A stretch of DNA of 64,000 nt from positions 1-64,000 of the forward strand of contig JADGDY010000003.1 of assembly GCA_016744655.1 (NCBI GenBank). Direction: 5' to 3'. The position numbers were made by a program, and so were the translations under genes. This document shows, piece after piece, positions 1 to 64,000 of this stretch. Position 1 is the stretch's first letter, and each line of letters opens with the position of its first letter. The stretch comes from Bacteroidales bacterium. Its GTDB lineage: Bacteria > Bacteroidota > Bacteroidia > Bacteroidales > UBA12170. The notes below the pieces were generated by a model that saw nothing but the letters and a program-made list of their open reading frames with translations, was not told the origin of the DNA and did no database searches.

Positions 1-25
1 TAACGATAACGAATCTTAAAATATA

Positions 26-60
26 AGCGGTTCCATCTACGAAATGGAGCTGCTTTTTTT
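26..60 (+). terminator. Rho-independent terminator of a gene left of the window
   Basis: An 11-bp stem (26-36 with 44-54, two G-U pairs) with a 7-base loop is followed by a run of seven T. It reads on the plus strand, so it would end a transcript entering from outside the window. Confidence 0.7.
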
Positions 61-92
61 ATATCTTACAACAAAGGATATGATTAATACTA

Positions 93-326
93 TTATTTGT
101 TTTCTAAATATTCATCTATAGCTCTTTGGGTTATTCTGCCATCCTTGGTAGTTTTAAGCAGCCCCTTTTCAATTAAGCTTTTTATTTTCCTGTAGGTAGT
201 ATTCATTTGCTTAGCTACCTGGTTAATATAATAGACTGTGTTTGGATGTATTCTCTCTTTATCATACTCTCGTAAAGCATCCTTAATAGTTTCTTTTAAA
301 ATCTCTGTTGCAATATTTTGTCCCAT
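93..326 (-). CDS. Small excisionase/MerR-like helix-turn-helix protein
   Basis: The 77-residue protein has a charged helical N-terminus. Residues about 31-76 form a winged-HTH pattern typical of excisionase and MerR-like proteins: a helix ending in VAKQMNTTYRKI, then KSLIEKGLL, a short wing, and a closing AIDEYLENK helix. Such proteins bind DNA as transcription regulators or as recombination directionality factors. It diverges from the XRE gene at 482 and lies about 3.7 kb from the tyrosine integrase of the same island, so an excisionase role is possible but unproven. A fitting promoter lies at 379-409. The function is inferred from the fold only. Confidence 0.7.
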   Translation of the reverse strand: MGQNIATEILKETIKDALREYDKERIHPNTVYYINQVAKQMNTTYRKIKSLIEKGLLKTTKDGRITQRAIDEYLENK

Positions 327-378
327 GACCTCAGTTTTTTAATTGTTTTATTGTTAAGTTTGTAAAAATAAACAGGTT

Positions 379-409
379 CAAAATTAGCAATATTTCTTTC
401 GCGACGCAA
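379..409 (-). promoter_or_regulatory. Bacteroidetes-type promoter of the small HTH gene
   Basis: On the minus strand a TTG (407-409) is followed after 20 bases by TAATTTTG (379-386), matching TTTG-N19-TAnnTTTG. Transcription would start near 372, about 45 bases before the start codon at 326. Confidence 0.5.
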
Positions 410-465
410 GCGTTTTCTTGCTCTACGAGAAAGTTTCATCGTTCTTATTTTGATAATTATTTATA

Positions 466-473
466 TAATTTTG
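466..473 (+). promoter_or_regulatory. Possible -7 box of the XRE-type regulator gene
   Basis: TAATTTTG matches the TAnnTTTG -7 consensus. No good -33 TTTG lies at the right distance, and the leader before the ATG at 482 would be only a few bases, so this is weak. Confidence 0.3.
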
Positions 474-481
474 ATTTACAG

Positions 482-1207
482 ATGATTAAAACGGGTGAAG
501 TAATAAAAAATATTTTAAAAAAAAGAGGGCTAACCATTAAATATTTAGCTGAACAAACTGGTTATACCAGGCAAGGTTTATCATTCGCATTAAATAATGG
601 TGATTTAAAAGTATCAAGTCTAGAAAAATTCGCGGATGTATTAGAGGTAGATATTTGTGAGTTTTTTGAGACACCAGAAAGGAATAAGTTCGAAAAAGAA
701 GTTGAATATTTTATTACGAACTCTAACCCTTTATATTTTGAAAAATCAAAAATAGAACCAACAAAGGAAGAATTCCCATTTACTATAAAGGATAAATTCT
801 TTATCACATCACTTAATAATATATATATTGATTTCACATTAGCAGAGCCTATTGAATACTTGAACAAAAGGTACAGAAAAGACATTAAACTAATCACAAT
901 AAAACGAATGGAGAAAAACTTTCCTATGTACTTATTTTACTCTTCTAAAAACAAAATAGAATACATTAATGTTAATAGGAAACCTTTATTCTCTAAAGTA
1001 CTAAAACACTTATTTCCAAGAATAAAGGATGATGAAATTGAACGAATACAACTATCAGCATCTGCTAGAGAAGTTGCCTTTTTAAATTTTTTAGAGAAGA
1101 GTGCATTTGTTAATTGGTACAAAAAGACATATAAGGTTGATAATAGCTCTGTGAATCGTTTTTTGTTAAATATTGCTAGGGATTTTCCTATAGATTTTAG
1201 TGCTTAA
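482..1207 (+). CDS. XRE-family helix-turn-helix regulator with unknown C-terminal domain
   Basis: The 241-residue protein begins with an XRE/Cro-type HTH at residues about 5-62 (pattern KRGLTIKYLAEQTGYTRQGL, then SLEKFADVLEV), ending in the CEFFE tail common to Bacteroidetes regulators. Residues about 75-241 are mixed alpha/beta, rich in Lys, Phe and Tyr, with no domain I recognise. The gene heads a same-strand series with the DUF2971 gene (53 bases downstream), the split ATPase and the nuclease-like gene. It is therefore a candidate regulator of that module. The C-terminal half could be a sensor. Confidence 0.75.
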   Translation: MIKTGEVIKNILKKRGLTIKYLAEQTGYTRQGLSFALNNGDLKVSSLEKFADVLEVDICEFFETPERNKFEKEVEYFITNSNPLYFEKSKIEPTKEEFPFTIKDKFFITSLNNIYIDFTLAEPIEYLNKRYRKDIKLITIKRMEKNFPMYLFYSSKNKIEYINVNRKPLFSKVLKHLFPRIKDDEIERIQLSASAREVAFLNFLEKSAFVNWYKKTYKVDNSSVNRFLLNIARDFPIDFSA

Positions 1208-1260
1208 AAAAAACTACGAACATGAAAAATCACCATTAGTTCTACAACAAAATCACCCCA

Positions 1261-1995
1261 ATGTATAAAGAAAATCACCTGTTTCACACTCCAGAAAACG
1301 ACACGGTTGTATGGAGATATATTGATTTCACGAAGTTTGTTGATTTAATAACAAGCAGTAATTTATTTTTTTGTCGTTCAGATAAATTTGATGACCCATA
1401 CGAAGGAATGTTTCTATTAAAGGATTACGATGAGACAAAGAATATGCTTCAAGGTCAAGAATTAACTAAAAAATTTTACTTTCTTAATTGCTGGCATATA
1501 AATAATAATCAGTCAGACGCTATGTGGAAAATTTTTCTAGATACCAAAAATGGAATTGCAATAAAAACTACTGTTGGGAAAATCATTAAAAGTCTGGAGA
1601 AATCAAAAGACAATATTTATATAAGCAAAATATACTATCGAGATTATAATAAAAGTACATTTACTGAATTAATGTTTGAACCTCAAAATAATAGGGCCAC
1701 TGGGCGAGGTGGTAGCGTAAGTCAATTTAATTATAAACGAATAAGCTTTGAACACGAAAAAGAATTACGATTATTCTACATAGATATGCCAATTCCTCAT
1801 GCAATAAAAAATGGTATTCAAAGAGAACCCTTGGATAAAAAGCTTATAAAAGCCGATATTAATGAATTAATTGGTGAGATAGTTATTGCTCCTTTCGCAG
1901 ACGCATGGTTTCAAGAAATGGTCAAAAAACTTTTATGCAAGTTAAAATTAAACTTTAAAATAACACATTCTGGTTTGTACGAACTAAAAGATTAA
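1261..1995 (+). CDS. DUF2971 family protein
   Basis: The 244-residue protein shows the DUF2971 pattern: an N-terminal WRY segment followed by SSNLFFCRSDKFDDPYEG (Asp-Pro-Tyr-Glu-Gly hallmark), a central CW...SDAMWKIF segment, and FEHEKELRLFY (E-x-E-x-R hallmark) at about residues 160-170. The biochemical role of DUF2971 is unknown. It stands 12 bases before the ATPase gene and is probably cotranscribed with it. Members are often found in accessory and mobile regions, which fits this island. No signal peptide or membrane segment is visible. Confidence 0.8.
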   Translation: MYKENHLFHTPENDTVVWRYIDFTKFVDLITSSNLFFCRSDKFDDPYEGMFLLKDYDETKNMLQGQELTKKFYFLNCWHINNNQSDAMWKIFLDTKNGIAIKTTVGKIIKSLEKSKDNIYISKIYYRDYNKSTFTELMFEPQNNRATGRGGSVSQFNYKRISFEHEKELRLFYIDMPIPHAIKNGIQREPLDKKLIKADINELIGEIVIAPFADAWFQEMVKKLLCKLKLNFKITHSGLYELKD

Positions 1996-2007
1996 TACCT
2001 TTGAATA

Positions 2008-2919
2008 ATGAGAATAGAGATAAAAAACTTCGGTCCAATTAGTAATATGTCCTTTGATCTTAAGAAGGATCTACATCTTATTTATGGAGAAAATGCAATT
2101 GGAAAATCATATGGTGCCTATTGTGTTTATTGCTTATTAAAAAATTTCAAAAATATAAATTATGATAATAGCAGTTTTTTTTATCTAGGTCGCTCCCAAG
2201 CATCTAGGGATATAGAACATATTGTAAAAAATGTTCTGAAAAAAATAAAAACATCCAATAAAAATGAATTTATTAATTTAAATTCCGTTGTTGAAGAGTT
2301 TATTATTACCCAATTATCATTAAGCATTTTACCAGGGATAATAAACTCTTTCCAAAATACATTTTCATCTTTAAGTAATTTAAAGAATAGATATTCCGAT
2401 GAATATTACAATTTGACATTCCACCTTGATAATAGCCAAATGATCATAGGATCTGACGAATATGGCAAAGCGATCATCACTAGTTTTACACTAAATAATG
2501 CTATACAAGGAATATTAAAGGATACAAAAACCACTAAATTTTCTATTTATACTAATCATAAAAAAACCTTTGGAGTAGCAAATGAAAAACATTTCACTTT
2601 AGAATTAGCAAAATACATTGTAGGTGAAATTGCATTTACTATTAAACAACTTCAAGATAATATTAATGAGATATACTTTTTGCCCGCATCAAGATCTGGT
2701 CTTTATCAAGCACTGAATGCTTTTACCCCTATCATGGCAGAAATGACTCAAAACAGATTCTTTATTCAAAATAGAAATATCGAGCTACCTTCATTACCGG
2801 AACCATTAGCTGACTACTTTATCGATTTATCCACCTTAAAAACTAGTCATTTAAATAAAGAGTTTGATAATATCATAAGTACAATTGAGAACGACATTCT
2901 GCATGGCAAAGTTGTATGA
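2008..2919 (+). CDS. AAA-type ATPase, N-terminal part (split by frameshift)
   Basis: The frame gives 303 residues. The start MRIEIKNFGPI is the usual opening beta-strand of ABC/SMC-like AAA ATPases, and the Walker A GENAIGKS lies at about residues 28-35. The Walker B, D-loop and switch His are missing from this frame but occur in the next frame (2885-3466). Near 2885-2919 the frame runs ...HGKVV then hits TGA, while the other frame continues with YDDDAKKIIY, as expected for the same protein. A +1 insertion or loss of two bases (for example one TA of TATA near 2915) would explain it. Either the gene is broken, or a sequencing error is present. Programmed frameshifting is less likely because no slippery motif is evident. 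Confidence 0.75.
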   Translation: MRIEIKNFGPISNMSFDLKKDLHLIYGENAIGKSYGAYCVYCLLKNFKNINYDNSSFFYLGRSQASRDIEHIVKNVLKKIKTSNKNEFINLNSVVEEFIITQLSLSILPGIINSFQNTFSSLSNLKNRYSDEYYNLTFHLDNSQMIIGSDEYGKAIITSFTLNNAIQGILKDTKTTKFSIYTNHKKTFGVANEKHFTLELAKYIVGEIAFTIKQLQDNINEIYFLPASRSGLYQALNAFTPIMAEMTQNRFFIQNRNIELPSLPEPLADYFIDLSTLKTSHLNKEFDNIISTIENDILHGKVV

Positions 2920-3466
2920 TGATGATGCAAAAAAAATCATATACATCCCACACAACCTCAATCTAAGGCTAGATCTCTCAGAAGCTTCATCAATGGTTTC
3001 TGAACTATCACCAATAGTCATCTTCTTACGTCACATAATCAGCAACAAATATCAATCATCTAGAAGAAGTACTTATAACTCACCTTTTACTGTTGGTTTC
3101 TTTCCGAGAAAAAAAGAGAGAACAAACTTTAATAGTATATTATTTATTGAAGAACCTGAAGCACATCTACATCCGGAAATTCAGGTTAAGATCATGTCTG
3201 TTTTTACAAAACTGATCAAATTTGGAATTAAAATCATTATGACTTCGCATAGTAATTACATGCTGAACAAACTCAATAATTTAATTCTTGACAAAGAAAT
3301 GGACAGCTCAAAAATAGAAGTATACCATTTAATTCGAACCCCTCAGGGTTGCGTTGTTAACCAAGATATGTCAATCTCAAATGAAGGTATTTATGATGAC
3401 AATTTCACAAATATTACGAGAAAACTTTATGATGAACGAATGAATATACTAGAGAAGGATGAGTAA
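2885..3466 (+). CDS. AAA-type ATPase, C-terminal part (split by frameshift)
   Basis: This frame holds the second half of the ATPase begun at 2008. It contains the signature-like SSMVSELSPIV segment, the Walker B ILFIEEPEAHLHPE, and the switch region IIMTSHSNYML. These features are typical of OLD/RecF-like AAA_15/AAA_21 ATPases found in PARIS-, Septu- and Gabija-like defence modules. The nominal start at 2885 is TTG, and an ATG lies at 2903. Neither has a convincing leader, so independent translation is doubtful. The stop overlaps the start of the next gene (3459), indicating translational coupling. Confidence 0.75.
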   Translation: MRTTFCMAKLYDDDAKKIIYIPHNLNLRLDLSEASSMVSELSPIVIFLRHIISNKYQSSRRSTYNSPFTVGFFPRKKERTNFNSILFIEEPEAHLHPEIQVKIMSVFTKLIKFGIKIIMTSHSNYMLNKLNNLILDKEMDSSKIEVYHLIRTPQGCVVNQDMSISNEGIYDDNFTNITRKLYDERMNILEKDE

Positions 3467-3974
3467 TAATATTAACCGGATTAAAAATGATCCTATCCTA
3501 TCACATTTCATTTGTGATAATTGTTCAGAAAATGACATTAGTGTCACATTCGATCAAAGAATAAATAAAGAAGAATATGTAATTATTAAAGTTGATGATT
3601 ACTATAATAGTCTCAATCGGGAACGCCCCCCCCCATCACCAGATTGTCTAATAGTATTAAAATGCAATGATATTGAATATTCATTATCAATTGTCGAATT
3701 GAAAGCTATAAAAAACTCTCAAGGATTCACATTTGACAACATGATTGGTAAATTCGAAACTTGTGTGTATGACTTTATAGAACACAAATTCTCAGAACTA
3801 TTGTTCATAGATTACAAAAGAATAAAGCTTTTTTTTGTAAGTGACATAGAGATCTATCGCAGAGATATTGGACTAAAAATGGAACTTCTGATGAATACTC
3901 GAATTAGATATGGAAATAAATCATTAATGATTACTCCTTACAAACCTACCCCAACTATTAAAAGATGCTATTAA
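3459..3974 (+). CDS. Small PD-(D/E)XK nuclease-like protein coupled to the ATPase
   Basis: The 171-residue protein overlaps the ATPase reading frame by 8 bases. Residues about 55-80 contain PDCLIVL, a spacer, then SIVELKAIK. This Asp ... Glu-x-Lys arrangement on adjacent strands is the core of PD-(D/E)XK nucleases. A following KFET...DFIEHKF segment may be the helix after the core. A pair Cys-x-x-Cys (CDNC) lies near residue 20. The ATPase-plus-small-nuclease arrangement suggests a two-component anti-phage effector, but no named system can be assigned. A C9 homopolymer at 3626-3634 lies just upstream of the putative catalytic motif. The last residues may be altered, since the end is abrupt. 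Confidence 0.6.
   Translation: MSNNINRIKNDPILSHFICDNCSENDISVTFDQRINKEEYVIIKVDDYYNSLNRERPPPSPDCLIVLKCNDIEYSLSIVELKAIKNSQGFTFDNMIGKFETCVYDFIEHKFSELLFIDYKRIKLFFVSDIEIYRRDIGLKMELLMNTRIRYGNKSLMITPYKPTPTIKRCY
3626..3634 (+). repeat. C9 homopolymer inside the nuclease-like gene
   Basis: Nine consecutive C in an otherwise AT-rich gene encode part of a Pro-Pro-Pro stretch. A change of one base would shift frame before the Glu-x-Lys motif. Confidence 0.9.
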
Positions 3975-4019
3975 TTCCCTGTACTCGAATCAATAAAAAA
4001 TTAGTTTTGATAATTAATA

Positions 4020-5219
4020 TCATACCCATTCCTTAAAAGAATCCTTCAAGGAGTCAACATTACTACCCTGAGCCATATTGATATAAATTTGCGCGGTCTC
4101 GGTTTTATTAATTCCCATAAATCGCATCACTGTAAAAACGTTTCCTGTTTCTTTGGCTAGATTGGTTCCAAAAGTATGCCTGGCTAAATGGCTAACAAAA
4201 TGTTTTCCTTCAATTCCACTCTTAGCCTGGATAGATTTTAATATTCTATTATAATTGGGGTCAGATGAATAATCAAATACCAAACTATCTGTTTTATCTT
4301 CGCTTTCTAGAGCTTCTAAAACGAGTTTCTCAGCTCTACCACCAAACAATGAATAAAGCGGTAAATAAACCTCCTTATCTACTTTATACATGCGATGCAG
4401 ATAAATAGACCATCCCTCCTCTTCTTTCCTGAAATGGGATTTTCTAAGCTGCCTTAAATCTGATATTCTTAATCCGGTGTAACAACCAAACAAGAACTTT
4501 TTAAGATGTGGTACATAATGTGGTTCAATGGTATCAATCAATCTTTCCAAAATATCTAGTTCGGCCCTGGATAAATAGTCCTTTTTGGTTCTTTCGCTTA
4601 CACGCTTTAAATTCTCATAAGGATTCTTTTCAATTAAACCTTCTTTCCTGGCTATATTTAAAGCTGCTTTTAAATGTTTCTCCAATGAATCAATATAGTT
4701 TTTCCTTAATGGTGCTTTTACTTCTTTCGATTTCTGTATTTTTTGCTCAAACAAGAAGCTTCTAAACTTAGATACAAATGCATAATCAATTTCATAAAGA
4801 TTCAGCCCAGGGGCGAAAACCTTCAACCACTTTAACAGGTTCTTTTTATTATGCCTGGTACTGTCTTCCAAAGCCAAATTATCAAGCACCCTCTTTTGAT
4901 AAAAATCATAGAAGTTGAAAATATCTGTGAGTCTTTTGGTTTTCAAAAAGGCCTCGATACTCTTTTTATCATATTTCTGATTTTGGCTTTCCATGTGAAC
5001 ACAATACTCTGTAATTTCCTTAATGGCCTCATCCATTAAAAAACCATCTCTTATATCTTTTGGCCGGTTCTTTTTCTCATCCCAAACCAATGTAGAAAGA
5101 CCACATCGAATATAATTTCGAATCATGCTCTTTTTATAAACATTAAGCTCAATTGGTTTTAAAGATTTCTTGGTTTTATGGCGATCAAATACTGGAGTAA
5201 TATTTACAGGACTTTCCAT
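4020..5219 (-). CDS. Tyrosine site-specific recombinase (integrase)
   Basis: The 399-residue protein has the Bacteroidetes phage-integrase layout: an N-terminal arm/SAM-like DNA-binding region (roughly 1-200) and a C-terminal catalytic domain. The catalytic domain has TGLRISDLRQL (first Arg), HLARHTFGTNLA (His-x-x-Arg) and a closing segment where ETAQIYINMA supplies the nucleophilic Tyr. It catalyses integration/excision of the island by strand exchange. The gene starts 161 bases from the 3' end of tRNA-Arg(CCT), a classic integrase-next-to-attachment-site layout with the island to the left. Three CGGTGT repeats precede the start codon. The far attachment site is not in the window. Confidence 0.9.
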   Translation of the reverse strand: MESPVNITPVFDRHKTKKSLKPIELNVYKKSMIRNYIRCGLSTLVWDEKKNRPKDIRDGFLMDEAIKEITEYCVHMESQNQKYDKKSIEAFLKTKRLTDIFNFYDFYQKRVLDNLALEDSTRHNKKNLLKWLKVFAPGLNLYEIDYAFVSKFRSFLFEQKIQKSKEVKAPLRKNYIDSLEKHLKAALNIARKEGLIEKNPYENLKRVSERTKKDYLSRAELDILERLIDTIEPHYVPHLKKFLFGCYTGLRISDLRQLRKSHFRKEEEGWSIYLHRMYKVDKEVYLPLYSLFGGRAEKLVLEALESEDKTDSLVFDYSSDPNYNRILKSIQAKSGIEGKHFVSHLARHTFGTNLAKETGNVFTVMRFMGINKTETAQIYINMAQGSNVDSLKDSFKEWV

Positions 5220-5232
5220 GATTTTGCATTTT

Positions 5233-5269
5233 CGGTGTAAATTGAAATTTTCGGTGTGAAAAACGGTGT
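5233..5269. repeat. Three CGGTGT direct repeats before the integrase start
   Basis: CGGTGT occurs at 5233-5238, 5252-5257 and 5264-5269, the first two within a shared TTTTCGGTGTRAA context. The position just upstream of the integrase start suggests arm-type integrase binding sites or an operator. This is inference. Confidence 0.55.
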
Positions 5270-5374
5270 AAAATTACAATGAAAATGGAAATAATGGGAT
5301 TTTTTTGTTTGCTAAAATTTTCGTATCTTACTGATTGTCAATAATATCAACTTTTGGAATGTTATTGTTTTAGG

Positions 5375-5382
5375 CAAAAGTA
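5375..5382 (-). promoter_or_regulatory. Candidate integrase -7 box overlapping the tRNA-Arg 3' end
   Basis: On the minus strand TACTTTTG matches TAnnTTTG and overlaps the last bases of tRNA-Arg(CCT). It would give the integrase a leader of roughly 150 bases. No clear -33 TTTG lies upstream, where the tRNA T-arm sits. Confidence 0.35.
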
Positions 5383-5452
5383 CCCCCAACAAGACTCGAA
5401 CTTGTATCTAGTGTTTAGGAAACACTTGTTCTATCCCTTGAACTATGGGGGC
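5381..5452 (-). tRNA. tRNA-Arg (anticodon CCT)
   Basis: The complement folds as a full cloverleaf of 72 bases. The acceptor is GCCCCCA with TGGGGGT, the D arm is GTTC/GAAC, and the anticodon stem AGTGT/ACACT carries loop TTCCTAA (anticodon CCT). The T arm has loop TTCGAGT and the discriminator is A. CCA is not encoded. Its 3' end is the likely attachment site of the adjacent island. Confidence 0.95.
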
Positions 5453-5510
5453 ATATCTATTATAATATTCCTATGTTTCTGTTCTAAATAGAAACAACCA
5501 GAAACAAAAA

Positions 5511-5538
5511 AAGGCTTATCAAATGATAAACCTTTTTT
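5511..5538 (-). terminator. Terminator between tRNA-Asn and tRNA-Arg
   Basis: A stem with one mismatch (5513-5520 with 5525-5532, loop AAAT) is flanked by an A run and a T run, so it can act on both strands. On the minus strand it follows tRNA-Asn, separating it from tRNA-Arg. Confidence 0.7.
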
Positions 5539-5539
5539 G

Positions 5540-5613
5540 CTCCTCTTCTTGGACTCGAACCAAGGACCCTCTGATTAACAGTCAGATGCTCTAACCAGCT
5601 GAGCTAAAGAGGA
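5540..5613 (-). tRNA. tRNA-Asn (anticodon GTT)
   Basis: The complement folds as a 74-base cloverleaf. The acceptor is TCCTCTT with AAGAGGA, the D arm contains AGCTGGTTAGA, and the anticodon stem TCTGA/TCAGA carries loop CTGTTAA (anticodon GTT). The T loop is TTCGAGT and the discriminator is G. CCA is not encoded. Confidence 0.96.
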
Positions 5614-5674
5614 ATATATCTTAAAGTTTTTTATTGAACTTTACTTTCTTAGCGTTTGACCTTAAAAGCGATTG

Positions 5675-5705
5675 CAAATTTACAAGCATTTTTTTAACCT
5701 GCAAA
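5675..5705 (-). promoter_or_regulatory. Promoter of tRNA-Asn
   Basis: On the minus strand TTTG (5702-5705) and TAAATTTG (5675-5682) are separated by exactly 19 bases, a perfect fit to the Bacteroidetes promoter. The start would be near 5667, giving about 55 bases of leader before the tRNA. Confidence 0.75.
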
Positions 5706-5993
5706 CTTTTTCTGTTTTTTTTTACTTTTCTACAAACACCCGTAATCACTTATTTTTCAGAATGCTTTATCACAATTCCATAATATTAACTGAAATTATT
5801 TTTTCAAGAGCGTCATTTTTTTCGTCATATTTTTGAAAAACTGGCCCATTTATACACATTTCATCATCATTATCATTATAAAAAATCAATACCTAAAATC
5901 AATCAGATTCATTAAATTGAAATCCAATGAAACAAATTAACAAGAATTAATTCTTAGTCAGTATTATATGTTATTTTGTTTTATTCTTTTCTT

Positions 5994-6001
5994 TACTTTT
6001 G
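5994..6001 (+). promoter_or_regulatory. -7 box of dut
   Basis: TACTTTTG matches TAnnTTTG. A TTTG at 5975-5978 is 15 bases upstream, shorter than usual. Initiation near 6008 lies downstream of the longer possible reading-frame start at 5968 and supports translation from ATG 6034. Confidence 0.5.
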
Positions 6002-6033
6002 TGCCTCAATATTATAATGGAATTTATTTTTTT

Positions 6034-6468
6034 ATGAAGATAAAAATCGTAAACAAATCAAAGCATCAACTTCCTGGATACGAAACTATTGCATCTGCAG
6101 GAATGGATTTAAGAGCCGAATTAGAATCCCCACTACATATTCAACCTTTAGGTAGAACATTAATCCCTACAGGCCTTTTCATGGAACTCCCGGTCGGTTA
6201 TGAAGCCCAAGTAAGACCAAGATCTGGATTGGCCTACAAAAAAGGAGTTGGTGTGGTAAATAGTCCCGGAACCATAGATGCAGACTACAGAGGAGAAATA
6301 AAAGTTATTATTATCAACCTTTCCGAAACCGAACTTATTATTGAGGATGGTGAAAGAATAGCCCAAATGGTTATAGCAAAGCACGAGAGAGCAGATTGGG
6401 AATTAGTTGATTCCTTATCAGAAACCGACAGAGGTGCTGGCGGATTCGGTTCAACTGGAAAGAAATAA
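6034..6468 (+). CDS. dut: dUTP diphosphatase
   Basis: The 144-residue enzyme hydrolyses dUTP to dUMP and PPi, limiting uracil in DNA and feeding dTMP synthesis. The trimeric dUTPase motifs are all present: AGMDLRA (motif 1), RPRSGLAYK (motif 2), [12 protein letters not shown] (motif 3, with the catalytic Asp), ERIAQMVI (motif 4) and the C-terminal arm [11 protein letters not shown] (motif 5). The frame is open to a TTG-like start at 5968, but I place the start at ATG 6034 because family members begin MKIKIVNKS and a -7 box at 5994-6001 would initiate after 5968. The TPR gene follows after 20 bases. Confidence 0.96.
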
Positions 6469-6488
6469 ATCACAGAGAAAAAAAAGAA

Positions 6489-8180
6489 ATGACTCTATTA
6501 AAACCAAAATACTGGCTTTTACTTGTATTACTATGTAGTTTCTCATCTGTTTTTAGCCAAAGTGCTAAAGATGAAAAGAAAGCAAAACAAGCCATGAACA
6601 CCTTTCTGGATGCCGAGAAAAACAAAATGCTCGATAACTATCCAGAAGCCATTAAGCTTTACGAAAAAACACTCGATATAGATAAAGAATACGATCCTGC
6701 TATGTATGAGCTTGGTCGCCTTTATATTCTTCAACAAAAATACACCGAAGCGCTTTTTTGGGTAGAGAAGGCTTATAAGATTGATGACAGTAATAAATGG
6801 TATGCCCTCATCCTTATAGATTTATATAGGAACAACTATCAAATACCTGAAGCCATTGCTGTGTATGAACACTTATTGGTAAACGAACCTAATAACACAG
6901 ATTATCTGTTGAGCATTTCAGGTCTATACACTGTTAGTGAAGATTTCAAAAAAGCCATTGAATCAATAGAAAAAATTGAAGGTATCGATGGTATTTCAGA
7001 AAAAACCAGATTGCAGATGAATAAGCTTTATATGCAAAATGGAGAGCCCAAAGAAGCCATAGAAGTAATGATAGAGCTGAGTGATGCTTTTCCCAATGAA
7101 GAGAAATACTGTAGCATGGTTGCTGAGTTGTATATGCAACAGCAAAAAACCGACAAAGCTTTAGAATGGTACGAAAAGGTTATAAAAATCAACCCCGACA
7201 ATCCATATATCAAAATCACACTTGCTGATTTCTATGCCAAAAAAGACGACTTAAGTACTGCCTATAACTATTTAAAAGAAGGATATTCCAATCCAAATCT
7301 AGATATTGATACTAAAATCCAAGTTCTAGCTACTTACATGAATTCTAATAGACAAAGAAGCATTCAGAAAGAAAGAGCCTACGAATTGGTAGATATTTTG
7401 GCAACTACACATCCTGATAGTTATAAAGCACGCACAATATATGGTGAATTGCTTTTTAATGATAGCCTTTACCAAGAAGCTGCTAGAGAATTTGAAGCTG
7501 TGATAAAAATGGACAGTTCCAATTTCATCACATGGAATCAATTATTATATGCTTTAGGCATGGAAGATGACCACCAAAAAGTAGCCAACTTTAGCTCTAG
7601 AGCCATTGAATTGTTTCCAGAACAAGAGTTTCCATACTATGTGAATGCATTAGCCAATTTCAGATTAGAAGATACCAAGGCTGCCATTGCCACTTTAGAG
7701 CAAGGCCTGTATTTTGTTAGCAATCAAGATTTAGCAGAACAATTCTATATGTTACTTGGTGATGCTTATCACACTGAAGCCAATACCAAAAAAGCATATG
7801 AGAATTATGATAATTGTCTTAGAATCAACCCAGACAATAGTTTTGTTTTAAACAACTATGCTTATTATCTTTCATTAGAGAATAAAGATCTTGATAAAGC
7901 CAGAGAGATGGCCCTAAAAGCCATTGAACTAGATCCAAACGAAAACAATCTAGATACCTACGGATGGATTCTATATCTTTTGGAAGACTATCAAGAAGCC
8001 TTAAAGTATATATCACAATCCATAGATATAACCAAAGAACCAAGTGCTGTGGTACTTGAACACCTTGGAGATGTCTATATGGCCATGGGAAATACTAAAG
8101 AAGCCAGAAGCAATTGGAAAAAAGCCAAAAAAGCTGGTGGTGATGCAAAAATCTTAAACGAGAAGCTTAAGCAAAAATAG
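6489..8180 (+). CDS. Exported tetratricopeptide-repeat protein
   Basis: The 563-residue protein has a signal peptide (about 1-24, ending VFSQ) followed by tandem TPR helices through to the C-terminus. Repeats such as YPEAIKLYEKTLDID, KALEWYEKVIKINPDNPYI and KAYENYDNCLRINPDNSFV have typical TPR spacing. It presumably acts as a periplasmic or outer-membrane scaffold. It is immediately followed by a DUF4292 lipoprotein (1-base gap) and an EnvC-like factor, an order usual in Bacteroidetes, suggesting a joint role in envelope assembly. The exact partner is not known to me. Confidence 0.85.
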   Translation: MTLLKPKYWLLLVLLCSFSSVFSQSAKDEKKAKQAMNTFLDAEKNKMLDNYPEAIKLYEKTLDIDKEYDPAMYELGRLYILQQKYTEALFWVEKAYKIDDSNKWYALILIDLYRNNYQIPEAIAVYEHLLVNEPNNTDYLLSISGLYTVSEDFKKAIESIEKIEGIDGISEKTRLQMNKLYMQNGEPKEAIEVMIELSDAFPNEEKYCSMVAELYMQQQKTDKALEWYEKVIKINPDNPYIKITLADFYAKKDDLSTAYNYLKEGYSNPNLDIDTKIQVLATYMNSNRQRSIQKERAYELVDILATTHPDSYKARTIYGELLFNDSLYQEAAREFEAVIKMDSSNFITWNQLLYALGMEDDHQKVANFSSRAIELFPEQEFPYYVNALANFRLEDTKAAIATLEQGLYFVSNQDLAEQFYMLLGDAYHTEANTKKAYENYDNCLRINPDNSFVLNNYAYYLSLENKDLDKAREMALKAIELDPNENNLDTYGWILYLLEDYQEALKYISQSIDITKEPSAVVLEHLGDVYMAMGNTKEARSNWKKAKKAGGDAKILNEKLKQK

Positions 8181-8181
8181 A

Positions 8182-9003
8182 ATGATGATTAAAAAAATTA
8201 AGATAGCTTTTGCTTTTCTATCGATACTCATATTGATATCTTCTTGTAATACTCAAAAGAGAGGTTATAGAAGTCCAATTAAAGAGGAGGGCGCTGATTA
8301 TTTATTGTCCCAGATGAAGGCCAATGAAAACCACTTTGAAACATTCAGTGCAAAAGCTTTAGCGAGTTTTACGAGTAAAGGTAAAACCAACGATCTAAAG
8401 CTCAATATTCGCATTAAGAAAGACAGTGTGATATGGGTTTCAATTTCGGCTGGAGTAGGTTTAGAAGCAGCACGAGTAATGCTCACTAACGATTCGGTGT
8501 TGTTTCTTAACCGACTAGACAAAACTTTCTTTGCAGGCAATTACAACTTTATTAATAAGATGATCAATGCGCAAGTTGACTTTGATATAGTCCAAGCCAT
8601 ATTAACAGGTAACGATTTCACTTGGTACGATTATCAAGAATTAAAAGCTACCGTTGCTCAGGATCAATATCAATTAGAGTCGGCTCATCGCAGAAAAATG
8701 AAGAAATACATAAAAGCTCACGATGCAGTTGCTCAGGTTATTTATCAAAGTCTTTGGTTGAATCCCACATCTTTTAAAATTGAAAGGCTTAAAATCAAAG
8801 AAATAAAAAACGACAATAAAAAGATTGTAGCCGATTATGCAGATTTCAAGGAGGTGGATGGTCAAGTTTTACCTACACAATACAACCTGACCATATCTGC
8901 AAAAGAGATCGTTGAAATTGATGCCACTTTGATGAAGGTAAATTTAGAAAAAGAACTATCTTTCCCTTTTAATATACCTTCTAAATATACAGAGATAAAA
9001 TGA
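8182..9003 (+). CDS. DUF4292 lipoprotein (LolA/LolB-like)
   Basis: The 273-residue protein starts with a lipoprotein signal whose lipobox is LISSC (Cys about residue 22). The mature part resembles the DUF4292 family: alternating beta strands with KDSVIWVSISAGVGLEAARVM and a late VDGQVLPTQYNL strand, a half-barrel fold likened to LolA/LolB lipoprotein carriers. It probably sits at an envelope leaflet. Its stop overlaps the start of the EnvC-like gene by 4 bases (ATGA), showing translational coupling. Function in lipoprotein handling is inferred from the family. Confidence 0.85.
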   Translation: MMIKKIKIAFAFLSILILISSCNTQKRGYRSPIKEEGADYLLSQMKANENHFETFSAKALASFTSKGKTNDLKLNIRIKKDSVIWVSISAGVGLEAARVMLTNDSVLFLNRLDKTFFAGNYNFINKMINAQVDFDIVQAILTGNDFTWYDYQELKATVAQDQYQLESAHRRKMKKYIKAHDAVAQVIYQSLWLNPTSFKIERLKIKEIKNDNKKIVADYADFKEVDGQVLPTQYNLTISAKEIVEIDATLMKVNLEKELSFPFNIPSKYTEIK

Positions 9004-10217
9004 TGATTATCAACACATATTATAATTCCACAAAGAAGCAATTAAGCTCCTTATTGGTTTTATTTTTGATAATCTTTACTTTTTCTACTGGTTTTTCTCA
9101 ATCCACGAAAAAAATAAATTCTCAAATTCAACTCCTCGAAAAAGAGATTAGTTATACCAACGAGCTCCTCAAAGAAACTCAAAAAAGCAAAAGCGTTTCC
9201 CTGGTTCAGATCAAATTGCTCGATCAACAGATTAAAAAGCAGCAACGATTATTAAAAAAGCTTCGCCAAGAAGTACAATTGGTGAATCAACAAATTGCTG
9301 ACAAACAGCTCATGGTGAGCCAAAAAGAAAAAGAACTTCTGGGTTTGAAAGATGAATATGCATTGATGATAGTATATTCTCAAAAAAACCTCAATCAATA
9401 CGATAGAATGATGTTCGTATTTGCTTCTAAAGACTTCAATCAGGCATTTAAAAGACTGAAATACTTTGAGCAATACAGTGCTTACAGAAAAAAGCAAGTT
9501 CAAATTATTGAGCAAAAACAAGATAGCCTAAATAGTTCCATAGTAAAACTTAGAGATTTAAAATCTCAAAAAGAGGAGCTTAGAAGAAAAGAAGAGAACG
9601 AAATTTCTCAAATCAATAAAAAGAAAATCAAGCAAGAGCGTGGATTACGAGATTTAAGAGGGCAAGAAAAAAAGCTTAAGAAAGATCTAAAGAAGAAAAA
9701 CAACCAAAAGAATAAACTGAAAAAAGAGATTGAGAAGATTTTAGCTGCAGAAGCTAAAAAAGCAAAAGAATTCAGTTTAACACCTGACCAAATACAGCTA
9801 TCGAAAAACTTCGATGGAAATAAAGGTAAACTACCTTGGCCAGTTGCCAAAGGAGTGGTTTACAGTAGTTTTGGAGAACACGCTCACCCAGTTTTAAAAG
9901 GGATTAAAATTCGTAACGATGGCATTGACATTGTTACCAATGAGAGCAGTAATGCAAGAGCTGTTTTCGATGGAGAAGTCAGAAGTATTATTTCTGTACC
10001 TGGTTCTGCAAACTTTGCAGTTCTAGTAAAACATGGCCAGTTTTTCTCTCTATACTCAAACCTAGAAGAGGTTTTTGTTAAACCAGGTGATCAAATAAAA
10101 GTGAAACAAGATATTGGGAAAATAGCAAAAGACCCCGAGGATAAAACCACTAAACTACAATTTCAAATTTGGAAGAGTACTAGCAAGTTAAATCCTGTTC
10201 ACTGGTTAGCGAAATAG
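9000..10217 (+). CDS. EnvC-like murein hydrolase activator with degenerate LytM (M23) domain
   Basis: The 405-residue protein has an N-terminal signal (about 12-34), a long Lys/Glu/Gln-rich coiled coil (about 35-255), and a C-terminal M23/LytM fold (about 280-405). The metal and catalytic positions of active M23 enzymes are replaced. The H-x-G-x-D site reads NDGID, the usual Y-x-H-L reads YSNL, and the H-L-H-F-E site reads KLQFQ. It therefore fits the EnvC class, which activates amidases at the division septum rather than cutting peptidoglycan itself. It is the last gene of the TPR-DUF4292-EnvC set. Confidence 0.88.
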   Translation: MMIINTYYNSTKKQLSSLLVLFLIIFTFSTGFSQSTKKINSQIQLLEKEISYTNELLKETQKSKSVSLVQIKLLDQQIKKQQRLLKKLRQEVQLVNQQIADKQLMVSQKEKELLGLKDEYALMIVYSQKNLNQYDRMMFVFASKDFNQAFKRLKYFEQYSAYRKKQVQIIEQKQDSLNSSIVKLRDLKSQKEELRRKEENEISQINKKKIKQERGLRDLRGQEKKLKKDLKKKNNQKNKLKKEIEKILAAEAKKAKEFSLTPDQIQLSKNFDGNKGKLPWPVAKGVVYSSFGEHAHPVLKGIKIRNDGIDIVTNESSNARAVFDGEVRSIISVPGSANFAVLVKHGQFFSLYSNLEEVFVKPGDQIKVKQDIGKIAKDPEDKTTKLQFQIWKSTSKLNPVHWLAK

Positions 10218-10266
10218 GCTATTGAATTAAGAATACAATGAACCAAAATATATCAAAGCATTTAAT

Positions 10267-11367
10267 ATGAACATCCAAAACGACCAAAGAATAGTACTAA
10301 GTCTCGACGCAGGAGGAACCAACTTAGTATTTTCTGCCATGCAGGCAGGAAAAATGTTAGGAAAAGAAATCATCCTTCCAGCTAAGGTTGATAGCCTAGA
10401 AGCTTTCTTAGAAAGAATAACCAATGGATTTGAACAAGTAAAACAGCAAGCAGGAAGTGCTGATGCCATTAGCTTTGCATTTCCTGGTCCTGCCGATTAC
10501 CCTAAAGGTATTATTGGCGATTTAGAGAACCTCCCGGTGTTTAGAGGTGGTGTAGCTCTGGGTCCATATTTGGAAAAGAAGTTCAATATCCCTGTTTTCA
10601 TTAATAATGATGGCGACCTATTTACTTTAGGTGAAGCTTTAGGTGGATTCTTGCCTTTGATTAATACAGCATTAGAGAATTCAGGAAACCCTAAACAATA
10701 CAAGCAATTAATTGGTGCTACTTTTGGAACAGGGTTTGGAGGAGGACTTGTGGTGAATCAACAACTCATAATTGGTGACAATAGTGCTGGTGGAGAGATT
10801 AACAGAATGGGAAACATCCTCTATCCTGAGTACACATCAGAAGAAAGCGTCAGCATTAGAGGTATTAAAAGAGTTTATGCTAGAGAGTGTAATATAGAAA
10901 TAGAAAAATGCCCTGAGCCTTTTCAAATATTCAAAATAGCTCAAGGTCAAGAGGAGGGTAATAAAGAAGCTGCCAAGCTTAGCTTTAAAGAATTAGCTAT
11001 AGTTGCTGCAGATACCCTAGCAAATACCATAACCATATTTGATGCTCCAGTGGTTATTGGAGGTGGATTAAGCGGTGCTCATGAGCTTATTTTACCCACT
11101 TTAGTGGAAGAGCTGAACAAGAAGTTCGAGACTCCCTGCGGCGGCGAGGTACAGCGTATGGAAGTTTTTGCCTATAACTGGAATCACAAAGATTGCCAAG
11201 CCGACTTCCTAAAAAATAGTGGCCAGAAAGTAATCATCCCAGAAACCACAGAAGAAATCAATTATGATCCTATTAAAAAAGTAACTGTTGGTATTAGTCA
11301 ATTGAAAACTGGTGGAGCAGTAGCTCTAGGAGCTTATGCTTTTGCCATTCTGAAACTTGACAAATAG
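10267..11367 (+). CDS. ROK family sugar kinase or regulator
   Basis: The 366-residue protein shows the actin-like ATPase fold of the ROK family: SLDAGGTNLVFS (phosphate 1), AFPGPADYPKG, FINNDGDLFTLGEA (catalytic Asp region), and GATFGTGFGGGLVVN (ROK signature). Residues near EINRMGNI correspond to the sugar-contacting Glu. The typical zinc Cys cluster CxCGxxGC is not clear. ROK proteins phosphorylate hexoses such as glucose or N-acetylmannosamine. No HTH is present, so kinase activity is more likely than repression. The substrate is unknown. It lies 49 bases after the EnvC-like gene. Confidence 0.85.
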   Translation: MNIQNDQRIVLSLDAGGTNLVFSAMQAGKMLGKEIILPAKVDSLEAFLERITNGFEQVKQQAGSADAISFAFPGPADYPKGIIGDLENLPVFRGGVALGPYLEKKFNIPVFINNDGDLFTLGEALGGFLPLINTALENSGNPKQYKQLIGATFGTGFGGGLVVNQQLIIGDNSAGGEINRMGNILYPEYTSEESVSIRGIKRVYARECNIEIEKCPEPFQIFKIAQGQEEGNKEAAKLSFKELAIVAADTLANTITIFDAPVVIGGGLSGAHELILPTLVEELNKKFETPCGGEVQRMEVFAYNWNHKDCQADFLKNSGQKVIIPETTEEINYDPIKKVTVGISQLKTGGAVALGAYAFAILKLDK

Positions 11368-11439
11368 TAATCGTTATTAAACGTTACGGTTGGGTAGTAT
11401 TTTATTTATCTTTACGTTTCAAACCAATTTATATTTGTT

Positions 11440-11793
11440 ATGAAACGATTCTTATTTTTATCTAGCTTTTTAATCATCCTATTTTCTTGCAATAAGAAAG
11501 ATGAAAAATCCTATGTGGATCAAGCATCAGTTCCAGCCGTCACAAACTTTGAAGGCACACGAAACAATTCTGGAATACACTTAAGCTGGTCCTATGCTTA
11601 TTCCGGAAGCATCAATTATTTTATCCTTTATTACTCACCAGGAGGCGAAGAAACCGATACTATTTCTGCTTATGAAAGTCAATATTCCATCTACCCTGTT
11701 CAGGGAGACACCAATTACAGCTTTCACCTAAAAGCTGTGGATAAATATGAAAATGCTTCACAAAGAGCTGTCTTAAGGATGTCAACTTATTAA
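11440..11793 (+). CDS. Small lipoprotein with fibronectin type III-like domain
   Basis: The 117-residue protein has a lipoprotein signal with lipobox LFSC (Cys about 17). The remainder looks like a single FN3 domain: VTNFEGTRNNSGIHLSWSY, then YFILYYSPGG and YSFHLKAVDKYENAS, the usual W and Y/F core positions. It is probably a surface or periplasmic lipoprotein of unknown partner. No obvious operon partner exists, since the next genes are convergent. Confidence 0.7.
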   Translation: MKRFLFLSSFLIILFSCNKKDEKSYVDQASVPAVTNFEGTRNNSGIHLSWSYAYSGSINYFILYYSPGGEETDTISAYESQYSIYPVQGDTNYSFHLKAVDKYENASQRAVLRMSTY

Positions 11794-11882
11794 GCAGAAG
11801 TTTAATTAGTTAATATTAAGCTCTGTTAACTTTAGCCAATTTAAGTACTTCTAACTCTAAGTATTTCCAACACTAAAAAAGG

Positions 11883-13052
11883 CTACTGATTCCTCTTAGT
11901 TACCTTCCAAATACCAGATTTCACACCTCTAGAAAAGCGAAAGAAGCCAATAAACAAGGCCAAATTCATACTATAGAAATGCGTGATAAAACGGAGGAGT
12001 CTAGAATTAACACTGATCTTTTTCAAAAGAGAGTCGATGAATGGAATGGAGAATCCAACTATCTGAAGCCAAAAAGCCAATTGGTAAAAAGGAGTATTCC
12101 AGAGTAAGGCCGAGCTAAAAAGACTAATGAGTAAGAAAAACGGACCTAACCAACGCAATACTTTATGAGATAGAAAAGTAAAAGCAACTCCGCTATTCAA
12201 TGGCCAAAGTATATGTCCGAACCATTTAAGATTTTGGAAATTCCCTGTGGCAATTCTGATTTTTCGAATCAATTCTATTTTTAAATCATTACTCACATCT
12301 TCAAAAACCTTAGCTTCCAAATTATTAACTGCTAGTTTTCCTTTTTCAAAAATCTTCATGTTGATGTAAAAATCATCCACTAAGGCATTTGATGGCACCT
12401 GACTATAATCTTCTCTTCTAATAGCATAACAACCACCAAAAGGTCCCATCATACTGCCCCAAACTAAAGACTCGTATTGCTTAATATAAACCTCTCTGGA
12501 AATATATGCTTTCTCTTGATGACTAATACCCTCTTTCTTCAATCCTCTATTAATCATATTAGTGTCCACCAAACCTATTTTCTCATCGGTAAACGGTCGA
12601 GCAATCTCTAATAAGGTATTCTCATCAAAAATCACATTGGCATCGGTTAGGATCAATATAGATCCTTTAGAAAGGTGGAACAAATCGTTAACCACATTTT
12701 GCTTTCCTCGCCTTTTGCTGTAGGCTTTAAAAACCAGATTGGGATGTTTTGCGGCATAGGATTCAATAATTTTATTGGTTTCATCATCAGAATTATCAGA
12801 ACCTATTAGCAATTCAAATTTATGCAGTGGGTAATTGCTTTTAAATACACTTTCAATCTTCTCAGCTATTACTGCCTCTTCATTAAAAGCAGAAACTAGA
12901 ATAGACATTTGAGGAAGCTCATCTTCTGATAGGTCGGGATGATTAAAGGATTTCCCTTTGGCCAAGAACTTCACCAAAAAAGGAAAGAATACATAGCTAT
13001 GAAATATCATGAGCACCGAAAACCAAAACAATATTTGGAGTGTCAACATCAT
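11883..13052 (-). CDS. Membrane-bound family 2 glycosyltransferase
   Basis: The 389-residue protein has an N-terminal membrane segment (1-25), a GT-A domain, and about four membrane segments from residue 270 on. The GT-A domain shows ILVSAFNEE, LLIGSDNSDDETN, LILTDANVIFDE (DxD-like) and a QxxRW-like RKIRIATGNFQN region. This layout is that of processive or polysaccharide GT2 enzymes using nucleotide sugars at the cytoplasmic face. Its start overlaps the stop of the upstream family-4 glycosyltransferase (ATGA), so both are cotranslated, probably for one cell-surface glycan. Product unknown. Confidence 0.88.
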   Translation of the reverse strand: MMLTLQILFWFSVLMIFHSYVFFPFLVKFLAKGKSFNHPDLSEDELPQMSILVSAFNEEAVIAEKIESVFKSNYPLHKFELLIGSDNSDDETNKIIESYAAKHPNLVFKAYSKRRGKQNVVNDLFHLSKGSILILTDANVIFDENTLLEIARPFTDEKIGLVDTNMINRGLKKEGISHQEKAYISREVYIKQYESLVWGSMMGPFGGCYAIRREDYSQVPSNALVDDFYINMKIFEKGKLAVNNLEAKVFEDVSNDLKIELIRKIRIATGNFQNLKWFGHILWPLNSGVAFTFLSHKVLRWLGPFFLLISLFSSALLWNTPFYQLAFWLQIVGFSIPFIDSLLKKISVNSRLLRFITHFYSMNLALFIGFFRFSRGVKSGIWKVTKRNQ

Positions 13053-14242
13053 AAGCTTTTATAAAAATCAATCAAGGATTGAGTGATCACTGTATTATCA
13101 AATTCTTTCTTCACAAACTCGTAGGCATTTTTCCCCATGGAATCGAATAGATCTTTATTCTCTACTAGCTCCATAATCTTAGCAGCAAACTCTTTTGGTT
13201 CGTCGGCTATCATCAACTCTTTTCCATCTTGAGCAGGATTACCTTCAGCACCAATTTTTGTAGTAACTTGGGCTTTACCCAAAGCCATACCCTCCACTAT
13301 CTTTATTCTCATTCCACTTCCGGATAACAAGGGGACTACACCAATAGCTTTACTGTTCATAAATTCAATGGCACTTTCTACTTCACCAATATAAACTAGA
13401 TTTTTCACCTTCATGGTTTTTATCCAATCCGGAGCATTTCTTCCTGCCAAATAAAACTTCAAATGAGGATGCTTTTTAATAACAATGGGCCATATTTTAT
13501 CAAAGAACCATAACAAGCCTTCTTGATTTGGAGGCCAATCTAAAGCTCCAATATGAAATACCGATGGAAATTCTTGTTTACTGGTATCTAGTTTACTACC
13601 ATCCACATCGAAACCTGTAGGTGTAGTATGAATTGGTAGTTTACAACCCAAAGACTGAAGTATTTTCCCATCTCTTTTGGTAATAGGAATCATGGCATCG
13701 AACTCATTCAACTGTTTAACTTCCATTTTTTTTATTCTAGAAGCCAAGTTTGAGAAGTAATAACTTTTAGGAAACGATGCATTTTTTGCTGTTCGTTCCC
13801 ATATTTCGAACTCCAAATTATGTGCTCGCATAGAAACTTTAGCCGAAGAATGTGCCCTTATAGAAGGCATATACATCCCCATATAACTACCCTCTAATTG
13901 AATCACATCATAGTTTTCTTCATCTAATAGCAGCTCTAGTCTATCTCTAAACTTCTCTGTATAAAATCGCTCAGCGATATATGCTTTATCGGAAAAAAAA
14001 AGATTTTTAAGAGCTCCCATAGGTGAAATAAGTGCCGGAGTATCTACACCAATAAAGCGCATTGACCTACTTAATTCAAGAGGAAGTTGATCGAGTCTGA
14101 AATAGTGTTTCGAGGTATTCATAGTAAGAATATCTACCTGATGTCCAAGCTTCACAAAATTGCGAGCTAAAGTAAGAGTGGCTATACTTCCACCATCTTT
14201 TGGAGGGTAAGGTATTTTATTAACTATGATTAATATCCGCAT
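13049..14242 (-). CDS. Family 4 (GT-B) glycosyltransferase
   Basis: The protein of about 397 residues starts MRILIIVNKIPYPPKDGGS, the standard donor-loop opening of GT4 enzymes. It contains GALDWPPNQEGLLWF, FYLAGRN and a C-terminal nucleotide-sugar site near GSGMRIKIVEGMALGKA (E-x7-E-like). The reading frame is open to 14278, but a promoter with -7 box at 14261-14268 lies between that codon and ATG 14242. Family members also begin at this methionine, so 14242 is chosen. It is coupled with the downstream family-2 glycosyltransferase. Confidence 0.88.
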   Translation of the reverse strand: MRILIIVNKIPYPPKDGGSIATLTLARNFVKLGHQVDILTMNTSKHYFRLDQLPLELSRSMRFIGVDTPALISPMGALKNLFFSDKAYIAERFYTEKFRDRLELLLDEENYDVIQLEGSYMGMYMPSIRAHSSAKVSMRAHNLEFEIWERTAKNASFPKSYYFSNLASRIKKMEVKQLNEFDAMIPITKRDGKILQSLGCKLPIHTTPTGFDVDGSKLDTSKQEFPSVFHIGALDWPPNQEGLLWFFDKIWPIVIKKHPHLKFYLAGRNAPDWIKTMKVKNLVYIGEVESAIEFMNSKAIGVVPLLSGSGMRIKIVEGMALGKAQVTTKIGAEGNPAQDGKELMIADEPKEFAAKIMELVENKDLFDSMGKNAYEFVKKEFDNTVITQSLIDFYKSL

Positions 14243-14260
14243 GCTATCGTTTTGGGTGAG

Positions 14261-14290
14261 CAAAGATAAAATTTTCAAGTGAATAACAAG
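14261..14290 (-). promoter_or_regulatory. Promoter of the two-gene glycosyltransferase operon
   Basis: On the minus strand CTTG (14287-14290) is followed after 18 bases by TATCTTTG (14261-14268). Initiation would be near 14254, 12 bases before ATG 14242. Confidence 0.65.
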
Positions 14291-14410
14291 AAAATTAAAG
14301 ATAAATCGGTGATTTCCTCAGTTATTCAAAATCAATATAAAAGACTAAGAGAAAACAAGGAGAAATTGAAGAAGGACTTTGACGAAAAACTCACTATAAT
14401 ACAGCTTTAA
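14279..14410 (+). CDS. Possible 43-residue charged peptide
   Basis: A GTG-started frame of 44 codons fills the space between two minus-strand genes. The product would be Lys/Glu-rich and helical. No promoter on the plus strand, no family and no partner are visible, so this is only a candidate. Confidence 0.12.
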   Translation: MNNKKIKDKSVISSVIQNQYKRLRENKEKLKKDFDEKLTIIQL

Positions 14411-15825
14411 ATACTAGCCATAAAATGTATAAAAAAGCCACTTTCCCCCATTTTGTTAAAAGAATATTCAAATCGAAAAACAATATCGTAATAGGTCACC
14501 AAGTTCAAGCCCATTCCGTAGCCCCACAACCAACTATCTTGCAAATCGTTTCCTTGCTTTACATCACTAGGAACATAGCCACCATCACTATACAAACTCA
14601 AATACACTGCCCAAGGAATCTTATTAAATTTATCAGTCGGGATAAATTTCACCGTAGAAACCTGTTGTTGGACTAAGGCAAACTTTAGTTCCCCTTTGAG
14701 TAAAAAGTAATTTTGTCCATCCACCACATAATATTCATATCCTCTCACAAAATCTCTTCCGTAACCCACACCATAATTCAAAAAATAAGGATGATCTCCC
14801 CCATTCCCAAGTCTGGCAGTTAGTCCTTCCGAAAAATAGAATCTATTATTAAGTTTCCAGTATTTCCTAGCATTCACTTTTGCATTAATGATATTGATAT
14901 TTGAACCTTTGAAAAAGCCCATTCCTGTTTTCTCAATAAGGAAATCGATATAATACCCCTTTAAAGGGAAGGTTCTATAATCTCTATGATCGTTCTTGAA
15001 ATAATAGTTGATCTTGAAATACTGAGCCCTATTGTCGTCTCCATCATAAAAATCTGGATTTATTTCGAATACTGTGTCAGCATAAATATGATCGTTATAA
15101 CTCACCTCCACGCTGTGTGTTTGGTGAATATTAGGGCGATGACCTAAAGTGAAATATCCCGAATATCCTTTATGCGCATAATCATCAATTAGCCTTACTC
15201 GCTCTACTCTGTTATCAAAAGTACCGTAGGATACTTCATGATTCTTTGTTTGATTAAAACCAAACTCTAAGCCTATTGTTTCCTTTTTATCGATATATGG
15301 AATAGAGTAACTAAAGCCTAATTTCTCATCGTAACCAAACTGTAAAAGGATTTTTAGATTCTCTCGCTTTCCTCTAAAATTCTCCCAGTTCAGAAACATA
15401 CCATAGTTTATTTTCGAGAAATCTTTGGTTTCCCACCAGGCATTTAGGTTTCTTTCTGCCAATTCAAAAATTGGTAATGGCCAGATATACCAACGCTCAA
15501 TCACAGAATATGAAATAGTATACTTCTTTATTCCATCTGCAGAACTTAAAGAATCCTCAACCTCCACAAAATTAAACAATGAAGTATTCATTAGGTTTTC
15601 TCTACTTTCTTCAACTATTTTAGAAAAAGAGGAGACTCCAATTGTATCTCCGGGTTTGAAAGTTATTTCTCGTAATAGAATATTATCACGTGTGACTTTG
15701 TTACCAACCAATACTATATCATCAATTACAACCAAAGTATCTAGCGATGAATGCTGCTCTTGCGCTTCAATATGATTGAAAAACAAAACAAAAGCAAACA
15801 GACAGACCAAGATATTTTTCCGCAT
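14407..15825 (-). CDS. Outer-membrane protein with POTRA and BamA-type beta-barrel
   Basis: The 472-residue protein has a signal peptide (1-21, ending IEAQ), one POTRA-like domain (about 28-105: VLVGNKVTRDNILLREITFKPG, FNFVEVEDS) and a C-terminal barrel of alternating aromatic strands. The barrel includes the YFKINYYFKNDHRDYRTFPLKGYY region typical of the D15/Omp85 surface antigen family. It is shorter than BamA, which has five POTRAs, so it is an accessory Omp85-like protein. It follows the CBS protein with almost no gap and is likely cotranscribed with rsgA. Confidence 0.85.
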   Translation of the reverse strand: MRKNILVCLFAFVLFFNHIEAQEQHSSLDTLVVIDDIVLVGNKVTRDNILLREITFKPGDTIGVSSFSKIVEESRENLMNTSLFNFVEVEDSLSSADGIKKYTISYSVIERWYIWPLPIFELAERNLNAWWETKDFSKINYGMFLNWENFRGKRENLKILLQFGYDEKLGFSYSIPYIDKKETIGLEFGFNQTKNHEVSYGTFDNRVERVRLIDDYAHKGYSGYFTLGHRPNIHQTHSVEVSYNDHIYADTVFEINPDFYDGDDNRAQYFKINYYFKNDHRDYRTFPLKGYYIDFLIEKTGMGFFKGSNINIINAKVNARKYWKLNNRFYFSEGLTARLGNGGDHPYFLNYGVGYGRDFVRGYEYYVVDGQNYFLLKGELKFALVQQQVSTVKFIPTDKFNKIPWAVYLSLYSDGGYVPSDVKQGNDLQDSWLWGYGMGLNLVTYYDIVFRFEYSFNKMGESGFFIHFMASI

Positions 15826-15826
15826 T

Positions 15827-16489
15827 CTAGATATTTAAGTAGTTCATGAGTGAATCGTAGCGTTCGTTGAGGCTATCGTTTAAGTCGGTTTCAGTATAAG
15901 AAGCTTTAACTTCGTAGTTGTATCTATAGAAAGTCTGTAGGACAGGTTCGATATCCACAGAATTTAGTTTAATGGTGACTTCGATTTTAGTAGATTCCTT
16001 AAAAGAACTCACAAACATATTGAGGATTTTTCTGTTATTAGTTTCTACTATTTGGGCTATCTCTGACAAAGAATAATCATGAATATTAATTTTTAAAACG
16101 ATGATACCTCCAGGATTACTAATTCCAGTAATTTCTGCCAAACGTGAGGCTAAATCACTCACCAAAATACTTCCCAAATAGATTTCATTTTCAGCAAGCA
16201 CAGGCACTACTGTCAGTTGATGCTCATGTATCAACTCTAAAACTTCAAACATGTGTTGATCAGAACGTACAGAAATATTACTATTAGCAATGGGATGTCC
16301 TCCAATGGCCTCCTCAAAATTATTATAGGAATAAATATCATTTTCACTCACCAAACCCAAATAAGTCTCTGCATTTACTATGGGTAAATGAGTTACTTTA
16401 TACTCCTCCATCAAACTCAATCCGAGCATTCCGGTGTCAGATGTTTTTAGAGGTACAATAGTATTTGTTATGAGTTCTTGTGCCAGCAT
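15827..16489 (-). CDS. CBS-domain pair protein with ACT-like C-terminus
   Basis: The 220-residue protein carries two CBS motifs (about 1-55, with GLVSENDIYS, and about 70-125, with LGSILVSDLASRL) that bind adenosyl ligands. The C-terminus of about 80 residues (GGIIVLKINIHDYSLSEIA, then EVTIKLNSVDIEPVLQTF) looks like an ACT fold, the arrangement of AcuB-like proteins. It is probably a ligand sensor with unknown target. Its start directly follows the rsgA stop. Confidence 0.82.
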   Translation of the reverse strand: MLAQELITNTIVPLKTSDTGMLGLSLMEEYKVTHLPIVNAETYLGLVSENDIYSYNNFEEAIGGHPIANSNISVRSDQHMFEVLELIHEHQLTVVPVLAENEIYLGSILVSDLASRLAEITGISNPGGIIVLKINIHDYSLSEIAQIVETNNRKILNMFVSSFKESTKIEVTIKLNSVDIEPVLQTFYRYNYEVKASYTETDLNDSLNERYDSLMNYLNI

Positions 16490-17434
16490 TTAGAATGGTT
16501 TTTTGTCAAATTCTTCATCAAGAATGATGGCAAGATAGTTATTATATCTAGATTCTGCAATCTCCCCATTTTCAACCGCCGTTTTCACTGCACATTGAGG
16601 TTCTTTAACATGTAAGCAATTGTTATATTTGCAATCGTGCATAAAATATTCCAATTCAGGAAAATAACCTGCCACATCTTGTTTTTCCATGTTTACCACA
16701 CCAAACTCTTTAATTCCAGGAGTATCTATGATATACCCACCAAAATCCAGAGGATGCATTTCAGCAAAAGTAGTGGTATGTCGCCCTTTTTGGTGAATCT
16801 TTGAAATTTCGGATGTTTTTAATTCAATCCCCGGCTGTACTGCATTTACCAAAGCTGATTTCCCCACCCCACTATGACCACCAAACATGGAAGTATGACC
16901 TTTCATCATGGTTTTAAGCTCTTCTATACCATCACCTCTTGTTGCGCTGGTCACCAAGCATTTGTATCCAATAGTTTGGTATAGGTATAAAAAATCCCCT
17001 TGAATTTCATTTTCTTTCTCGTTATTGAGATCCACTTTATTAAAAACCAGAACCACTGGAATATGGTAGGCGGCAGCTGTTAGTAAGAAACGATCGATAA
17101 ACCCTGAACTGGTTCTAGGCTGACTGATGGTAACAACCAAAAATGCATAATCAATATTGGTAGCGATAATATGAGTTTGTTTACTTAGCTTGGTCGATTT
17201 TCGAATAATATAATTTCTTCGGGGCAATATGGAATCTATGACTCCATTTTCTTCTCCATCGTCGATATAAGTGACCCTATCTCCCACTGCAATTGGATTG
17301 GTACTTTTAATCCCTGCAATTTTAAACTTCCCCTTAAAGCGACAAGATAATATCTGTCCTGAATCTGTTCTCACTTCATACCAACTGCCTGTAGATCGTA
17401 TAACTACACCGCTGTTTTGTTTTTCTACTGTCAT
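16490..17434 (-). CDS. rsgA: Ribosome small-subunit-dependent GTPase A
   Basis: The 314-residue protein is a circularly permuted GTPase that assists 30S subunit maturation. An N-terminal OB fold (about 5-70) precedes the motifs in G4-G1-G3 order: FNKVDLN, GHSGVGKSALV, and DTPGIKEFG. A C-terminal zinc knuckle follows with Cys and His spaced as in CKYNNCLHVKEPQC. Length and order match RsgA. It heads a minus-strand set with the CBS protein and the Omp85-like protein. Confidence 0.96.
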   Translation of the reverse strand: MTVEKQNSGVVIRSTGSWYEVRTDSGQILSCRFKGKFKIAGIKSTNPIAVGDRVTYIDDGEENGVIDSILPRRNYIIRKSTKLSKQTHIIATNIDYAFLVVTISQPRTSSGFIDRFLLTAAAYHIPVVLVFNKVDLNNEKENEIQGDFLYLYQTIGYKCLVTSATRGDGIEELKTMMKGHTSMFGGHSGVGKSALVNAVQPGIELKTSEISKIHQKGRHTTTFAEMHPLDFGGYIIDTPGIKEFGVVNMEKQDVAGYFPELEYFMHDCKYNNCLHVKEPQCAVKTAVENGEIAESRYNNYLAIILDEEFDKKPF

Positions 17435-17579
17435 TTAAAAAAATTAATTTTTCATTATTCAATCCTCAATAAAACCAGATTCAATTCATATGCTATGCAC
17501 ATAGAAATTTTCGATAAAGATAATACTTTGAATAATTTGCCGTAAATTTACAAAACATAAGTTTTACAAATTGAATTCT

Positions 17580-18236
17580 ATGCTACAAATTATTATATCG
17601 CTCATTCTTGGTCCAATTATGGCAGCTCTATTATTTGGCTATATGAAATACCGCTTCCCTAAAGGATATTTTGGACTACTTTTCCGCTCCTATTTTTGGG
17701 GCTTATTTAGCACCATTATTTTTGCAATTGTATTCTATATCTCCTACCAACAAGGTTATATAGAGCTCAAAAACCTACGAAGAATTATATTCTTTAGTTT
17801 TTTCATTATTGCTTTTGGTCAAGAACTTGGCAAATTTATTGTTTTAAGATATTTAATGCTACCCACAAAGGTTTTCAGAAATCCTTCTGATGGGATTACC
17901 TATTCCTTAATGATTTCTTTTGGTGCTGTAACAGCTACTAATGTTGGTATTATCCTATTCTTTCCTAATACTGATTATAGCATACTTATTTCAAATGTTT
18001 TAGTGGGAATGGTTTATGCTGTAGTGATGGGATTTTTTGTAGGCATGGGAAAAATTAGAAACAATAGGATGATAGATTCCCTATCAGGATTATTTGGTGC
18101 AATATTCTTTCATGGAGTGTATGAGTTTATTATTCAAACTGACGACAAACTTTTGATTTGGCCATTTCTTATTGGTTCAGGAATTATTACCTTTTTATTA
18201 ATTGTTAAAAGTATTCAGATTTCGGACGAACTCTAA
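17580..18236 (+). CDS. PrsW-like intramembrane protease homologue
   Basis: The protein of about 218 residues has roughly seven membrane segments. Segments match the PrsW/CAAX-protease-like family: FGQELGKFIVLRY in place of EExxK, GITYSLMISFGAVTATN in place of the G-Y-x-FA-x-EN site, and a late FFHGVYEFI His segment. The second Glu of the first motif is kept (QE), but the Glu of the second motif is Thr, so catalysis may be lost. TTG 17571 is in frame, and ATG 17580 is preferred. The next gene, a cyclase-like protein, starts 69 bases later. A short hairpin (18235-18260) lies between them. Confidence 0.65.
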   Translation: MLQIIISLILGPIMAALLFGYMKYRFPKGYFGLLFRSYFWGLFSTIIFAIVFYISYQQGYIELKNLRRIIFFSFFIIAFGQELGKFIVLRYLMLPTKVFRNPSDGITYSLMISFGAVTATNVGIILFFPNTDYSILISNVLVGMVYAVVMGFFVGMGKIRNNRMIDSLSGLFGAIFFHGVYEFIIQTDDKLLIWPFLIGSGIITFLLIVKSIQISDEL

Positions 18237-18305
18237 GCGAGAAATTGTATAATTTCGCTACCTGAATAACATATAATTTAGGAAAACCTCAATAAAACAT
18301 CGCAG

Positions 18306-19238
18306 ATGAAAAAGCCCATTAGAAAATTACATTTTGATAGTGTATTAGAGATTTTAAATGAATACGATTTAGAATCTACCTATGAAAAAGTAAATATTAT
18401 TCCTGATAACGCTGATTTATACAAAGAAATTTCATCATATATTGATACTGACAGCTTTAGTAGAAGGGCTGTATTAGGAATTGACATATATAGATATGGG
18501 ATGTTTAAGCATTTGGAGCAAACCTTAATTCCTGCTTTATTTAAAATTTTCTTTGACAAAGCCATTAGACTCTGCCTAGAATCCAATCAGTATGTATTCC
18601 AGAACTATGATAAGAAAAGTATAGAAAAAGCCTTTATTAGCACAGGTGATGGAGGATTCTTAATTTTAGAAACTCCGCTACATGCAGTTCTTTTTGCCAT
18701 TAATTTTGAGTTGGTGGTTCGTTCTTATAATGCCTTTCACCTATTCCCTAAATTGAGAAAGATTATTGGAAATATTGAACTTCGATATGCCATTACACAT
18801 GATACTTTATTCCATTTTGATGATAACTATTATGGTAGTGCCATTATCAATAATGCTAGAATTCTTAATAAAGACAACCTGAACAGGTGCCTTTTAGACG
18901 AGAGTTCTCATAACTGGTTCTTAATTAATTGCGATGGTATTGAAAATCTTCAGGTTTATACCATCCACGATATCGCCAATGTTTTTGATTTCCAAGAATA
19001 TGAGCATAAATGGATTGATAAAGGCAACAACTTGATTATCCCTCCAAAGAAATCGAGATACGATGGCATTATCAATTCTGACATTTCAAAGATTGGGCAA
19101 ATTCAATCCAAAGAAATGTATATGAATATCTATAACTTACACCTGCAAGTGAGTATGTATATTAGCTCCGATGCCTCTTTGGATAAAGAGAGGTTGATTA
19201 CTATTAGTCTGGGGAATTTGAATACTTCGGGGATATAG
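18306..19238 (+). CDS. Protein with class III nucleotidyl cyclase-like domain
   Basis: In this 310-residue protein residues about 55-190 align by pattern with class III adenylate/guanylate cyclases. GIDIYRYG (first metal Asp, D60) and STGDGGFL (second metal Asp, D115) match, and NYYGSAIINNARIL matches the YGxxVNxAARL stretch, keeping Arg185 but with Ile where the transition-state Asn is expected. The C-terminal 100 residues are unassigned. Bacterial cyclases of this fold make cAMP, cGMP or, in Pycsar defence, cCMP/cUMP. Adjacency to a membrane protein is reminiscent but not proof. The assignment is by motif inspection only. Confidence 0.5.
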   Translation: MKKPIRKLHFDSVLEILNEYDLESTYEKVNIIPDNADLYKEISSYIDTDSFSRRAVLGIDIYRYGMFKHLEQTLIPALFKIFFDKAIRLCLESNQYVFQNYDKKSIEKAFISTGDGGFLILETPLHAVLFAINFELVVRSYNAFHLFPKLRKIIGNIELRYAITHDTLFHFDDNYYGSAIINNARILNKDNLNRCLLDESSHNWFLINCDGIENLQVYTIHDIANVFDFQEYEHKWIDKGNNLIIPPKKSRYDGIINSDISKIGQIQSKEMYMNIYNLHLQVSMYISSDASLDKERLITISLGNLNTSGI

Positions 19239-19562
19239 TTCAGTAATACCTACGGTGTATTTTATGGCCTTATAAAATCAAAGGCTGAAGAGTAGTGCTA
19301 GAGTATAATCACTTAGCCATCATTCTGTGACTAATATAAATTTTCGTTTGATTATTCTTTTTCTTTTACCCTTTTTCGAAAAATGGTAGCAAAAACAACC
19401 GCTGTATCAAAAAATCTACTCCATAAATAGCTTTACGGAAAAACAATAAACTCCTCTTTATAGCGACATTCTTCGAATCGTCATGATTTAAATCACAAAT
19501 TTGGAGTTCTGAAAATGGGAATTATCCCACTAACTCTTCTTTATATAAAATATTACAGCCTT
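19239..19562. other. Intergenic region between the cyclase-like gene and parC
   Basis: About 324 bases between convergent genes. I see no reading frame, terminator with T run or repeat that can be supported. Confidence 0.5.
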
Positions 19563-22511
19563 CTAAAAATCTAAAGTAATCTGGTTTTCATCTGAAGCCG
19601 CCCCTGGTTTTGGAGTTGGCTTTTTGGCCTTTTTATAATGCATGGGTTTAGGCTTATCCTTTTTCTCCTCCACTATTACATGGTTCTCGTCCACCTCAAT
19701 TTCCAACTCAATCTTCAAATCTCCAACTTCTTCTACTTTATCCTCCTCTGACTTTGTAGATTTCATGGGAGGAATTTTAGCAAGCTTCTTTTTATATGTG
19801 GTTTTCTTTTCTGGCTCAGGTTTAACTTTTACAGCCTCCTCTATTGGTTTTTTCTCAGTGCTTTCAGAAGTATCCAGAACTTCTACTGATGATGTTTCTT
19901 CAGCACTAGTATTTTCTTCTTCAACCGCCTCTTCTGCTTCTTCGCTTTTCTCTTCTTGCAATGGCGGGTATTCATAGGCCAATGGGGCTTCCCATTTGAA
20001 TGATTTTACCTTTTCATTGGTCACTCGTTTTCCTTTAGCTTTAAGGCTTTTAATGCCAATAAACTCATCCACATCAATCACTTCCACATCTAGGTTTTTA
20101 CCTTTACCTGTGGTTACTTGTAATTGAGCTAAGTAATCAAGACTAAACTCAAGCAATTTACCCGCATCATCCCCAACTACACTAACTTTTCTATCAGTTT
20201 CATCTAAATAAAAACGTTTTACGTAAGGCAATTTAGTGGCAGACTCTGTATAAACTACAGTCATTACTTTTCGAGGATCGTATTTCACAATTTGAATCAT
20301 TTGATCATCAAAGTGATTGCTCAAATCAAAATTATAAAGTTGATAATGACCCGATTTCATGATGGTGAGGATTTTATCATCGCCTTTAAATGCACCTAGA
20401 TACTCTCCTCTTTCTTCTGTATTCAATCGTTTCACAGTATCATCATACCAAATATCTATAGCTCCTAATGTACTTACTCCATCCTCTTTAACAACAATTT
20501 TCTTGATGTATTTTTTGGTGAGGATGTTTCCTTTGGATCCACGACCTTTAATAGCTAAATCTTTAAAATCGAAGTCAATAACCGTCTTCTTGAGCTTTGG
20601 CTCGGCTCTTAAGTATATTTTAATCACTTCTGCTTCACCATTTGGATTGGCAGTAAAATAAGAAACTTTAGAATCTTTTTTACCAGAAGTAAGATCATAC
20701 ATTTTATCACGGGTAATAGATGTTACAGGGAAGCGCTTCACATAATAATTGCCTCCCCTTCCTTCTCGATAAACCATATTATAGGTCATCCTATCGTCGT
20801 TCTTATTGAACACATCCACATGAATGATATTCTTACCCACAAAGGTTTTAGAACTCACCTTGGTCACCATGAAATTACCATCTTGCATAAAGACAATGAT
20901 ATCATCGATATCGGAACAAAGGCCTACATATTCATCTTTTTTGAGTGCTGTTCCAACAAATCCATCCTCACGATTTACATAAAGCTTGGTATTTGCGACT
21001 GCGACCGTAGCAGCATTAATACTTTCGAAATTTCTGATCTCAGTTTTACGCTCTCTACCCTTACCATATTTCTTCTTGATGAGTTTGAAATAATCAATAG
21101 CGAAGTCAATTAGATTGGCCAAATGGAATTCAACTTGTGCTAATTCTTCATTTAATCCAAAAATCTGTTCATCAGCTTTAAAGCTGTTATATTTTGAAAT
21201 CCTCTTGATTCTTATTTCTGTTAATCTAATGATATCATCACGAGTCACCTCTCTGATAAAATCTTTAACGTAAGGCTTCAATCCATCATCAATGGCAACA
21301 ATAACCTCTTCAAACGATTCACAGGTTTCAATATCGCGATAGATTCTTTTTTCAATAAATATCTTTTCTAAAGATAGATTATGCAGTTGTTCTAGAAGCT
21401 CGCCTTTTTTAATTTCCAGTTCCAGTTTGAGCAATTGTACTGTTTGCTCAGTAGAGAACTTTAACATCTCTTTCACCCCTTTAAAATGAGGTTTATCGTG
21501 CATGATGATACATGAGTTTGGCGAAATACTCACTTCACAATCGGTAAATGCATAAAGTGCATCTATAGTTTGGTCGGGAGAAACACCAGGGGCCAAGTGT
21601 AGTAAAATCTCCACATCCTGGGCCGTATTATCATCAATCTTTTTAATTTTTATCTTGCCTTTATCATTGGCTGAGAGGATGCTATCAATTAAGTTTGAGG
21701 TAGTTTTAGAAAACGGAATCTCGGTTATTTTTAGCAACTTAGCTGATTCTTGAACAATACGAGCTCGCACCCTTATTTTCCCTCCTCTAAGTCCATCCTT
21801 ATATCTTTCCACATCAATCAATCCACCTGTTTGAAAATCAGGATACAGTTCAAAGCTTTTATTTCTTAGGACTGCAATTGAAGCATCAATTAATTCATTA
21901 AAATTATGTGGCAATATTTTTGAAGCTAAACCTACAGCAATACCTTCGACTCCATGAGCCAGTAATAAAGGAAATTTCACAGGCAGGGTAACAGGCTCAT
22001 CATTTCTACCATCGTAAGAAGGTTTCCAATTTGTGGTTTTAGGATTAAAAACCACTTCAAGAGCAAATTTTGTGAGACGAGCTTCTATATAACGAGATGC
22101 AGCAGCACGGTCACCGGTTAGAATATTTCCCCAGTTTCCCTGCATATCGATTAACAAATCCTTTTGTCCAATATGAACCAATGCATCACCAATACTAGCA
22201 TCACCATGAGGGTGATACTTCATGGTATTACCAATGATATTGGCCACTTTATTATAGCGACCATCATCCATTTCACGCATAGAATGTAGTATTCTTCTAT
22301 GAACGGGTTTTAATCCGTCATGAATATCTGGAACAGCACGTTCTAGAATCACATAAGAAGCGTAGTCGAGAAACCAATTCTCATACATTCCAGAAAGGTG
22401 TAATGCCTTTTGCATTTCCCCCCGGTTCTCTTCCTCCTCATGGCCATCCTCTTGCTCTTCGTCCTCTGGCTCTATATTTTCGTCTAAAGGTTCAATATAT
22501 TCGTCGTCCAT
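19563..22511 (-). CDS. parC: DNA topoisomerase IV subunit A
   Basis: The 982-residue type IIA topoisomerase A subunit cuts and rejoins DNA for decatenation. It has an acidic N-terminal extension (1-33), the breakage-reunion domain with HGLKPVHRRIL-type start, HPHGDASI and the active Tyr141 in AASRYIEARL, a coiled-coil tower, and a C-terminal beta-pinwheel. A long acidic/Lys-Pro-rich tail (about 860-982) follows. Lack of a canonical GyrA box and the Bacteroidetes-type tail favour ParC over GyrA. parE is not adjacent. The BatA-like gene upstream ends 45 bases before. Confidence 0.9.
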   Translation of the reverse strand: MDDEYIEPLDENIEPEDEEQEDGHEEEENRGEMQKALHLSGMYENWFLDYASYVILERAVPDIHDGLKPVHRRILHSMREMDDGRYNKVANIIGNTMKYHPHGDASIGDALVHIGQKDLLIDMQGNWGNILTGDRAAASRYIEARLTKFALEVVFNPKTTNWKPSYDGRNDEPVTLPVKFPLLLAHGVEGIAVGLASKILPHNFNELIDASIAVLRNKSFELYPDFQTGGLIDVERYKDGLRGGKIRVRARIVQESAKLLKITEIPFSKTTSNLIDSILSANDKGKIKIKKIDDNTAQDVEILLHLAPGVSPDQTIDALYAFTDCEVSISPNSCIIMHDKPHFKGVKEMLKFSTEQTVQLLKLELEIKKGELLEQLHNLSLEKIFIEKRIYRDIETCESFEEVIVAIDDGLKPYVKDFIREVTRDDIIRLTEIRIKRISKYNSFKADEQIFGLNEELAQVEFHLANLIDFAIDYFKLIKKKYGKGRERKTEIRNFESINAATVAVANTKLYVNREDGFVGTALKKDEYVGLCSDIDDIIVFMQDGNFMVTKVSSKTFVGKNIIHVDVFNKNDDRMTYNMVYREGRGGNYYVKRFPVTSITRDKMYDLTSGKKDSKVSYFTANPNGEAEVIKIYLRAEPKLKKTVIDFDFKDLAIKGRGSKGNILTKKYIKKIVVKEDGVSTLGAIDIWYDDTVKRLNTEERGEYLGAFKGDDKILTIMKSGHYQLYNFDLSNHFDDQMIQIVKYDPRKVMTVVYTESATKLPYVKRFYLDETDRKVSVVGDDAGKLLEFSLDYLAQLQVTTGKGKNLDVEVIDVDEFIGIKSLKAKGKRVTNEKVKSFKWEAPLAYEYPPLQEEKSEEAEEAVEEENTSAEETSSVEVLDTSESTEKKPIEEAVKVKPEPEKKTTYKKKLAKIPPMKSTKSEEDKVEEVGDLKIELEIEVDENHVIVEEKKDKPKPMHYKKAKKPTPKPGAASDENQITLDF

Positions 22512-22556
22512 TCTTATTAATTTTATGCTTGTGCTGTCATTCTTTACCCAAAAAGG

Positions 22557-24617
22557 TTATTTCCAAAACCTTAATATCATAGTTTCCACAAAAATAAATA
22601 TAATTGCGAAAAACAGAAACCATTTCCAAAGACTAAATCCTTGATCCATCTGAACCAATTGGGCGGTGATTTTATCGGCGGAGGATTTTATCATTTGAAA
22701 ATTTGGCCAATTATTTTGAGCGATCTTGTTTGACAACTCTTCTGTTGACCATATTCTAAAATCAGATTCTTTTCTATTATAATTTACTGCTATTTTCTCT
22801 GTGACCTCCTCATTAAATTCCACCTTAAAAACTCCATCATTAGGCCACTGAACATGAAGCAATGTATACTCTTGAAGATTTTTATGTTTCATCTCAGGTA
22901 TCCAAACTTGCTCGTCTTGCTTTAAATAAATTACCGCATCTTTAGTTTTGTTTTCGTTGTTTATCTTCACCTCCACCGGATTTCCTGAACCCAAGATTTC
23001 ATAATTTGGCTTTTGTGATTTTGATTGCATCACCATTTGATACACCACAGGAACAAACAAGGCATGTTGAGGCAGCTGACTATAAGCAACCTGAAGCGGA
23101 AAAGCCAATTGATATACTTTTCCTGAACCTAGCTTTGATTCGCTTAATAATGTATTTCCATTTCTGGTTTGCAAAAGGTTTAAACTGGAACTGGAAGACT
23201 TCAGGTTAATGGGCCAATATTTATAAATCAAAGGCAGATCTATCTTCTGATTTTTATCATTTTGCCCCCATTCCTTTTGAAATACTCTTTCAAAAAAAGA
23301 TAATTCTTTGTTGATTTCATTCAATCGAACCTCTCCGGTATCTATAGATTGATAAAGAGGCAAGTTGTTTTTTCTTAGCCAAGATTGGTATTGATTATTC
23401 TCAGATGGAATAAATAAAACTTGAACACCAGATTTCACATGATCTTCTATCTCTTTGGCCAAACCACTTCCTATTTCTCTTAAACCATTTATCACTATTA
23501 AATCTTGCTGAGAAAGTTGGTTATAATCAACAGAATTAGCAGTGAAATTTTTCATCTGAATCAGACTATCATCATTAAAAAGCTGGTTTAGATAAGCGTT
23601 TGGTTGATCATTTGAAATAACTGCAACTTGAAACAAATCTCTTACCTGAAATCCAAAATACAACCTATCATCATAGGTAATGGGATAATCTTCAATTTCT
23701 ATCCTTCCAGAAAACTGACCTTGCTCATCGTTGGTGAAAGATAAATTGAATATTTGGCTAGCTCCAGCTTCTAAATCAACTGTGAGGACCGCTTTTTGTT
23801 GCTCTTGAATAAATAACTTTAGAGGAATGCTATTCTGATCTTCTTCTCCATTATTGCTTAATAACACATGCAATAGAGATACAGTTTGAGGAAGCTGAAC
23901 AGGATGTTCAAACCAAACACTATCAACAGACAAGTTATTAACGGGATTATTCTGCAGAGGCAAGAGTCGTACGAGCAAATTGGTGTCTACTTCCATACTC
24001 TTATTAAAACTCGAATTCTTTTGGAAGTCAGAGAGCAAATAAAAGTAAGCCGATTTGGATAATAGATCATCTTGATTTCGGAGCATCTGTTCTCTCTGAA
24101 AAACCTCCTCTAATTCTTGTTGCACATATACTGGTTCCACCTCCATAATATGCTGAGTCATCTCCATTTTATTAAACCATCTATGATGACGAGCATCCAT
24201 TTCATTGGTAATCAAATGAAATTTATCATTATTATTATAAGACTCTAGAATATTTAAAGCCATGTTTTGGGCCTCATTCAACAGACTTCCATTCTCTCCC
24301 AAATGAGTCATACTAAAGGAATTATCCAAATATAAACTCACCAATTGATGGCTTTGTTTTTCTATTGCAACATTATCATTTGGAATAAAAGGACGAGCAA
24401 AAGCCAATACCACAAATACTATACTTAGTATCCTCATCGCTAAAATCAGCAAATGCTTTAGCTGAGATTGTTTCTTGGTTTTTTTATGAATGCTTTTAAG
24501 CAAAGCAACATTACTAAAGTATACTTTTTGATACTTTCGGAAATTGAAAAGATGGACTAATATGGGAATAGCCACTGCAAACAATCCGTATAAAATATTA
24601 GGGTATAAAAACTCCAT
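22557..24617 (-). CDS. BatA-like membrane protein with vWA domain
   Basis: The 686-residue protein opens with the N-terminal double-transmembrane domain of the aerotolerance (BatA) family (FLYPNILYGLFAVAIPILVHLFNFR) and a second segment near 60-80. A vWA-like region follows with MIDAS-type DNSFSM at about 111-116, then a long periplasmic part and a final C-terminal membrane helix (about 663-683). Bat-type proteins act with MoxR ATPases, but here it stands alone beside parC, as often in Bacteroidetes. The function is unknown. It is probably a membrane-anchored chaperone or assembly factor. Confidence 0.82.
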   Translation of the reverse strand: MEFLYPNILYGLFAVAIPILVHLFNFRKYQKVYFSNVALLKSIHKKTKKQSQLKHLLILAMRILSIVFVVLAFARPFIPNDNVAIEKQSHQLVSLYLDNSFSMTHLGENGSLLNEAQNMALNILESYNNNDKFHLITNEMDARHHRWFNKMEMTQHIMEVEPVYVQQELEEVFQREQMLRNQDDLLSKSAYFYLLSDFQKNSSFNKSMEVDTNLLVRLLPLQNNPVNNLSVDSVWFEHPVQLPQTVSLLHVLLSNNGEEDQNSIPLKLFIQEQQKAVLTVDLEAGASQIFNLSFTNDEQGQFSGRIEIEDYPITYDDRLYFGFQVRDLFQVAVISNDQPNAYLNQLFNDDSLIQMKNFTANSVDYNQLSQQDLIVINGLREIGSGLAKEIEDHVKSGVQVLFIPSENNQYQSWLRKNNLPLYQSIDTGEVRLNEINKELSFFERVFQKEWGQNDKNQKIDLPLIYKYWPINLKSSSSSLNLLQTRNGNTLLSESKLGSGKVYQLAFPLQVAYSQLPQHALFVPVVYQMVMQSKSQKPNYEILGSGNPVEVKINNENKTKDAVIYLKQDEQVWIPEMKHKNLQEYTLLHVQWPNDGVFKVEFNEEVTEKIAVNYNRKESDFRIWSTEELSNKIAQNNWPNFQMIKSSADKITAQLVQMDQGFSLWKWFLFFAIIFIFVETMILRFWK

Positions 24618-24757
24618 TTCTAAGTATCAAATTTTGTGGAAAAGCACAAAAATAAGGCATTTCACTTAATTGAGGAATAAGGCTTTCGAAAAGATTTAAA
24701 CACTTTTTCCCTATCCGATTCTCACTAAGGAATTTAGGAAACTAGTATCACAAAATA

Positions 24758-25951
24758 TTAAGAATGCTCAGCGATTAGATCACCTCCTACATCCTCTTTA
24801 ACCATAATCATATCGTAGATTATTTTAAACCAAATGGCAATACAAGGCCACACTTTCACTGAGAATGGAACAATAAACTCACGTCGTACTAAAGGAGGAA
24901 AAGCATCGGTTAATGCTAAAGAAGTAAATACCATTGAAGAGATAAACAGGATATTATTCCATTTTGTTTTGGGGCTTGCAATATACCAAATGGCAATCCC
25001 TGCCATTGCAATCACAAAGGTGGGTGATTCTGCTCTGTGGTTAAAAATAACTACCCAAATCAATATTGACGCTAGCGTGAGCAAACGAAATCTATAAAAT
25101 CGGTATTTCTTATAAAACAACATTGGTATCAAGAAAACGATTACTCCAAACATCTGGATATAAAGATTGTTGATTTGTACAGGAGAGATGAGTTTAACAA
25201 CACTTAAAAATGAAAAATTCAGATAGGTAATTTTTTCAGCACCCAACAAGCTCATCCAGCTTTCAACTAAAAACTGATATTGATCTAAACTCACAAAAAC
25301 AAGAGGCAAAGCCAACCAAATTAAAAACCAAAAACATGAATACAAAGCTACTTTCCATTTTTCTGGATACAATAAAAAGATGGCGAAACCCACTAAGCCA
25401 AACACTTTTATAAAAATGGAACTCACCATAAAAAAGCTAGCCCAAAACACTTGGCCTCTTTCCATTTTTCCAAAGCTAAGAATCAATAAAGCTATTAAAA
25501 GGGCATTCGATTGGGCATTGAGTAAAGCAGTAACCAACTCTAACAACACAATCATGATCATTATGCCTTTTGAATAATCGCTTATCCTGGGCAAATAATA
25601 TAAGGAATATACCAACAATAAGGCATTCAGCAGACTCCATAAGGTTAATCCTAACCAATCGGGAAAGTGACTAAAAATGCCAAAAAAAGCTGAAAAGCTT
25701 GGTGAATATTTAAAATAATCGAAATGTTCTGTAGGATGAATAGTGTATAAGTTTTTCCCGTCTACAAGATGATGATGAGAATATTTAAATATCTCATAAT
25801 TATTATAGTGTGAATATAGATTCTTATCAACGCCAAAAGTCTTTTCACCTCTATGCAACAGAGACGACATGACCAGAATCGTAAGAAAACTAATGACTAA
25901 AAAAACCGCTTTCTTATTGGTAAGAAACCATTGTAAATAACGACGCACCAT
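24758..25951 (-). CDS. GT87-type polyprenyl-linked glycosyltransferase, membrane protein
   Basis: The 397-residue protein has about ten hydrophobic segments. The N-terminal periplasmic loop (Asp39 region through FDYFKYSPSFSAFFG) matches GT87/DUF2029 mannosyltransferase-like enzymes, where an acidic residue after the first helix is catalytic and F-x-Y-x-P is conserved. Such enzymes transfer sugars from polyprenyl-phosphate donors at the outer face of the inner membrane. No partner genes in the same direction indicate the acceptor. Assignment rests on topology and the KYSP motif. Confidence 0.75.
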   Translation of the reverse strand: MVRRYLQWFLTNKKAVFLVISFLTILVMSSLLHRGEKTFGVDKNLYSHYNNYEIFKYSHHHLVDGKNLYTIHPTEHFDYFKYSPSFSAFFGIFSHFPDWLGLTLWSLLNALLLVYSLYYLPRISDYSKGIMIMIVLLELVTALLNAQSNALLIALLILSFGKMERGQVFWASFFMVSSIFIKVFGLVGFAIFLLYPEKWKVALYSCFWFLIWLALPLVFVSLDQYQFLVESWMSLLGAEKITYLNFSFLSVVKLISPVQINNLYIQMFGVIVFLIPMLFYKKYRFYRFRLLTLASILIWVVIFNHRAESPTFVIAMAGIAIWYIASPKTKWNNILFISSMVFTSLALTDAFPPLVRREFIVPFSVKVWPCIAIWFKIIYDMIMVKEDVGGDLIAEHS

Positions 25952-26025
25952 AAATGTGAATATTATGGTGCGAAATTATAAATTATATTTTATTTCTATG
26001 TTAGAAAAACATGATCAAAAACATA

Positions 26026-27366
26026 TTACTCTACAGCTTCTCCAATAAGAGTAGCAGCAGTACAATCCAGAACTTTTACCATAGCGTAATCTCCTGGTTT
26101 AAAATCCTTTCTTGGAAATACGATCATTTTATTCTGACTGTTTCTCCCGGCCAATTGCTCGTCAGACTTTTTGGAAACTTTTTCCACTAAAACTTCGAAT
26201 GTTTTACCCACATCTTTCTGGTTGAGCTCCATAGCAGACTTTTGTTGTTGCTCAATAATCTCTTGCAATCTTCTACTTTTAACATCCTCTGGCACATCAT
26301 CCTCAAATTTCTTGGCAGCAATGGTATCTGGTCTTTCAGAATACTTAAACATAAAAGCATAATCGTAGGCTACCCAATCCATTAAACTCAAAGTTTCTTT
26401 ATGATCCTCCTCTGTTTCTGAACAAAAACCTGCAATGATATCAGTAGACAAACCTACATCAGGGATATGTTTTTTGATGGTCTCAATACGTTCCATATAC
26501 CATTCTCTGGTATACTTTCGGTGCATCTTTTTCAATACTGCAGAACTACCTGATTGAACAGGAAGATGAATATAATTACAAATATTATGGTGGGTTGCTA
26601 TCGTTTTAATTAAATCGTCAGAAATATCCTTAGGATGAGATGTTGCAAAACGCACACGCAACTGTGGCGACACTTCGGAAACCATTCTTAGTAGATCATG
26701 GAATGCTACTTTTTCTTCTTCTGAATCCCATTTATATGAATTCACATTTTGACCTAAAAGAGTGACCTCTTTATATCCTTTAGCAAATAATTCTTTGGCT
26801 TCTTCAACAATAGTTTGAGGATCGCGACTACGTTCTTTTCCTCTAGTAAATGGAACTACACAGTAAGTACACCAGTTCTGACAACCTCTCATGATACTAA
26901 TAAATGCCGAAATTCCATTATCCCCATAACGCACTGGTTCAATCTCAGCATAAGTTTCTTCTTCACTAAGTAGTACGTTAATAGCTTTACGACCAGTTTC
27001 TACCGTTTTAATCATGCCTGGCAACTCACGATAAGCATCTGGACCTACAATTAAGTCAACAAATTCTTGTTCCTCAATAAGCTTTTCCTTTAATCGTTCA
27101 GCCATACATCCTAAAATACCTACAGTAAGATTCGGATTGCGTTTTTTCATCTTTTTAATCTCAAATAAGCGCTTCCTTACTCTTTGCTCGGCATTATCTC
27201 GAATAGAACAGGTATTAATAAATATCACATCGGCTTCCTCGGGGTTGTCATTCTGTTCGTATCCAATCCCTTTCATGATGGAACCTACAATTTCACTATC
27301 AGACACATTCATCTGACATCCATAGGTTTCTATATATAGTTTTTTTGTAATGGGTTTTAAGTCCAT
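26026..27366 (-). CDS. miaB: tRNA-2-methylthio-N6-dimethylallyladenosine synthase
   Basis: The 446-residue radical SAM methylthiotransferase modifies A37 of tRNAs that read UNN codons. The N-terminal UPF0004 domain supplies three cluster Cys (ETYGCQMN, NTCSIRDNA, LGCMAERL). The radical SAM site is RGCQNWCTYC, and a C-terminal TRAM domain is present (about 380-445). Length and motifs are those of MiaB rather than RimO or MtaB. The promoter probably lies at 27561-27568, divergent from topA. Confidence 0.97.
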   Translation of the reverse strand: MDLKPITKKLYIETYGCQMNVSDSEIVGSIMKGIGYEQNDNPEEADVIFINTCSIRDNAEQRVRKRLFEIKKMKKRNPNLTVGILGCMAERLKEKLIEEQEFVDLIVGPDAYRELPGMIKTVETGRKAINVLLSEEETYAEIEPVRYGDNGISAFISIMRGCQNWCTYCVVPFTRGKERSRDPQTIVEEAKELFAKGYKEVTLLGQNVNSYKWDSEEEKVAFHDLLRMVSEVSPQLRVRFATSHPKDISDDLIKTIATHHNICNYIHLPVQSGSSAVLKKMHRKYTREWYMERIETIKKHIPDVGLSTDIIAGFCSETEEDHKETLSLMDWVAYDYAFMFKYSERPDTIAAKKFEDDVPEDVKSRRLQEIIEQQQKSAMELNQKDVGKTFEVLVEKVSKKSDEQLAGRNSQNKMIVFPRKDFKPGDYAMVKVLDCTAATLIGEAVE

Positions 27367-27560
27367 AAAGCTTTGTTTTTTAATTATTTAAATATCTCTG
27401 ATCCGTTTCAATTTTAAATTCCGATTAAGAGTTTTAACTACTCTATTACTCGGTATTTTATAGAATCTTTCAGATTTAACGATTGGGAAAAACAAACGAT
27501 TTTTTGTTAAATATTTCTAAATATATGAATATTAGACAGTTAACCTATCCCAATGGGCGG

Positions 27561-27568
27561 CAAAAGTA
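27561..27568 (-). promoter_or_regulatory. -7 box of miaB
   Basis: TACTTTTG followed by C on the minus strand is a strong TAnnTTTGC match. The upstream TTTG is only 14 bases away, so the -33 element is uncertain. Confidence 0.5.
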
Positions 27569-27597
27569 CGTATTTTTTCTTTCAAACGAAGAATACA

Positions 27598-27630
27598 TTT
27601 GGATAAATAAAATATTTATGTGTTACTTTG
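27598..27630 (+). promoter_or_regulatory. Promoter of topA
   Basis: TTTG (27598-27601) and TTACTTTG (27623-27630) are 21 bases apart, one mismatch from TAnnTTTG. Initiation would be near 27637. Confidence 0.5.
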
Positions 27631-27768
27631 CGCCAAATTTCGAAAAAGTAAAACCGTAAACAGTGTTTGTACAAAACGTTTTTTTTCGTTTAGCAAGCAC
27701 TTTAAAGCATTCATTCGCTGATATTTTTTCGTAGTAATTACAACATCTAAAAAGGAGCAGCACAATAT

Positions 27769-30111
27769 ATGGCAAAGAATTTAGTAATTGTGGAGTCACC
27801 TGCCAAGGCAAAAACCATAGAGAAATTCTTAGGTAAGGATTTTATGGTTAAGTCTAGTTTTGGTCATGTGATGGACCTGGCAAAGAAGGATTTCGGAGTA
27901 GATATTAAAAACGGGTTTATACCTAATTATGAAGTATCTGCTGATAAGAAGAAATTGGTGACAGAGTTGAAGAAGGATGCAAAAGCCGCTGATATGGTAT
28001 GGTTAGCTTCGGATGAGGATCGCGAAGGGGAAGCCATAGCTTGGCATCTATTTAATGCACTAAAACTCGATAAAGAAAAAACGCGCCGCATCGTTTTTCA
28101 CGAGATTACAAAAACTGCAATTTTAAATGCCATCGATAATCCAAGAGATATTGATGAACATTTAGTTAATGCACAACAAGCGAGAAGAGTATTAGATCGC
28201 TTAGTTGGTTATGAAATATCTCCGGTATTATGGAGAAAAGTAAAACCTTCTCTTTCTGCTGGTCGTGTACAGTCTGTGGCTGTAAGATTAATTGTAGAAA
28301 AAGAAAATGATATCAAGGCTTTTGTACCTGTTTCTGCTTACAGAGTAATGGCAAAGTTCTTAATTGATGGTTCAGGAACTGTTTTAGAAGCTGAATTACC
28401 AAAAAGGTTTGCCACAAGAGAAGAAGCAAAAGCATTTTTAGAAAACTGCTTAGTTTCTACTTACAAAGTAGACGCAGTGGAGAAAAGACCTGGAAAAAGA
28501 TCTCCAGCTCCTCCATTTACAACTTCTACCCTTCAGCAAGAAGCCAGTAGAAAAATGGGGTATGGTGTGAGTAAAACCATGGTAGTAGCTCAGCAATTAT
28601 ATGAAGCAGGGTATATTACTTATATGAGAACTGACTCTGTAAACCTAAGTAATTTAGCTATTGGAAAAGCCAAAGAGGTGATTACTGAAAACTACGGAGC
28701 TGATTATAGTAAAACCAGAAGTTTCACCTCAAAAATTAAAGGTGCTCAAGAGGCTCACGAAGCCATTAGACCTACCTATTTAGAGAACAAAACTATTAAA
28801 GGTGACAATAGCCAGCAGAAACTTTATGAGTTGATTTGGAAACGTACCATTGCTTCTCAAATGGCGGATGCTAAAATTGAAAAGACAACTATTAATATTG
28901 AGATTTCTAAAGCACCTGAGAAAATGAGAGCTCAAGGTGAAGTCATTACTTTTGAGGGATTCTTGAAAGTATATATGGAATCGAGAGATGAGGATAATGA
29001 TAGCGAAACTAAAGGCATGTTGCCTCCATTGAAAAATGGTCAGCCTTTGGATTTAGATTGCATGTTGGCTACTGAAAAATATACCAAACACGCACCTCGT
29101 TATTCTGAAGCCAGCTTGGTAAAGAAGTTAGAGGAACAAGGTATTGGACGTCCGTCTACTTATGCTCCAACCATTAGCACTATCCAGAAAAGAGGATATG
29201 TGGTAAAAGATGACAGAGACGGTTTCAATCGCGATTTCAACGAGCTCAGATTGAGTGGAAACGAAATTACAGAAGCGGTTAAATCTGAAGTTTACGGTGC
29301 AGTAAAGAATAAATTACTGCCTACAGATATTGGTACTTTAGTTAACAAATTCCTCTCCGAACACTTTACAGAAATACTTGATTATCAGTTCACAGCTAAA
29401 GTAGAGAAAGAATTTGACTCCATAGCCGATGGAAAAACACAATGGAATAAAATGATTGGTGATTTCTATCAACCATTTAAAAACCAAGTGGACCATACCA
29501 TTGAAAATGCTGAGCGTGAAAAAGGTGAAAGATTATTAGGCATAGATCCTAAGTCTGAAAAGAACGTTTATGCTCGTATTGGAAGATTTGGACCTATGGT
29601 TCAGATTGGTGAAGCTGAGGATGAAGAAAAACCTCGTTTTGCTAGCTTGAAAAAAGGACAAAGTATTACTGAGATCAATTTAGAGGAGGCTTTAGAACTT
29701 TTCAAATTCCCAATAAAAGTTGGAGAAATAGATGGGAAAGTCGTAAATGTTGCCATTGGTCGTTTTGGTCCTTATGTGAGCCACAATAAAGTATTTGCTT
29801 CTATTCCAAAAGGCGAAGATCCAGCTGGTGTTGATTATGACAGAGCGGTTGAGTTACTCGAGGAAAAGAAAAAGAAAGATGCTGAGAAATTCATTAAAGG
29901 CTTCGATGAAGAACCTGAATTAACAGTATTAAAAGGCCGTTGGGGTCCCTATATCAAATACAAAAAAGGTAATTACAAAATTGCCAAACCAACTGGTTTT
30001 AAAGACAAAGAAAAATTAGCTGAAGCCTATATGGAAAAAGCAAAAAATTTAACTTTAGAAGAATGCCAAAAGTTGGTGAAAGAACAAGATAAGACGAAGA
30101 AGAAGAAATAA
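27769..30111 (+). CDS. topA: DNA topoisomerase I
   Basis: The 780-residue type IA topoisomerase relaxes negative supercoils. The TOPRIM domain opens the protein (NLVIVESPAKAKTIEKFLG, then SDEDREGEAIAWHL with the metal Asp residues). The active Tyr lies in GYITYMRTDSVNLS. The C-terminus lacks Cys4 zinc fingers and instead carries three repeats with GRFGPMV, GRFGPYV and GRWGPYI, the zinc-free tail usual in Bacteroidetes. The last residues are Lys-rich. A strong terminator follows at 30131-30174. Confidence 0.98.
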   Translation: MAKNLVIVESPAKAKTIEKFLGKDFMVKSSFGHVMDLAKKDFGVDIKNGFIPNYEVSADKKKLVTELKKDAKAADMVWLASDEDREGEAIAWHLFNALKLDKEKTRRIVFHEITKTAILNAIDNPRDIDEHLVNAQQARRVLDRLVGYEISPVLWRKVKPSLSAGRVQSVAVRLIVEKENDIKAFVPVSAYRVMAKFLIDGSGTVLEAELPKRFATREEAKAFLENCLVSTYKVDAVEKRPGKRSPAPPFTTSTLQQEASRKMGYGVSKTMVVAQQLYEAGYITYMRTDSVNLSNLAIGKAKEVITENYGADYSKTRSFTSKIKGAQEAHEAIRPTYLENKTIKGDNSQQKLYELIWKRTIASQMADAKIEKTTINIEISKAPEKMRAQGEVITFEGFLKVYMESRDEDNDSETKGMLPPLKNGQPLDLDCMLATEKYTKHAPRYSEASLVKKLEEQGIGRPSTYAPTISTIQKRGYVVKDDRDGFNRDFNELRLSGNEITEAVKSEVYGAVKNKLLPTDIGTLVNKFLSEHFTEILDYQFTAKVEKEFDSIADGKTQWNKMIGDFYQPFKNQVDHTIENAEREKGERLLGIDPKSEKNVYARIGRFGPMVQIGEAEDEEKPRFASLKKGQSITEINLEEALELFKFPIKVGEIDGKVVNVAIGRFGPYVSHNKVFASIPKGEDPAGVDYDRAVELLEEKKKKDAEKFIKGFDEEPELTVLKGRWGPYIKYKKGNYKIAKPTGFKDKEKLAEAYMEKAKNLTLEECQKLVKEQDKTKKKK

Positions 30112-30130
30112 CGATTCTTTAGTCTGAATT

Positions 30131-30174
30131 AAAAAACGTCAAAAACAGCGTAAGCAGGTCTTTGACGTTTTTTT
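30131..30174 (+). terminator. Terminator of topA
   Basis: AACGTCAAA (30135-30143) pairs with TTTGACGTT (30161-30169), and the stem is flanked by an A run before and seven T after. Confidence 0.85.
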
Positions 30175-30191
30175 ATATTTGCACTAAACTC

Positions 30192-30343
30192 ATTAGAGTC
30201 TGCCTATAAACTAATGTGTTTGATTCAGAAAGTTCGAATTCGAGGCTTGTGAATTACTGAATAACAATAATTTTACATTTGTAAATGTTTGTTTTCAGTG
30301 CAAGCGTAACGAAGAAGTCGGACTTTATGGGCAAACATTAATT
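30192..30343. repeat. MITE-like 152-bp repeat, copy 1
   Basis: It begins ATTAGAGTCTGCCTATAAAC and ends with the imperfect inverse of that sequence (…CTTTATGGGCAAACATTAAT). It shares length, ends and internal blocks (GTGTTTGA, AAAGTTC, GGCxTGTGAA) with 43862-44013. No reading frame is inside. It ends 20 bases before the glycosyltransferase ATG and contains a TACATTTG box (30274-30281) that could serve that gene. Confidence 0.75.
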
Positions 30344-30363
30344 ATTACATTTTGAATAAAACT

Positions 30364-31254
30364 ATGCTCCAAAAAATCAGCAAATTTAGTCGTGAATTAG
30401 ATTTCAGTCCAGCCTTTTCACTTATTATCCCTTCGTGGAATAATATAGATTACCTAAAGCTGTGTGTAAATAGTATTCGAAAGAATAGTGATTTGAAGCA
30501 TCAGATCATTATTATTTTAAATGAAGCCAATGATGGTAGTTTGGAATGGGTAAAAGCTCAAGATGACTTGGATTATATTTATGCGGAGGAGAATATTGGG
30601 ATTTGCTACGGACTCAATATCACTCGTCAACTCATTAAGTCGGAGTATATACTTTATGCCAACGACGATATGTACCTACTTCCTCATTGGGATGCTCATT
30701 TAATGGAGGAGGTTAACAAAATAGGTCATTCTGAATTTATGCTATCCTCCACTATGATTGAGCCTTTTGACACTGGTAACAAATCGGTAATTGTAGCACC
30801 CTTTGGGGAGAGTTTAGAAGAGTTTAAAGAGCAGGAGTTATTAGATAGCTTTGAGAGCTTAGAGAAGCCTGATTGGAAAGGCAGCACTTGGCCTCCAAAT
30901 CTCATGCACCGCGACATGTGGGACTTAGTAGGTGGCATGAGCCCCGAATATCATCCAGGCATGTATTCCGATCCCGATTTGAGCAAGAAGTTCTGGGATG
31001 CAGGAGTAAGAGAATTTAAGGGCGTAGCCAAAAGCCGCGTTTATCATTTTGGTAGCAAATCCACTGGCAGAGTCAAGAAAAACAAAGGTGCACATACCTT
31101 TCTAATGAAATGGGGAATGACATCCGGCAGCTTTACCAAGTATTTCTTGCATCGTGGCGAAGATTATAATGGAAAGATTGATGCTCCGGGCTTAAGCTCC
31201 TCTAAAAAGTTTTTGAATAAGTTGAAAGGATTGAAGAGTTTGATGGGTAGTTAA
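30364..31254 (+). CDS. Family 2 glycosyltransferase
   Basis: The protein of about 296 residues has a GT-A fold: FSLIIPSWNNIDYLKLCVNSI at the start, HQIIIILNEANDGS, then NIGICYGLN and a YANDDMYLLPHW (DDM as DxD) metal site. FMLSSTMIEP and GGMSPEYHPG follow. It lacks membrane segments, so it is a soluble or peripheral transferase of the rhamnosyltransferase-like type with unknown acceptor. A TTG at 30352 is in frame, and ATG 30364 is preferred. It stands alone between a MITE-like repeat and an AT-rich region. Confidence 0.87.
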   Translation: MLQKISKFSRELDFSPAFSLIIPSWNNIDYLKLCVNSIRKNSDLKHQIIIILNEANDGSLEWVKAQDDLDYIYAEENIGICYGLNITRQLIKSEYILYANDDMYLLPHWDAHLMEEVNKIGHSEFMLSSTMIEPFDTGNKSVIVAPFGESLEEFKEQELLDSFESLEKPDWKGSTWPPNLMHRDMWDLVGGMSPEYHPGMYSDPDLSKKFWDAGVREFKGVAKSRVYHFGSKSTGRVKKNKGAHTFLMKWGMTSGSFTKYFLHRGEDYNGKIDAPGLSSSKKFLNKLKGLKSLMGS

Positions 31255-31890
31255 TAAAATTTTTGGTTCTTGAACATTAGAACTAGGTATAATTTAACTT
31301 TTCTCTAAATATCTGATATTAACTTGCAGCTACAGCTTTTTTCTAGGGTTTAAATTTCAACAACCAATAATAAAACTTACCGCTATTCACATAATGAATC
31401 TATTCCGAAAATATCAGAATCTAGAATACTTTAAACGAAAAAAAATTAAATTTCATGCTTTACACATCTTACGTAAGCATTAACAAGACTTTTCCAGGAT
31501 AAATTACATTACATATACACTTTAAATTTAGCATAAAAACAATACTCAATATGTTAAATTTAATATTTATAATGTTTTTTAAATACTGTTATACAATTAT
31601 TTATATTATTTCCACGCTATAATAAAAACTGGGCCTTAGAGTTGTTATTCAATTAACATACCTTGAAACAGCACTACATTTTTACACTTATATATTTTTT
31701 ATTTTTGTTAAAGGTGTTTTTTATATTATTATATTTGAAAAGTTAGATTAATATCTTCTAAAAGAATGCTTTTTTAATATTTGTAGAATATATTACCCTA
31801 AGATCTTAATATTAACAGACATCTAAACAAATAATTATAGGCTAGAGCCTAATAAGTATTCACAAATAATATAAATAAAGAAAAAAAATT
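31255..31890. other. Very AT-rich intergenic region
   Basis: About 636 bases with no supported gene. The only signal is a TATATTTG box at 31730-31737 with TTTTTG 22 bases upstream, a possible promoter of the beta-trefoil-like gene with a leader of about 150 bases. The composition suggests acquired or decayed DNA. Confidence 0.55.
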
Positions 31891-32331
31891 ATGTCAAATT
31901 CAATTCGAATCCCAGAGATCAAACTTGAACTTCATGAAGGTGATGTTATCTATTTAAAGAATGCAAACAATGGAAAATATATAACTGTGAAGGAAGATGA
32001 AAACATTCAAGCCTCAGTAACAGTACCTGATAAATATTGCAAACACACTGTCGTCATTCATAATGACCTAACAATCTCTCTACGTGCCGATAACAACAAG
32101 TACTGGAGCAGGATTGGTGATACAAACATCAAAGCTTCAAAAGTAATTCCCGATCAATATTCTAAATTCAAGGTTATGCAGCTTTGTAATATAGATGATA
32201 ACACCTACATGGCTCTACAAGCAGACACAGACAAGTGGCTTAGTAGAATGGGACATGCAAATATTGCGGCTTCTAAAGACGGTATTGACCAATTTTGCGA
32301 GATTCTTGTTGAAGTTTTTGCACCTAAATAA
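31891..32331 (+). CDS. Three-repeat beta-trefoil (fascin-like) protein
   Basis: The 146-residue protein has three similar units of about 42-46 residues: NGKYITVKEDENIQASVTVP, then NKYWSRIGDTNIKAS and DKWLSRMGHANIAAS. Each unit carries the L-x-A-D-x-x-K-Y-W/L-S-R core of fascin/agglutinin-type beta-trefoils. No signal peptide, lipobox or membrane helix is visible, so it is cytoplasmic or released by other means. Trefoils of this size bind glycans or proteins. The role is unknown. It is a lone gene in AT-rich DNA, consistent with horizontal gain. Confidence 0.6.
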   Translation: MSNSIRIPEIKLELHEGDVIYLKNANNGKYITVKEDENIQASVTVPDKYCKHTVVIHNDLTISLRADNNKYWSRIGDTNIKASKVIPDQYSKFKVMQLCNIDDNTYMALQADTDKWLSRMGHANIAASKDGIDQFCEILVEVFAPK

Positions 32332-32352
32332 ACTATTATAACTTAACAGCTT

Positions 32353-32400
32353 AGTCTATTAACAAAACAGCCAAATATGTTGTCAAATAGACTGGCTGTT
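32353..32400 (+). other. Interleaved stems (possible pseudoknot) after the trefoil gene
   Basis: AGTCTATT (32353-32360) pairs with AATAGACT (32386-32393), and AACAGCCA (32366-32373) pairs with TGGCTGTT (32393-32400). The pairs interleave, giving an H-type pseudoknot or two mutually exclusive hairpins. No T run follows. It begins 21 bases after the stop codon. Confidence 0.5.
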
Positions 32401-32541
32401 CATCTAAATAAACACCTATAACAGGAAATGACAATTAATATTTAATTATCTATTATTTCCCAATTACATAGACGGTTTATATGAAATAATTTTAGAATAT
32501 CTTTCTCCGATATACACATAAAGACATATTAATGATTGCAA

Positions 32542-32571
32542 AAAGCCTCATCAAACAAATGATGAGGCTTT
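32542..32571 (-). terminator. Terminator of the ferritin-like gene
   Basis: A perfect 12-bp stem (32542-32553 with 32560-32571) with a 6-base loop is followed on the minus strand by more T. It lies 20 bases beyond the gene's stop. Confidence 0.85.
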
Positions 32572-32591
32572 AATATCTTTATAGAGCGATT

Positions 32592-33047
32592 CTAGTTTTC
32601 TCTTAACACATACTCATCATACTCTAATTCGAAACGAAGTTTATGCTTGGCTTCTTCTTGTGCGAGGCCATTGAAAATCTTAGCCATTTCTTCATTAGGA
32701 GCTCTTTCAGCTAATTTTAAATATAATCTATAAGCTGCCTTTTCTCTTTTCATGGCTAAAGTTAAAGCATCTGAATAGCTCATGTCTTCATTGGTATCTG
32801 CACGAACTACAAAATCAGCAATTTTTAAGTCCATCACTTTTTCCACTGGCATATCGTATAAACCTTTTTCCTTGATACTTGTCAAACGAGCTTTATGGCC
32901 CATTTCTTCTTTAGCAAAATCTTCGAAGGTTTCTTTCATGGTTTTTTCATCAAACTTAGCCGCAAGTTTAATATAGAAATCAACAGCAACCTGCTCATTA
33001 TTAATAGCAAAGTCTAATATTTCTTCAATAGAACTAAAATCTTTCAT
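32592..33047 (-). CDS. Ferritin-like diiron (rubrerythrin-type) protein
   Basis: The protein of about 151 residues forms a four-helix bundle with two E-x-x-H diiron signatures (KEEMGHK and QEEAKHK) and single Glu ligands earlier in each half (NNEQVAVDFY and KREKAAYRLY). It is the rubrerythrin domain without a C-terminal rubredoxin, so it probably serves in peroxide defence or iron handling with an external electron donor. The frame opens at 33074, and MKDFSSIEE at 33047 is chosen because family members start there. The -7 box may be at 33160-33167. Confidence 0.9.
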   Translation of the reverse strand: MKDFSSIEEILDFAINNEQVAVDFYIKLAAKFDEKTMKETFEDFAKEEMGHKARLTSIKEKGLYDMPVEKVMDLKIADFVVRADTNEDMSYSDALTLAMKREKAAYRLYLKLAERAPNEEMAKIFNGLAQEEAKHKLRFELEYDEYVLREN

Positions 33048-33159
33048 ATGTTTATCATTTAATAATTTTGTCATATGCAGCTCACAGGAAGTCCTCTATT
33101 CATTTCAATATATGAAAGGGGTTCTTGCTCGATTCATATTTCTGTTTAAAGTGTTGCAT

Positions 33160-33167
33160 CAAAGATA
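33160..33167 (-). promoter_or_regulatory. Possible -7 box of the ferritin-like gene
   Basis: TATCTTTG on the minus strand matches TAnnTTTG. No TTTG is at the right upstream spacing. Confidence 0.35.
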
Positions 33168-33349
33168 GGAAATCCTCTCTGTTTATTCGGTGGATTATAT
33201 AGAAATTCAGAATTTTACGCAAAGACTGGGGAAATATCTAAATATAAAGTTATTTTCACTAATTGAAGGTATCTAACTCCTAATGAAAAGGGAGTTCAAT
33301 TTATTAAAAAAAGCAAAAATATGAGAGAATAGATTATGATATTCAAATT

Positions 33350-33570
33350 GTGATGGGCTTGTTCTACGATTATACTCAACAACCCAACTTGCCTAAAGAC
33401 CATTACGGGACAAATGATTTCTGGAGTACAGGCATGGATCTTATTGCAGATGTACATTTTTAATAAGCAAATTTTCTTTTCAGATAGGGCTAAGAACAGT
33501 TTATGTTGATGGTTATATCAAGAATCCTCAGAGTGTTCACATTCAGTTTTTATTTGGGGCTTCTATTTAA
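33350..33570 (+). pseudogene. C-terminal remnant of an outer-membrane metallopeptidase-like paralogue
   Basis: Read from 33350 the DNA gives VMGLFYDYTQQPNLP then NDFWSTGMDLIADVHF. A one-base loss follows, and the other frame continues with IGLRTVYVDGYIKNPQ and IQFLFGASI plus stop. The same order ends the intact gene at 39108-41948 (VMGLFYDYSQQPDIP, NDFWSTGIDLTADVHF, GIRTVYVDGYSRN, FQFLFGLSI). All upstream coding sequence is missing. Confidence 0.88.
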
Positions 33571-33720
33571 TAATAATGTTTAATGATTGATTTTTTAATG
33601 GTTAATTATAAATTTCAATAGCCTACATCTTTAAGCAGTATCTGCAACAGGGCAAACTCATCTTTTTTCTTCGTGGTTCTTAGTGAATCCTCTGTGTTCC
33701 TTTGTGGTACAGCTATTACA

Positions 33721-33804
33721 CAAAGTTTCACAAAGGAGACTCAAAGTTTCTCAAAGGAGACTCAAAGTTTCTCAAAGGAGACTCAAAGTTTCTCAAAGGA
33801 GAAT
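33721..33804. repeat. 21-bp tandem repeat, four copies
   Basis: Four units of CAAAGTTTCTCAAAGGAGACT occur head to tail at 33721, 33742, 33763 and 33784, with changes only in the first (C to A context) and last unit. The surrounding 33673-33924 frame merely translates the repeat and is not taken as a gene. Confidence 0.9.
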
Positions 33805-33970
33805 ATTTATATTTTGATAGGAACGTACAACTTTTATCTTATTGATTTTAAAACATTTGGAGATTTTGTATATTTAGATGCGTTTGCCCTGGCATCTGCA
33901 ATGGATAAGACGAGCCTTGCTTAAATCTACCATATCTTATTAGTTAGCTATACTACAGCTCTTAAAATAT

Positions 33971-33994
33971 TTCGGCTCGCCGAAAAAGGCGAGC
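33971..33994. other. Two overlapping GC-rich palindromes
   Basis: TTCGGC/GCCGAA (33971-33984) and GCTCGCC/GGCGAGC (33975-33994, loop of six) overlap and are mutually exclusive. They lie just beyond the stop of the minus-strand lipoprotein, but no T run follows, so a terminator role is uncertain. Confidence 0.5.
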
Positions 33995-34040
33995 AAATTG
34001 TAAAATAGGAAAATGGTCAATGAGTGCTAAATGCACTCAA

Positions 34041-35528
34041 TCAGTCCTTGAGACAGCGAATACTGAGTCCTAAGGGCTTTATGTGATAATATCTATTAAC
34101 TTGGTCCAGATTGTCGTGCATAAAACGGAGCCAAGCTTTAGTGTCTGAATACTCCCTAGAGGACCACCAGTAAGCACCACCGCCAAGGTCAGAGAAAGAA
34201 AAGGAACCGCCATAGGCGATGCACCCACCTGGTTTGGCATCAAAACCACTAGTGTTATTTCCATTCCCATTATTATCCCAACCACTGCTAGATTTCATCT
34301 GTTTAGCCTGATCAGTACCTCTCCATCCTGTACCATCAGCTTCATCCTGACTCATTCCAAGTGCCATTTCCATGGTTTTCCATTCCTCATCACTTGGCAA
34401 ATGCCAGCCAGTTGGACAAGCAGTAAGTGCGGCCTCCCAAGTATAAAGTCTGCCGTAGGTATCTCCATTGGCACTACTATTATCATACCACCAACTATCA
34501 TCAGTTTCATAGTTGAGGTTTTCTGCCATCCAACACTGTGCTCCTATTTCTGTAATTTCATAAGTCTGTCCCCCATAGCTTATATGAGTCTCCCCTGCAC
34601 AACCTTCATTCACATAAACAAATGTTGTAATTTGACTCGTTAACCCTTCTGTATCTTTTACTTCTAATTTAGCTATATAAGAACCTCCAGTGGTGTATTG
34701 ATGGTTTTGAACTTTATTCGTATCCCAATCAGTATCCCATATTCCATCACCTTCGAAATCCCATCTTACTTGTAAACTACTTGATGGGTCGTAGTCGTCA
34801 CTAGATGCTGATGCATCAAAAGTAAAAACTGTACTAATCAAACCTTCAGATGGAGTTAAAGTAAAAAAGGCAGTAGGTTGCGCATTAGCAATCACAGTAA
34901 TGATATTGGAATATTGTGCAGTTAACCCTTCATTATCTTTCACTTCTAATTTAGCCGTATATGAACCAGCAAGGCTGTATTGGTGGTTTTGAGTTTTATT
35001 GGTATCCCAATCTGTATCCCAACTTCCATCACCATCAAAATCCCACCTTACTTGCAAACTGCTTGATGGGTCGTAGTCATCTGTACTTGCACTTGCATCA
35101 AATGAAAAAATGGTTCTAACTTGTCCACTAGTTGGAGACACTGTAAAATTAGGCTCTGGAGGGGTATTACTTGCGGTTACCTCTATATATTCTGTTTTCG
35201 TTTTTGTATCAGAGCCAGCTTTGTTTAATACTGTTAATGTAACAGAATAGACACCTTCATTTTGATAGGTTCTTATTGGGTTTTCTATTGTACTTGTGCT
35301 ATTATCACCAAGTGTCCATAGCCATTCTGTTGGTCTATTTTCCGATTTATCAGTAAAGCTTACTGTTAAAGGTACACGGCCTTTTTTAATATCAGCAGTA
35401 AAATTAGCAACAGGAATTACATTGCTTTCTTCTATTTCTTGTGCTTCTTCTACTTCTTTATCCTTTTCGCATCCTATATAAAATACGGATACTACTGCAA
35501 TACAAATAATTAGGCTTATTCTTTTCAT
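34041..35528 (-). CDS. Lipoprotein with three PKD domains and a FISUMP domain (paralogue 1)
   Basis: The 495-residue protein has a lipoprotein signal (lipobox YIGC, Cys about 20) and a first PKD domain at about 40-118 (WLWTLGDNSTST). Two similar PKD-like domains follow at about 125-212 and 217-302, each with VRWDF(D/E)GDG and WDTDWDTNK. A FISUMP domain occupies about 308-495 (CWMAENLNYE, GWHLPSDEEWK, YWWSS, SIRCLKD). FISUMP is a C-type-lectin-like surface module. The protein is likely exposed on the cell surface for binding. It is paralogous to 37177-38652, but its last 60 residues differ strongly from that copy. Confidence 0.9.
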   Translation of the reverse strand: MKRISLIICIAVVSVFYIGCEKDKEVEEAQEIEESNVIPVANFTADIKKGRVPLTVSFTDKSENRPTEWLWTLGDNSTSTIENPIRTYQNEGVYSVTLTVLNKAGSDTKTKTEYIEVTASNTPPEPNFTVSPTSGQVRTIFSFDASASTDDYDPSSSLQVRWDFDGDGSWDTDWDTNKTQNHQYSLAGSYTAKLEVKDNEGLTAQYSNIITVIANAQPTAFFTLTPSEGLISTVFTFDASASSDDYDPSSSLQVRWDFEGDGIWDTDWDTNKVQNHQYTTGGSYIAKLEVKDTEGLTSQITTFVYVNEGCAGETHISYGGQTYEITEIGAQCWMAENLNYETDDSWWYDNSSANGDTYGRLYTWEAALTACPTGWHLPSDEEWKTMEMALGMSQDEADGTGWRGTDQAKQMKSSSGWDNNGNGNNTSGFDAKPGGCIAYGGSFSFSDLGGGAYWWSSREYSDTKAWLRFMHDNLDQVNRYYHIKPLGLSIRCLKD

Positions 35529-35556
35529 CGTTATATGTGTTAATCAATTAAATATT

Positions 35557-35564
35557 CAAATATA
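35557..35564 (-). promoter_or_regulatory. -7 box of lipoprotein paralogue 1
   Basis: TATATTTG on the minus strand, 29 bases before the start codon. The same 60-base upstream sequence is conserved before paralogue 2. Confidence 0.45.
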
Positions 35565-35694
35565 GAAAAATTATATAGTTAGTTTAAATTCTTGGTAAAC
35601 CTTAGAAAATAATGTTCCCTACTATTAAAATATCAAAGAAACCAATAGTGAATATGATTAACTACAATTATGCTAATAATGATAATAGTATAAC

Positions 35695-37113
35695 TTATAA
35701 ATCCATCATGTTTGTTGGTTTTGATACAATATTCAAATTTCTATCCAAAACTATCATGGTAGGTGTAGCGTAGATATTATAATCAATAGCAGCTTGGGTA
35801 TCCCAACCTTTATAATTACATAAGGTTTCTAAATGTATATTTTTCAAGTTTAGGAACGACTCTAGTTCTTTTTTCTCAGTATCTATACTAATGGTATAAA
35901 CCTGCCAAGTTTCTTGTTTTTCAGTTGTATACCAATCTTGTATTTTTGGTATTAATGTTTTGCAGTGTGGACACCAACTAGCCCAAAAAACGATAAGGAT
36001 GTTCTCTTTGGCTGTTTCTGAAACATTCACATTTTCTCCATTTACATTTGAAAGTTCGATATTAGGAGCAGTTTGTCCAATCTGCATGCTCTCGTACTTC
36101 TCTAGTCTGGCTAAGGCTTCTGATTTTCTTTCCTCATTTTCACATTGTTGCTCCGGGGTTGGATAGTTCTTGGCAATATGTATAATAACCTCCTCCAGTT
36201 GATAACGTTCGAATCCCCTGACCAAATAATCTATCACAAAAGCATACATTTCGGGGTTATCTTGTGTTTTAGGAATGATTTGGTCAACAGCATATTTAAA
36301 GGCTAATTCCAACATACCTTTGCTTTGGTTTTTATCAGCATATAAACCTAAGTATTCTGTGATTTTTGTAGTAAGAATATCTGAATTTATCAAGCTGTTT
36401 TCTAGCCAATCTACTCCATCAAACCAATGTTGTTGTAGATATGCTTTTTGTTCATTAAAAGTTAATCCCATAGGCAAGGTGGGTTTTAAATCGGCTTGAA
36501 TAAATGGCAGAATAAAGTTGTTTTGGTACTTATTCCCCTTTTGACGAACAAATGCAGGCAACAACCCTTGTTGTTTGTTGAATTCTTGATAAGCAATTTG
36601 ATAAAACTCCGAATCTTTATCATACCAATTAATAATAGGATTGAGCAAATCTAAGTTTTGATAATTTATGTTCTTGAACTCTATATACTCCAACCAAATT
36701 TGATTTTCAATACTATTGATAACTACTAGGCTTTTTTGTTCAAAAGGATCATTTATTTGCAATTGTATTTCCTGTTCATTTGCCCAAAAAACTACCTTAT
36801 TTTCTCCGTTGACAACTCTGTATTGGCCTTGTTGATAGTTAGTTTCCCATGAGAAGTCCAAATGGTTAATATCTACCTGCAAACTATCTAAAGTTATTAT
36901 TCTATCCCCCTTTATTTGTTGGAGATAATAGAATTGCTGGTTTGGGTTTTTGACATGAATCTTTATTTGAGCCTCAAGATTTACTATGGTAAATAGAGTA
37001 AACACTAAAACCAAGTTGAGGGATAATATCGATTGCAATTGATTTTCACACTGCTTTGAGATGTAATCACTAAGCCTGCGAAAGTAAATATCTATGATGT
37101 TTTCTGTCTTCAT
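35695..37113 (-). CDS. TlpA-like thiol-disulfide oxidoreductase with large N-terminal domain
   Basis: The 472-residue protein has a long N-terminal region with a signal anchor (about 30-48), a beta-rich DUF4369-like part (about 50-130) and a helical middle. A C-terminal thioredoxin fold (about 345-470) has the redox motif FWASWCPHCKTLIP and a cis-Pro in IYATPTMIV. It would act in the periplasm in disulfide exchange or reduction. It lies between the two PKD-FISUMP lipoproteins on the same strand, 63 bases after paralogue 2. The odd 30-residue extension before the signal could mean the true start is further downstream. Confidence 0.83.
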   Translation of the reverse strand: MKTENIIDIYFRRLSDYISKQCENQLQSILSLNLVLVFTLFTIVNLEAQIKIHVKNPNQQFYYLQQIKGDRIITLDSLQVDINHLDFSWETNYQQGQYRVVNGENKVVFWANEQEIQLQINDPFEQKSLVVINSIENQIWLEYIEFKNINYQNLDLLNPIINWYDKDSEFYQIAYQEFNKQQGLLPAFVRQKGNKYQNNFILPFIQADLKPTLPMGLTFNEQKAYLQQHWFDGVDWLENSLINSDILTTKITEYLGLYADKNQSKGMLELAFKYAVDQIIPKTQDNPEMYAFVIDYLVRGFERYQLEEVIIHIAKNYPTPEQQCENEERKSEALARLEKYESMQIGQTAPNIELSNVNGENVNVSETAKENILIVFWASWCPHCKTLIPKIQDWYTTEKQETWQVYTISIDTEKKELESFLNLKNIHLETLCNYKGWDTQAAIDYNIYATPTMIVLDRNLNIVSKPTNMMDL

Positions 37114-37176
37114 ATTAATTATTCAAATTAATTAGGCAAATAAGGAATTTGTCTTTGGTTACTATAAATCACTTAA

Positions 37177-38652
37177 TCAATCCTTTAGGCAACGTACACT
37201 TCGTCCGAACATCTTGCCGCCATTATTGCGGCGGCTCACTAGGCCGTAGTCGTAGCTGAGGATACGATACCAAGGATCCAAGCTTGTGTACTCACTCGAT
37301 GACCACCAGCTAGCGATGTAGCCAAGGTTGTTGAACGAACCATTGACACTACGGTATCCCCCCGGAAGGGCAGTAAAGCCACTAGTATTTGTTCCATTTC
37401 CATTATTATTCCATCCACTTGTTGCTTTCATTTGTTTTCCTTGATCTGTACCACGGTAGCCAGCCTCATCTGCCTCACTCTGGCTCATGCCCAAGGCCAT
37501 TTCAAAGGTTTTCCATTCCTCATCACTTGGTAAATGCCAACCGTTTGGACAGGCTGAAATTGCTGCCTCCCATGTATAAAGCCTCCCATAGATATCTCCA
37601 TAGTCACTAGTATTATCATACCACCAACTATCTTCAGTTTCGTAATTAAGATTTTCTGCCATCCAGCACTTGGAGTCTATTTCAATGATTTCATAAGTCT
37701 GTCCCCCATAGCTTATATGAGTCTCCCCAGCACAACCTTCGCTCACATTTACAATATCTGTAAATTGACCTGTTAACCCCTCTGTATCTTTTACTACTAA
37801 TTTGGCTGTATAGGAACCAGTGTTGCTGTATTGATGGCTTTGAATTTTATTTGTATCCCAATCAGTATCCCAAGTTCCATCACCTTCAAAATCCCACCTT
37901 ACTTGTAAACTACTTGCTGGGTCAAAATCATCAGTACAAGCTGATGCATCAAAAGTAAACACCACACTAATCAAACCTTCAGATGGAGTTAAGGTGAATG
38001 TGGCAATAGGTTGTGCATTAGCAGTCACCGTAATGTTATTGGAATATTCTGCAGTTAAACCATCAGTATCTTTCACTTCTAATTTTGCTGTATAAGAACC
38101 AGCAATACTGTATTGGTGATTTTGAGTTTTATTGGTATCCCAATCAGTATCCCATATCCCATCACCTTCGAAGTCCCACCTTACTCTTAAACTACTTGTT
38201 GGATCGTAGTCGTCACTACATATTGATGCATCAAAAGTAAAAATCGTATTAATCAATCCACTAGTTGGGGACACTGTAAAGATAGGCACTGGAGCAGTAT
38301 TACTTGCAGTTACCTTTATATATTCTGTTTTTATTTTTGTGTCAGAACCAGCTTTATTTAATACTGTTAATGTTACAGAATAAATACCTTCATTTTGATA
38401 GGTTCTTATTGGGTTTTCTATGGTACTTGTACTATTATCACCAAGTGTCCATAGCCATTCTGTTGGTCTATTTTCTGATTTATCAGTAAAGCTTACTGTT
38501 AAAGGTACACGGCCTTTTTTAATGTCAGCTGAAAAATTAGCAACAGGAATTACGTTGCTTTCTTCTATTACCTCCTCTTCATTATCCTTTTCGCATCCTA
38601 TATAAAATGCGGATATTACTGCAATACAAATAATTAGGCTTATTCTTTTCAT
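37177..38652 (-). CDS. Lipoprotein with three PKD domains and a FISUMP domain (paralogue 2)
   Basis: The 491-residue paralogue of 34041-35528 has the same lipobox, three PKD domains and a FISUMP domain (about 304-491). Before the PGG that begins the last third of FISUMP the two proteins are about 80% identical by eye. After it (last 60 residues) only about 40% match, around an invariant frame of GSF, WWSS, EY, W, R and RCLKD. The DNA for this part is GC-richer (37191-37380 is about 53% by hand count, against 43% for the next 180 bases). Probably a surface binding protein with a variable ligand face. Confidence 0.9.
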   Translation of the reverse strand: MKRISLIICIAVISAFYIGCEKDNEEEVIEESNVIPVANFSADIKKGRVPLTVSFTDKSENRPTEWLWTLGDNSTSTIENPIRTYQNEGIYSVTLTVLNKAGSDTKIKTEYIKVTASNTAPVPIFTVSPTSGLINTIFTFDASICSDDYDPTSSLRVRWDFEGDGIWDTDWDTNKTQNHQYSIAGSYTAKLEVKDTDGLTAEYSNNITVTANAQPIATFTLTPSEGLISVVFTFDASACTDDFDPASSLQVRWDFEGDGTWDTDWDTNKIQSHQYSNTGSYTAKLVVKDTEGLTGQFTDIVNVSEGCAGETHISYGGQTYEIIEIDSKCWMAENLNYETEDSWWYDNTSDYGDIYGRLYTWEAAISACPNGWHLPSDEEWKTFEMALGMSQSEADEAGYRGTDQGKQMKATSGWNNNGNGTNTSGFTALPGGYRSVNGSFNNLGYIASWWSSSEYTSLDPWYRILSYDYGLVSRRNNGGKMFGRSVRCLKD

Positions 38653-38680
38653 CGTTATATGTGTTAATCAATTGAATATT

Positions 38681-38688
38681 CAAATATA
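38681..38688 (-). promoter_or_regulatory. -7 box of lipoprotein paralogue 2
   Basis: TATATTTG on the minus strand, at the same 29-base distance from the start as in paralogue 1. The flanking leader is nearly identical between the copies, so the duplication included the promoter. Confidence 0.45.
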
Positions 38689-38862
38689 GAAAAATACTGT
38701 AAAACTGAACATGCTATCTTTGTATAACATATAAAAACAATTCAACACTTTTAATACATCAAAGAATTTATTAGTAAATAAGACAAAACCTATAAAACAC
38801 TTAACAAAAAGAACACTGCAAGGGGGAATATCGCCTGTAATTTATTTTAAGCATAACAGGCA

Positions 38863-38985
38863 TTGCTGTATTGATAGTTTTGTACTATACTGGCTTCCTA
38901 ATCCCCATCCCCTAGAGAGTCCAACCGCACTTGCTGGTTGCTTGATGGATCGTAATCATCTACACATTCTTCTGAAATAAACATA
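38863..38985 (-). pseudogene. Remnant of a PKD-domain lipoprotein
   Basis: On the minus strand the DNA reads EECVDDYDPSSNQQVRLDSL then GDGD and a stop, matching DDYDPSSSLQVRWDFEGDG of the intact PKD lipoproteins. Further on, the sequence equivalent to NHQYS is recognisable. It is a third, largely deleted copy. Confidence 0.75.
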
Positions 38986-39076
38986 AAGACTGGGGAATAA
39001 TCTAAAAACAAAGTTATTTATTCATCATGAAGCACTCTACTAACTTCTCAATAATAGAAATCTCACTAAAAAACCT

Positions 39077-39084
39077 TAGTTTTG
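39077..39084 (+). promoter_or_regulatory. Possible -7 box of the metallopeptidase-like gene
   Basis: TAGTTTTG matches TAnnTTTG and lies 23 bases before ATG 39108. No -33 TTTG at the expected spacing. Confidence 0.4.
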
Positions 39085-39107
39085 AAAATTGATATACATA
39101 AAGAAAA

Positions 39108-41948
39108 ATGAAAAGACTCCTCCTCTTACTACTCGTTTTATCTATTGTACCAGTTTCTTATGGACAATATTATTCCTCTGGTCAAGATCCTGCTTCATTA
39201 AAATGGAATCAGATCAACAGCCCCAACTTTCAAGTGATTTATCCGCGAGGATATGATTCAGTAGCTCAATATGTAATCAACACCATGGAATATGGTAGAA
39301 TCTTAACTCTAAAGACTCGCCATATAGAAACCAAAAAAATCTCTATTATTCTCCACAATCAAACTGTGAGTAGCAATGCCGAAGTAGCATGGGCTCCTCG
39401 AAGAATGGAATATTATACCGTAACGCCACAATCAACTTATGGCCAACCTTGGTATGAGCAATTAGCCATTCATGAATATACTCATGTGCTTCAAATATCA
39501 GCTATGAATCAAGGCTTCACCAAGTTTCTTTTCAATATCTTTGGAGAACAAATTGCTGTAGGTTTATTTGGATTATATGTCCCCTATTGGTTTATTGAAG
39601 GTGATGCCACAGTATCTGAAACAGCTTTAAGCAAAACAGGAAGAGGTCGCGATCCAAACTTTGAAGCAGAATTACGTTCTCAAATTTTAGAAAAAGGGAA
39701 ATATTCTCTAGAAAAAGCAAGCTTAGGGTCCTACAAAGATTTCACTACAGATCGTTACCATTTAGGTTATTTTTTAGTTGGTCAAGGGAGAGCACTTTAT
39801 GGAGTCGATTTCTGGAATAAACCTTTAGCTAATGTTGGGAAATATCCTCTTGCAGTCGTTCCATTTGGAACAGGTATCCACACCAATTCTGGATTGGGCA
39901 AAAAAGAGTTCTACGAAACCATGTTAGATGATTTATCTGAAAGATGGCAAAGTCAGTTGAATCAAACTCAAGCCGACAATGTAAACCTCTTAAGTCAACA
40001 TAAAAGCTATACCAATTATACCAATAACTTCTTTTTGAACGATAAAAAGATTTTTTCCTTAAAAAAAGACTATCATGATATCGGGAGATTTGTGAGTATA
40101 TCAACCACAGGAAAAGAAAAAAAACTATTTACTCCTGGTTATTATTTTAGTGAGATGATCAGTAAAGGTGGTGATGAAATATGTTGGTCAGAATACCAAT
40201 ACGATCCACGTTGGGGATACAGATCCTTCACGAAGATCTTACTTTATAATACAAAAACTGAAACCAAAAGAACACTCCTAAAGAAAACACGTTATTTCTC
40301 TCCTGTCATTTCTCCGACTGGAAATAACATTGCAGTGGTAGAAGTAGACGAGTTCAGTAATCGCTTTTTAGTCATCTTAGATTCTAAAGATGGAGAAATT
40401 ATTCATAGAATAAAAAGCCCTGATAATGACTTCATTGCCCATCCATCCTGGTCACCAGAGGAGGACATGATAGTTGCTGAGGTCTTAAACTCAAATGGAA
40501 AAGGACTGGCTATTTTTTCTGTTGACGAGCCAAAAGTTCAACGAGTTTTGCCCTACCAGCATATCCACCTTCAATACCCTAGCTTCTGGAAGAAATATAT
40601 TTTATTTGAAGCCGCATATAATGGAATTATGAATGTATATGCATTAGATGTAAGAACTAAATCATTATACCAAACTACAAATACTGCTTTTGGTGCTAGT
40701 GATTACACCATCAGCCCTGATGGAAAAACTATAGCTTTTGCAAACCATAGCGCAATTGGAAAACAACTAGTGACACAAAAATGGGATTCTGATGACTGGA
40801 TACCCATATCCGAAGTTAAAAACCATGCTTACAAATTAGCAGATATATTGAGTGATCAAGTAGATACCATTCTGAATCCTAAATATATTCCAGATACAAA
40901 ATATGAAGTAAAGAAATACAGCAAATTAGCACACCTTTTCAATATCCATAGTTGGAGCCCGATTGGTGTAGATGCTGATAATTCATCACTTAACCCGGGA
41001 ATAAATATCCTTACACAAAACAAACTTTCCACTTTATCTGCTACAGCCGGAATCAATTACAATTTAAACACACAGGCCCCAACTTACTCCGCTGCTATTG
41101 ACTATAGAGGACTATACCCTGCTTTAAATATTGGGATGGATTATGGCAGAAGATTTACTGATATCATTGATGAACAAACACAAGATACCACTTCTTATTA
41201 TTGGTATGAAACCAATATCAATGCTACAGTTTATTTACCGCTTCTATTTACAAGTGGTGCTTGGTCGCATAGCATACAACCTCAGGCAGGATTAAACTAT
41301 AAACAAATAGATCAAGGAGTTGAATTGAACTTCAACTTTAGAAATATAAAATCGACAAATTACACCTTACAATATTCCACAACCAAGAAGTCGCCTTCTC
41401 AAAATCTTTTCCCTGAATTGGGCTTAAGTCTATTGCTGGCTTATAATGAAACCCCTTTCAACACAGATGCTGGAGAAATGCTAGCTACTAATTTGGCGAT
41501 TTATTTACCAGGTTTTTTCAGGCATGATGGATTTAGGTTGATGGGTACATATCAGGACAAAAGCAATAATAACTCAAGCTTCTATTCAGATGTGGCCAGT
41601 CCTGCAAGAGGATACTCCTCTATTAGCTATCAAGACCTCCTCACTATAAGAGCAGACTATCAAGTTCCACTATTATATCCTGATTGGAATTTAAGCTCAC
41701 TAATCTATACCAAAAGGGTAGTGATGGGCTTATTTTATGATTACTCTCAACAACCAGATATACCAAGTGATCACGGCTATGGAGGAAAAAATGATTTCTG
41801 GAGTACAGGAATAGATTTAACAGCTGACGTTCACTTTTTGAGAAGCAAGTTCCCCACACAAATTGGAATTAGAACTGTTTATGTAGATGGCTATAGTAGA
41901 AATTCTCAGGCAGTCAATTTCCAGTTTTTATTTGGTTTGAGTATATAA
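39108..41948 (+). CDS. Outer-membrane protein with gluzincin-like peptidase, TolB-like propeller and beta-barrel
   Basis: The 946-residue protein has a signal peptide (1-19). A metallopeptidase-like domain follows with HEYTH at 122-126 and a downstream Glu in YWFIEGDATVSE (about 164), the HExxH...E pattern of gluzincins (peptidase MA-like). A TolB/WD40-like propeller spans about 320-600 (SPTGNNIAVVEV, SWSPEEDMIVAEV, SPDGKTIAFANHS). The C-terminal region (about 640-946) has alternating strands ending in FQFLFGLSI, an outer-membrane barrel. It probably degrades or senses peptides at the cell surface. A truncated, frameshifted paralogue lies at 33350-33570. Confidence 0.85.
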   Translation: MKRLLLLLLVLSIVPVSYGQYYSSGQDPASLKWNQINSPNFQVIYPRGYDSVAQYVINTMEYGRILTLKTRHIETKKISIILHNQTVSSNAEVAWAPRRMEYYTVTPQSTYGQPWYEQLAIHEYTHVLQISAMNQGFTKFLFNIFGEQIAVGLFGLYVPYWFIEGDATVSETALSKTGRGRDPNFEAELRSQILEKGKYSLEKASLGSYKDFTTDRYHLGYFLVGQGRALYGVDFWNKPLANVGKYPLAVVPFGTGIHTNSGLGKKEFYETMLDDLSERWQSQLNQTQADNVNLLSQHKSYTNYTNNFFLNDKKIFSLKKDYHDIGRFVSISTTGKEKKLFTPGYYFSEMISKGGDEICWSEYQYDPRWGYRSFTKILLYNTKTETKRTLLKKTRYFSPVISPTGNNIAVVEVDEFSNRFLVILDSKDGEIIHRIKSPDNDFIAHPSWSPEEDMIVAEVLNSNGKGLAIFSVDEPKVQRVLPYQHIHLQYPSFWKKYILFEAAYNGIMNVYALDVRTKSLYQTTNTAFGASDYTISPDGKTIAFANHSAIGKQLVTQKWDSDDWIPISEVKNHAYKLADILSDQVDTILNPKYIPDTKYEVKKYSKLAHLFNIHSWSPIGVDADNSSLNPGINILTQNKLSTLSATAGINYNLNTQAPTYSAAIDYRGLYPALNIGMDYGRRFTDIIDEQTQDTTSYYWYETNINATVYLPLLFTSGAWSHSIQPQAGLNYKQIDQGVELNFNFRNIKSTNYTLQYSTTKKSPSQNLFPELGLSLLLAYNETPFNTDAGEMLATNLAIYLPGFFRHDGFRLMGTYQDKSNNNSSFYSDVASPARGYSSISYQDLLTIRADYQVPLLYPDWNLSSLIYTKRVVMGLFYDYSQQPDIPSDHGYGGKNDFWSTGIDLTADVHFLRSKFPTQIGIRTVYVDGYSRNSQAVNFQFLFGLSI

Positions 41949-42182
41949 TTAGAATGATAAAAGAAAGAAAAGAATTGTAAAGTACTTCGCTTAAGATGCT
42001 AGTGCTAAATACAATTTTTAAATCAAGATATTATTTCGTTAGCCCCAACCCTAAAGTCGACCTGACTAAATCATTTAGACAGGGGAGCGAATTAATTGAC
42101 TCAATACAATTAAAAATAGTGACCTTAAAAAACAATACTAATATAGGCAAATGGTCAAAAGCCAAGGATCAAAGGCCAGACC

Positions 42183-43787
42183 TTAAAATCCATTCATCTC
42201 AAATAATACAGTAGGAATCAACAATAAAAACCCAAGAATCACAAAAGCTAAAGCAATTTTCCAGAACCATTTAAACCAAACATCATAAGGGATTTTGGCT
42301 ACTCCCAAACAACCAATTAACACCCCAGAAGTTGGAGTAATCATATTGGTAAAGCCATCGCCAAACTGAAATGCCATTACTGTGGCTTGTCGGGAAACAC
42401 CAATTAAATCGCTAAACGGAGCCATAATGGGCATGGTTAAAGCTGCTTTTGCAGAACCCGATGGGATGATGATATTTAAGCCTGTTTGAATCACATACAT
42501 TATTCCCACAGAAGCTACCTTTCCCATCTCATTCATAGATTGTGACAAATGATACATAATAGAATCGATGATTTTCCCATCTTGAAGAATAACGATGATA
42601 CCACCTGCTAAACCTACGATGAGTGCAGCAGACATAATATCTTTTGCTCCTGCTAGGAATAAATGGGTAATCTCATTTGGCCTGCTTCCCATGGCAATGC
42701 CAGAGGCCAAGCCCATCACAAAGAACAAGGAACCTATTTCTTTTACATACCAACCATATCCCATCACTCCTACAATAAGGAATAGAATAGTAAAAGCCAA
42801 TAAATGAAGAATAAAGAAGTGTATAGATTTTCTTAATGTAATCAAACCGCCGATGGCAAATATGACTGTGGATATTGGAATTACATAACCAGAGAACTCA
42901 CTGTTTCCAATTTTCAAAGTCGTTTCAGGGAAATAAATGGAGAAACCAATTAATGCTCCAAGTATTAATACAAAGCTCAACCAAGCGGCTTTTGGAGTAT
43001 GATAATCAAAACTTACTTCGTTATTCTGATGCTCTTTGCGCCATACTTCATCGGCAGTATACATGGGTGATTTCTTGGGATCTTTCTTTACTTTATTGGC
43101 CCATCTCAAAATAATAGCGAAACCTACCAAGTTGATTACAAACCAACAGAAGATTCTATATTCAATTCCAGAAAACAGAGGAATATCACTTAATCCTTGA
43201 GCAATACCAATGGTAAAAGGATTCAGAATAGCCCCTGCAAAACCAAGGTGAGCTGCAACATATACCATGGACATTCCCGTAATGGAATCATAGCCCATGC
43301 TAATGGCCAGAGGAATGATAACTATGATAAAAGCAATGGTTTCTTCACTCATCCCAAAGATAGCACCAAAGGCACTAAACATGAGCATGATAAGAACCAT
43401 GACGATATTATTCACTCCCAACCTATTCAGAAAATCAATCCGCTCCAATTTTTTGGTGAATCCCAAAAAGGCCATAATCCCCACATCAATAGCTTTACTA
43501 GCATTCATAATCCAAAATGCACCTCCAATGAGCAGGATAAAGATGATGATATCTGCCTGATTTTCGAAACCTTGAAAAAATGCAGTAAACACCTGATAGG
43601 TTTGAGGTGCGTCGGGAACTGCATGGAAAGAGCCATCTACAATTACAGACTTAGAACTGCCATCTGGCATCAACTTATCAACTCGACTGAACTCACCACT
43701 TGGAATAAACCAAGTCATTATCGCACTCGCTATGATGATAAAAAATACGATGACATAAGTATGCGGAATGTTTCTTTTCTTGGCCAT
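42183..43787 (-). CDS. YfcC-family membrane transporter
   Basis: The 534-residue protein has about 12 hydrophobic segments. The opening IPHTYVIVFFIIIASAIMTWFIPSG-type stretch, the internal FGMSEETIAF, and the late NIIIPSGSAKAALTMPIMAP and NMITPTSGVL re-entrant motifs are those of the YfcC / DcuC-related family (ion transporter superfamily). These carry basic amino acids, peptides or C4-dicarboxylates. The substrate here is not predictable. It has its own promoter at 43806-43835 and no operon partner. Confidence 0.88.
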   Translation of the reverse strand: MAKKRNIPHTYVIVFFIIIASAIMTWFIPSGEFSRVDKLMPDGSSKSVIVDGSFHAVPDAPQTYQVFTAFFQGFENQADIIIFILLIGGAFWIMNASKAIDVGIMAFLGFTKKLERIDFLNRLGVNNIVMVLIMLMFSAFGAIFGMSEETIAFIIVIIPLAISMGYDSITGMSMVYVAAHLGFAGAILNPFTIGIAQGLSDIPLFSGIEYRIFCWFVINLVGFAIILRWANKVKKDPKKSPMYTADEVWRKEHQNNEVSFDYHTPKAAWLSFVLILGALIGFSIYFPETTLKIGNSEFSGYVIPISTVIFAIGGLITLRKSIHFFILHLLAFTILFLIVGVMGYGWYVKEIGSLFFVMGLASGIAMGSRPNEITHLFLAGAKDIMSAALIVGLAGGIIVILQDGKIIDSIMYHLSQSMNEMGKVASVGIMYVIQTGLNIIIPSGSAKAALTMPIMAPFSDLIGVSRQATVMAFQFGDGFTNMITPTSGVLIGCLGVAKIPYDVWFKWFWKIALAFVILGFLLLIPTVLFEMNGF

Positions 43788-43805
43788 TTTCTAAATTTTA
43801 GCTCA

Positions 43806-43835
43806 CAAAAATAGAACATTAAATCAGAGCGCAAA
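43806..43835 (-). promoter_or_regulatory. Promoter of the YfcC-type transporter
   Basis: On the minus strand TTTG (43832-43835) and TATTTTTG (43806-43813) are 18 bases apart, both perfect elements. Initiation near 43799 leaves a leader of about 12 bases. Confidence 0.7.
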
Positions 43836-43861
43836 GAAACAATAGAGGATAAATCAATACT

Positions 43862-44013
43862 AATTAGAGTCTGTCCATAAAGTCAGGTGTTTGAACTATA
43901 AAGTTCAAGTTCTAGGCGTGTGAAGAATTCAAACCGCAGAATACTGGTGTATTTGAGGATTTGGATTTTGAGCAACAACGACGAAATTGGACTTTATAGA
44001 CGAACACTAATTA
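43862..44013. repeat. MITE-like 152-bp repeat, copy 2
   Basis: It starts ATTAGAGTCTGTCCATAAAG and ends with its imperfect inverse (…CTTTATAGACGAACACTAATT), about 23-bp terminal repeats. It is related to 30192-30343. The right end supplies the stop codon of the minus-strand PD-(D/E)XK gene (44011-44013), so insertion probably altered that gene's end. Confidence 0.78.
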
Positions 44014-45303
44014 AAGCATTTGGTATAATTCTATAGAAAGTTGATTTAATTGAGCCAAGTATAATTTCAGACTTTCTAAATCGGGGCTGTCAGCTCCCCA
44101 CAAATCGACTTGCATTTTACCATAAAGCTCATTGGCCAAAATGTCGGAATAAATAACTGATTTACTCAAGGCTTTATCACCATGATTTTTCGAGAACCAA
44201 GCTGGAGTAAATAGAGAACGCTTTTCATCATTGAATACCTCTTTCTCTTCCATCAACTCTAAAATACCCATTGACTTGTCCAACAAAACATCGGCTTTTT
44301 CTTGATATTCTGGAAACTGAGATTTTACTTCTTCAATCCATAATTTCAATTTGAAGTGGTCAAAAACAACAAAAGACTCCTCTAAATTTATTTGCTCAAA
44401 AAAAGAAACAATCATAGCTTTCTTCTCTTCGCAACTTTTACCTGAAATTAGAGCATCATTTTCTCCAACCTGAAAACCTAAAAACTGAGGAGCGTAAGCC
44501 TTTTCATTTTGGCAAACAGGAACAGCCTGCTCATTATAAATAAAAGAGATAGGAGTTCTTTGAGTTTTAGCCTCCCCTAGAATCCCAGCAAAAGAAATAT
44601 CAGGAGCCACATAGGGCTTATCAGCAATTTTCTTCCAACAATGGCCAACAAAATCGCATTTATAGGGAGAAAAACATTGGTTTCCCACCTCCACTTTCGG
44701 ACTGTGTTTCTCCAAAAGAACGGCCTTATTCGCCACTACTTTTTCTCCTACAAACCCTTGTCTACCCAATACATTTTCTGTCACATCTTCAAAAAGGAAA
44801 TACTTTTTTAAGTCTATTTCACCTTCTAATCGGTAGTTTTCATCCACATAAACCAAAAAGAATTGCTCAATATCTAATCCTGAATTTTGAATCACCCAAT
44901 ACTGAAGAGCAGCATCGGTATAATAAGTTTCTGAGAGTTTTTTAGAAGATTTCACCTCATAAGCCATCCAGCCTTTATCAGTCTTCACCAATAAATCGAG
45001 CATCACTAAAACTTGCTCATGCTGAAAGGTAGCTTCATAGATAATTTCTTGCCCCTGCTCTATTAGTTCGGAAGTTCTCAATACCGATTTTTGATACTGT
45101 GAAGGACTCTTAGGACTCACATCAATACCACCAGGAAATATCTCTTGAGCTAAATCGCCCACATGATGCCCTCTTTTAAATTTCGCCCTTTGTTCGGCGG
45201 TGAGTTTATCTCTTAAAAAAGGGCGCTTTTTGTATAAATATAAAGACTTTGGACAATGATATCCTTTAATAAAAGTCGACTTTGAGAGTATGTGTTTTTC
45301 CAT
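44011..45303 (-). CDS. Cas4-like PD-(D/E)XK protein (DUF2779-related), orphan
   Basis: The protein of about 430 residues opens with SKSTFIKGYHCPKSLYLYKK, the Cys-containing start of Cas4/AddB-like nucleases. The core Asp and Glu-x-Lys lie in LVMLDLLVKTDKGW and AYEVKSSKKL, followed by a QYW helix motif (ALQYWVI). A C-terminal cluster CFSPYKCDFVGHCW supplies three more Cys for a probable Fe-S cluster. No CRISPR or recombination genes are near. The frame opens with TTG 45324, but the -7 box at 45322-45329 overlaps it, so ATG 45303 is used. The stop lies in a MITE-like repeat. Confidence 0.78.
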   Translation of the reverse strand: MEKHILSKSTFIKGYHCPKSLYLYKKRPFLRDKLTAEQRAKFKRGHHVGDLAQEIFPGGIDVSPKSPSQYQKSVLRTSELIEQGQEIIYEATFQHEQVLVMLDLLVKTDKGWMAYEVKSSKKLSETYYTDAALQYWVIQNSGLDIEQFFLVYVDENYRLEGEIDLKKYFLFEDVTENVLGRQGFVGEKVVANKAVLLEKHSPKVEVGNQCFSPYKCDFVGHCWKKIADKPYVAPDISFAGILGEAKTQRTPISFIYNEQAVPVCQNEKAYAPQFLGFQVGENDALISGKSCEEKKAMIVSFFEQINLEESFVVFDHFKLKLWIEEVKSQFPEYQEKADVLLDKSMGILELMEEKEVFNDEKRSLFTPAWFSKNHGDKALSKSVIYSDILANELYGKMQVDLWGADSPDLESLKLYLAQLNQLSIELYQML

Positions 45304-45321
45304 GATGTTATTTCTATTGTG

Positions 45322-45329
45322 CAAAGATA
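45322..45329 (-). promoter_or_regulatory. -7 box of the Cas4-like gene
   Basis: TATCTTTG followed by C on the minus strand is a perfect TAnnTTTGC match. Initiation near 45315 is 12 bases before ATG 45303. Confidence 0.5.
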
Positions 45330-45544
45330 ACTAAGTATTACCATAGAATTCACTGTTAATATTTTATTAATTGAACCTCATGCATACCACCTGACTGTTA
45401 ATGCCAATATTTTTAACTACTTTTACCATACAGAAAAAAACTGTTTTTCAATCGCATAAAAAACAGAACACATTAAGGTAGACCCACAAATAAAAATAGT
45501 TAACAATAAACCTAAACGAATTTATACATTTAAATTAACACCTA

Positions 45545-47125
45545 ATGAATTTTAAAAACTTACAGAAGGTCGCAACACTATTTATGGTAGTGATGGGATT
45601 TGCTTTTGCAAACTTTGCAGAAGCCCAAGACAAACAACCTAATATCCTAGTCATTTGGGGTGACGATATTGGACGTTCCAATATTTCAGCTTATACCATG
45701 GGAATGATGGGTTATCAAACCCCAAATATTGATAGAATTGCTAATGAAGGAATCATCTTCACCGATTATTATGGTGAGCAGTCATGTACCGCAGGTCGTT
45801 CTTCTTTTATTACAGGTCAAAGTGTTTTCAGAACTGGATTATCAAAAGTAGGACTTCCTGGTGCTGAATTAGGATTAAGTACTAAGGATGCTACCATAGC
45901 CAGTTTACTTAAAGACCAAGGTTACGCTACTGGTCAATTTGGTAAAAACCACCTAGGTGATAAGGATGAGCATCTTCCAACAAATAATGGTTTCGATGAG
46001 TTTTTAGGTAATCTATACCATCTAAATGCTGAAGAGGAGCCAGAAGATGAAGATTATCCAGGCGATATGGTTATGGCTGATGGAAGAACTTTCAAAGAGA
46101 CTTATGGCCCAAGAGGTGTTATCAAATCTAGTGCTGATGGACCAGTTGAAGATACAGGACCATTGACAAAGAAAAGAATGGAAACTATTGATGACGAAAC
46201 TGTTGCTGCTGCAAAAGAATTCATCATTCGTAAAACGAAAGAAGGAACTCCTTGGTTTGTATGGTGGAGTGGTACTCGTATGCACTTTAGAACTCACGTA
46301 AAAGAAGAGCTTAAAGGTATCTCTGGACAAGACAACTATGGTGATGGTATGGTAGAGCATGATTTGCATATTGGTCAATTCTTAGATTTATTGGATGAAT
46401 TGGGAATAGCTGATAATACTATTATTCATTATTCAACTGATAATGGCCCTCACTATAATACATGGCCAGATGCTGCTGCTACTCCTTTCCGCGGTGAGAA
46501 AAACACCAATTGGGAAGGTGGATGGAGAATTCCTGCTATGATGCGCTGGCCTGGTGTGATTGAAGAAGGCTCTATAAGTAATGGTATAGTACACCATATG
46601 GATATGCTACCTACTTTTGTAGCTGCTGCCGGAAAAGATGATATCAAAGAAGATTTGCTTGACGGCTACCATTCTGATGCCCTTAACCGCGATTATAAAT
46701 TACATTTAGATGGTTATGATATTACAGAACACCTGAAAAGTCCTCAAAAAGTAAGAAGCCCAAGACATGAGATTTTTTATTTCTCGGATGATGGAGACTT
46801 AACAGCCTTACGTTATGATGACTGGAAACTTATCTTTATGGAGCAACAAACAGAAGGTACATTTAGAGTTTGGATGGAACCATTTGTTCCATTAAGAGTT
46901 CCATTGATTCTAAATTTAAGACGTGACCCATACGAACGTGCACCACTTACATCAAATACCTATTTTGACTGGGTACTTGACAAAGCCTATCTTTTGGTTC
47001 CTGCACAAACCTATGTAGGAAGTTTCTTATCTACTTTCCAAGAATATCCTCCTCGTCAGAAAGCAGCTAGCTTCTCTCTCGATCAGGTGATGGAAAAATT
47101 ACAAGAAGGTGGCGCTGGTCACTAA
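45545..47125 (+). CDS. Exported arylsulfatase (formylglycine-dependent sulfatase)
   Basis: The 526-residue protein has a signal peptide (1-27) and then the sulfatase metal site NILVIWGDDIGRSN (Asp40, Asp41). The activation motif CTAGRSSF has Cys81 to be converted to formylglycine. GKNHLGD and the late STDNGPH metal site follow. It belongs to the S1 alkaline-phosphatase-like sulfatases acting on sulfate esters in the periplasm. It precedes the MoxR-Bat operon on the same strand but is separated by a 146-bp palindrome, so it may be a separate transcript. The formylglycine-generating enzyme is not in the window. Confidence 0.93.
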   Translation: MNFKNLQKVATLFMVVMGFAFANFAEAQDKQPNILVIWGDDIGRSNISAYTMGMMGYQTPNIDRIANEGIIFTDYYGEQSCTAGRSSFITGQSVFRTGLSKVGLPGAELGLSTKDATIASLLKDQGYATGQFGKNHLGDKDEHLPTNNGFDEFLGNLYHLNAEEEPEDEDYPGDMVMADGRTFKETYGPRGVIKSSADGPVEDTGPLTKKRMETIDDETVAAAKEFIIRKTKEGTPWFVWWSGTRMHFRTHVKEELKGISGQDNYGDGMVEHDLHIGQFLDLLDELGIADNTIIHYSTDNGPHYNTWPDAAATPFRGEKNTNWEGGWRIPAMMRWPGVIEEGSISNGIVHHMDMLPTFVAAAGKDDIKEDLLDGYHSDALNRDYKLHLDGYDITEHLKSPQKVRSPRHEIFYFSDDGDLTALRYDDWKLIFMEQQTEGTFRVWMEPFVPLRVPLILNLRRDPYERAPLTSNTYFDWVLDKAYLLVPAQTYVGSFLSTFQEYPPRQKAASFSLDQVMEKLQEGGAGH

Positions 47126-47140
47126 AACATAATTATTTTT

Positions 47141-47286
47141 GTGAGGCTGTTTGATATGATTTTTTTAAAATTCTATGGCTTTTGGCCCGGCCCTAAAGGG
47201 TGAAACCATAGAAAATCAGGCTCCCTTTAGGGAAGGGGCAAAACTGATTTTCGCTTAATAAAATCATTCATTCCAAACAGTCTCAC
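47141..47286. repeat. 146-bp cloverleaf-like palindromic element
   Basis: Outer arms GTGAGGCTGTTTG (47141-47153) and CAAACAGTCTCAC (47274-47286) pair with one mismatch. Inside are two hairpins: TTCTATGG/CCATAGAA (47171-47178, 47206-47213) and AAAATCAG/CTGATTTT (47212-47219, 47244-47251). Their loops hold CCCTAAAGGG (47191-47200) and CCCTTTAGGG (47223-47232), which are exact complements of each other. Confidence 0.75.
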
Positions 47287-47317
47287 ATTTTTCCTTTTCA
47301 TTTATACAAATAATCAG

Positions 47318-48280
47318 ATGAAAAATAGTCTTTCCCAAATTAAACAACTCCAAGAGCGCATTAATGCGTCTATTATTGGTCAAGAAAAAGTAGTTGAAAA
47401 AATACTCGTGGCTTTATTAGCCGATGGTAACCTTTTACTCGAAGGACTTCCAGGTTTAGCAAAAACACGAGCCATTAAAAGCTTGTCCAAAGAATTAGAA
47501 GCTTCATTATCTAGAATACAATTCACACCGGATTTACTACCAAGTGATATCACTGGAACAGAAATCTATCAGCCAGAATTAGAGGAGTCTTTTGTATTTA
47601 AGAAAGGTCCCATTTTTGCAAACCTAGTGCTGGCCGATGAAATCAATCGTGCTCCAGCAAAAGTACAAGCTGCGCTTTTAGAGGCAATGGAAGAAAGACA
47701 AGTTTCGGTAGCAGGTCATACCTATCCCATGGAAAAGCTCTTTATGGTGATGGCTACACAAAACCCAGTTGAACAAGAAGGAACCTATCCACTTCCAGAA
47801 GCACAAATGGACCGCTTTATCATGAAAATCCTCATTGACTATCCCAACGACGATGCAGAAAGAAAAATCCTGCAATTGGTTCGCCAAGAAAGCAAAGGCA
47901 TCCATCAAAAAGCAGAAGCCATTGACCAAAAAGTCATCTTTGAAGCTAGAAAAGAAATTAGAGATATTGAAGTTTCTGATGCTGCTGAAAAATATATGGT
48001 AGACCTCATTTCTGCCACAAGATATCCTGAAAAATATAGTGAGAAACTGGCCAAATGGATTGAATTCGGTGCCAGTCCACGTGGAACTATTTCCATAGAC
48101 AAATGCGCTAGAGTGATGGCATGGCTAAACGAAAGAAACTATGTAGACCCTGACGATATCAGGGCCATTATCCATAGTGTTTTACGCCATAGATTAATAT
48201 TGAGCTATGAAGCCAATGCTGACAGAGTAAGTGCTGATGATGTAATAGATGAATTATTAAATGTAGTTGCAGTTCTGTAA
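47318..48280 (+). CDS. MoxR-family AAA+ ATPase
   Basis: The 320-residue protein has Walker A EGLPGLAKTRAIKSL, Walker B LVLADEINRAPAKVQAALLEAM, sensor 1 (MATQNPVEQEGTYPLPEAQMDRF) and a lid domain (about 215-320). MoxR ATPases act as chaperones for vWA-domain partners, here encoded by the five following genes. It starts the tightly packed operon 47318-53705, with the DUF58 gene after 3 bases. Cytoplasmic. Confidence 0.96.
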   Translation: MKNSLSQIKQLQERINASIIGQEKVVEKILVALLADGNLLLEGLPGLAKTRAIKSLSKELEASLSRIQFTPDLLPSDITGTEIYQPELEESFVFKKGPIFANLVLADEINRAPAKVQAALLEAMEERQVSVAGHTYPMEKLFMVMATQNPVEQEGTYPLPEAQMDRFIMKILIDYPNDDAERKILQLVRQESKGIHQKAEAIDQKVIFEARKEIRDIEVSDAAEKYMVDLISATRYPEKYSEKLAKWIEFGASPRGTISIDKCARVMAWLNERNYVDPDDIRAIIHSVLRHRLILSYEANADRVSADDVIDELLNVVAVL

Positions 48281-48283
48281 TTT

Positions 48284-49204
48284 ATGCCTTCTAAAACACC
48301 TCCAGAAATAGCTATAGAGCTCCATGACCTCACACGTCTAGAGCATTTGGTGAACGATTTCAATCTCCTCCCCAAACAGGCGGTGCATTCTGCCTTATCG
48401 GGAAAGCATGCCTCCAAATTAAGAGGCCGCGGACTTGATTTCTCTGAGGTTAGGAAATATGTTCATGGTGATGATATTAGAAATATTGACTGGAAAGTTA
48501 CTGCTAGAACCAAAACCACCCACACCAAAGTTTTTAATGAGGAAAAAGAACGTCCGGCCTATTTAATTGTAGACCAAAGCTCCTCTATGTTTTTTGCTTC
48601 TGAGGGAAGCGTTAAATCTGTTTTAGCGGCTCAGTTGGCTGCCATAGCTGGTTTTAAAATTATTAAATCGGGTGATAGAATTGGCGGTATTGTTTTCGAT
48701 GATGAAAACATTGAAAACATCAAGCCCAAACGCAGCCGAAAATCATTATTACATTTATTAGAGGAGATCGTTAAGAAAAACCAGTTACTAACTGAAAGAA
48801 AGAATATTCCTGAAAAGCAGGACATGATCAACAAAGTTCTCTTTCAGGCCAAAAACATGATTACCCACGATTACGTGGTGGTTTTAATTAGTGATTTTCA
48901 GCATCTAGAAGCCCATTCCCATGAATATCTAAGCCATATTTCTCGTCATAATGATGTGATAGCGGTGATGATAAACGACCCCATGGAATTTGAATTTCCT
49001 GATGGGAAAATCCCTATTGGAGATGGGCAGTATCAGGTGATGATGGATGGGAAAGAAAAAACAAAATCGGAATTTGGGAAAGAAGGACAAAATTTAAGAA
49101 ATCAGAATCTCGATTTCTTCAAGAAGCATAGAATTCCAGTGATGGAAATTACCACTGCTGAGGATTTAATCAGTCAGATAAAAACCATTTTTGGAAGAAG
49201 CTGA
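48284..49204 (+). CDS. DUF58 domain protein (vWA-like)
   Basis: The 306-residue protein contains the DUF58 signature (RGLDFSEVRKYVHGDDIRNID, then WKVTARTKTTHTKVF) and a MIDAS-like DQSSSM at about residue 97. It lacks membrane segments. DUF58 proteins are the usual first partner of MoxR and may recruit it to substrates. The next gene begins at the last base of its stop codon. Confidence 0.94.
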   Translation: MPSKTPPEIAIELHDLTRLEHLVNDFNLLPKQAVHSALSGKHASKLRGRGLDFSEVRKYVHGDDIRNIDWKVTARTKTTHTKVFNEEKERPAYLIVDQSSSMFFASEGSVKSVLAAQLAAIAGFKIIKSGDRIGGIVFDDENIENIKPKRSRKSLLHLLEEIVKKNQLLTERKNIPEKQDMINKVLFQAKNMITHDYVVVLISDFQHLEAHSHEYLSHISRHNDVIAVMINDPMEFEFPDGKIPIGDGQYQVMMDGKEKTKSEFGKEGQNLRNQNLDFFKKHRIPVMEITTAEDLISQIKTIFGRS

Positions 49205-49671
49205 TGAACGAAAACCAACAAATAGGACATTTGATAGAGCCCAATCCTATCACCTTCAGTTTTGGAGCTCCAGGTTGGTATATACTATTGGCTATAGTTT
49301 TTGTGATTCTTGCTATTATCGGACTTTTACTTTTCCTAAGACACAAAAAAAGAAAATACAGAAGACAAGCCATTCTACAATTGCAAGAATTCAAGGTCTC
49401 GAACCACTCATCTACTGCATTCCTCACCCACACTATGGCAACCATAAAACAGGTAGCCATTACCAGTTACGAAAGAGAAAATCTGGTTCATTTAAGTGGA
49501 GTAAAATTTCTGGACCTCCTCAAAAAAAGAAATAAAAACAAAACTGTTTTCTCAGAAGATATTGAAGCTTTGTATTCAAAAGGATTGTATCAAAACACCG
49601 AATTATCAAAAGAAAATCAAGACAAAATCATTAAGGAAAGTATCAACTGGATAAATAATCATCATGTTTGA
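49204..49671 (+). CDS. DUF4381 family membrane protein
   Basis: The 155-residue protein has one membrane helix (about 26-46, YILLAIVFVILAIIGLLLFL) followed by a basic stretch and a cytoplasmic helical domain with FLDLLKKRN. It fits the small DUF4381 component found between DUF58 and BatA genes. Its role in the complex is unknown. It overlaps the neighbouring genes by 1 base (upstream) and 8 bases (downstream). Confidence 0.85.
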   Translation: MNENQQIGHLIEPNPITFSFGAPGWYILLAIVFVILAIIGLLLFLRHKKRKYRRQAILQLQEFKVSNHSSTAFLTHTMATIKQVAITSYERENLVHLSGVKFLDLLKKRNKNKTVFSEDIEALYSKGLYQNTELSKENQDKIIKESINWINNHHV

Positions 49672-50644
49672 GTTTGCACACATATGGGTCTTGGCTTTGT
49701 TTCCATTGCCATTTTTGGTGTATTGGCTATTACCGCCTTTGCATACCAAATCCAATGTGATTATGGTCCCCTTTATTAAGAGAGCAGCAAAAGCTAGTGG
49801 CGAAAAACTTAGAAAACGAGCATGGATTTCTCAGAAGAATCTATTACAATGGATTTTCCTCTTATTGGCATGGAGCAGTTTATTATTAGCATTGGCAAAG
49901 CCACAAATTGTTGGACAAGCCGAAATGAAAGTAAAAACAGTAAGGAGTTTCGTAATAGCAGCAGATATTTCTTTCAGCATGGCCAGTAAAGACTGGGTAG
50001 TTGAAGGTGAAAGAAGCACAAGGTGGGACGCCGTAAAATCATTAATGAGCGAATTTATAGCCAAACGAGAAGGCGACAGAATGGGCCTCATCTTCTTTGG
50101 TACCAATGCATATCTACAAACACCATTTACCACCGATTTAGAAACCGTGGACTGGTTTTTAGAAGAAACAGAAGTAGGAATGGCCGGCCAAATGACCAGT
50201 ATAGGAAAAGCCATTGGTTTTGGAATCCGCTTATTTGAGCAAGATTCCTTAGACCAAAAAGTAATGCTATTGCTCACCGATGGAAAAGATGGAGGGAAAG
50301 GGGTTTCCCCAACCGACGCTGCCTATATGGCCAAAAACGACAGCATAAAAATTTACACCCTTGGAATTGGCGACCCTACCCTTCCTGGTTCTGATTTAGA
50401 TGAAGGCACCTTGAAAAATATCAGTGAAATCACTGGAGGGAAATATTTCAGAGCTATTGATGCTGAAGAATTAGAAAAAATATACACTGAGCTAGAGCTA
50501 TTAGAACCTATGGAGTTTGAGGAGGAAGAATATAAACCAACAACTAGTTTATATCATATCCCATTGATAGTGTCATTGGCCATTTCCCTTTTATTATTGG
50601 TGCTTCGCGCCATCAATATTTGGATAAATAAATTAAAAAAATGA
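49664..50644 (+). CDS. batA: BatA-type vWA membrane protein
   Basis: The 326-residue protein has two N-terminal membrane segments (about 7-24 and 58-78) and a vWA domain with complete MIDAS: DISFSM at about 102-107, Thr in the QMTSIG segment, and LLLTDGKDGG. A C-terminal membrane helix ends it (about 295-315). Bat proteins are linked to aerotolerance and envelope stress. The start of the next gene overlaps its end by 4 bases. Confidence 0.92.
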   Translation: MFEFAHIWVLALFPLPFLVYWLLPPLHTKSNVIMVPFIKRAAKASGEKLRKRAWISQKNLLQWIFLLLAWSSLLLALAKPQIVGQAEMKVKTVRSFVIAADISFSMASKDWVVEGERSTRWDAVKSLMSEFIAKREGDRMGLIFFGTNAYLQTPFTTDLETVDWFLEETEVGMAGQMTSIGKAIGFGIRLFEQDSLDQKVMLLLTDGKDGGKGVSPTDAAYMAKNDSIKIYTLGIGDPTLPGSDLDEGTLKNISEITGGKYFRAIDAEELEKIYTELELLEPMEFEEEEYKPTTSLYHIPLIVSLAISLLLLVLRAINIWINKLKK

Positions 50645-52377
50645 TAAAAGAATATCTACATATCGACTGGAGTCTTTTTCATTTTCTACGACCTGAATGG
50701 TTGTGGCTCTTTATTCCTATTGCAATTATTGCACTCTTAACTTTTATCAAATCCTCTTCAGAGCAAAAATGGCAGAAAAGAATTGCTCCACACCTTCGCC
50801 CCTTTATCATAAATAAAGGCAGTCGTTTTGCACAATTAGGCCCTATTATATTATTCATCATTATTACCTCTTTAATGGTGATATCAACGGCTGGCCCAAC
50901 TTGGAAGAAAGTAGAAGTTCCAGGAAGTAAAAGCGAAGCCATACTACTTATCGCTCTTGACCTTTCTCAAAGCATGCTCACAGAGGATGTTTCACCAAAT
51001 AGGTTGGAAAGAGCTAAATTTATGGTGAAAGATTTGTTGGAAGCTAAGCCCGGAGCGAGAGTTGGATTAATTGTTTATGCAGGAAGTGCACACACTGTAG
51101 TCATCCCATCTATGGATTACGAAATGGTAGCCTATCAAATGGAAAATCTACATCCTTCCATTATGCCATTGCAGGGAACGAAACTCAAAAATGCAATGAG
51201 TTTAGCTGACACCCTCTTGAATCAAACGGAAGCGCCTTCTACCCTTTTACTCATCAGCGACGATATCAATAGTAATCAAGCAAAGCTTCTAAAGGATTTT
51301 GCAAAGAATAATCATCATAAAATTGAATTACTAAGTCTGGCTACTTTGCAAGGTGGGAAAATTCCAAATCCTCGAGGTGGTTACTATAAGAAAGAAGGTG
51401 ATTTTGTGATTTCGAAATTACAACAGAATATTCTTTTCGATTTACAAAAAGAGAAAAACATCCATGTAAACACCATGAGTTTCGATAAAGAAAACATGAT
51501 AGCTATTGCTGAGAAGGTGAGAGAAAATCTTGTCTTCCGTTCTAAGGACAAAGAGAAAGATGAAGAATGGGAAGAAATGGGCTATGCTTTAATATGGTTA
51601 TTGGTCATTTTCTTTGCCTTATGGTTCCGCAAAGGCTGGATGATACAATACAGCGTTTTATTGTTCTTTTTTACCTCTTGTAATTCTGTAGATTCCTGGG
51701 AAGACCTTTGGTATAGTAAAGATTATCAAGCCCAAAAAAACATGAATAATGAGCAATATGCCGAAGCTGCTTATCAATTTGAATCCCTCAGTCATAAAGG
51801 AATAGCCTTTTATAAATCAGGGGATTTTGAATCGGCAGTAGAAGTTTTTAAACAAGACTCTTCAAGCTCTTCATTATATAATTTAGGATTGGCTTATGCT
51901 GCTTCTGGGCAAAATGATTTGGCACAGCAGGCTTTAAGTTTGGCACAAGAAAAAGACCCCAATAATGAAAATATCCAGAAATCTTTAGAGAATAATGAGC
52001 AAAGAATGATGACCATGGATTCTCTGAGAACTAGCCATCCAGAGGAGGCTAAAAAACTAGAAGAAACTGATAAACCAAAAGAAAAATTGGAGGAGCGCAG
52101 AGCCAAAGGAAAAGACGAAGAATTAACATCAGACACCGAAGTAAAAGAGTTGCCGAAAGATGGTAAACGAGTGACTGACGAGCAGGAAACAGGGCAAAGA
52201 AAAGCTAAGGAATTGGAGAAAGTTCCAGACGATTTCAAAGCAGGGAATGGAGAAAACCCACAAAATGTACTTCTGAGAGAAATATCTGCCGACCCTTCGG
52301 AGTTTTTACGCCGACGCTTTAAATTCCAATACGAAAAATACTATTCACAGGAAGAGGGGGCCATAGACCCATGGTAA
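50641..52377 (+). CDS. BatB-BatC fusion: vWA domain plus TPR region
   Basis: The 578-residue protein has membrane segments at about 18-35 and 63-82 and a vWA domain with ALDLSQSM (about 103-110) and LLISDDINS. Two more hydrophobic segments lie at about 320-348, then a TPR stretch (about 365-460: NEQYAEAAYQFESLSHKGIA, SLYNLGLAYAASGQNDLAQQ). A Lys/Glu-rich tail closes the protein. It joins what are separate batB and batC genes elsewhere. TPR and vWA parts probably form the periplasmic scaffold of the Bat complex. Confidence 0.9.
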   Translation: MIKEYLHIDWSLFHFLRPEWLWLFIPIAIIALLTFIKSSSEQKWQKRIAPHLRPFIINKGSRFAQLGPIILFIIITSLMVISTAGPTWKKVEVPGSKSEAILLIALDLSQSMLTEDVSPNRLERAKFMVKDLLEAKPGARVGLIVYAGSAHTVVIPSMDYEMVAYQMENLHPSIMPLQGTKLKNAMSLADTLLNQTEAPSTLLLISDDINSNQAKLLKDFAKNNHHKIELLSLATLQGGKIPNPRGGYYKKEGDFVISKLQQNILFDLQKEKNIHVNTMSFDKENMIAIAEKVRENLVFRSKDKEKDEEWEEMGYALIWLLVIFFALWFRKGWMIQYSVLLFFFTSCNSVDSWEDLWYSKDYQAQKNMNNEQYAEAAYQFESLSHKGIAFYKSGDFESAVEVFKQDSSSSSLYNLGLAYAASGQNDLAQQALSLAQEKDPNNENIQKSLENNEQRMMTMDSLRTSHPEEAKKLEETDKPKEKLEERRAKGKDEELTSDTEVKELPKDGKRVTDEQETGQRKAKELEKVPDDFKAGNGENPQNVLLREISADPSEFLRRRFKFQYEKYYSQEEGAIDPW

Positions 52378-53705
52378 GATTTATATACATATGGATTTTG
52401 GTATTCTTTACACTCAACCTAAGTGCGCAAAAGATAGATGCCTTTGCCACAGCCAAGAGTAGTAAAAAGAAAGTGCTGTTGGAACAAGGTTTCAAAGTGA
52501 AAGTAAAAGCTTACTCTTCCACATGGTTTACAAAACCACTTGAATTTGACAATATTCAAATGGAAGGTGCATTTGTTCAAACCTTCAAAAGGACCTTGAG
52601 CAGCATGTCTACCGTGAATAAAAAGAAATATGCAAGCCTGGAATTTTATTATATCGTATTCCCTTATCAAACCGGCGAACTCACTTTCCCAGCAATAGAA
52701 ATCAAAGCCAACATCCCACCCGAAGGAGATTATAAAGGCCAAGATATAATATTAAAAACAGAAGCACTTACCATTTTAGTAGAAGAAGTCCCCAATGGAT
52801 ATGATGAAGAAAAATGGATGGTGGCCACTGATGTGAGATTAGAAAATTCTTGGTCGGAAGATTTGAGTCAAGTAAAAATTGGCGATGTCCTAATTAGAAA
52901 AATTACTACTCGTGCCAATGGAACCTTACCCAGTTTTATTGATGCTCCTGCTGTTGAAGAAGTTCAGTTCGCCAGTCTATATGCTCAAGAGCCAACATTT
53001 ACCGATTTAAGAGATGACAAATCGGTGAATGGAAAAAGAGAAGATACTTACTCCTATTTATTGGAGAAAGAAGGAGAATTCACTATCCCTTCTTTGGAGG
53101 TTTCATGGTTCAATCCTGCATTGGGGAAATTCTATAAGCGAGAGCTTCCTGAATATAAAATCATGGTTCTTCCCAATCCTGAAATGGCTTCTTTACATCA
53201 ATTGAGAGATTCTTTAAATGCACTCAACCCAGTTTTTAATGATGAAATGGTGCAAGAAGAGGAGGCCTTCGACTGGAAGAAAGGACTGAAATATGGATTT
53301 TATGCTATCATTTTAGTATTCCTTTTATTAGGTTTATGGAAAACAGTAATAGGAGTCTACAAGCATTATAGAGTAAAAAGATTGGTCTACGAAGAAAGCG
53401 AAAGCTATTACTTCGATAAGTTGATGAAACAAAAGACTGAGAAATCTCTACTCGTACAACTCTATTCATGGCTCAACAGAACTCCCCTTCCTTCTGATGA
53501 AAAAACTATTTCGCATTTGGCAAAAGGAGATTCTGAATATGAAAAAGAATCAGAAAAACTCAAAGCTTCCTTATTTGACTCCTCTAAAAAATCCTCTGGA
53601 AACATAAGAATCATCCAGACAAAAACTAAATATTGGAGGATTCAAAACCTCTTAAAACCAAAGAAGAAAAAAGCAGAAAACGAGCTCCAAGATCTAAACC
53701 CATAA
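52371..53705 (+). CDS. batD: BatD (oxygen tolerance) protein
   Basis: The 444-residue protein has a signal peptide (1-20), beta-rich periplasmic repeats (about 25-270, with YYIVFPYQTGELTFPAIEI and EFTIPSLEVSWFNP), one membrane helix (about 305-325) and a cytoplasmic helical tail. This is the BatD layout. It overlaps the previous gene by 7 bases and closes the operon core. The HAD-type lipoprotein follows after 4 bases. Confidence 0.92.
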   Translation: MVRFIYIWILVFFTLNLSAQKIDAFATAKSSKKKVLLEQGFKVKVKAYSSTWFTKPLEFDNIQMEGAFVQTFKRTLSSMSTVNKKKYASLEFYYIVFPYQTGELTFPAIEIKANIPPEGDYKGQDIILKTEALTILVEEVPNGYDEEKWMVATDVRLENSWSEDLSQVKIGDVLIRKITTRANGTLPSFIDAPAVEEVQFASLYAQEPTFTDLRDDKSVNGKREDTYSYLLEKEGEFTIPSLEVSWFNPALGKFYKRELPEYKIMVLPNPEMASLHQLRDSLNALNPVFNDEMVQEEEAFDWKKGLKYGFYAIILVFLLLGLWKTVIGVYKHYRVKRLVYEESESYYFDKLMKQKTEKSLLVQLYSWLNRTPLPSDEKTISHLAKGDSEYEKESEKLKASLFDSSKKSSGNIRIIQTKTKYWRIQNLLKPKKKKAENELQDLNP

Positions 53706-53709
53706 AATA

Positions 53710-54744
53710 ATGCCCATGAAAAGTAAATTAATTATCAGCCTATTTAGCTTTATCCTTCTCATTTCTTTCACAGCCTGTGATGTAAATGTAAAAGTAAAAA
53801 ATAAAGAAGACAAAAAAGAATATCTAGCATCTTGGAATGACAGCCCAAGCAAGCAAAACATTATCAATTTTGTGGAAGAAGTAACAAATGAAAGCAGTCC
53901 TAATTTCATTAAAATAGAAGATAGAATTGCCACCTTTGATAATGACGGAAACCTATGGGCAGAACAGCCTTACTATTTTCAGCTTCGTTTTGCTATGGAT
54001 ATGATTCAAATGATGGCTCCTGAACATCCAGAATGGAAAGACGATGAATCATTTCAAGCTGCAATAAATAAGGATATTGAAGCCGTGCTTCATTCTGGAG
54101 ATGAAGGCATAACAAAGATATTAATGACTTCTCATACCGGAAATACAGCGGAAGAATTCCAAGCTAGTGTTATAGAATGGGTGAATTCAGCTAAACATCC
54201 TAAAACTGGGAAACTCTATAAAGAAATGGTTTATCAACCTATGCTGGAATTATTGGATTATTTAAGAGACCATGATTTTAAACTCTTTATTGTAAGCGGC
54301 GGTGGTATTGACTTTATGAGAGCTTTCGCCGATGAAGTTTATAATATTCCCAAGGACCAAATTATTGGAAGCACCATAGAAACTGATTTTGTTATTACTG
54401 AAAATGGTCCTCAAATTCTTCGTTTACCAGAATTGAATTTCAACAACGACAAAAAAGGAAAACCCATTGCTATCAATCGACATATTGGTAGAATTCCTGT
54501 ATTTGCTTCAGGCAATTCCGATGGTGATTTACAAATGATGGAATATACAGATTCAGGAGATGGAGAGAGGTTTGTGCTTTACCTACATCATACCGATGCA
54601 GAAAGAGAATGGGCTTACGATAGAGATTCTCATATTGGCCGTTTAGATAAAGGCCTAGATGAATCCACAGCAAATGGTTGGACCGTTATTGATATGAAAA
54701 AGGATTGGAAGGTGATTTATCCTTTTGAGTTATCAAACAAATAG
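53710..54744 (+). CDS. Lipoprotein HAD-family phosphatase
   Basis: The 344-residue protein has a lipoprotein signal (lipobox SFTAC, Cys about 23) and a HAD fold: TFDNDGNLW (nucleophile Asp plus second Asp), FIVSGGGIDF (motif II Ser) and ASGNSDGDLQMM (motif IV). The cap region resembles the phosphoserine-phosphatase-like group. It would dephosphorylate an unknown compound in the periplasm. Its position 4 bases after batD suggests cotranscription with the MoxR-Bat genes. A second ATG at 53716 is also possible. Confidence 0.88.
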   Translation: MPMKSKLIISLFSFILLISFTACDVNVKVKNKEDKKEYLASWNDSPSKQNIINFVEEVTNESSPNFIKIEDRIATFDNDGNLWAEQPYYFQLRFAMDMIQMMAPEHPEWKDDESFQAAINKDIEAVLHSGDEGITKILMTSHTGNTAEEFQASVIEWVNSAKHPKTGKLYKEMVYQPMLELLDYLRDHDFKLFIVSGGGIDFMRAFADEVYNIPKDQIIGSTIETDFVITENGPQILRLPELNFNNDKKGKPIAINRHIGRIPVFASGNSDGDLQMMEYTDSGDGERFVLYLHHTDAEREWAYDRDSHIGRLDKGLDESTANGWTVIDMKKDWKVIYPFELSNK

Positions 54745-54767
54745 TGGATTAACCTAATTATTTACTT

Positions 54768-54775
54768 TACCTTTG
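54768..54775 (+). promoter_or_regulatory. -7 box of the lipoprotein gene at 54812
   Basis: TACCTTTG matches TAnnTTTG. Initiation near 54782 makes the upstream in-frame ATG at 54782 unusable and supports ATG 54812. Confidence 0.5.
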
Positions 54776-54811
54776 TAAGGTTTGGTTAAACTTTATCTAT
54801 ATTCCTATATT

Positions 54812-55312
54812 ATGAAAAAGATTCTCTTAATTGCAATATGTGTTATTCTCCTTATTTCCTGTAATAAAGATAAAAGTGAAACTATTTACGGCACAACTAT
54901 TAATATACATACTGACATATCTTTTCGAAATTTTGCAGTTGAAGACCTGTTAAATGAAACAACAATAAATCACTACTACATTGATAGTATGAAGTTATAT
55001 TATCAATTTAATGATGGTATTACTGAAGTATATAATGAAAACATGGCATCACCAAGAAACATCATGTTTATCACCGAAAAAGCCCCTTATCGTTTACGCA
55101 TATTCACAAATGTAAATATTGAAAATATAATTAGTGATTCAGCTGGGATAAAAACTGGAGAAAGCCTAAGTTATTTAAAACTAAATAATTTTGATACCGA
55201 CACTATTAAGAACAGATGGCATATTTCAAAACATTCAACAATTGTTTCCGAGATCTGGTATAATGGTGAACATATCCCTAATCATCAACATGGTTTCGAA
55301 ATCGTCAAATAA
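54812..55312 (+). CDS. Small lipoprotein of unknown function
   Basis: The protein of about 166 residues starts MKKILLIAICVILLISCNKD, with lipobox LISC. The mature part is beta-rich, with no family I recognise. The frame also opens at 54782, but the -7 box at 54768-54775 places the transcript start there, so 54812 is used. It has its own promoter and no obvious partner. Confidence 0.75.
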   Translation: MKKILLIAICVILLISCNKDKSETIYGTTINIHTDISFRNFAVEDLLNETTINHYYIDSMKLYYQFNDGITEVYNENMASPRNIMFITEKAPYRLRIFTNVNIENIISDSAGIKTGESLSYLKLNNFDTDTIKNRWHISKHSTIVSEIWYNGEHIPNHQHGFEIVK

Positions 55313-55440
55313 CTAATGAACAACAATTCGATTTTAAGATAGTTGCTTATCCAAAGTCTTTCGATAAATAAACTCCATTTTCTTATCATTTAACCACCAT
55401 TATGTAAAGATTATCCATTTTTCTTATCGTATTCTTTGTC

Positions 55441-55513
55441 TTATGTAAAGATTACTTGATTTTCTTTACATAATACACTACATTTGTAAAGAATATTTCA
55501 AAATCTTTACAAA
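55441..55513. promoter_or_regulatory. Paired palindromic operators over the fic promoter
   Basis: Operator 1 is TTATGTAAAG (55441-55450) with its exact inverse CTTTACATAA (55464-55473). Operator 2 is TTTGTAAAGA (55483-55492) with TCTTTACAAA (55504-55513), reaching the first base of the fic start codon. A further half-site TTATGTAAAG lies at 55400-55409. They share the TGTAAAG core and flank and cover the promoter elements, as an autoregulatory operator would. Confidence 0.75.
55455..55486 (+). promoter_or_regulatory. Promoter of the Fic gene
   Basis: CTTG (55455-55458) and TACATTTG (55479-55486) are 20 bases apart. Initiation near 55493 gives a leader of about 20 bases. The -33 side lies in operator 1 and the -7 box overlaps operator 2. 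Confidence 0.6.
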
Positions 55514-56589
55514 TGGAAAAATTCATTTTGGAAAAACTTCCTTTTAAAAAGGATATAGAAAGCAAGAAAGTTTTAAAGCGATTGGCTCAAGCTCATAGAG
55601 CATTGGCTGAATTGAAAGGATATGTTTCGTCCATTCCAAATGAAAACATCCTCATCAATACGCTTTCTTTAGAAGAAGCCAAAGACAGTTCTGCCATAGA
55701 AAACATCATTACAACCCATGATGATTTATACAAAACAGGGTTAGAACTAGATGGGTTTAACTCCATGGAATCAAAGGAAGTACAGAATTATATTTCCGCC
55801 ATTAAAAAAGGATTTTCATTAATCGCAAAACACAACATTCTCAGTAATAATGATATTATCGAAATTCAAGCAGAATTAGAAAAAAATAATGCTGGAATTA
55901 GAAAAGGTCCTGGAACTACACTGAAAAACGCCAGTACTGGAGCAATTGTTTACACACCTCCTCAGGACTATGATACCATTATGGATTATATGAGTAACCT
56001 CTCAGAGTTTATCAATTATTCAGATTCCTCCGATTTAGACCCATTGACAAAGATGGCTATTATACATTTTCAGTTTGAAAGCATTCATCCATTTTACGAT
56101 GGAAATGGGAGAACTGGGAGAATTATCAATGTGCTTTACTTGGTCATGAACGATTTATTGAATCTTCCCATTCTTTATATGAGCAAATTCATCATTGAAA
56201 ACAAGAGAGAATATTACAAGCTCTTACAAACTGTCAGAAATAATGATGAATGGGAAGAGTGGCTTTTATATATGATAGAAGCAGTTGAAAACATTGCAAA
56301 AGAAACCATTATTCAAATTCGATTGATTAAAGAGTTAATGATGGAGTTCAAACAAACTTTAAGGAGTAATTATAAATTTTATAGTCAGGATTTATTGAAC
56401 AATCTCTTTAAACATCCCTATACAAAAATTGAATATATAGAAAGAGACCTTGGCGTTTCGCGTATTACTGCTGCTAACTATTTAAACAAGTTGGCTAAGG
56501 ATGGTCTTCTGGTTAAGAAAAAGTTAGGTGTAGGAAACTACTACATCAACCATCGATTATTTGCCATCCTTACTAAAGACAACATATAA
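55513..56589 (+). CDS. Fic-family protein with N-terminal inhibitory motif and winged helix
   Basis: The 358-residue protein has the Fic core motif HPFYDGNGRTGR starting at residue 192, with catalytic His193-type position and anion-binding GNGR. Fic enzymes transfer AMP from ATP to Ser/Thr/Tyr of target proteins. An inhibitory (S/T)xxxE(G/N) motif SSAIEN at about 59-64 makes it a class II, self-inhibited member. A C-terminal winged helix (about 295-345: YIERDLGVSRITAANYLNKL) suggests it binds DNA. Palindromes at 55441-55513 are its likely operators. It is a single-gene unit without an adjacent antitoxin. Confidence 0.93.
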   Translation: MEKFILEKLPFKKDIESKKVLKRLAQAHRALAELKGYVSSIPNENILINTLSLEEAKDSSAIENIITTHDDLYKTGLELDGFNSMESKEVQNYISAIKKGFSLIAKHNILSNNDIIEIQAELEKNNAGIRKGPGTTLKNASTGAIVYTPPQDYDTIMDYMSNLSEFINYSDSSDLDPLTKMAIIHFQFESIHPFYDGNGRTGRIINVLYLVMNDLLNLPILYMSKFIIENKREYYKLLQTVRNNDEWEEWLLYMIEAVENIAKETIIQIRLIKELMMEFKQTLRSNYKFYSQDLLNNLFKHPYTKIEYIERDLGVSRITAANYLNKLAKDGLLVKKKLGVGNYYINHRLFAILTKDNI

Positions 56590-56655
56590 AAGAAGCTAAG
56601 GTCAATATTTGTAGATAAACTCATACTTTCATTTGAACAATTATTTTAACAAAGC

Positions 56656-56734
56656 TAGCGCGTATTTGCAATCCGTGCATTTAAAATATACTTTTTACTG
56701 TTATTATATTTGCACGGAAAACATTTCCGCGCTA
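56656..56734. repeat. REP-like inverted pair upstream of the SiaB-like gene
   Basis: TAGCGCG (56656-56662) and CCGTGCA (56673-56679) are mirrored by TGCACGG (56711-56717) and CGCGCTA (56728-56734) with equal 10-base gaps. Each arm also folds on itself (GCGCG...CGTGC and GCACGG...CCGCGC). The SiaB-like promoter box overlaps the right arm. Confidence 0.65.
56705..56712 (+). promoter_or_regulatory. -7 box of the SiaB/SiaC-like operon
   Basis: TATATTTG followed by C is a perfect TAnnTTTGC match. It initiates near 56719, giving a leader of about 144 bases that contains the right arm of the REP-like pair. Confidence 0.5.
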
Positions 56735-56862
56735 ACCAATTGTATGTTATAAGTCATTTCTTTGGTATTTATAGCTTTTAATAAAAGCATGCGTTTGCCT
56801 TGTCCACATTTGCTTTTCTCCCTAAAATTCAGCATATTTGTTGTGCTTCCAGAATTAAAATT

Positions 56863-57387
56863 ATGAACGCAAAAACCCTGACTACAGTCCTTCGTTATCA
56901 TGGGGAAATCAATGGCCCTATCATAAGTGAATTATTAGATGATTTAGATTTTAAGTGCATCAACCTTGATATACCAGATAAATTGAGAAAAAAGATTTTC
57001 AATATCGCGGTAGAAATGTTTCAAAACCTATATCATTATACTAGAGATTTAGTATTAGAAGGAATGAAAGATGAAGAGATAAGAGTTGTATTTTTGTCCT
57101 TTGAAATGGATGAAGATTGCTACTTATTGCATACTCAGAATTTCATTCTAAACAAAGATGAAGATAGGCTGATACAGAAGATTGACAAAGTCAATAAAAT
57201 GGATAGCAAAGAACTTCGAGTCTATTACAGACAAGTATTAAATAATGAGGAATTCTCTGATAAAGGTGGCGCAGGATTAGGCTTTATAGATATGAAAAAA
57301 AGGTCTGGCGAACATTTATCATACAGCATAGAAAAGGTGAATGAAAATTTAAGAAAATATACTTTAATAGTAAAAGTGAAGAAATAA
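56863..57387 (+). CDS. SiaB-like protein kinase (GHKL type)
   Basis: The protein of about 174 residues starts MNAKTLTTVLRYHGEINGPI. It shows RKKIFNIAVEMFQNLYHYT, an N-box-like helix with the Asn of GHKL ATPases, and GGAGLGFIDMKKRSG, a G-box-like nucleotide lid. This is the pattern of SiaB family kinases that phosphorylate SiaC. The frame extends to ATG 56800, but the family start and the promoter favour 56863. The SiaC-like gene follows 1 base after its stop. Confidence 0.82.
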   Translation: MNAKTLTTVLRYHGEINGPIISELLDDLDFKCINLDIPDKLRKKIFNIAVEMFQNLYHYTRDLVLEGMKDEEIRVVFLSFEMDEDCYLLHTQNFILNKDEDRLIQKIDKVNKMDSKELRVYYRQVLNNEEFSDKGGAGLGFIDMKKRSGEHLSYSIEKVNENLRKYTLIVKVKK

Positions 57388-57388
57388 T

Positions 57389-57772
57389 ATGGAACATTTA
57401 AAAATTGAAGGAACCAAGCAAAGTCCATTTGTAGATTTCGATGCCGATGCAGGAAAACTAGAATTAAGTGGCAGAAGTATTCCAGAGAATTCTTTTGAAT
57501 TCTACAATCCATTATTAGAATGGCTGATGGAATACGCCAAAAGTCCAAAAGAGGAGACTGTCTTAAAGGTTTATCTTGAATATTTCAACACCTCCTCTTC
57601 AAAATACATTCTCGAAGTTTTAAAAAAGCTGAAAGAAGTTATAAAAGGCGGAGGAGCAGTACGAGTAGATTGGTGCTACGATGAAGACGATGAAGAAATG
57701 ATGGAAACCGGTGAAGATTATGAAGACGTTACTGGATTGGAATTTGAATATCACGAGATAGAGGAAGAATAA
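57389..57772 (+). CDS. SiaC-family (DUF1987) regulatory phosphoprotein
   Basis: The 127-residue protein matches the SiaC/DUF1987 fold: a STAS-like module with SPFVDFDADAGKLELSGRS, ENSFEFYNPLLEWL and YLEYFNTSSSKYILEVL, the last holding the Ser/Thr phosphorylated by the kinase partner. SiaC controls cyclic-di-GMP or biofilm signalling in pseudomonads. The target here is unknown. The C-terminus is highly acidic. It lies between the SiaB-like kinase and a membrane coiled-coil protein, with near-zero spacing. Confidence 0.9.
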   Translation: MEHLKIEGTKQSPFVDFDADAGKLELSGRSIPENSFEFYNPLLEWLMEYAKSPKEETVLKVYLEYFNTSSSKYILEVLKKLKEVIKGGGAVRVDWCYDEDDEEMMETGEDYEDVTGLEFEYHEIEEE

Positions 57773-57777
57773 GGGGA

Positions 57778-58329
57778 ATGGCCAAAAGAAAACGCAAAGA
57801 AAATATCTTCCAGAAAGAGAAAGCCTATATTCAAGAAGCTACCGAATTTCTGGAAACTGAGGACGCTCAGCAATTAGACAAACTCACCGATGGATATAAA
57901 TCCATCACCGAGAACTATTCTGAGCTCCTCGACCAAATCACTCTCATTACTCGTATTAGCGACCGACTACAAAAGAAACTAGACCAAACCAACGACAAAC
58001 TTGCCACACTAAACGACCAGCTCAACGATAAAAATGTAGAGCTTCAAAATACCATTGACGATTTGGTAAAAGCACGAGTGGGTAGAAAAGCGACTACTAT
58101 TGTATTTGTTTTTGCCCTTATCCTTTTTGTATTTTCCGAAGCCTTAATAGAACCCTATATCGATTCTTATGCCGATAATATTTATTTGAGCTTAGCCATA
58201 AAAGCGATTATTGCCATGTCGATAAAACCACTGGAAATGCTGGTTGAAAATAGCATGATGAAGTCGGCAAGAAAACAAAGTTTAAAGCAAAGAGAATTGA
58301 AAAAAGTAAGTGAAACCCATAAAAAATAG
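57778..58329 (+). CDS. Coiled-coil membrane protein of the Sia-like operon
   Basis: The 183-residue protein has a long coiled coil (about 15-100) with heptad Leu/Ile and many Asp/Lys, then two membrane segments (about 103-125 and 137-155) and a basic tail. No catalytic domain is seen. It probably serves as the membrane-bound partner of the SiaB/SiaC-like pair, though that is inferred from linkage. It starts 5 bases after the SiaC-like stop, preceded by AGGGGA. Confidence 0.75.
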   Translation: MAKRKRKENIFQKEKAYIQEATEFLETEDAQQLDKLTDGYKSITENYSELLDQITLITRISDRLQKKLDQTNDKLATLNDQLNDKNVELQNTIDDLVKARVGRKATTIVFVFALILFVFSEALIEPYIDSYADNIYLSLAIKAIIAMSIKPLEMLVENSMMKSARKQSLKQRELKKVSETHKK

Positions 58330-58459
58330 AACTTCCAACCTGGATTCGACATTAAATATCACCACATTTTCAGATAATTAGCTCATATTCGAATCAAATT
58401 TATGAAGAGCTATCGGGATAACTCAATGAAATTTGATGAAGAAGATGAGTTAATTATAG

Positions 58460-58581
58460 AAATCCACTTGTGGAAAAGTCAATAACACATCATCTTTTTA
58501 CTGAAATCCAATTGATATAGCCTGCTATATCTTCTTGAATTCCAGATCAAATCTGATGCAGTATTGACTTTCTGTGGATTT
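58460..58581. repeat. 122-bp palindromic element
   Basis: The arms AAATCCAC (58460-58467) plus AAAGTCAATA (58475-58484) are mirrored by TATTGACTTT (58562-58571) plus GTGGATTT (58574-58581). Inside are two smaller exact hairpins, GATATAGC/GCTATATC and CAGAT/ATCTG. It follows the Sia-like operon and could double as a transcription barrier. Confidence 0.65.
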
Positions 58582-58627
58582 ATTTAATAATCGAATTCAG
58601 GTTTTTAATTATAATTTTCAATGCACC

Positions 58628-58658
58628 TTTGTCTATCTCATTATTCTCACTAATTTTG
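58628..58658 (+). promoter_or_regulatory. Promoter of hpt-adk-obg
   Basis: TTTG (58628-58631) and TAATTTTG (58651-58658) are exactly 19 bases apart, a perfect consensus match. Initiation near 58665 gives a leader of about 60 bases. Confidence 0.75.
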
Positions 58659-58725
58659 TAGATTATTATTTATTAAACAATGTGGTATTTAATTACCTAA
58701 TTTTATTTTTTCAAAACAAGGAACT

Positions 58726-59268
58726 ATGGAAGCTAAAACAGTAAAACTTCACGATAAAGAGTTTAAAATTTCAATTCCAGCAAAGGAAATAGACGAATCG
58801 ATTTCTAAAGTTGCCGATAGAATCAATGTGGATTATGAAGGTAAAAACCCTTTATTCATCATCGTTTTAAACGGTGCATTTATGTTTGCTTCCGATTTAT
58901 TGAAAAAAATCCATATCGATTGTGAAATCACATTTGTTAAACTATCTTCTTATGTGGGTACAAAAAGTTCACATGTGGTAAGAGAAGTTATTGGCCTCGA
59001 CAAATCTTTGGCAGGCCGAAATGTAATTGTGGTTGAAGATATCATTGATACTGGAATTACTATGCACGACACCCTTCCTAAGCTAAAACAAATGGAAGCG
59101 GCTGATGTAAAAATCGCCACTCTATTATTCAAACCAAAAGCTTTCCAAAAAGATTTTCCAATTGATTATATCGGAATGGATATTGCTAACGATTTCATTG
59201 TAGGCTATGGCCTTGATTACGATGGACTTGGAAGAAACCTTCCTGATATATACAAAATCATTGACTAA
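58726..59268 (+). CDS. hpt: Hypoxanthine phosphoribosyltransferase
   Basis: The 180-residue purine salvage enzyme makes IMP (and GMP) from the base and PRPP. The PRPP-binding loop is VIVVEDIIDTGITM with the two Asp/Glu before DTG. The flexible loop region SSYVGTKSS and the base-binding GLDYDGLGRNLP end are also present. It begins a set with adk (16 bases downstream) and obg, a common Bacteroidetes order. Confidence 0.96.
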   Translation: MEAKTVKLHDKEFKISIPAKEIDESISKVADRINVDYEGKNPLFIIVLNGAFMFASDLLKKIHIDCEITFVKLSSYVGTKSSHVVREVIGLDKSLAGRNVIVVEDIIDTGITMHDTLPKLKQMEAADVKIATLLFKPKAFQKDFPIDYIGMDIANDFIVGYGLDYDGLGRNLPDIYKIID

Positions 59269-59284
59269 AACTAAAACCTAAGAT

Positions 59285-60454
59285 ATGTTAAACATCGCAT
59301 TATTTGGCCCTCCGGGAGCCGGAAAAGGAACACAATCTAAACTACTTTTAGAGAAATACAACCTCACTTATATTTCTACGGGTGATATTCTCCGACAAGA
59401 AATTGCTGCAGGTAGTATTTTAGGAATGAAAGCAAAAAACATCATCGAAAAAGGGGGACTGGCCTCTGATGAAGTAATCGTTCAGATTATTGAAGAAAGA
59501 ATTACCAAAGACGAAAACTCCGATGGTATTCTCTTCGATGGATTTCCGAGAACAACTGTGCAGGCCTATATCTTAGATGGTTTATTATTAAGACAAAACA
59601 CCTCCCTTTCTGCCATGTTGAGCTTAGAAGTTCCTATGGACGAGCTCATAGAAAGAATGATGGAGAGAGCCAAAACTTCAGGAAGAAAAGATGATACTTT
59701 AGAGATTATCAAATTCCGAATGGAGGAATATGAAAACAAGACGAAACCTGTTGCTGATTTTTATAAAGCGAAGGGCTTGTATCATCCAATAAAAGGAACA
59801 GGAACTATTGAAAACATTTTCAATAAGCTAACAGATACTATTACAACTACTTTGAAGAAGAAATTAATCAATGTAGTATTGTATGGCCCTCCAGGTTCTG
59901 GTAAAGGAACACAAGCTGAGAAAATTGCAGAAAAATATAACCTTGTTTATATTTCTACCGGACAGTTACTTCGCAAAGAAATGAGAGAAGAAACAGAAAT
60001 AGGTAAATCTGTAACTCACTTTATGCAAAAAGGAGAAATAGTACCTGATGAAATTGCCATTCAACTGATTGAAAGAAAAATCAAAAGACATCCAGAAGCC
60101 AATGGGTTTATCTTTAAGGGTTTCCCAAGAACTATTGTTCAAGCTTATATTTTGGATGGATTATTACTTAAACTAAACCAATCGGTATCTGTAGCAATTG
60201 GTATTGAAGCTTCCACATTGGAGTGTTTCAAAAGATTATCTCATAGAGGTAAAACAGAAAGCGGACGACCTTACGATGAAGATATGGAACTTATCATCAA
60301 CAGATTAGATGAATTCTATACGAGAACACAAATCGTTGGTGACTATTATAAGAAACATAATAAATTTACAACTATTGACGGTCATGGAACTCAAGATGAA
60401 ATCTTTGAGCGCTTGGTTGAGAAAATAGACAACACATTAACAACCGGGAGGTAA
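59285..60454 (+). CDS. adk: Tandem-duplicated adenylate kinase
   Basis: At 389 residues it is twice the usual short-form Adk. Domain 1 (about 1-192) has FGPPGAGKGTQ, STGDILRQE, FDGFPRT (85-90) and SGRKDD. Domain 2 (about 193-389) has YGPPGSGKGTQ, STGQLLRKE, FKGFPRT (278-283) and SGRPYDED. Both keep VQAYILDGLLL after the GFPRT motif, showing duplication of one parent. The Asp before GFPRT, which helps place magnesium, is Lys in domain 2, so this half may be weak or regulatory. The enzyme interconverts ATP plus AMP and two ADP. Confidence 0.92.
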   Translation: MLNIALFGPPGAGKGTQSKLLLEKYNLTYISTGDILRQEIAAGSILGMKAKNIIEKGGLASDEVIVQIIEERITKDENSDGILFDGFPRTTVQAYILDGLLLRQNTSLSAMLSLEVPMDELIERMMERAKTSGRKDDTLEIIKFRMEEYENKTKPVADFYKAKGLYHPIKGTGTIENIFNKLTDTITTTLKKKLINVVLYGPPGSGKGTQAEKIAEKYNLVYISTGQLLRKEMREETEIGKSVTHFMQKGEIVPDEIAIQLIERKIKRHPEANGFIFKGFPRTIVQAYILDGLLLKLNQSVSVAIGIEASTLECFKRLSHRGKTESGRPYDEDMELIINRLDEFYTRTQIVGDYYKKHNKFTTIDGHGTQDEIFERLVEKIDNTLTTGR

Positions 60455-60457
60455 TTC

Positions 60458-61441
60458 TTGAATCAAAACTTTGTAGATCATATAAAAATATTTTGCCGCT
60501 CTGGAAAAGGTGGAGCTGGATCTGTTCACTTTCGTAGAGAAAAATACATCGCTTTTGGTGGACCCGATGGTGGTGATGGCGGAAAAGGAGCTGATATAGT
60601 TGTAGTAGGTAATAGAAACCTTTGGACACTACTTCACCTCAGATATACCAGACACATTCGTGCTAAAGATGGTGAATCTGGTGGAGGAAACAGAAGTTTT
60701 GGATCTGATGGTGAAGACTCGATAATAGAGCTCCCTTTAGGCACAGTTTGTAGGGATGCTGAAACAGGCGAAGTGATTTGCGAAGTTGTTGAAGACCAGG
60801 AAAAACACATTGTTCTAGCAGGTGGTAGAGGAGGCTTAGGCAACGACCATTTTAAAACTCCAACGAATCAAACTCCAGAATATGCACAGCCAGGAGAACC
60901 AGCTCAAGAACGAGATATCCTTTTTGAGCTGAAAGTTCTGGCCGACGTTGGGTTGGTTGGATTCCCAAATGCGGGGAAAAGCACCCTCCTCTCTTCTATT
61001 TCTGCTGCTAAACCTAAAATTGCAGACTATCCTTTTACTACCATGACGCCTAATCTAGGTATTGTTCCTTATCGTGATCATCGCTCTTTTGTGATGGCTG
61101 ATATCCCTGGAATTATTGAAGGAGCTCACGAAGGCAAAGGTCTTGGTATTCGATTCTTAAGACATATAGAAAGGAACTCAATTCTCTTATTTTTAGTTCC
61201 CGGAACCACTGAGGATGTTAGAAAAGAATACGAAATCTTGGTTAACGAACTGAGGATGTATAACCCTGAACTTCTCGATAAGGAGAGATTTTTAGTCGTT
61301 ACAAAATCAGATTTATTAGATGAGGAGTTGGAGAGTATGTTGAGTGAAGACCTTCAAGATATTCCACACATGTATATTTCTTCCGTTGCACAAATAGGTT
61401 TAGATAGGCTTAAAGATGAGCTTTGGAAGTTGATGGTGTAA
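60458..61441 (+). CDS. obg: GTPase Obg
   Basis: The 327-residue ribosome-assembly GTPase has the glycine-rich Obg fold ([19 protein letters not shown] through about 155) and a G domain: [11 protein letters not shown] (G1), FTTMTPNLG (switch I), [16 protein letters not shown] (G3), TKSDLL (G4). The variable C-terminal OCT domain is absent. The start is TTG at 60458, preceded 8 bases upstream by GGGAGGT, a strong Shine-Dalgarno match that overlaps the adk stop. No better start exists downstream. Confidence 0.95.
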
Positions 61442-61483
61442 TAGTTCTCTTTACATAGGTTTTTTTTATTAAACGAAAGATTA

Positions 61484-62056
61484 ATGGAATTTCTAATCAA
61501 TTTAGATCAATCACTTTTTCTATTTTTAAATGGATTACATGCCACTTGGCTCGATCCCATTATGTGGTGGTTAAGTGATAAACTCATCTGGATTCCACTT
61601 TATGCATTCATCCTGTATCTTATCATCAAGAAGTATCAATGGAGAAGTGTAGGAATATTGTTAAGTGTAGCTTTATTAATTGCTGCCAGCGATCAGGTTT
61701 CTGTGTGGTTTAAATATGGTTTTGAGAGATTCCGCCCTACACATACCGAAGGATTAAAAGAACAAATACACACCCTCAATGGATACTTTGGTGGTGCCTA
61801 CGGATTTGTTTCTTCCCATGCCAGTAATAGCTTTGCTTTAGCTGCCATGACTTCGTATTTCTTGGCTCCACACTATAAAAACTACCGTTGGTTTGCTTTT
61901 ATATGGGCTGCTTTAGTAAGTTATAGCAGAATATATCTTGGGGTACATTTTCCAGGAGATATTATAGGTGGTGCTGTACTTGGTACCTTATTAGCTTATT
62001 TAGTTTATCGCTTTTATTTATACTTTGGCAACAAATGCCCAAATAATTATTGTTAA
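61484..62056 (+). CDS. PAP2-family membrane phosphatase
   Basis: The 190-residue protein has about five or six membrane segments and the three PAP2 motifs: KYGFERFRP, FVSSHAS, and SRIYLGVHFPGD with the catalytic His. It acts on a lipid phosphate or pyrophosphate such as undecaprenyl pyrophosphate or phosphatidylglycerol phosphate. The specific substrate is unknown. Its stop shares one base with the next gene's start (TAATG), implying coupling. Confidence 0.92.
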   Translation: MEFLINLDQSLFLFLNGLHATWLDPIMWWLSDKLIWIPLYAFILYLIIKKYQWRSVGILLSVALLIAASDQVSVWFKYGFERFRPTHTEGLKEQIHTLNGYFGGAYGFVSSHASNSFALAAMTSYFLAPHYKNYRWFAFIWAALVSYSRIYLGVHFPGDIIGGAVLGTLLAYLVYRFYLYFGNKCPNNYC

Positions 62057-62751
62057 TGGGAAGACTAGAACAAAAATACAATATCGATGTGGTGTATGAA
62101 GACAATCACATCATCATCATTAATAAGAAACCAGGGCAAATAGCACAGGGTGACAAAACTGGTGACAAACCACTAACCGATATTCTTAAAGAATATATTA
62201 AGGAAAAGTACGACAAACCCGGAAATGTCTACCTTGGACTCGTCCACCGATTAGACCGACCAACAAGCGGTGGCTTAGTCTTTGGGAAAACAGACAAAGC
62301 CAGTAGCCGACTAAGCAAAATGTTCCAAACAAGGGAAGTAAAAAAAACTTATTGGGCAGTTGTTGATCGAAGACCTCCTCAAACAGAAGACACGCTTATT
62401 CACAACTTGGTTAAGAATCAAGAGAAAAACAAATCTTCCGTGGCCAAACCAAGCAATAAGAAAGGAAAAAGAGCTGTTCTTCATTATAAATATCTATCCT
62501 CAATAGACAAATATCATTTACTTGAGGTTACATTAGAAACGGGTCGTCATCATCAAATTAGAACACAATTAGCTAAAATCGGTTGTCATATTAAAGGCGA
62601 TGTGAAATATGGTTTTAAAAGAGCAAATCCAGATCAATCCATACACCTTCATGCAAGATATATGGAGTTTGTTCATCCTGTAAAAAAGGAGAATATGAGA
62701 TTTGAATTTGCTATTCCAGAAGATGATAATGTTTGGAAGGCATTTATATAA
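62056..62751 (+). CDS. RluA-family pseudouridine synthase
   Basis: The protein of about 231 residues has the RluA catalytic motif VHRLDRPTSGGLVF (nucleophilic Asp), IINKKPG at the start of the fold and GRHHQIRTQLA near the C-terminus. There is no S4 domain. It isomerises a uridine in rRNA or tRNA, but the position cannot be told. A TTG two codons upstream is in frame, and ATG 62056, overlapping the PAP2 stop, is preferred. Confidence 0.92.
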   Translation: MGRLEQKYNIDVVYEDNHIIIINKKPGQIAQGDKTGDKPLTDILKEYIKEKYDKPGNVYLGLVHRLDRPTSGGLVFGKTDKASSRLSKMFQTREVKKTYWAVVDRRPPQTEDTLIHNLVKNQEKNKSSVAKPSNKKGKRAVLHYKYLSSIDKYHLLEVTLETGRHHQIRTQLAKIGCHIKGDVKYGFKRANPDQSIHLHARYMEFVHPVKKENMRFEFAIPEDDNVWKAFI

Positions 62752-62752
62752 A

Positions 62753-62780
62753 AAAGCCTCATCCACAAGGACAAGGCTTT
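62753..62780 (-). terminator. Bidirectional terminator between the RluA-like gene and gltA
   Basis: AAAGCCT (62753-62759) pairs with AGGCTTT (62774-62780). On the minus strand a run of T follows, ending the citrate synthase transcript. The plus strand has a weaker T run. Confidence 0.7.
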
Positions 62781-62801
62781 ACAAATTATATTTTAATCAT
62801 C

Positions 62802-64000
62802 TTACTTCTTCACACCAGCAAGGTCTTCTAGCATATCTGTTGTAATAGATTTTGGTCTCTCAAGCGGATAACTAAGTGCTCTGTCCCAAATCACATTGGC
62901 TAATACCCCAAAGGAACGACCAATTCCAAATAATACAGTATAGAAATCAAATTCTGTAATACCGTAATACCATTGAATGATACCAGATTGTGCATCAACA
63001 TTTGGCCATGGGTTTTTAGCTTTACCTTGTTCCTTCAAGATTGGTGGAACAACTTTATAAAGCATATCAGTATATTTGAACAGCTCATAGTCTGCAAGAT
63101 TCTTCTGACAGAATTCTCTTTGAACAGTATATCTAGGGTCTGTTTTACGCAATACAGCATGACCAAAACCAGGAATCACCTGACCGCTGTTTAGTGTTTC
63201 CCAAACAAACTGCTTCATTTCATCTTCGCTAGGTAACTCACCACCCATTTTCTCTCTAAGGTCTTGTAACCACCTCAATACCTCTTGATTAGCCAATCCA
63301 TGTAAAGGACCTGCTAAACCATTAATCATACCTGAAGTTGCATAATAAACATCCGAAAGAGAACTAGCCACTAAGTGACCAGTATGAGCACTTACATTTC
63401 CACTTTCGTGGTCAGCATGAACAGTAAAGTACATTCTAGCTACATCATCGTAAGGCTTATCAATACCCATCATATGAGCAAAATTAGCTCCAAAGTCTAA
63501 ATTAGGATTCGATTGAATTCTAACTCCATCTTTATATTGCTTAGAGTATATATAAGCTGCAATCTCAGGAAGCTTGGCTAAAAGATTCATAGCATCTTCA
63601 TAGGTTGAATCCCAATAGTCCTGCTTATTCATACCAGCATGATATTTTCTGTTAAAGAAAGACTCACGTTGCATGGTCATAATAGCAGATGAGAATATGG
63701 CCATAGGATGAGAACAACATGGATAAGCATCTATCACCTCATAAACATACCTTGGAAGAATCCTACGATTACTAAAATCGTTAATCACGTCAGCTACTTG
63801 GCTTTCTGTTGGAACATCTCCTGTTAATAGTAAAAAGAATAAACCTTCCACATAAGGCATAGTTGCACCTTTAGCTTTAGGTAGTTTCTCAAATACTTCA
63901 GGCAAAGTATATCCGCGATATCGAATTCCTTCATTAGGATCTAGGTAGGAAATATCGGTCACCAAACTTTTGATTCCCCTCATCCCTCCTAATATCTGAG
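62802..64000 (-). CDS. gltA: Citrate synthase, 5' end outside the window
   Basis: About 399 codons are visible. The reading frame stays open from ATG 63983 to the window edge with codons for QILGG before MRGIKSLVTD, the conserved order of this family, so the N-terminus (about 40 residues) is missing. Catalytic elements are present: GLAGPLHGLANQEV (His), VIPGFGHAVLRKTDPRY (His) and NVDAQSG (Asp). It resembles the eukaryote-like Si-type enzyme that condenses acetyl-CoA and oxaloacetate to start the TCA cycle. A terminator lies at 62753-62780. Confidence 0.95.
   Translation of the reverse strand, partial: QILGGMRGIKSLVTDISYLDPNEGIRYRGYTLPEVFEKLPKAKGATMPYVEGLFFLLLTGDVPTESQVADVINDFSNRRILPRYVYEVIDAYPCCSHPMAIFSSAIMTMQRESFFNRKYHAGMNKQDYWDSTYEDAMNLLAKLPEIAAYIYSKQYKDGVRIQSNPNLDFGANFAHMMGIDKPYDDVARMYFTVHADHESGNVSAHTGHLVASSLSDVYYATSGMINGLAGPLHGLANQEVLRWLQDLREKMGGELPSEDEMKQFVWETLNSGQVIPGFGHAVLRKTDPRYTVQREFCQKNLADYELFKYTDMLYKVVPPILKEQGKAKNPWPNVDAQSGIIQWYYGITEFDFYTVLFGIGRSFGVLANVIWDRALSYPLERPKSITTDMLEDLAGVKK

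Follow-up and report, generated by a model that had tools for sequence, protein, structure and literature searches.

The Fib_succ_major (FISUMP) domain is a listed target domain of diversity-generating retroelements (DGRs) (Ye 2014, PMC4159848). Remote targets, diversification in trans and targets in genomes without a reverse transcriptase (RT) or template have already been described (PMC4891356, PMC10907252), and DGR surveys that start from the RT miss remote targets (Roux 2021, PMC8144416). The two lipoprotein genes studied here, LP1 and LP2, do not represent a new system but belong to a kind already known. Similar to the targets of T. denticola (Nimkulrat 2016, PMC4891356), they encode lipoproteins with a candidate variable repeat (VR) at the 3′ end, in a genome in which neither RT nor template repeat was found. 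Unlike in LP1 and LP2, the template of the T. denticola targets is known from sister strains and adenine bias can be scored, whereas the genus studied here yielded no template; the domain in LP1 and LP2 also differs, being FISUMP on PKD repeats. In phage BPP-1, homing needs a hairpin or cruciform just downstream of the VR, in which pairing of the stem matters and not its sequence, and phage DGR hairpins have a GRNA loop and a stem of 7–10 bp (Guo 2011, PMC3240598). LP1 resembles the BPP-1 mtd VR in having a short hairpin immediately 3′ of the VR, with a paired, variable stem of 7–10 bp, and differs from it in the ATTTA loop and in being a lipoprotein host gene instead of a phage tail tip gene.

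FISUMP targets beside recognisable DGR cassettes occur in three relatives of the same order. L105 (G090:C100) carries a complete DGR, composed of a FISUMP target, bAvd (PF22296), a template repeat and an IGNLTSQ/YVDD-type RT, and L110 (G056:C101) and L112 (G076:C671) carry the target, a 113-aa bAvd-like gene and a template repeat, with an RT that is damaged or truncated. All three share the FISUMP tail layout of LP1 and LP2, and their template repeats read PGGNRNNNG-FNN-GNNGNWWS...; different from LP1 and LP2, their targets adjoin the cassette and lack a hairpin immediately after the stop codon such as that of LP1 and of C51, another FISUMP gene of the genome studied here. The RT at L110:4050-5120 looks internally deleted and that at L112:63-839 is truncated near low-complexity repeats, both adjoining the FISUMP target, and because of this damage the two cassettes may be inactive. 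A phage contig from IMG/VR (L192) likewise combines a FISUMP variable domain with a template repeat and an IGNLTSQ/YVDD-type RT, but there the domain belongs to a phage tail/collar-type protein and the cassette is adjacent; the complete DGR of this viral contig, with the FISUMP-tipped phage protein as its target, spans L192:4636-8617.

LP1 and LP2 are located in the window, a stretch of 64,000 nucleotides on contig C62 of a genome assembly of 5.23 Mb in 273 contigs that is 86.8% complete (Table 1). In both proteins a leader with a lipobox-like cysteine is followed by three PKD domains and a C-terminal FISUMP domain, with matches to PF09603 (Fib_succ_major) at E 4e-38 in LP1 and 1e-36 in LP2 and to three PKD_4 stretches in each. 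The open reading frames and the FISUMP lipoprotein assignment given in the initial annotation were correct. Six FISUMP genes of the genome score well (C225, C51, LP1, LP2, C1 and C162), and a seventh is weak.

Table 1. Features at the LP1–LP2 locus (positions in the window)
Feature	Position	Strand	Remarks
LP1 lipoprotein	34041..35528	-	495 aa; 3 PKD domains and FISUMP (Fib_succ_major) domain
LP2, paralogue of LP1	37177..38652	-	491 aa; architecture as LP1
TlpA/AhpC-TSA-like (thioredoxin-fold) protein between LP1 and LP2	35695..37113	-	probably not part of the DGR
LP1 variable-repeat-like tail	34044..34235	-	about PGG to last codon; from codon composition
LP2 variable-repeat-like tail	37180..37374	-	from codon composition, AAY columns and change point
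IMH-like block AAGGACTGAT at LP1 stop codon	34040..34049	-	common to C51, G004_C35, G008_C84 and G023_C140
IMH-like block, LP2 form, AAGGATTGAT	37176..37185	-	hairpin expected next is decayed
LP1 hairpin TGAGTGC-ATTTA-GCACTCA	34021..34039	-	begins one base past stop; DNA fold -7.1 kcal/mol, z -4.7

Amino-acid identity between LP1 and LP2 is 84% in the leader and PKD part and 81% in the N-terminal part of the FISUMP domain up to PGG, and it falls to 41% after PGG (58 aligned codons). These values agree with the approximately 80% and 40% of the initial annotation, and the fixed W-W-S-S, E-Y, W, R and R-C-L-K-D positions that it reported amid the tail changes are indeed present. Differences at the three codon positions rise from 0.11/0.11/0.38 before PGG to 0.48/0.36/0.57 after it, and about 43 bp immediately 5′ of the two start codons are 98% identical. 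Since 38% of third positions differ even in the N-terminal part of the FISUMP domain, LP1 and LP2 are old duplicates. After PGG, 57% of third positions differ, so the tails are not recent copies of one template and the earlier caution on this point was right. A common template for LP1, LP2 and C51 was ruled out by disagreement of the WWSS codons and the third positions. The differences between LP1 and LP2 were not seen to be confined to template adenines, as may result from different template lineages or from a long-past divergence.

The last ~60 codons of LP1, LP2 and C51 turn C-ending and A-poor. The bodies of these genes have a GC3 of ~0.23 and a C3 of ~0.12, and A3 drops from 0.35 in the bodies to ~0.12 in the tails. 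In the LP1 tail, GC3, C3 and A3 are 0.50, 0.35 and 0.12 (body 0.23, 0.11 and 0.35); the LP2 tail has values of 0.60, 0.42 and 0.13, and the last 60 codons of C51 have a GC3 of 0.62 and a C3 of 0.47. No such shift was identified in the FISUMP tails of C225, C1 and C162, three other FISUMP genes of the same genome. Conditioned on amino acids and local codon usage, the excess of NNC in the last 60 codons reaches z 4.0 in LP1, 5.4 in LP2 and 5.7 in C51, compared with -1.5 (C225), -1.5 (C1) and -0.9 (C162) in these control paralogues. The third-position change point of LP2 is codon 425, between G and FTALPGG, i.e., at the VR edge, while in LP1 and C51 the best single change points, codons 331 and 648, respectively, lie upstream of it; a sharp edge of the codon switch is present in LP2 only. 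Ordinary diversifying selection on a lectin-like binding face after duplication would be in keeping with amino-acid changes that cluster around fixed fold positions, and with the tails of the dispersed, footprint-free genes C225, C1 and C162, which differ as well; however, it leaves unexplained a codon choice that goes beyond the amino acids (z 4–5.7), the switch at the VR edge of LP2 and the hairpin described below, and we consider it highly improbable.

In LP2 and C51 the codon shift is concentrated at AAY columns of relatives' templates. The template repeats of L105, L110 and L112 have 25 AAY columns in common, at which LP2 carries NNY codons in 22 of 25 cases and C51 in 23 of 24 (together 45/49), with NNC codons numbering 16 and 17 (together 33/49). 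The controls C225, C1 and C162 have 46/75 NNY and 7/75 NNC at these columns, so that LP2 and C51 differ from them with p ~1e-4 for NNY and p ~1e-11 for NNC. LP1 has NNC at 8 of 25 AAY columns (p 0.01) and NNY at 19 of 25, the latter not significant against the controls, and its AAY columns include A- and G-ending codons. Taken alone, this line of evidence makes a strong case for LP2 and C51 and a moderate one for LP1. A short tail cassette acquired horizontally from a GC-richer donor and spread between FISUMP genes by ordinary recombination, without a retroelement, might alternatively produce tails with a GC3 far above that of the body and with synonymous codons that differ among the three tails. 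Against such a donor, the shift is mainly a gain of C and a loss of A at third positions, its concentration lies at the AAY columns of LP2 and C51 (the 33/49 NNC above), and a hairpin at the stop codon would not be predicted; moreover, the tails of two relatives, G058 and G096, keep their third bases and vary at positions 1–2, for which recombination alone is insufficient. We therefore regard this origin of the tails as very unlikely.

Hairpins directly after the stop codon, at the position equivalent to that of LP1, also occur in C51, G004_C35 and G023_C140. Single-strand DNA folding z values are -4.7 (LP1), -3.7 (C51), -5.9 (G004) and -6.0 (G023), and the flanking AAGGACTGAT block is almost invariant. 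No folding hairpin was identified at the equivalent site of LP2 (0 kcal/mol) or G008_C84 (weak), nor after the stop codons of the footprint-negative genes C225, C1 and C162. In an alignment of six sequences, 80.9% of the cells of the 8-pair stem are paired, compared with at most 53% in slid versions, and four of the eight pairs have changed on both sides, which is compensatory evidence for the stem; alignment and structure were picked after inspection, so shuffle counts need care. The loops are ATTTA (5 nt) in LP1, TTTT in C51 and GACA in G023; of these three, only GACA follows the GRNA rule. Thus a hairpin 3′ of the VR exists in LP1 and C51 and not in LP2, and the two window genes are complementary: LP2 has the cleaner footprint and no hairpin, LP1 the opposite. 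On the simplest reading, LP2 may be frozen as a target because its hairpin is gone, and LP1 may still be competent because its hairpin is intact.

The codon footprint, the match to AAY columns, the compensatory changes of the hairpin and the FISUMP DGRs of the same order support LP1 and LP2 as DGR variable genes whose core cassette (RT, template repeat and bAvd) is not adjacent, an explanation that we consider very likely. In this explanation, the last ~60 FISUMP codons would be the variable repeat, which mutagenic retrohoming would once have copied from an AAY-rich template while placing random bases at its adenines. The variation would be confined to a single face of a binding domain with a lectin-like fold, which a lipid anchor and a PKD stalk would hold outside the cell, and the target would be delimited at its 3′ end by the hairpin and by the IMH-like block that precedes it at the stop codon. 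A DGR, which may lie in the unassembled part of the genome or on another replicon or may have been lost, would act, or would have acted, on LP1 and LP2 from a distance. The tails themselves were presumably made by retrohoming. Points that count against LP1 and LP2 as DGR targets are that no RT, template or bAvd was found in the assembly, that the AAY evidence for LP1 is weak and that the hairpin of LP2 is lost. The resemblance of the tails to retroelement-diversified targets, which the initial annotation had pointed out, therefore stands with respect to the AAY footprint, the depletion of A, the switch at the VR edge of LP2 and the hairpin of LP1, and does not extend to a resident DGR or to A-specific variation between LP1 and LP2.

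The genome search suggested in the initial annotation was run, and neither a DGR RT nor a template repeat came up. No DGR RT was found in the 87%-complete assembly; a profile of the DGR-type RTs of relatives matched only a remnant on C107, which is also the sole RVT_1 match. This candidate (C107:2419-2991) was ruled out as a DGR RT because it is the remnant of a group II maturase, with RVT_1 and GIIM domains, a QGSPISP motif and one stop. In the same assembly, blastn with each VR gave no second copy that could be a template repeat, tblastn with template proteins matched only the FISUMP genes themselves, and the best match to bAvd/Avd had an E of 0.02, none being convincing. Neither a DGR-type RT nor a template repeat was identified in 10 other genomes of the genus, where an RT at G006:C150 was rejected as a DGR RT on account of its retron-like QGAVTSP motif. 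Scanning viral contigs with the L105 RT yielded no relative, and tblastn against plasmids returned only RTs below 60% identity. An automatic scan for adenine-biased repeats gave an A/T-rich match in L086 and a match with non-A mismatches in L111, neither of which was relied on. The initial annotation had taken lack of a DGR RT in the genome as grounds for refutation. In form, the negative result falls under this, but the argument carries little force here because the assembly is 87% complete and because G058 and G096, which are 97–98% complete and gave no DGR RT match either, have FISUMP pairs that differ mainly at positions 1–2.

Two FISUMP tails of G058, located on different contigs, differ in 33 codons, of which 27 keep the third base (25 of them a pyrimidine), and in G096 the third base is retained in 17 of 23 differing codons of the compared stretch. 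This pattern is what copying of an AAY-rich template with errors at adenines would produce, and such pairs in genomes without an RT match mean that a missing RT in an assembly of this kind does not refute DGR action. Among the footprint-bearing genomes of the order, no DGR-type RT match was obtained in G004, G008, G017, G023, G058, G082, G095, G096 and G105. Template repeats of G058, G096 and others were not found either, and the matches there that are most similar to a template sit in long open frames, as VRs do. FISUMP tails are numerous in G079 and G082, which also gave no DGR RT match. One reading that fits G079 and G082, as well as G058 and G096 with their position 1–2 pairs and no RT match at 97–98% completeness, is that many FISUMP surface proteins of the order are rewritten in trans by an off-chromosome DGR, on a plasmid, phage or other mobile element, and that chromosomes would consequently carry VR arrays without the cassette; we judge this reading to be rather unlikely.

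That the writing DGR was lost from the lineage, leaving LP1 and LP2 as fossil targets with tails now under ordinary mutation and selection, has a probability that we place slightly below even. It agrees with the lack of a core cassette in the assembly and in 10 members of the genus, with the decayed hairpin of LP2 and the A- and G-ending codons at AAY columns of LP1, and with T. denticola isolates that retain such target genes without RT and template repeat (PMC4891356); retention of a folding hairpin in LP1 and C51, and the ~13% of the genome missing from the assembly, speak against it. Loss of the DGR is a sub-case of the preferred explanation, that of variable genes remote from their cassette, and the two cannot be told apart with these data.

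The structural model of the FISUMP domain has a pLDDT of 93. Its best structural match in the PDB is the C-terminal domain of Legionella Lcl, 8q4e (E 3e-3, prob 0.99, TM 0.36–0.48), followed by several C-type-lectin-like chains and 4eps, which moderately supports the lectin-like fold proposed earlier for the tail domain. A sequence search of the PDB yielded no significant relative, and the three window proteins had no match in PHROGs. The FISUMP domain presumably binds variable ligands.

These genes suggest that a DGR target can be recognised without an RT, from its own codons and its 3′ hairpin. Because several FISUMP-rich genomes of the order have footprint tails and no DGR RT in their assemblies, current counts may underestimate how widely DGRs act on surface proteins of free-living Bacteroidota.

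The TlpA/AhpC-TSA-like protein encoded between LP1 and LP2 is probably outside the DGR; a homologue with 29% identity is encoded at L114:2747-4132 (G004), near a footprint-bearing FISUMP gene. Upstream of LP2, a PKD-domain remnant (DDYDPSSNQQVRLDSLGDGD*EASIVQNYQYSNACY) at 38855-38963 on the minus strand looks like a former third copy of the lipoprotein. In the congener locus L117 (G008:C140), topA is followed by a gene for a family 2 glycosyltransferase, 66% identical, and by a FISUMP gene, in the order of the window (27769-31254 and 34041-35528), but the FISUMP gene there has another architecture and lies on the other strand than LP1. Downstream of LP1, 3.9 tandem copies of a 21-base unit, CAAAGTTTCTCAAAGGAGACT, occupy 33721-33802 with 98% matching, and a small protein of 146 aa with a weak Fascin-domain match is encoded at 31891-32331.
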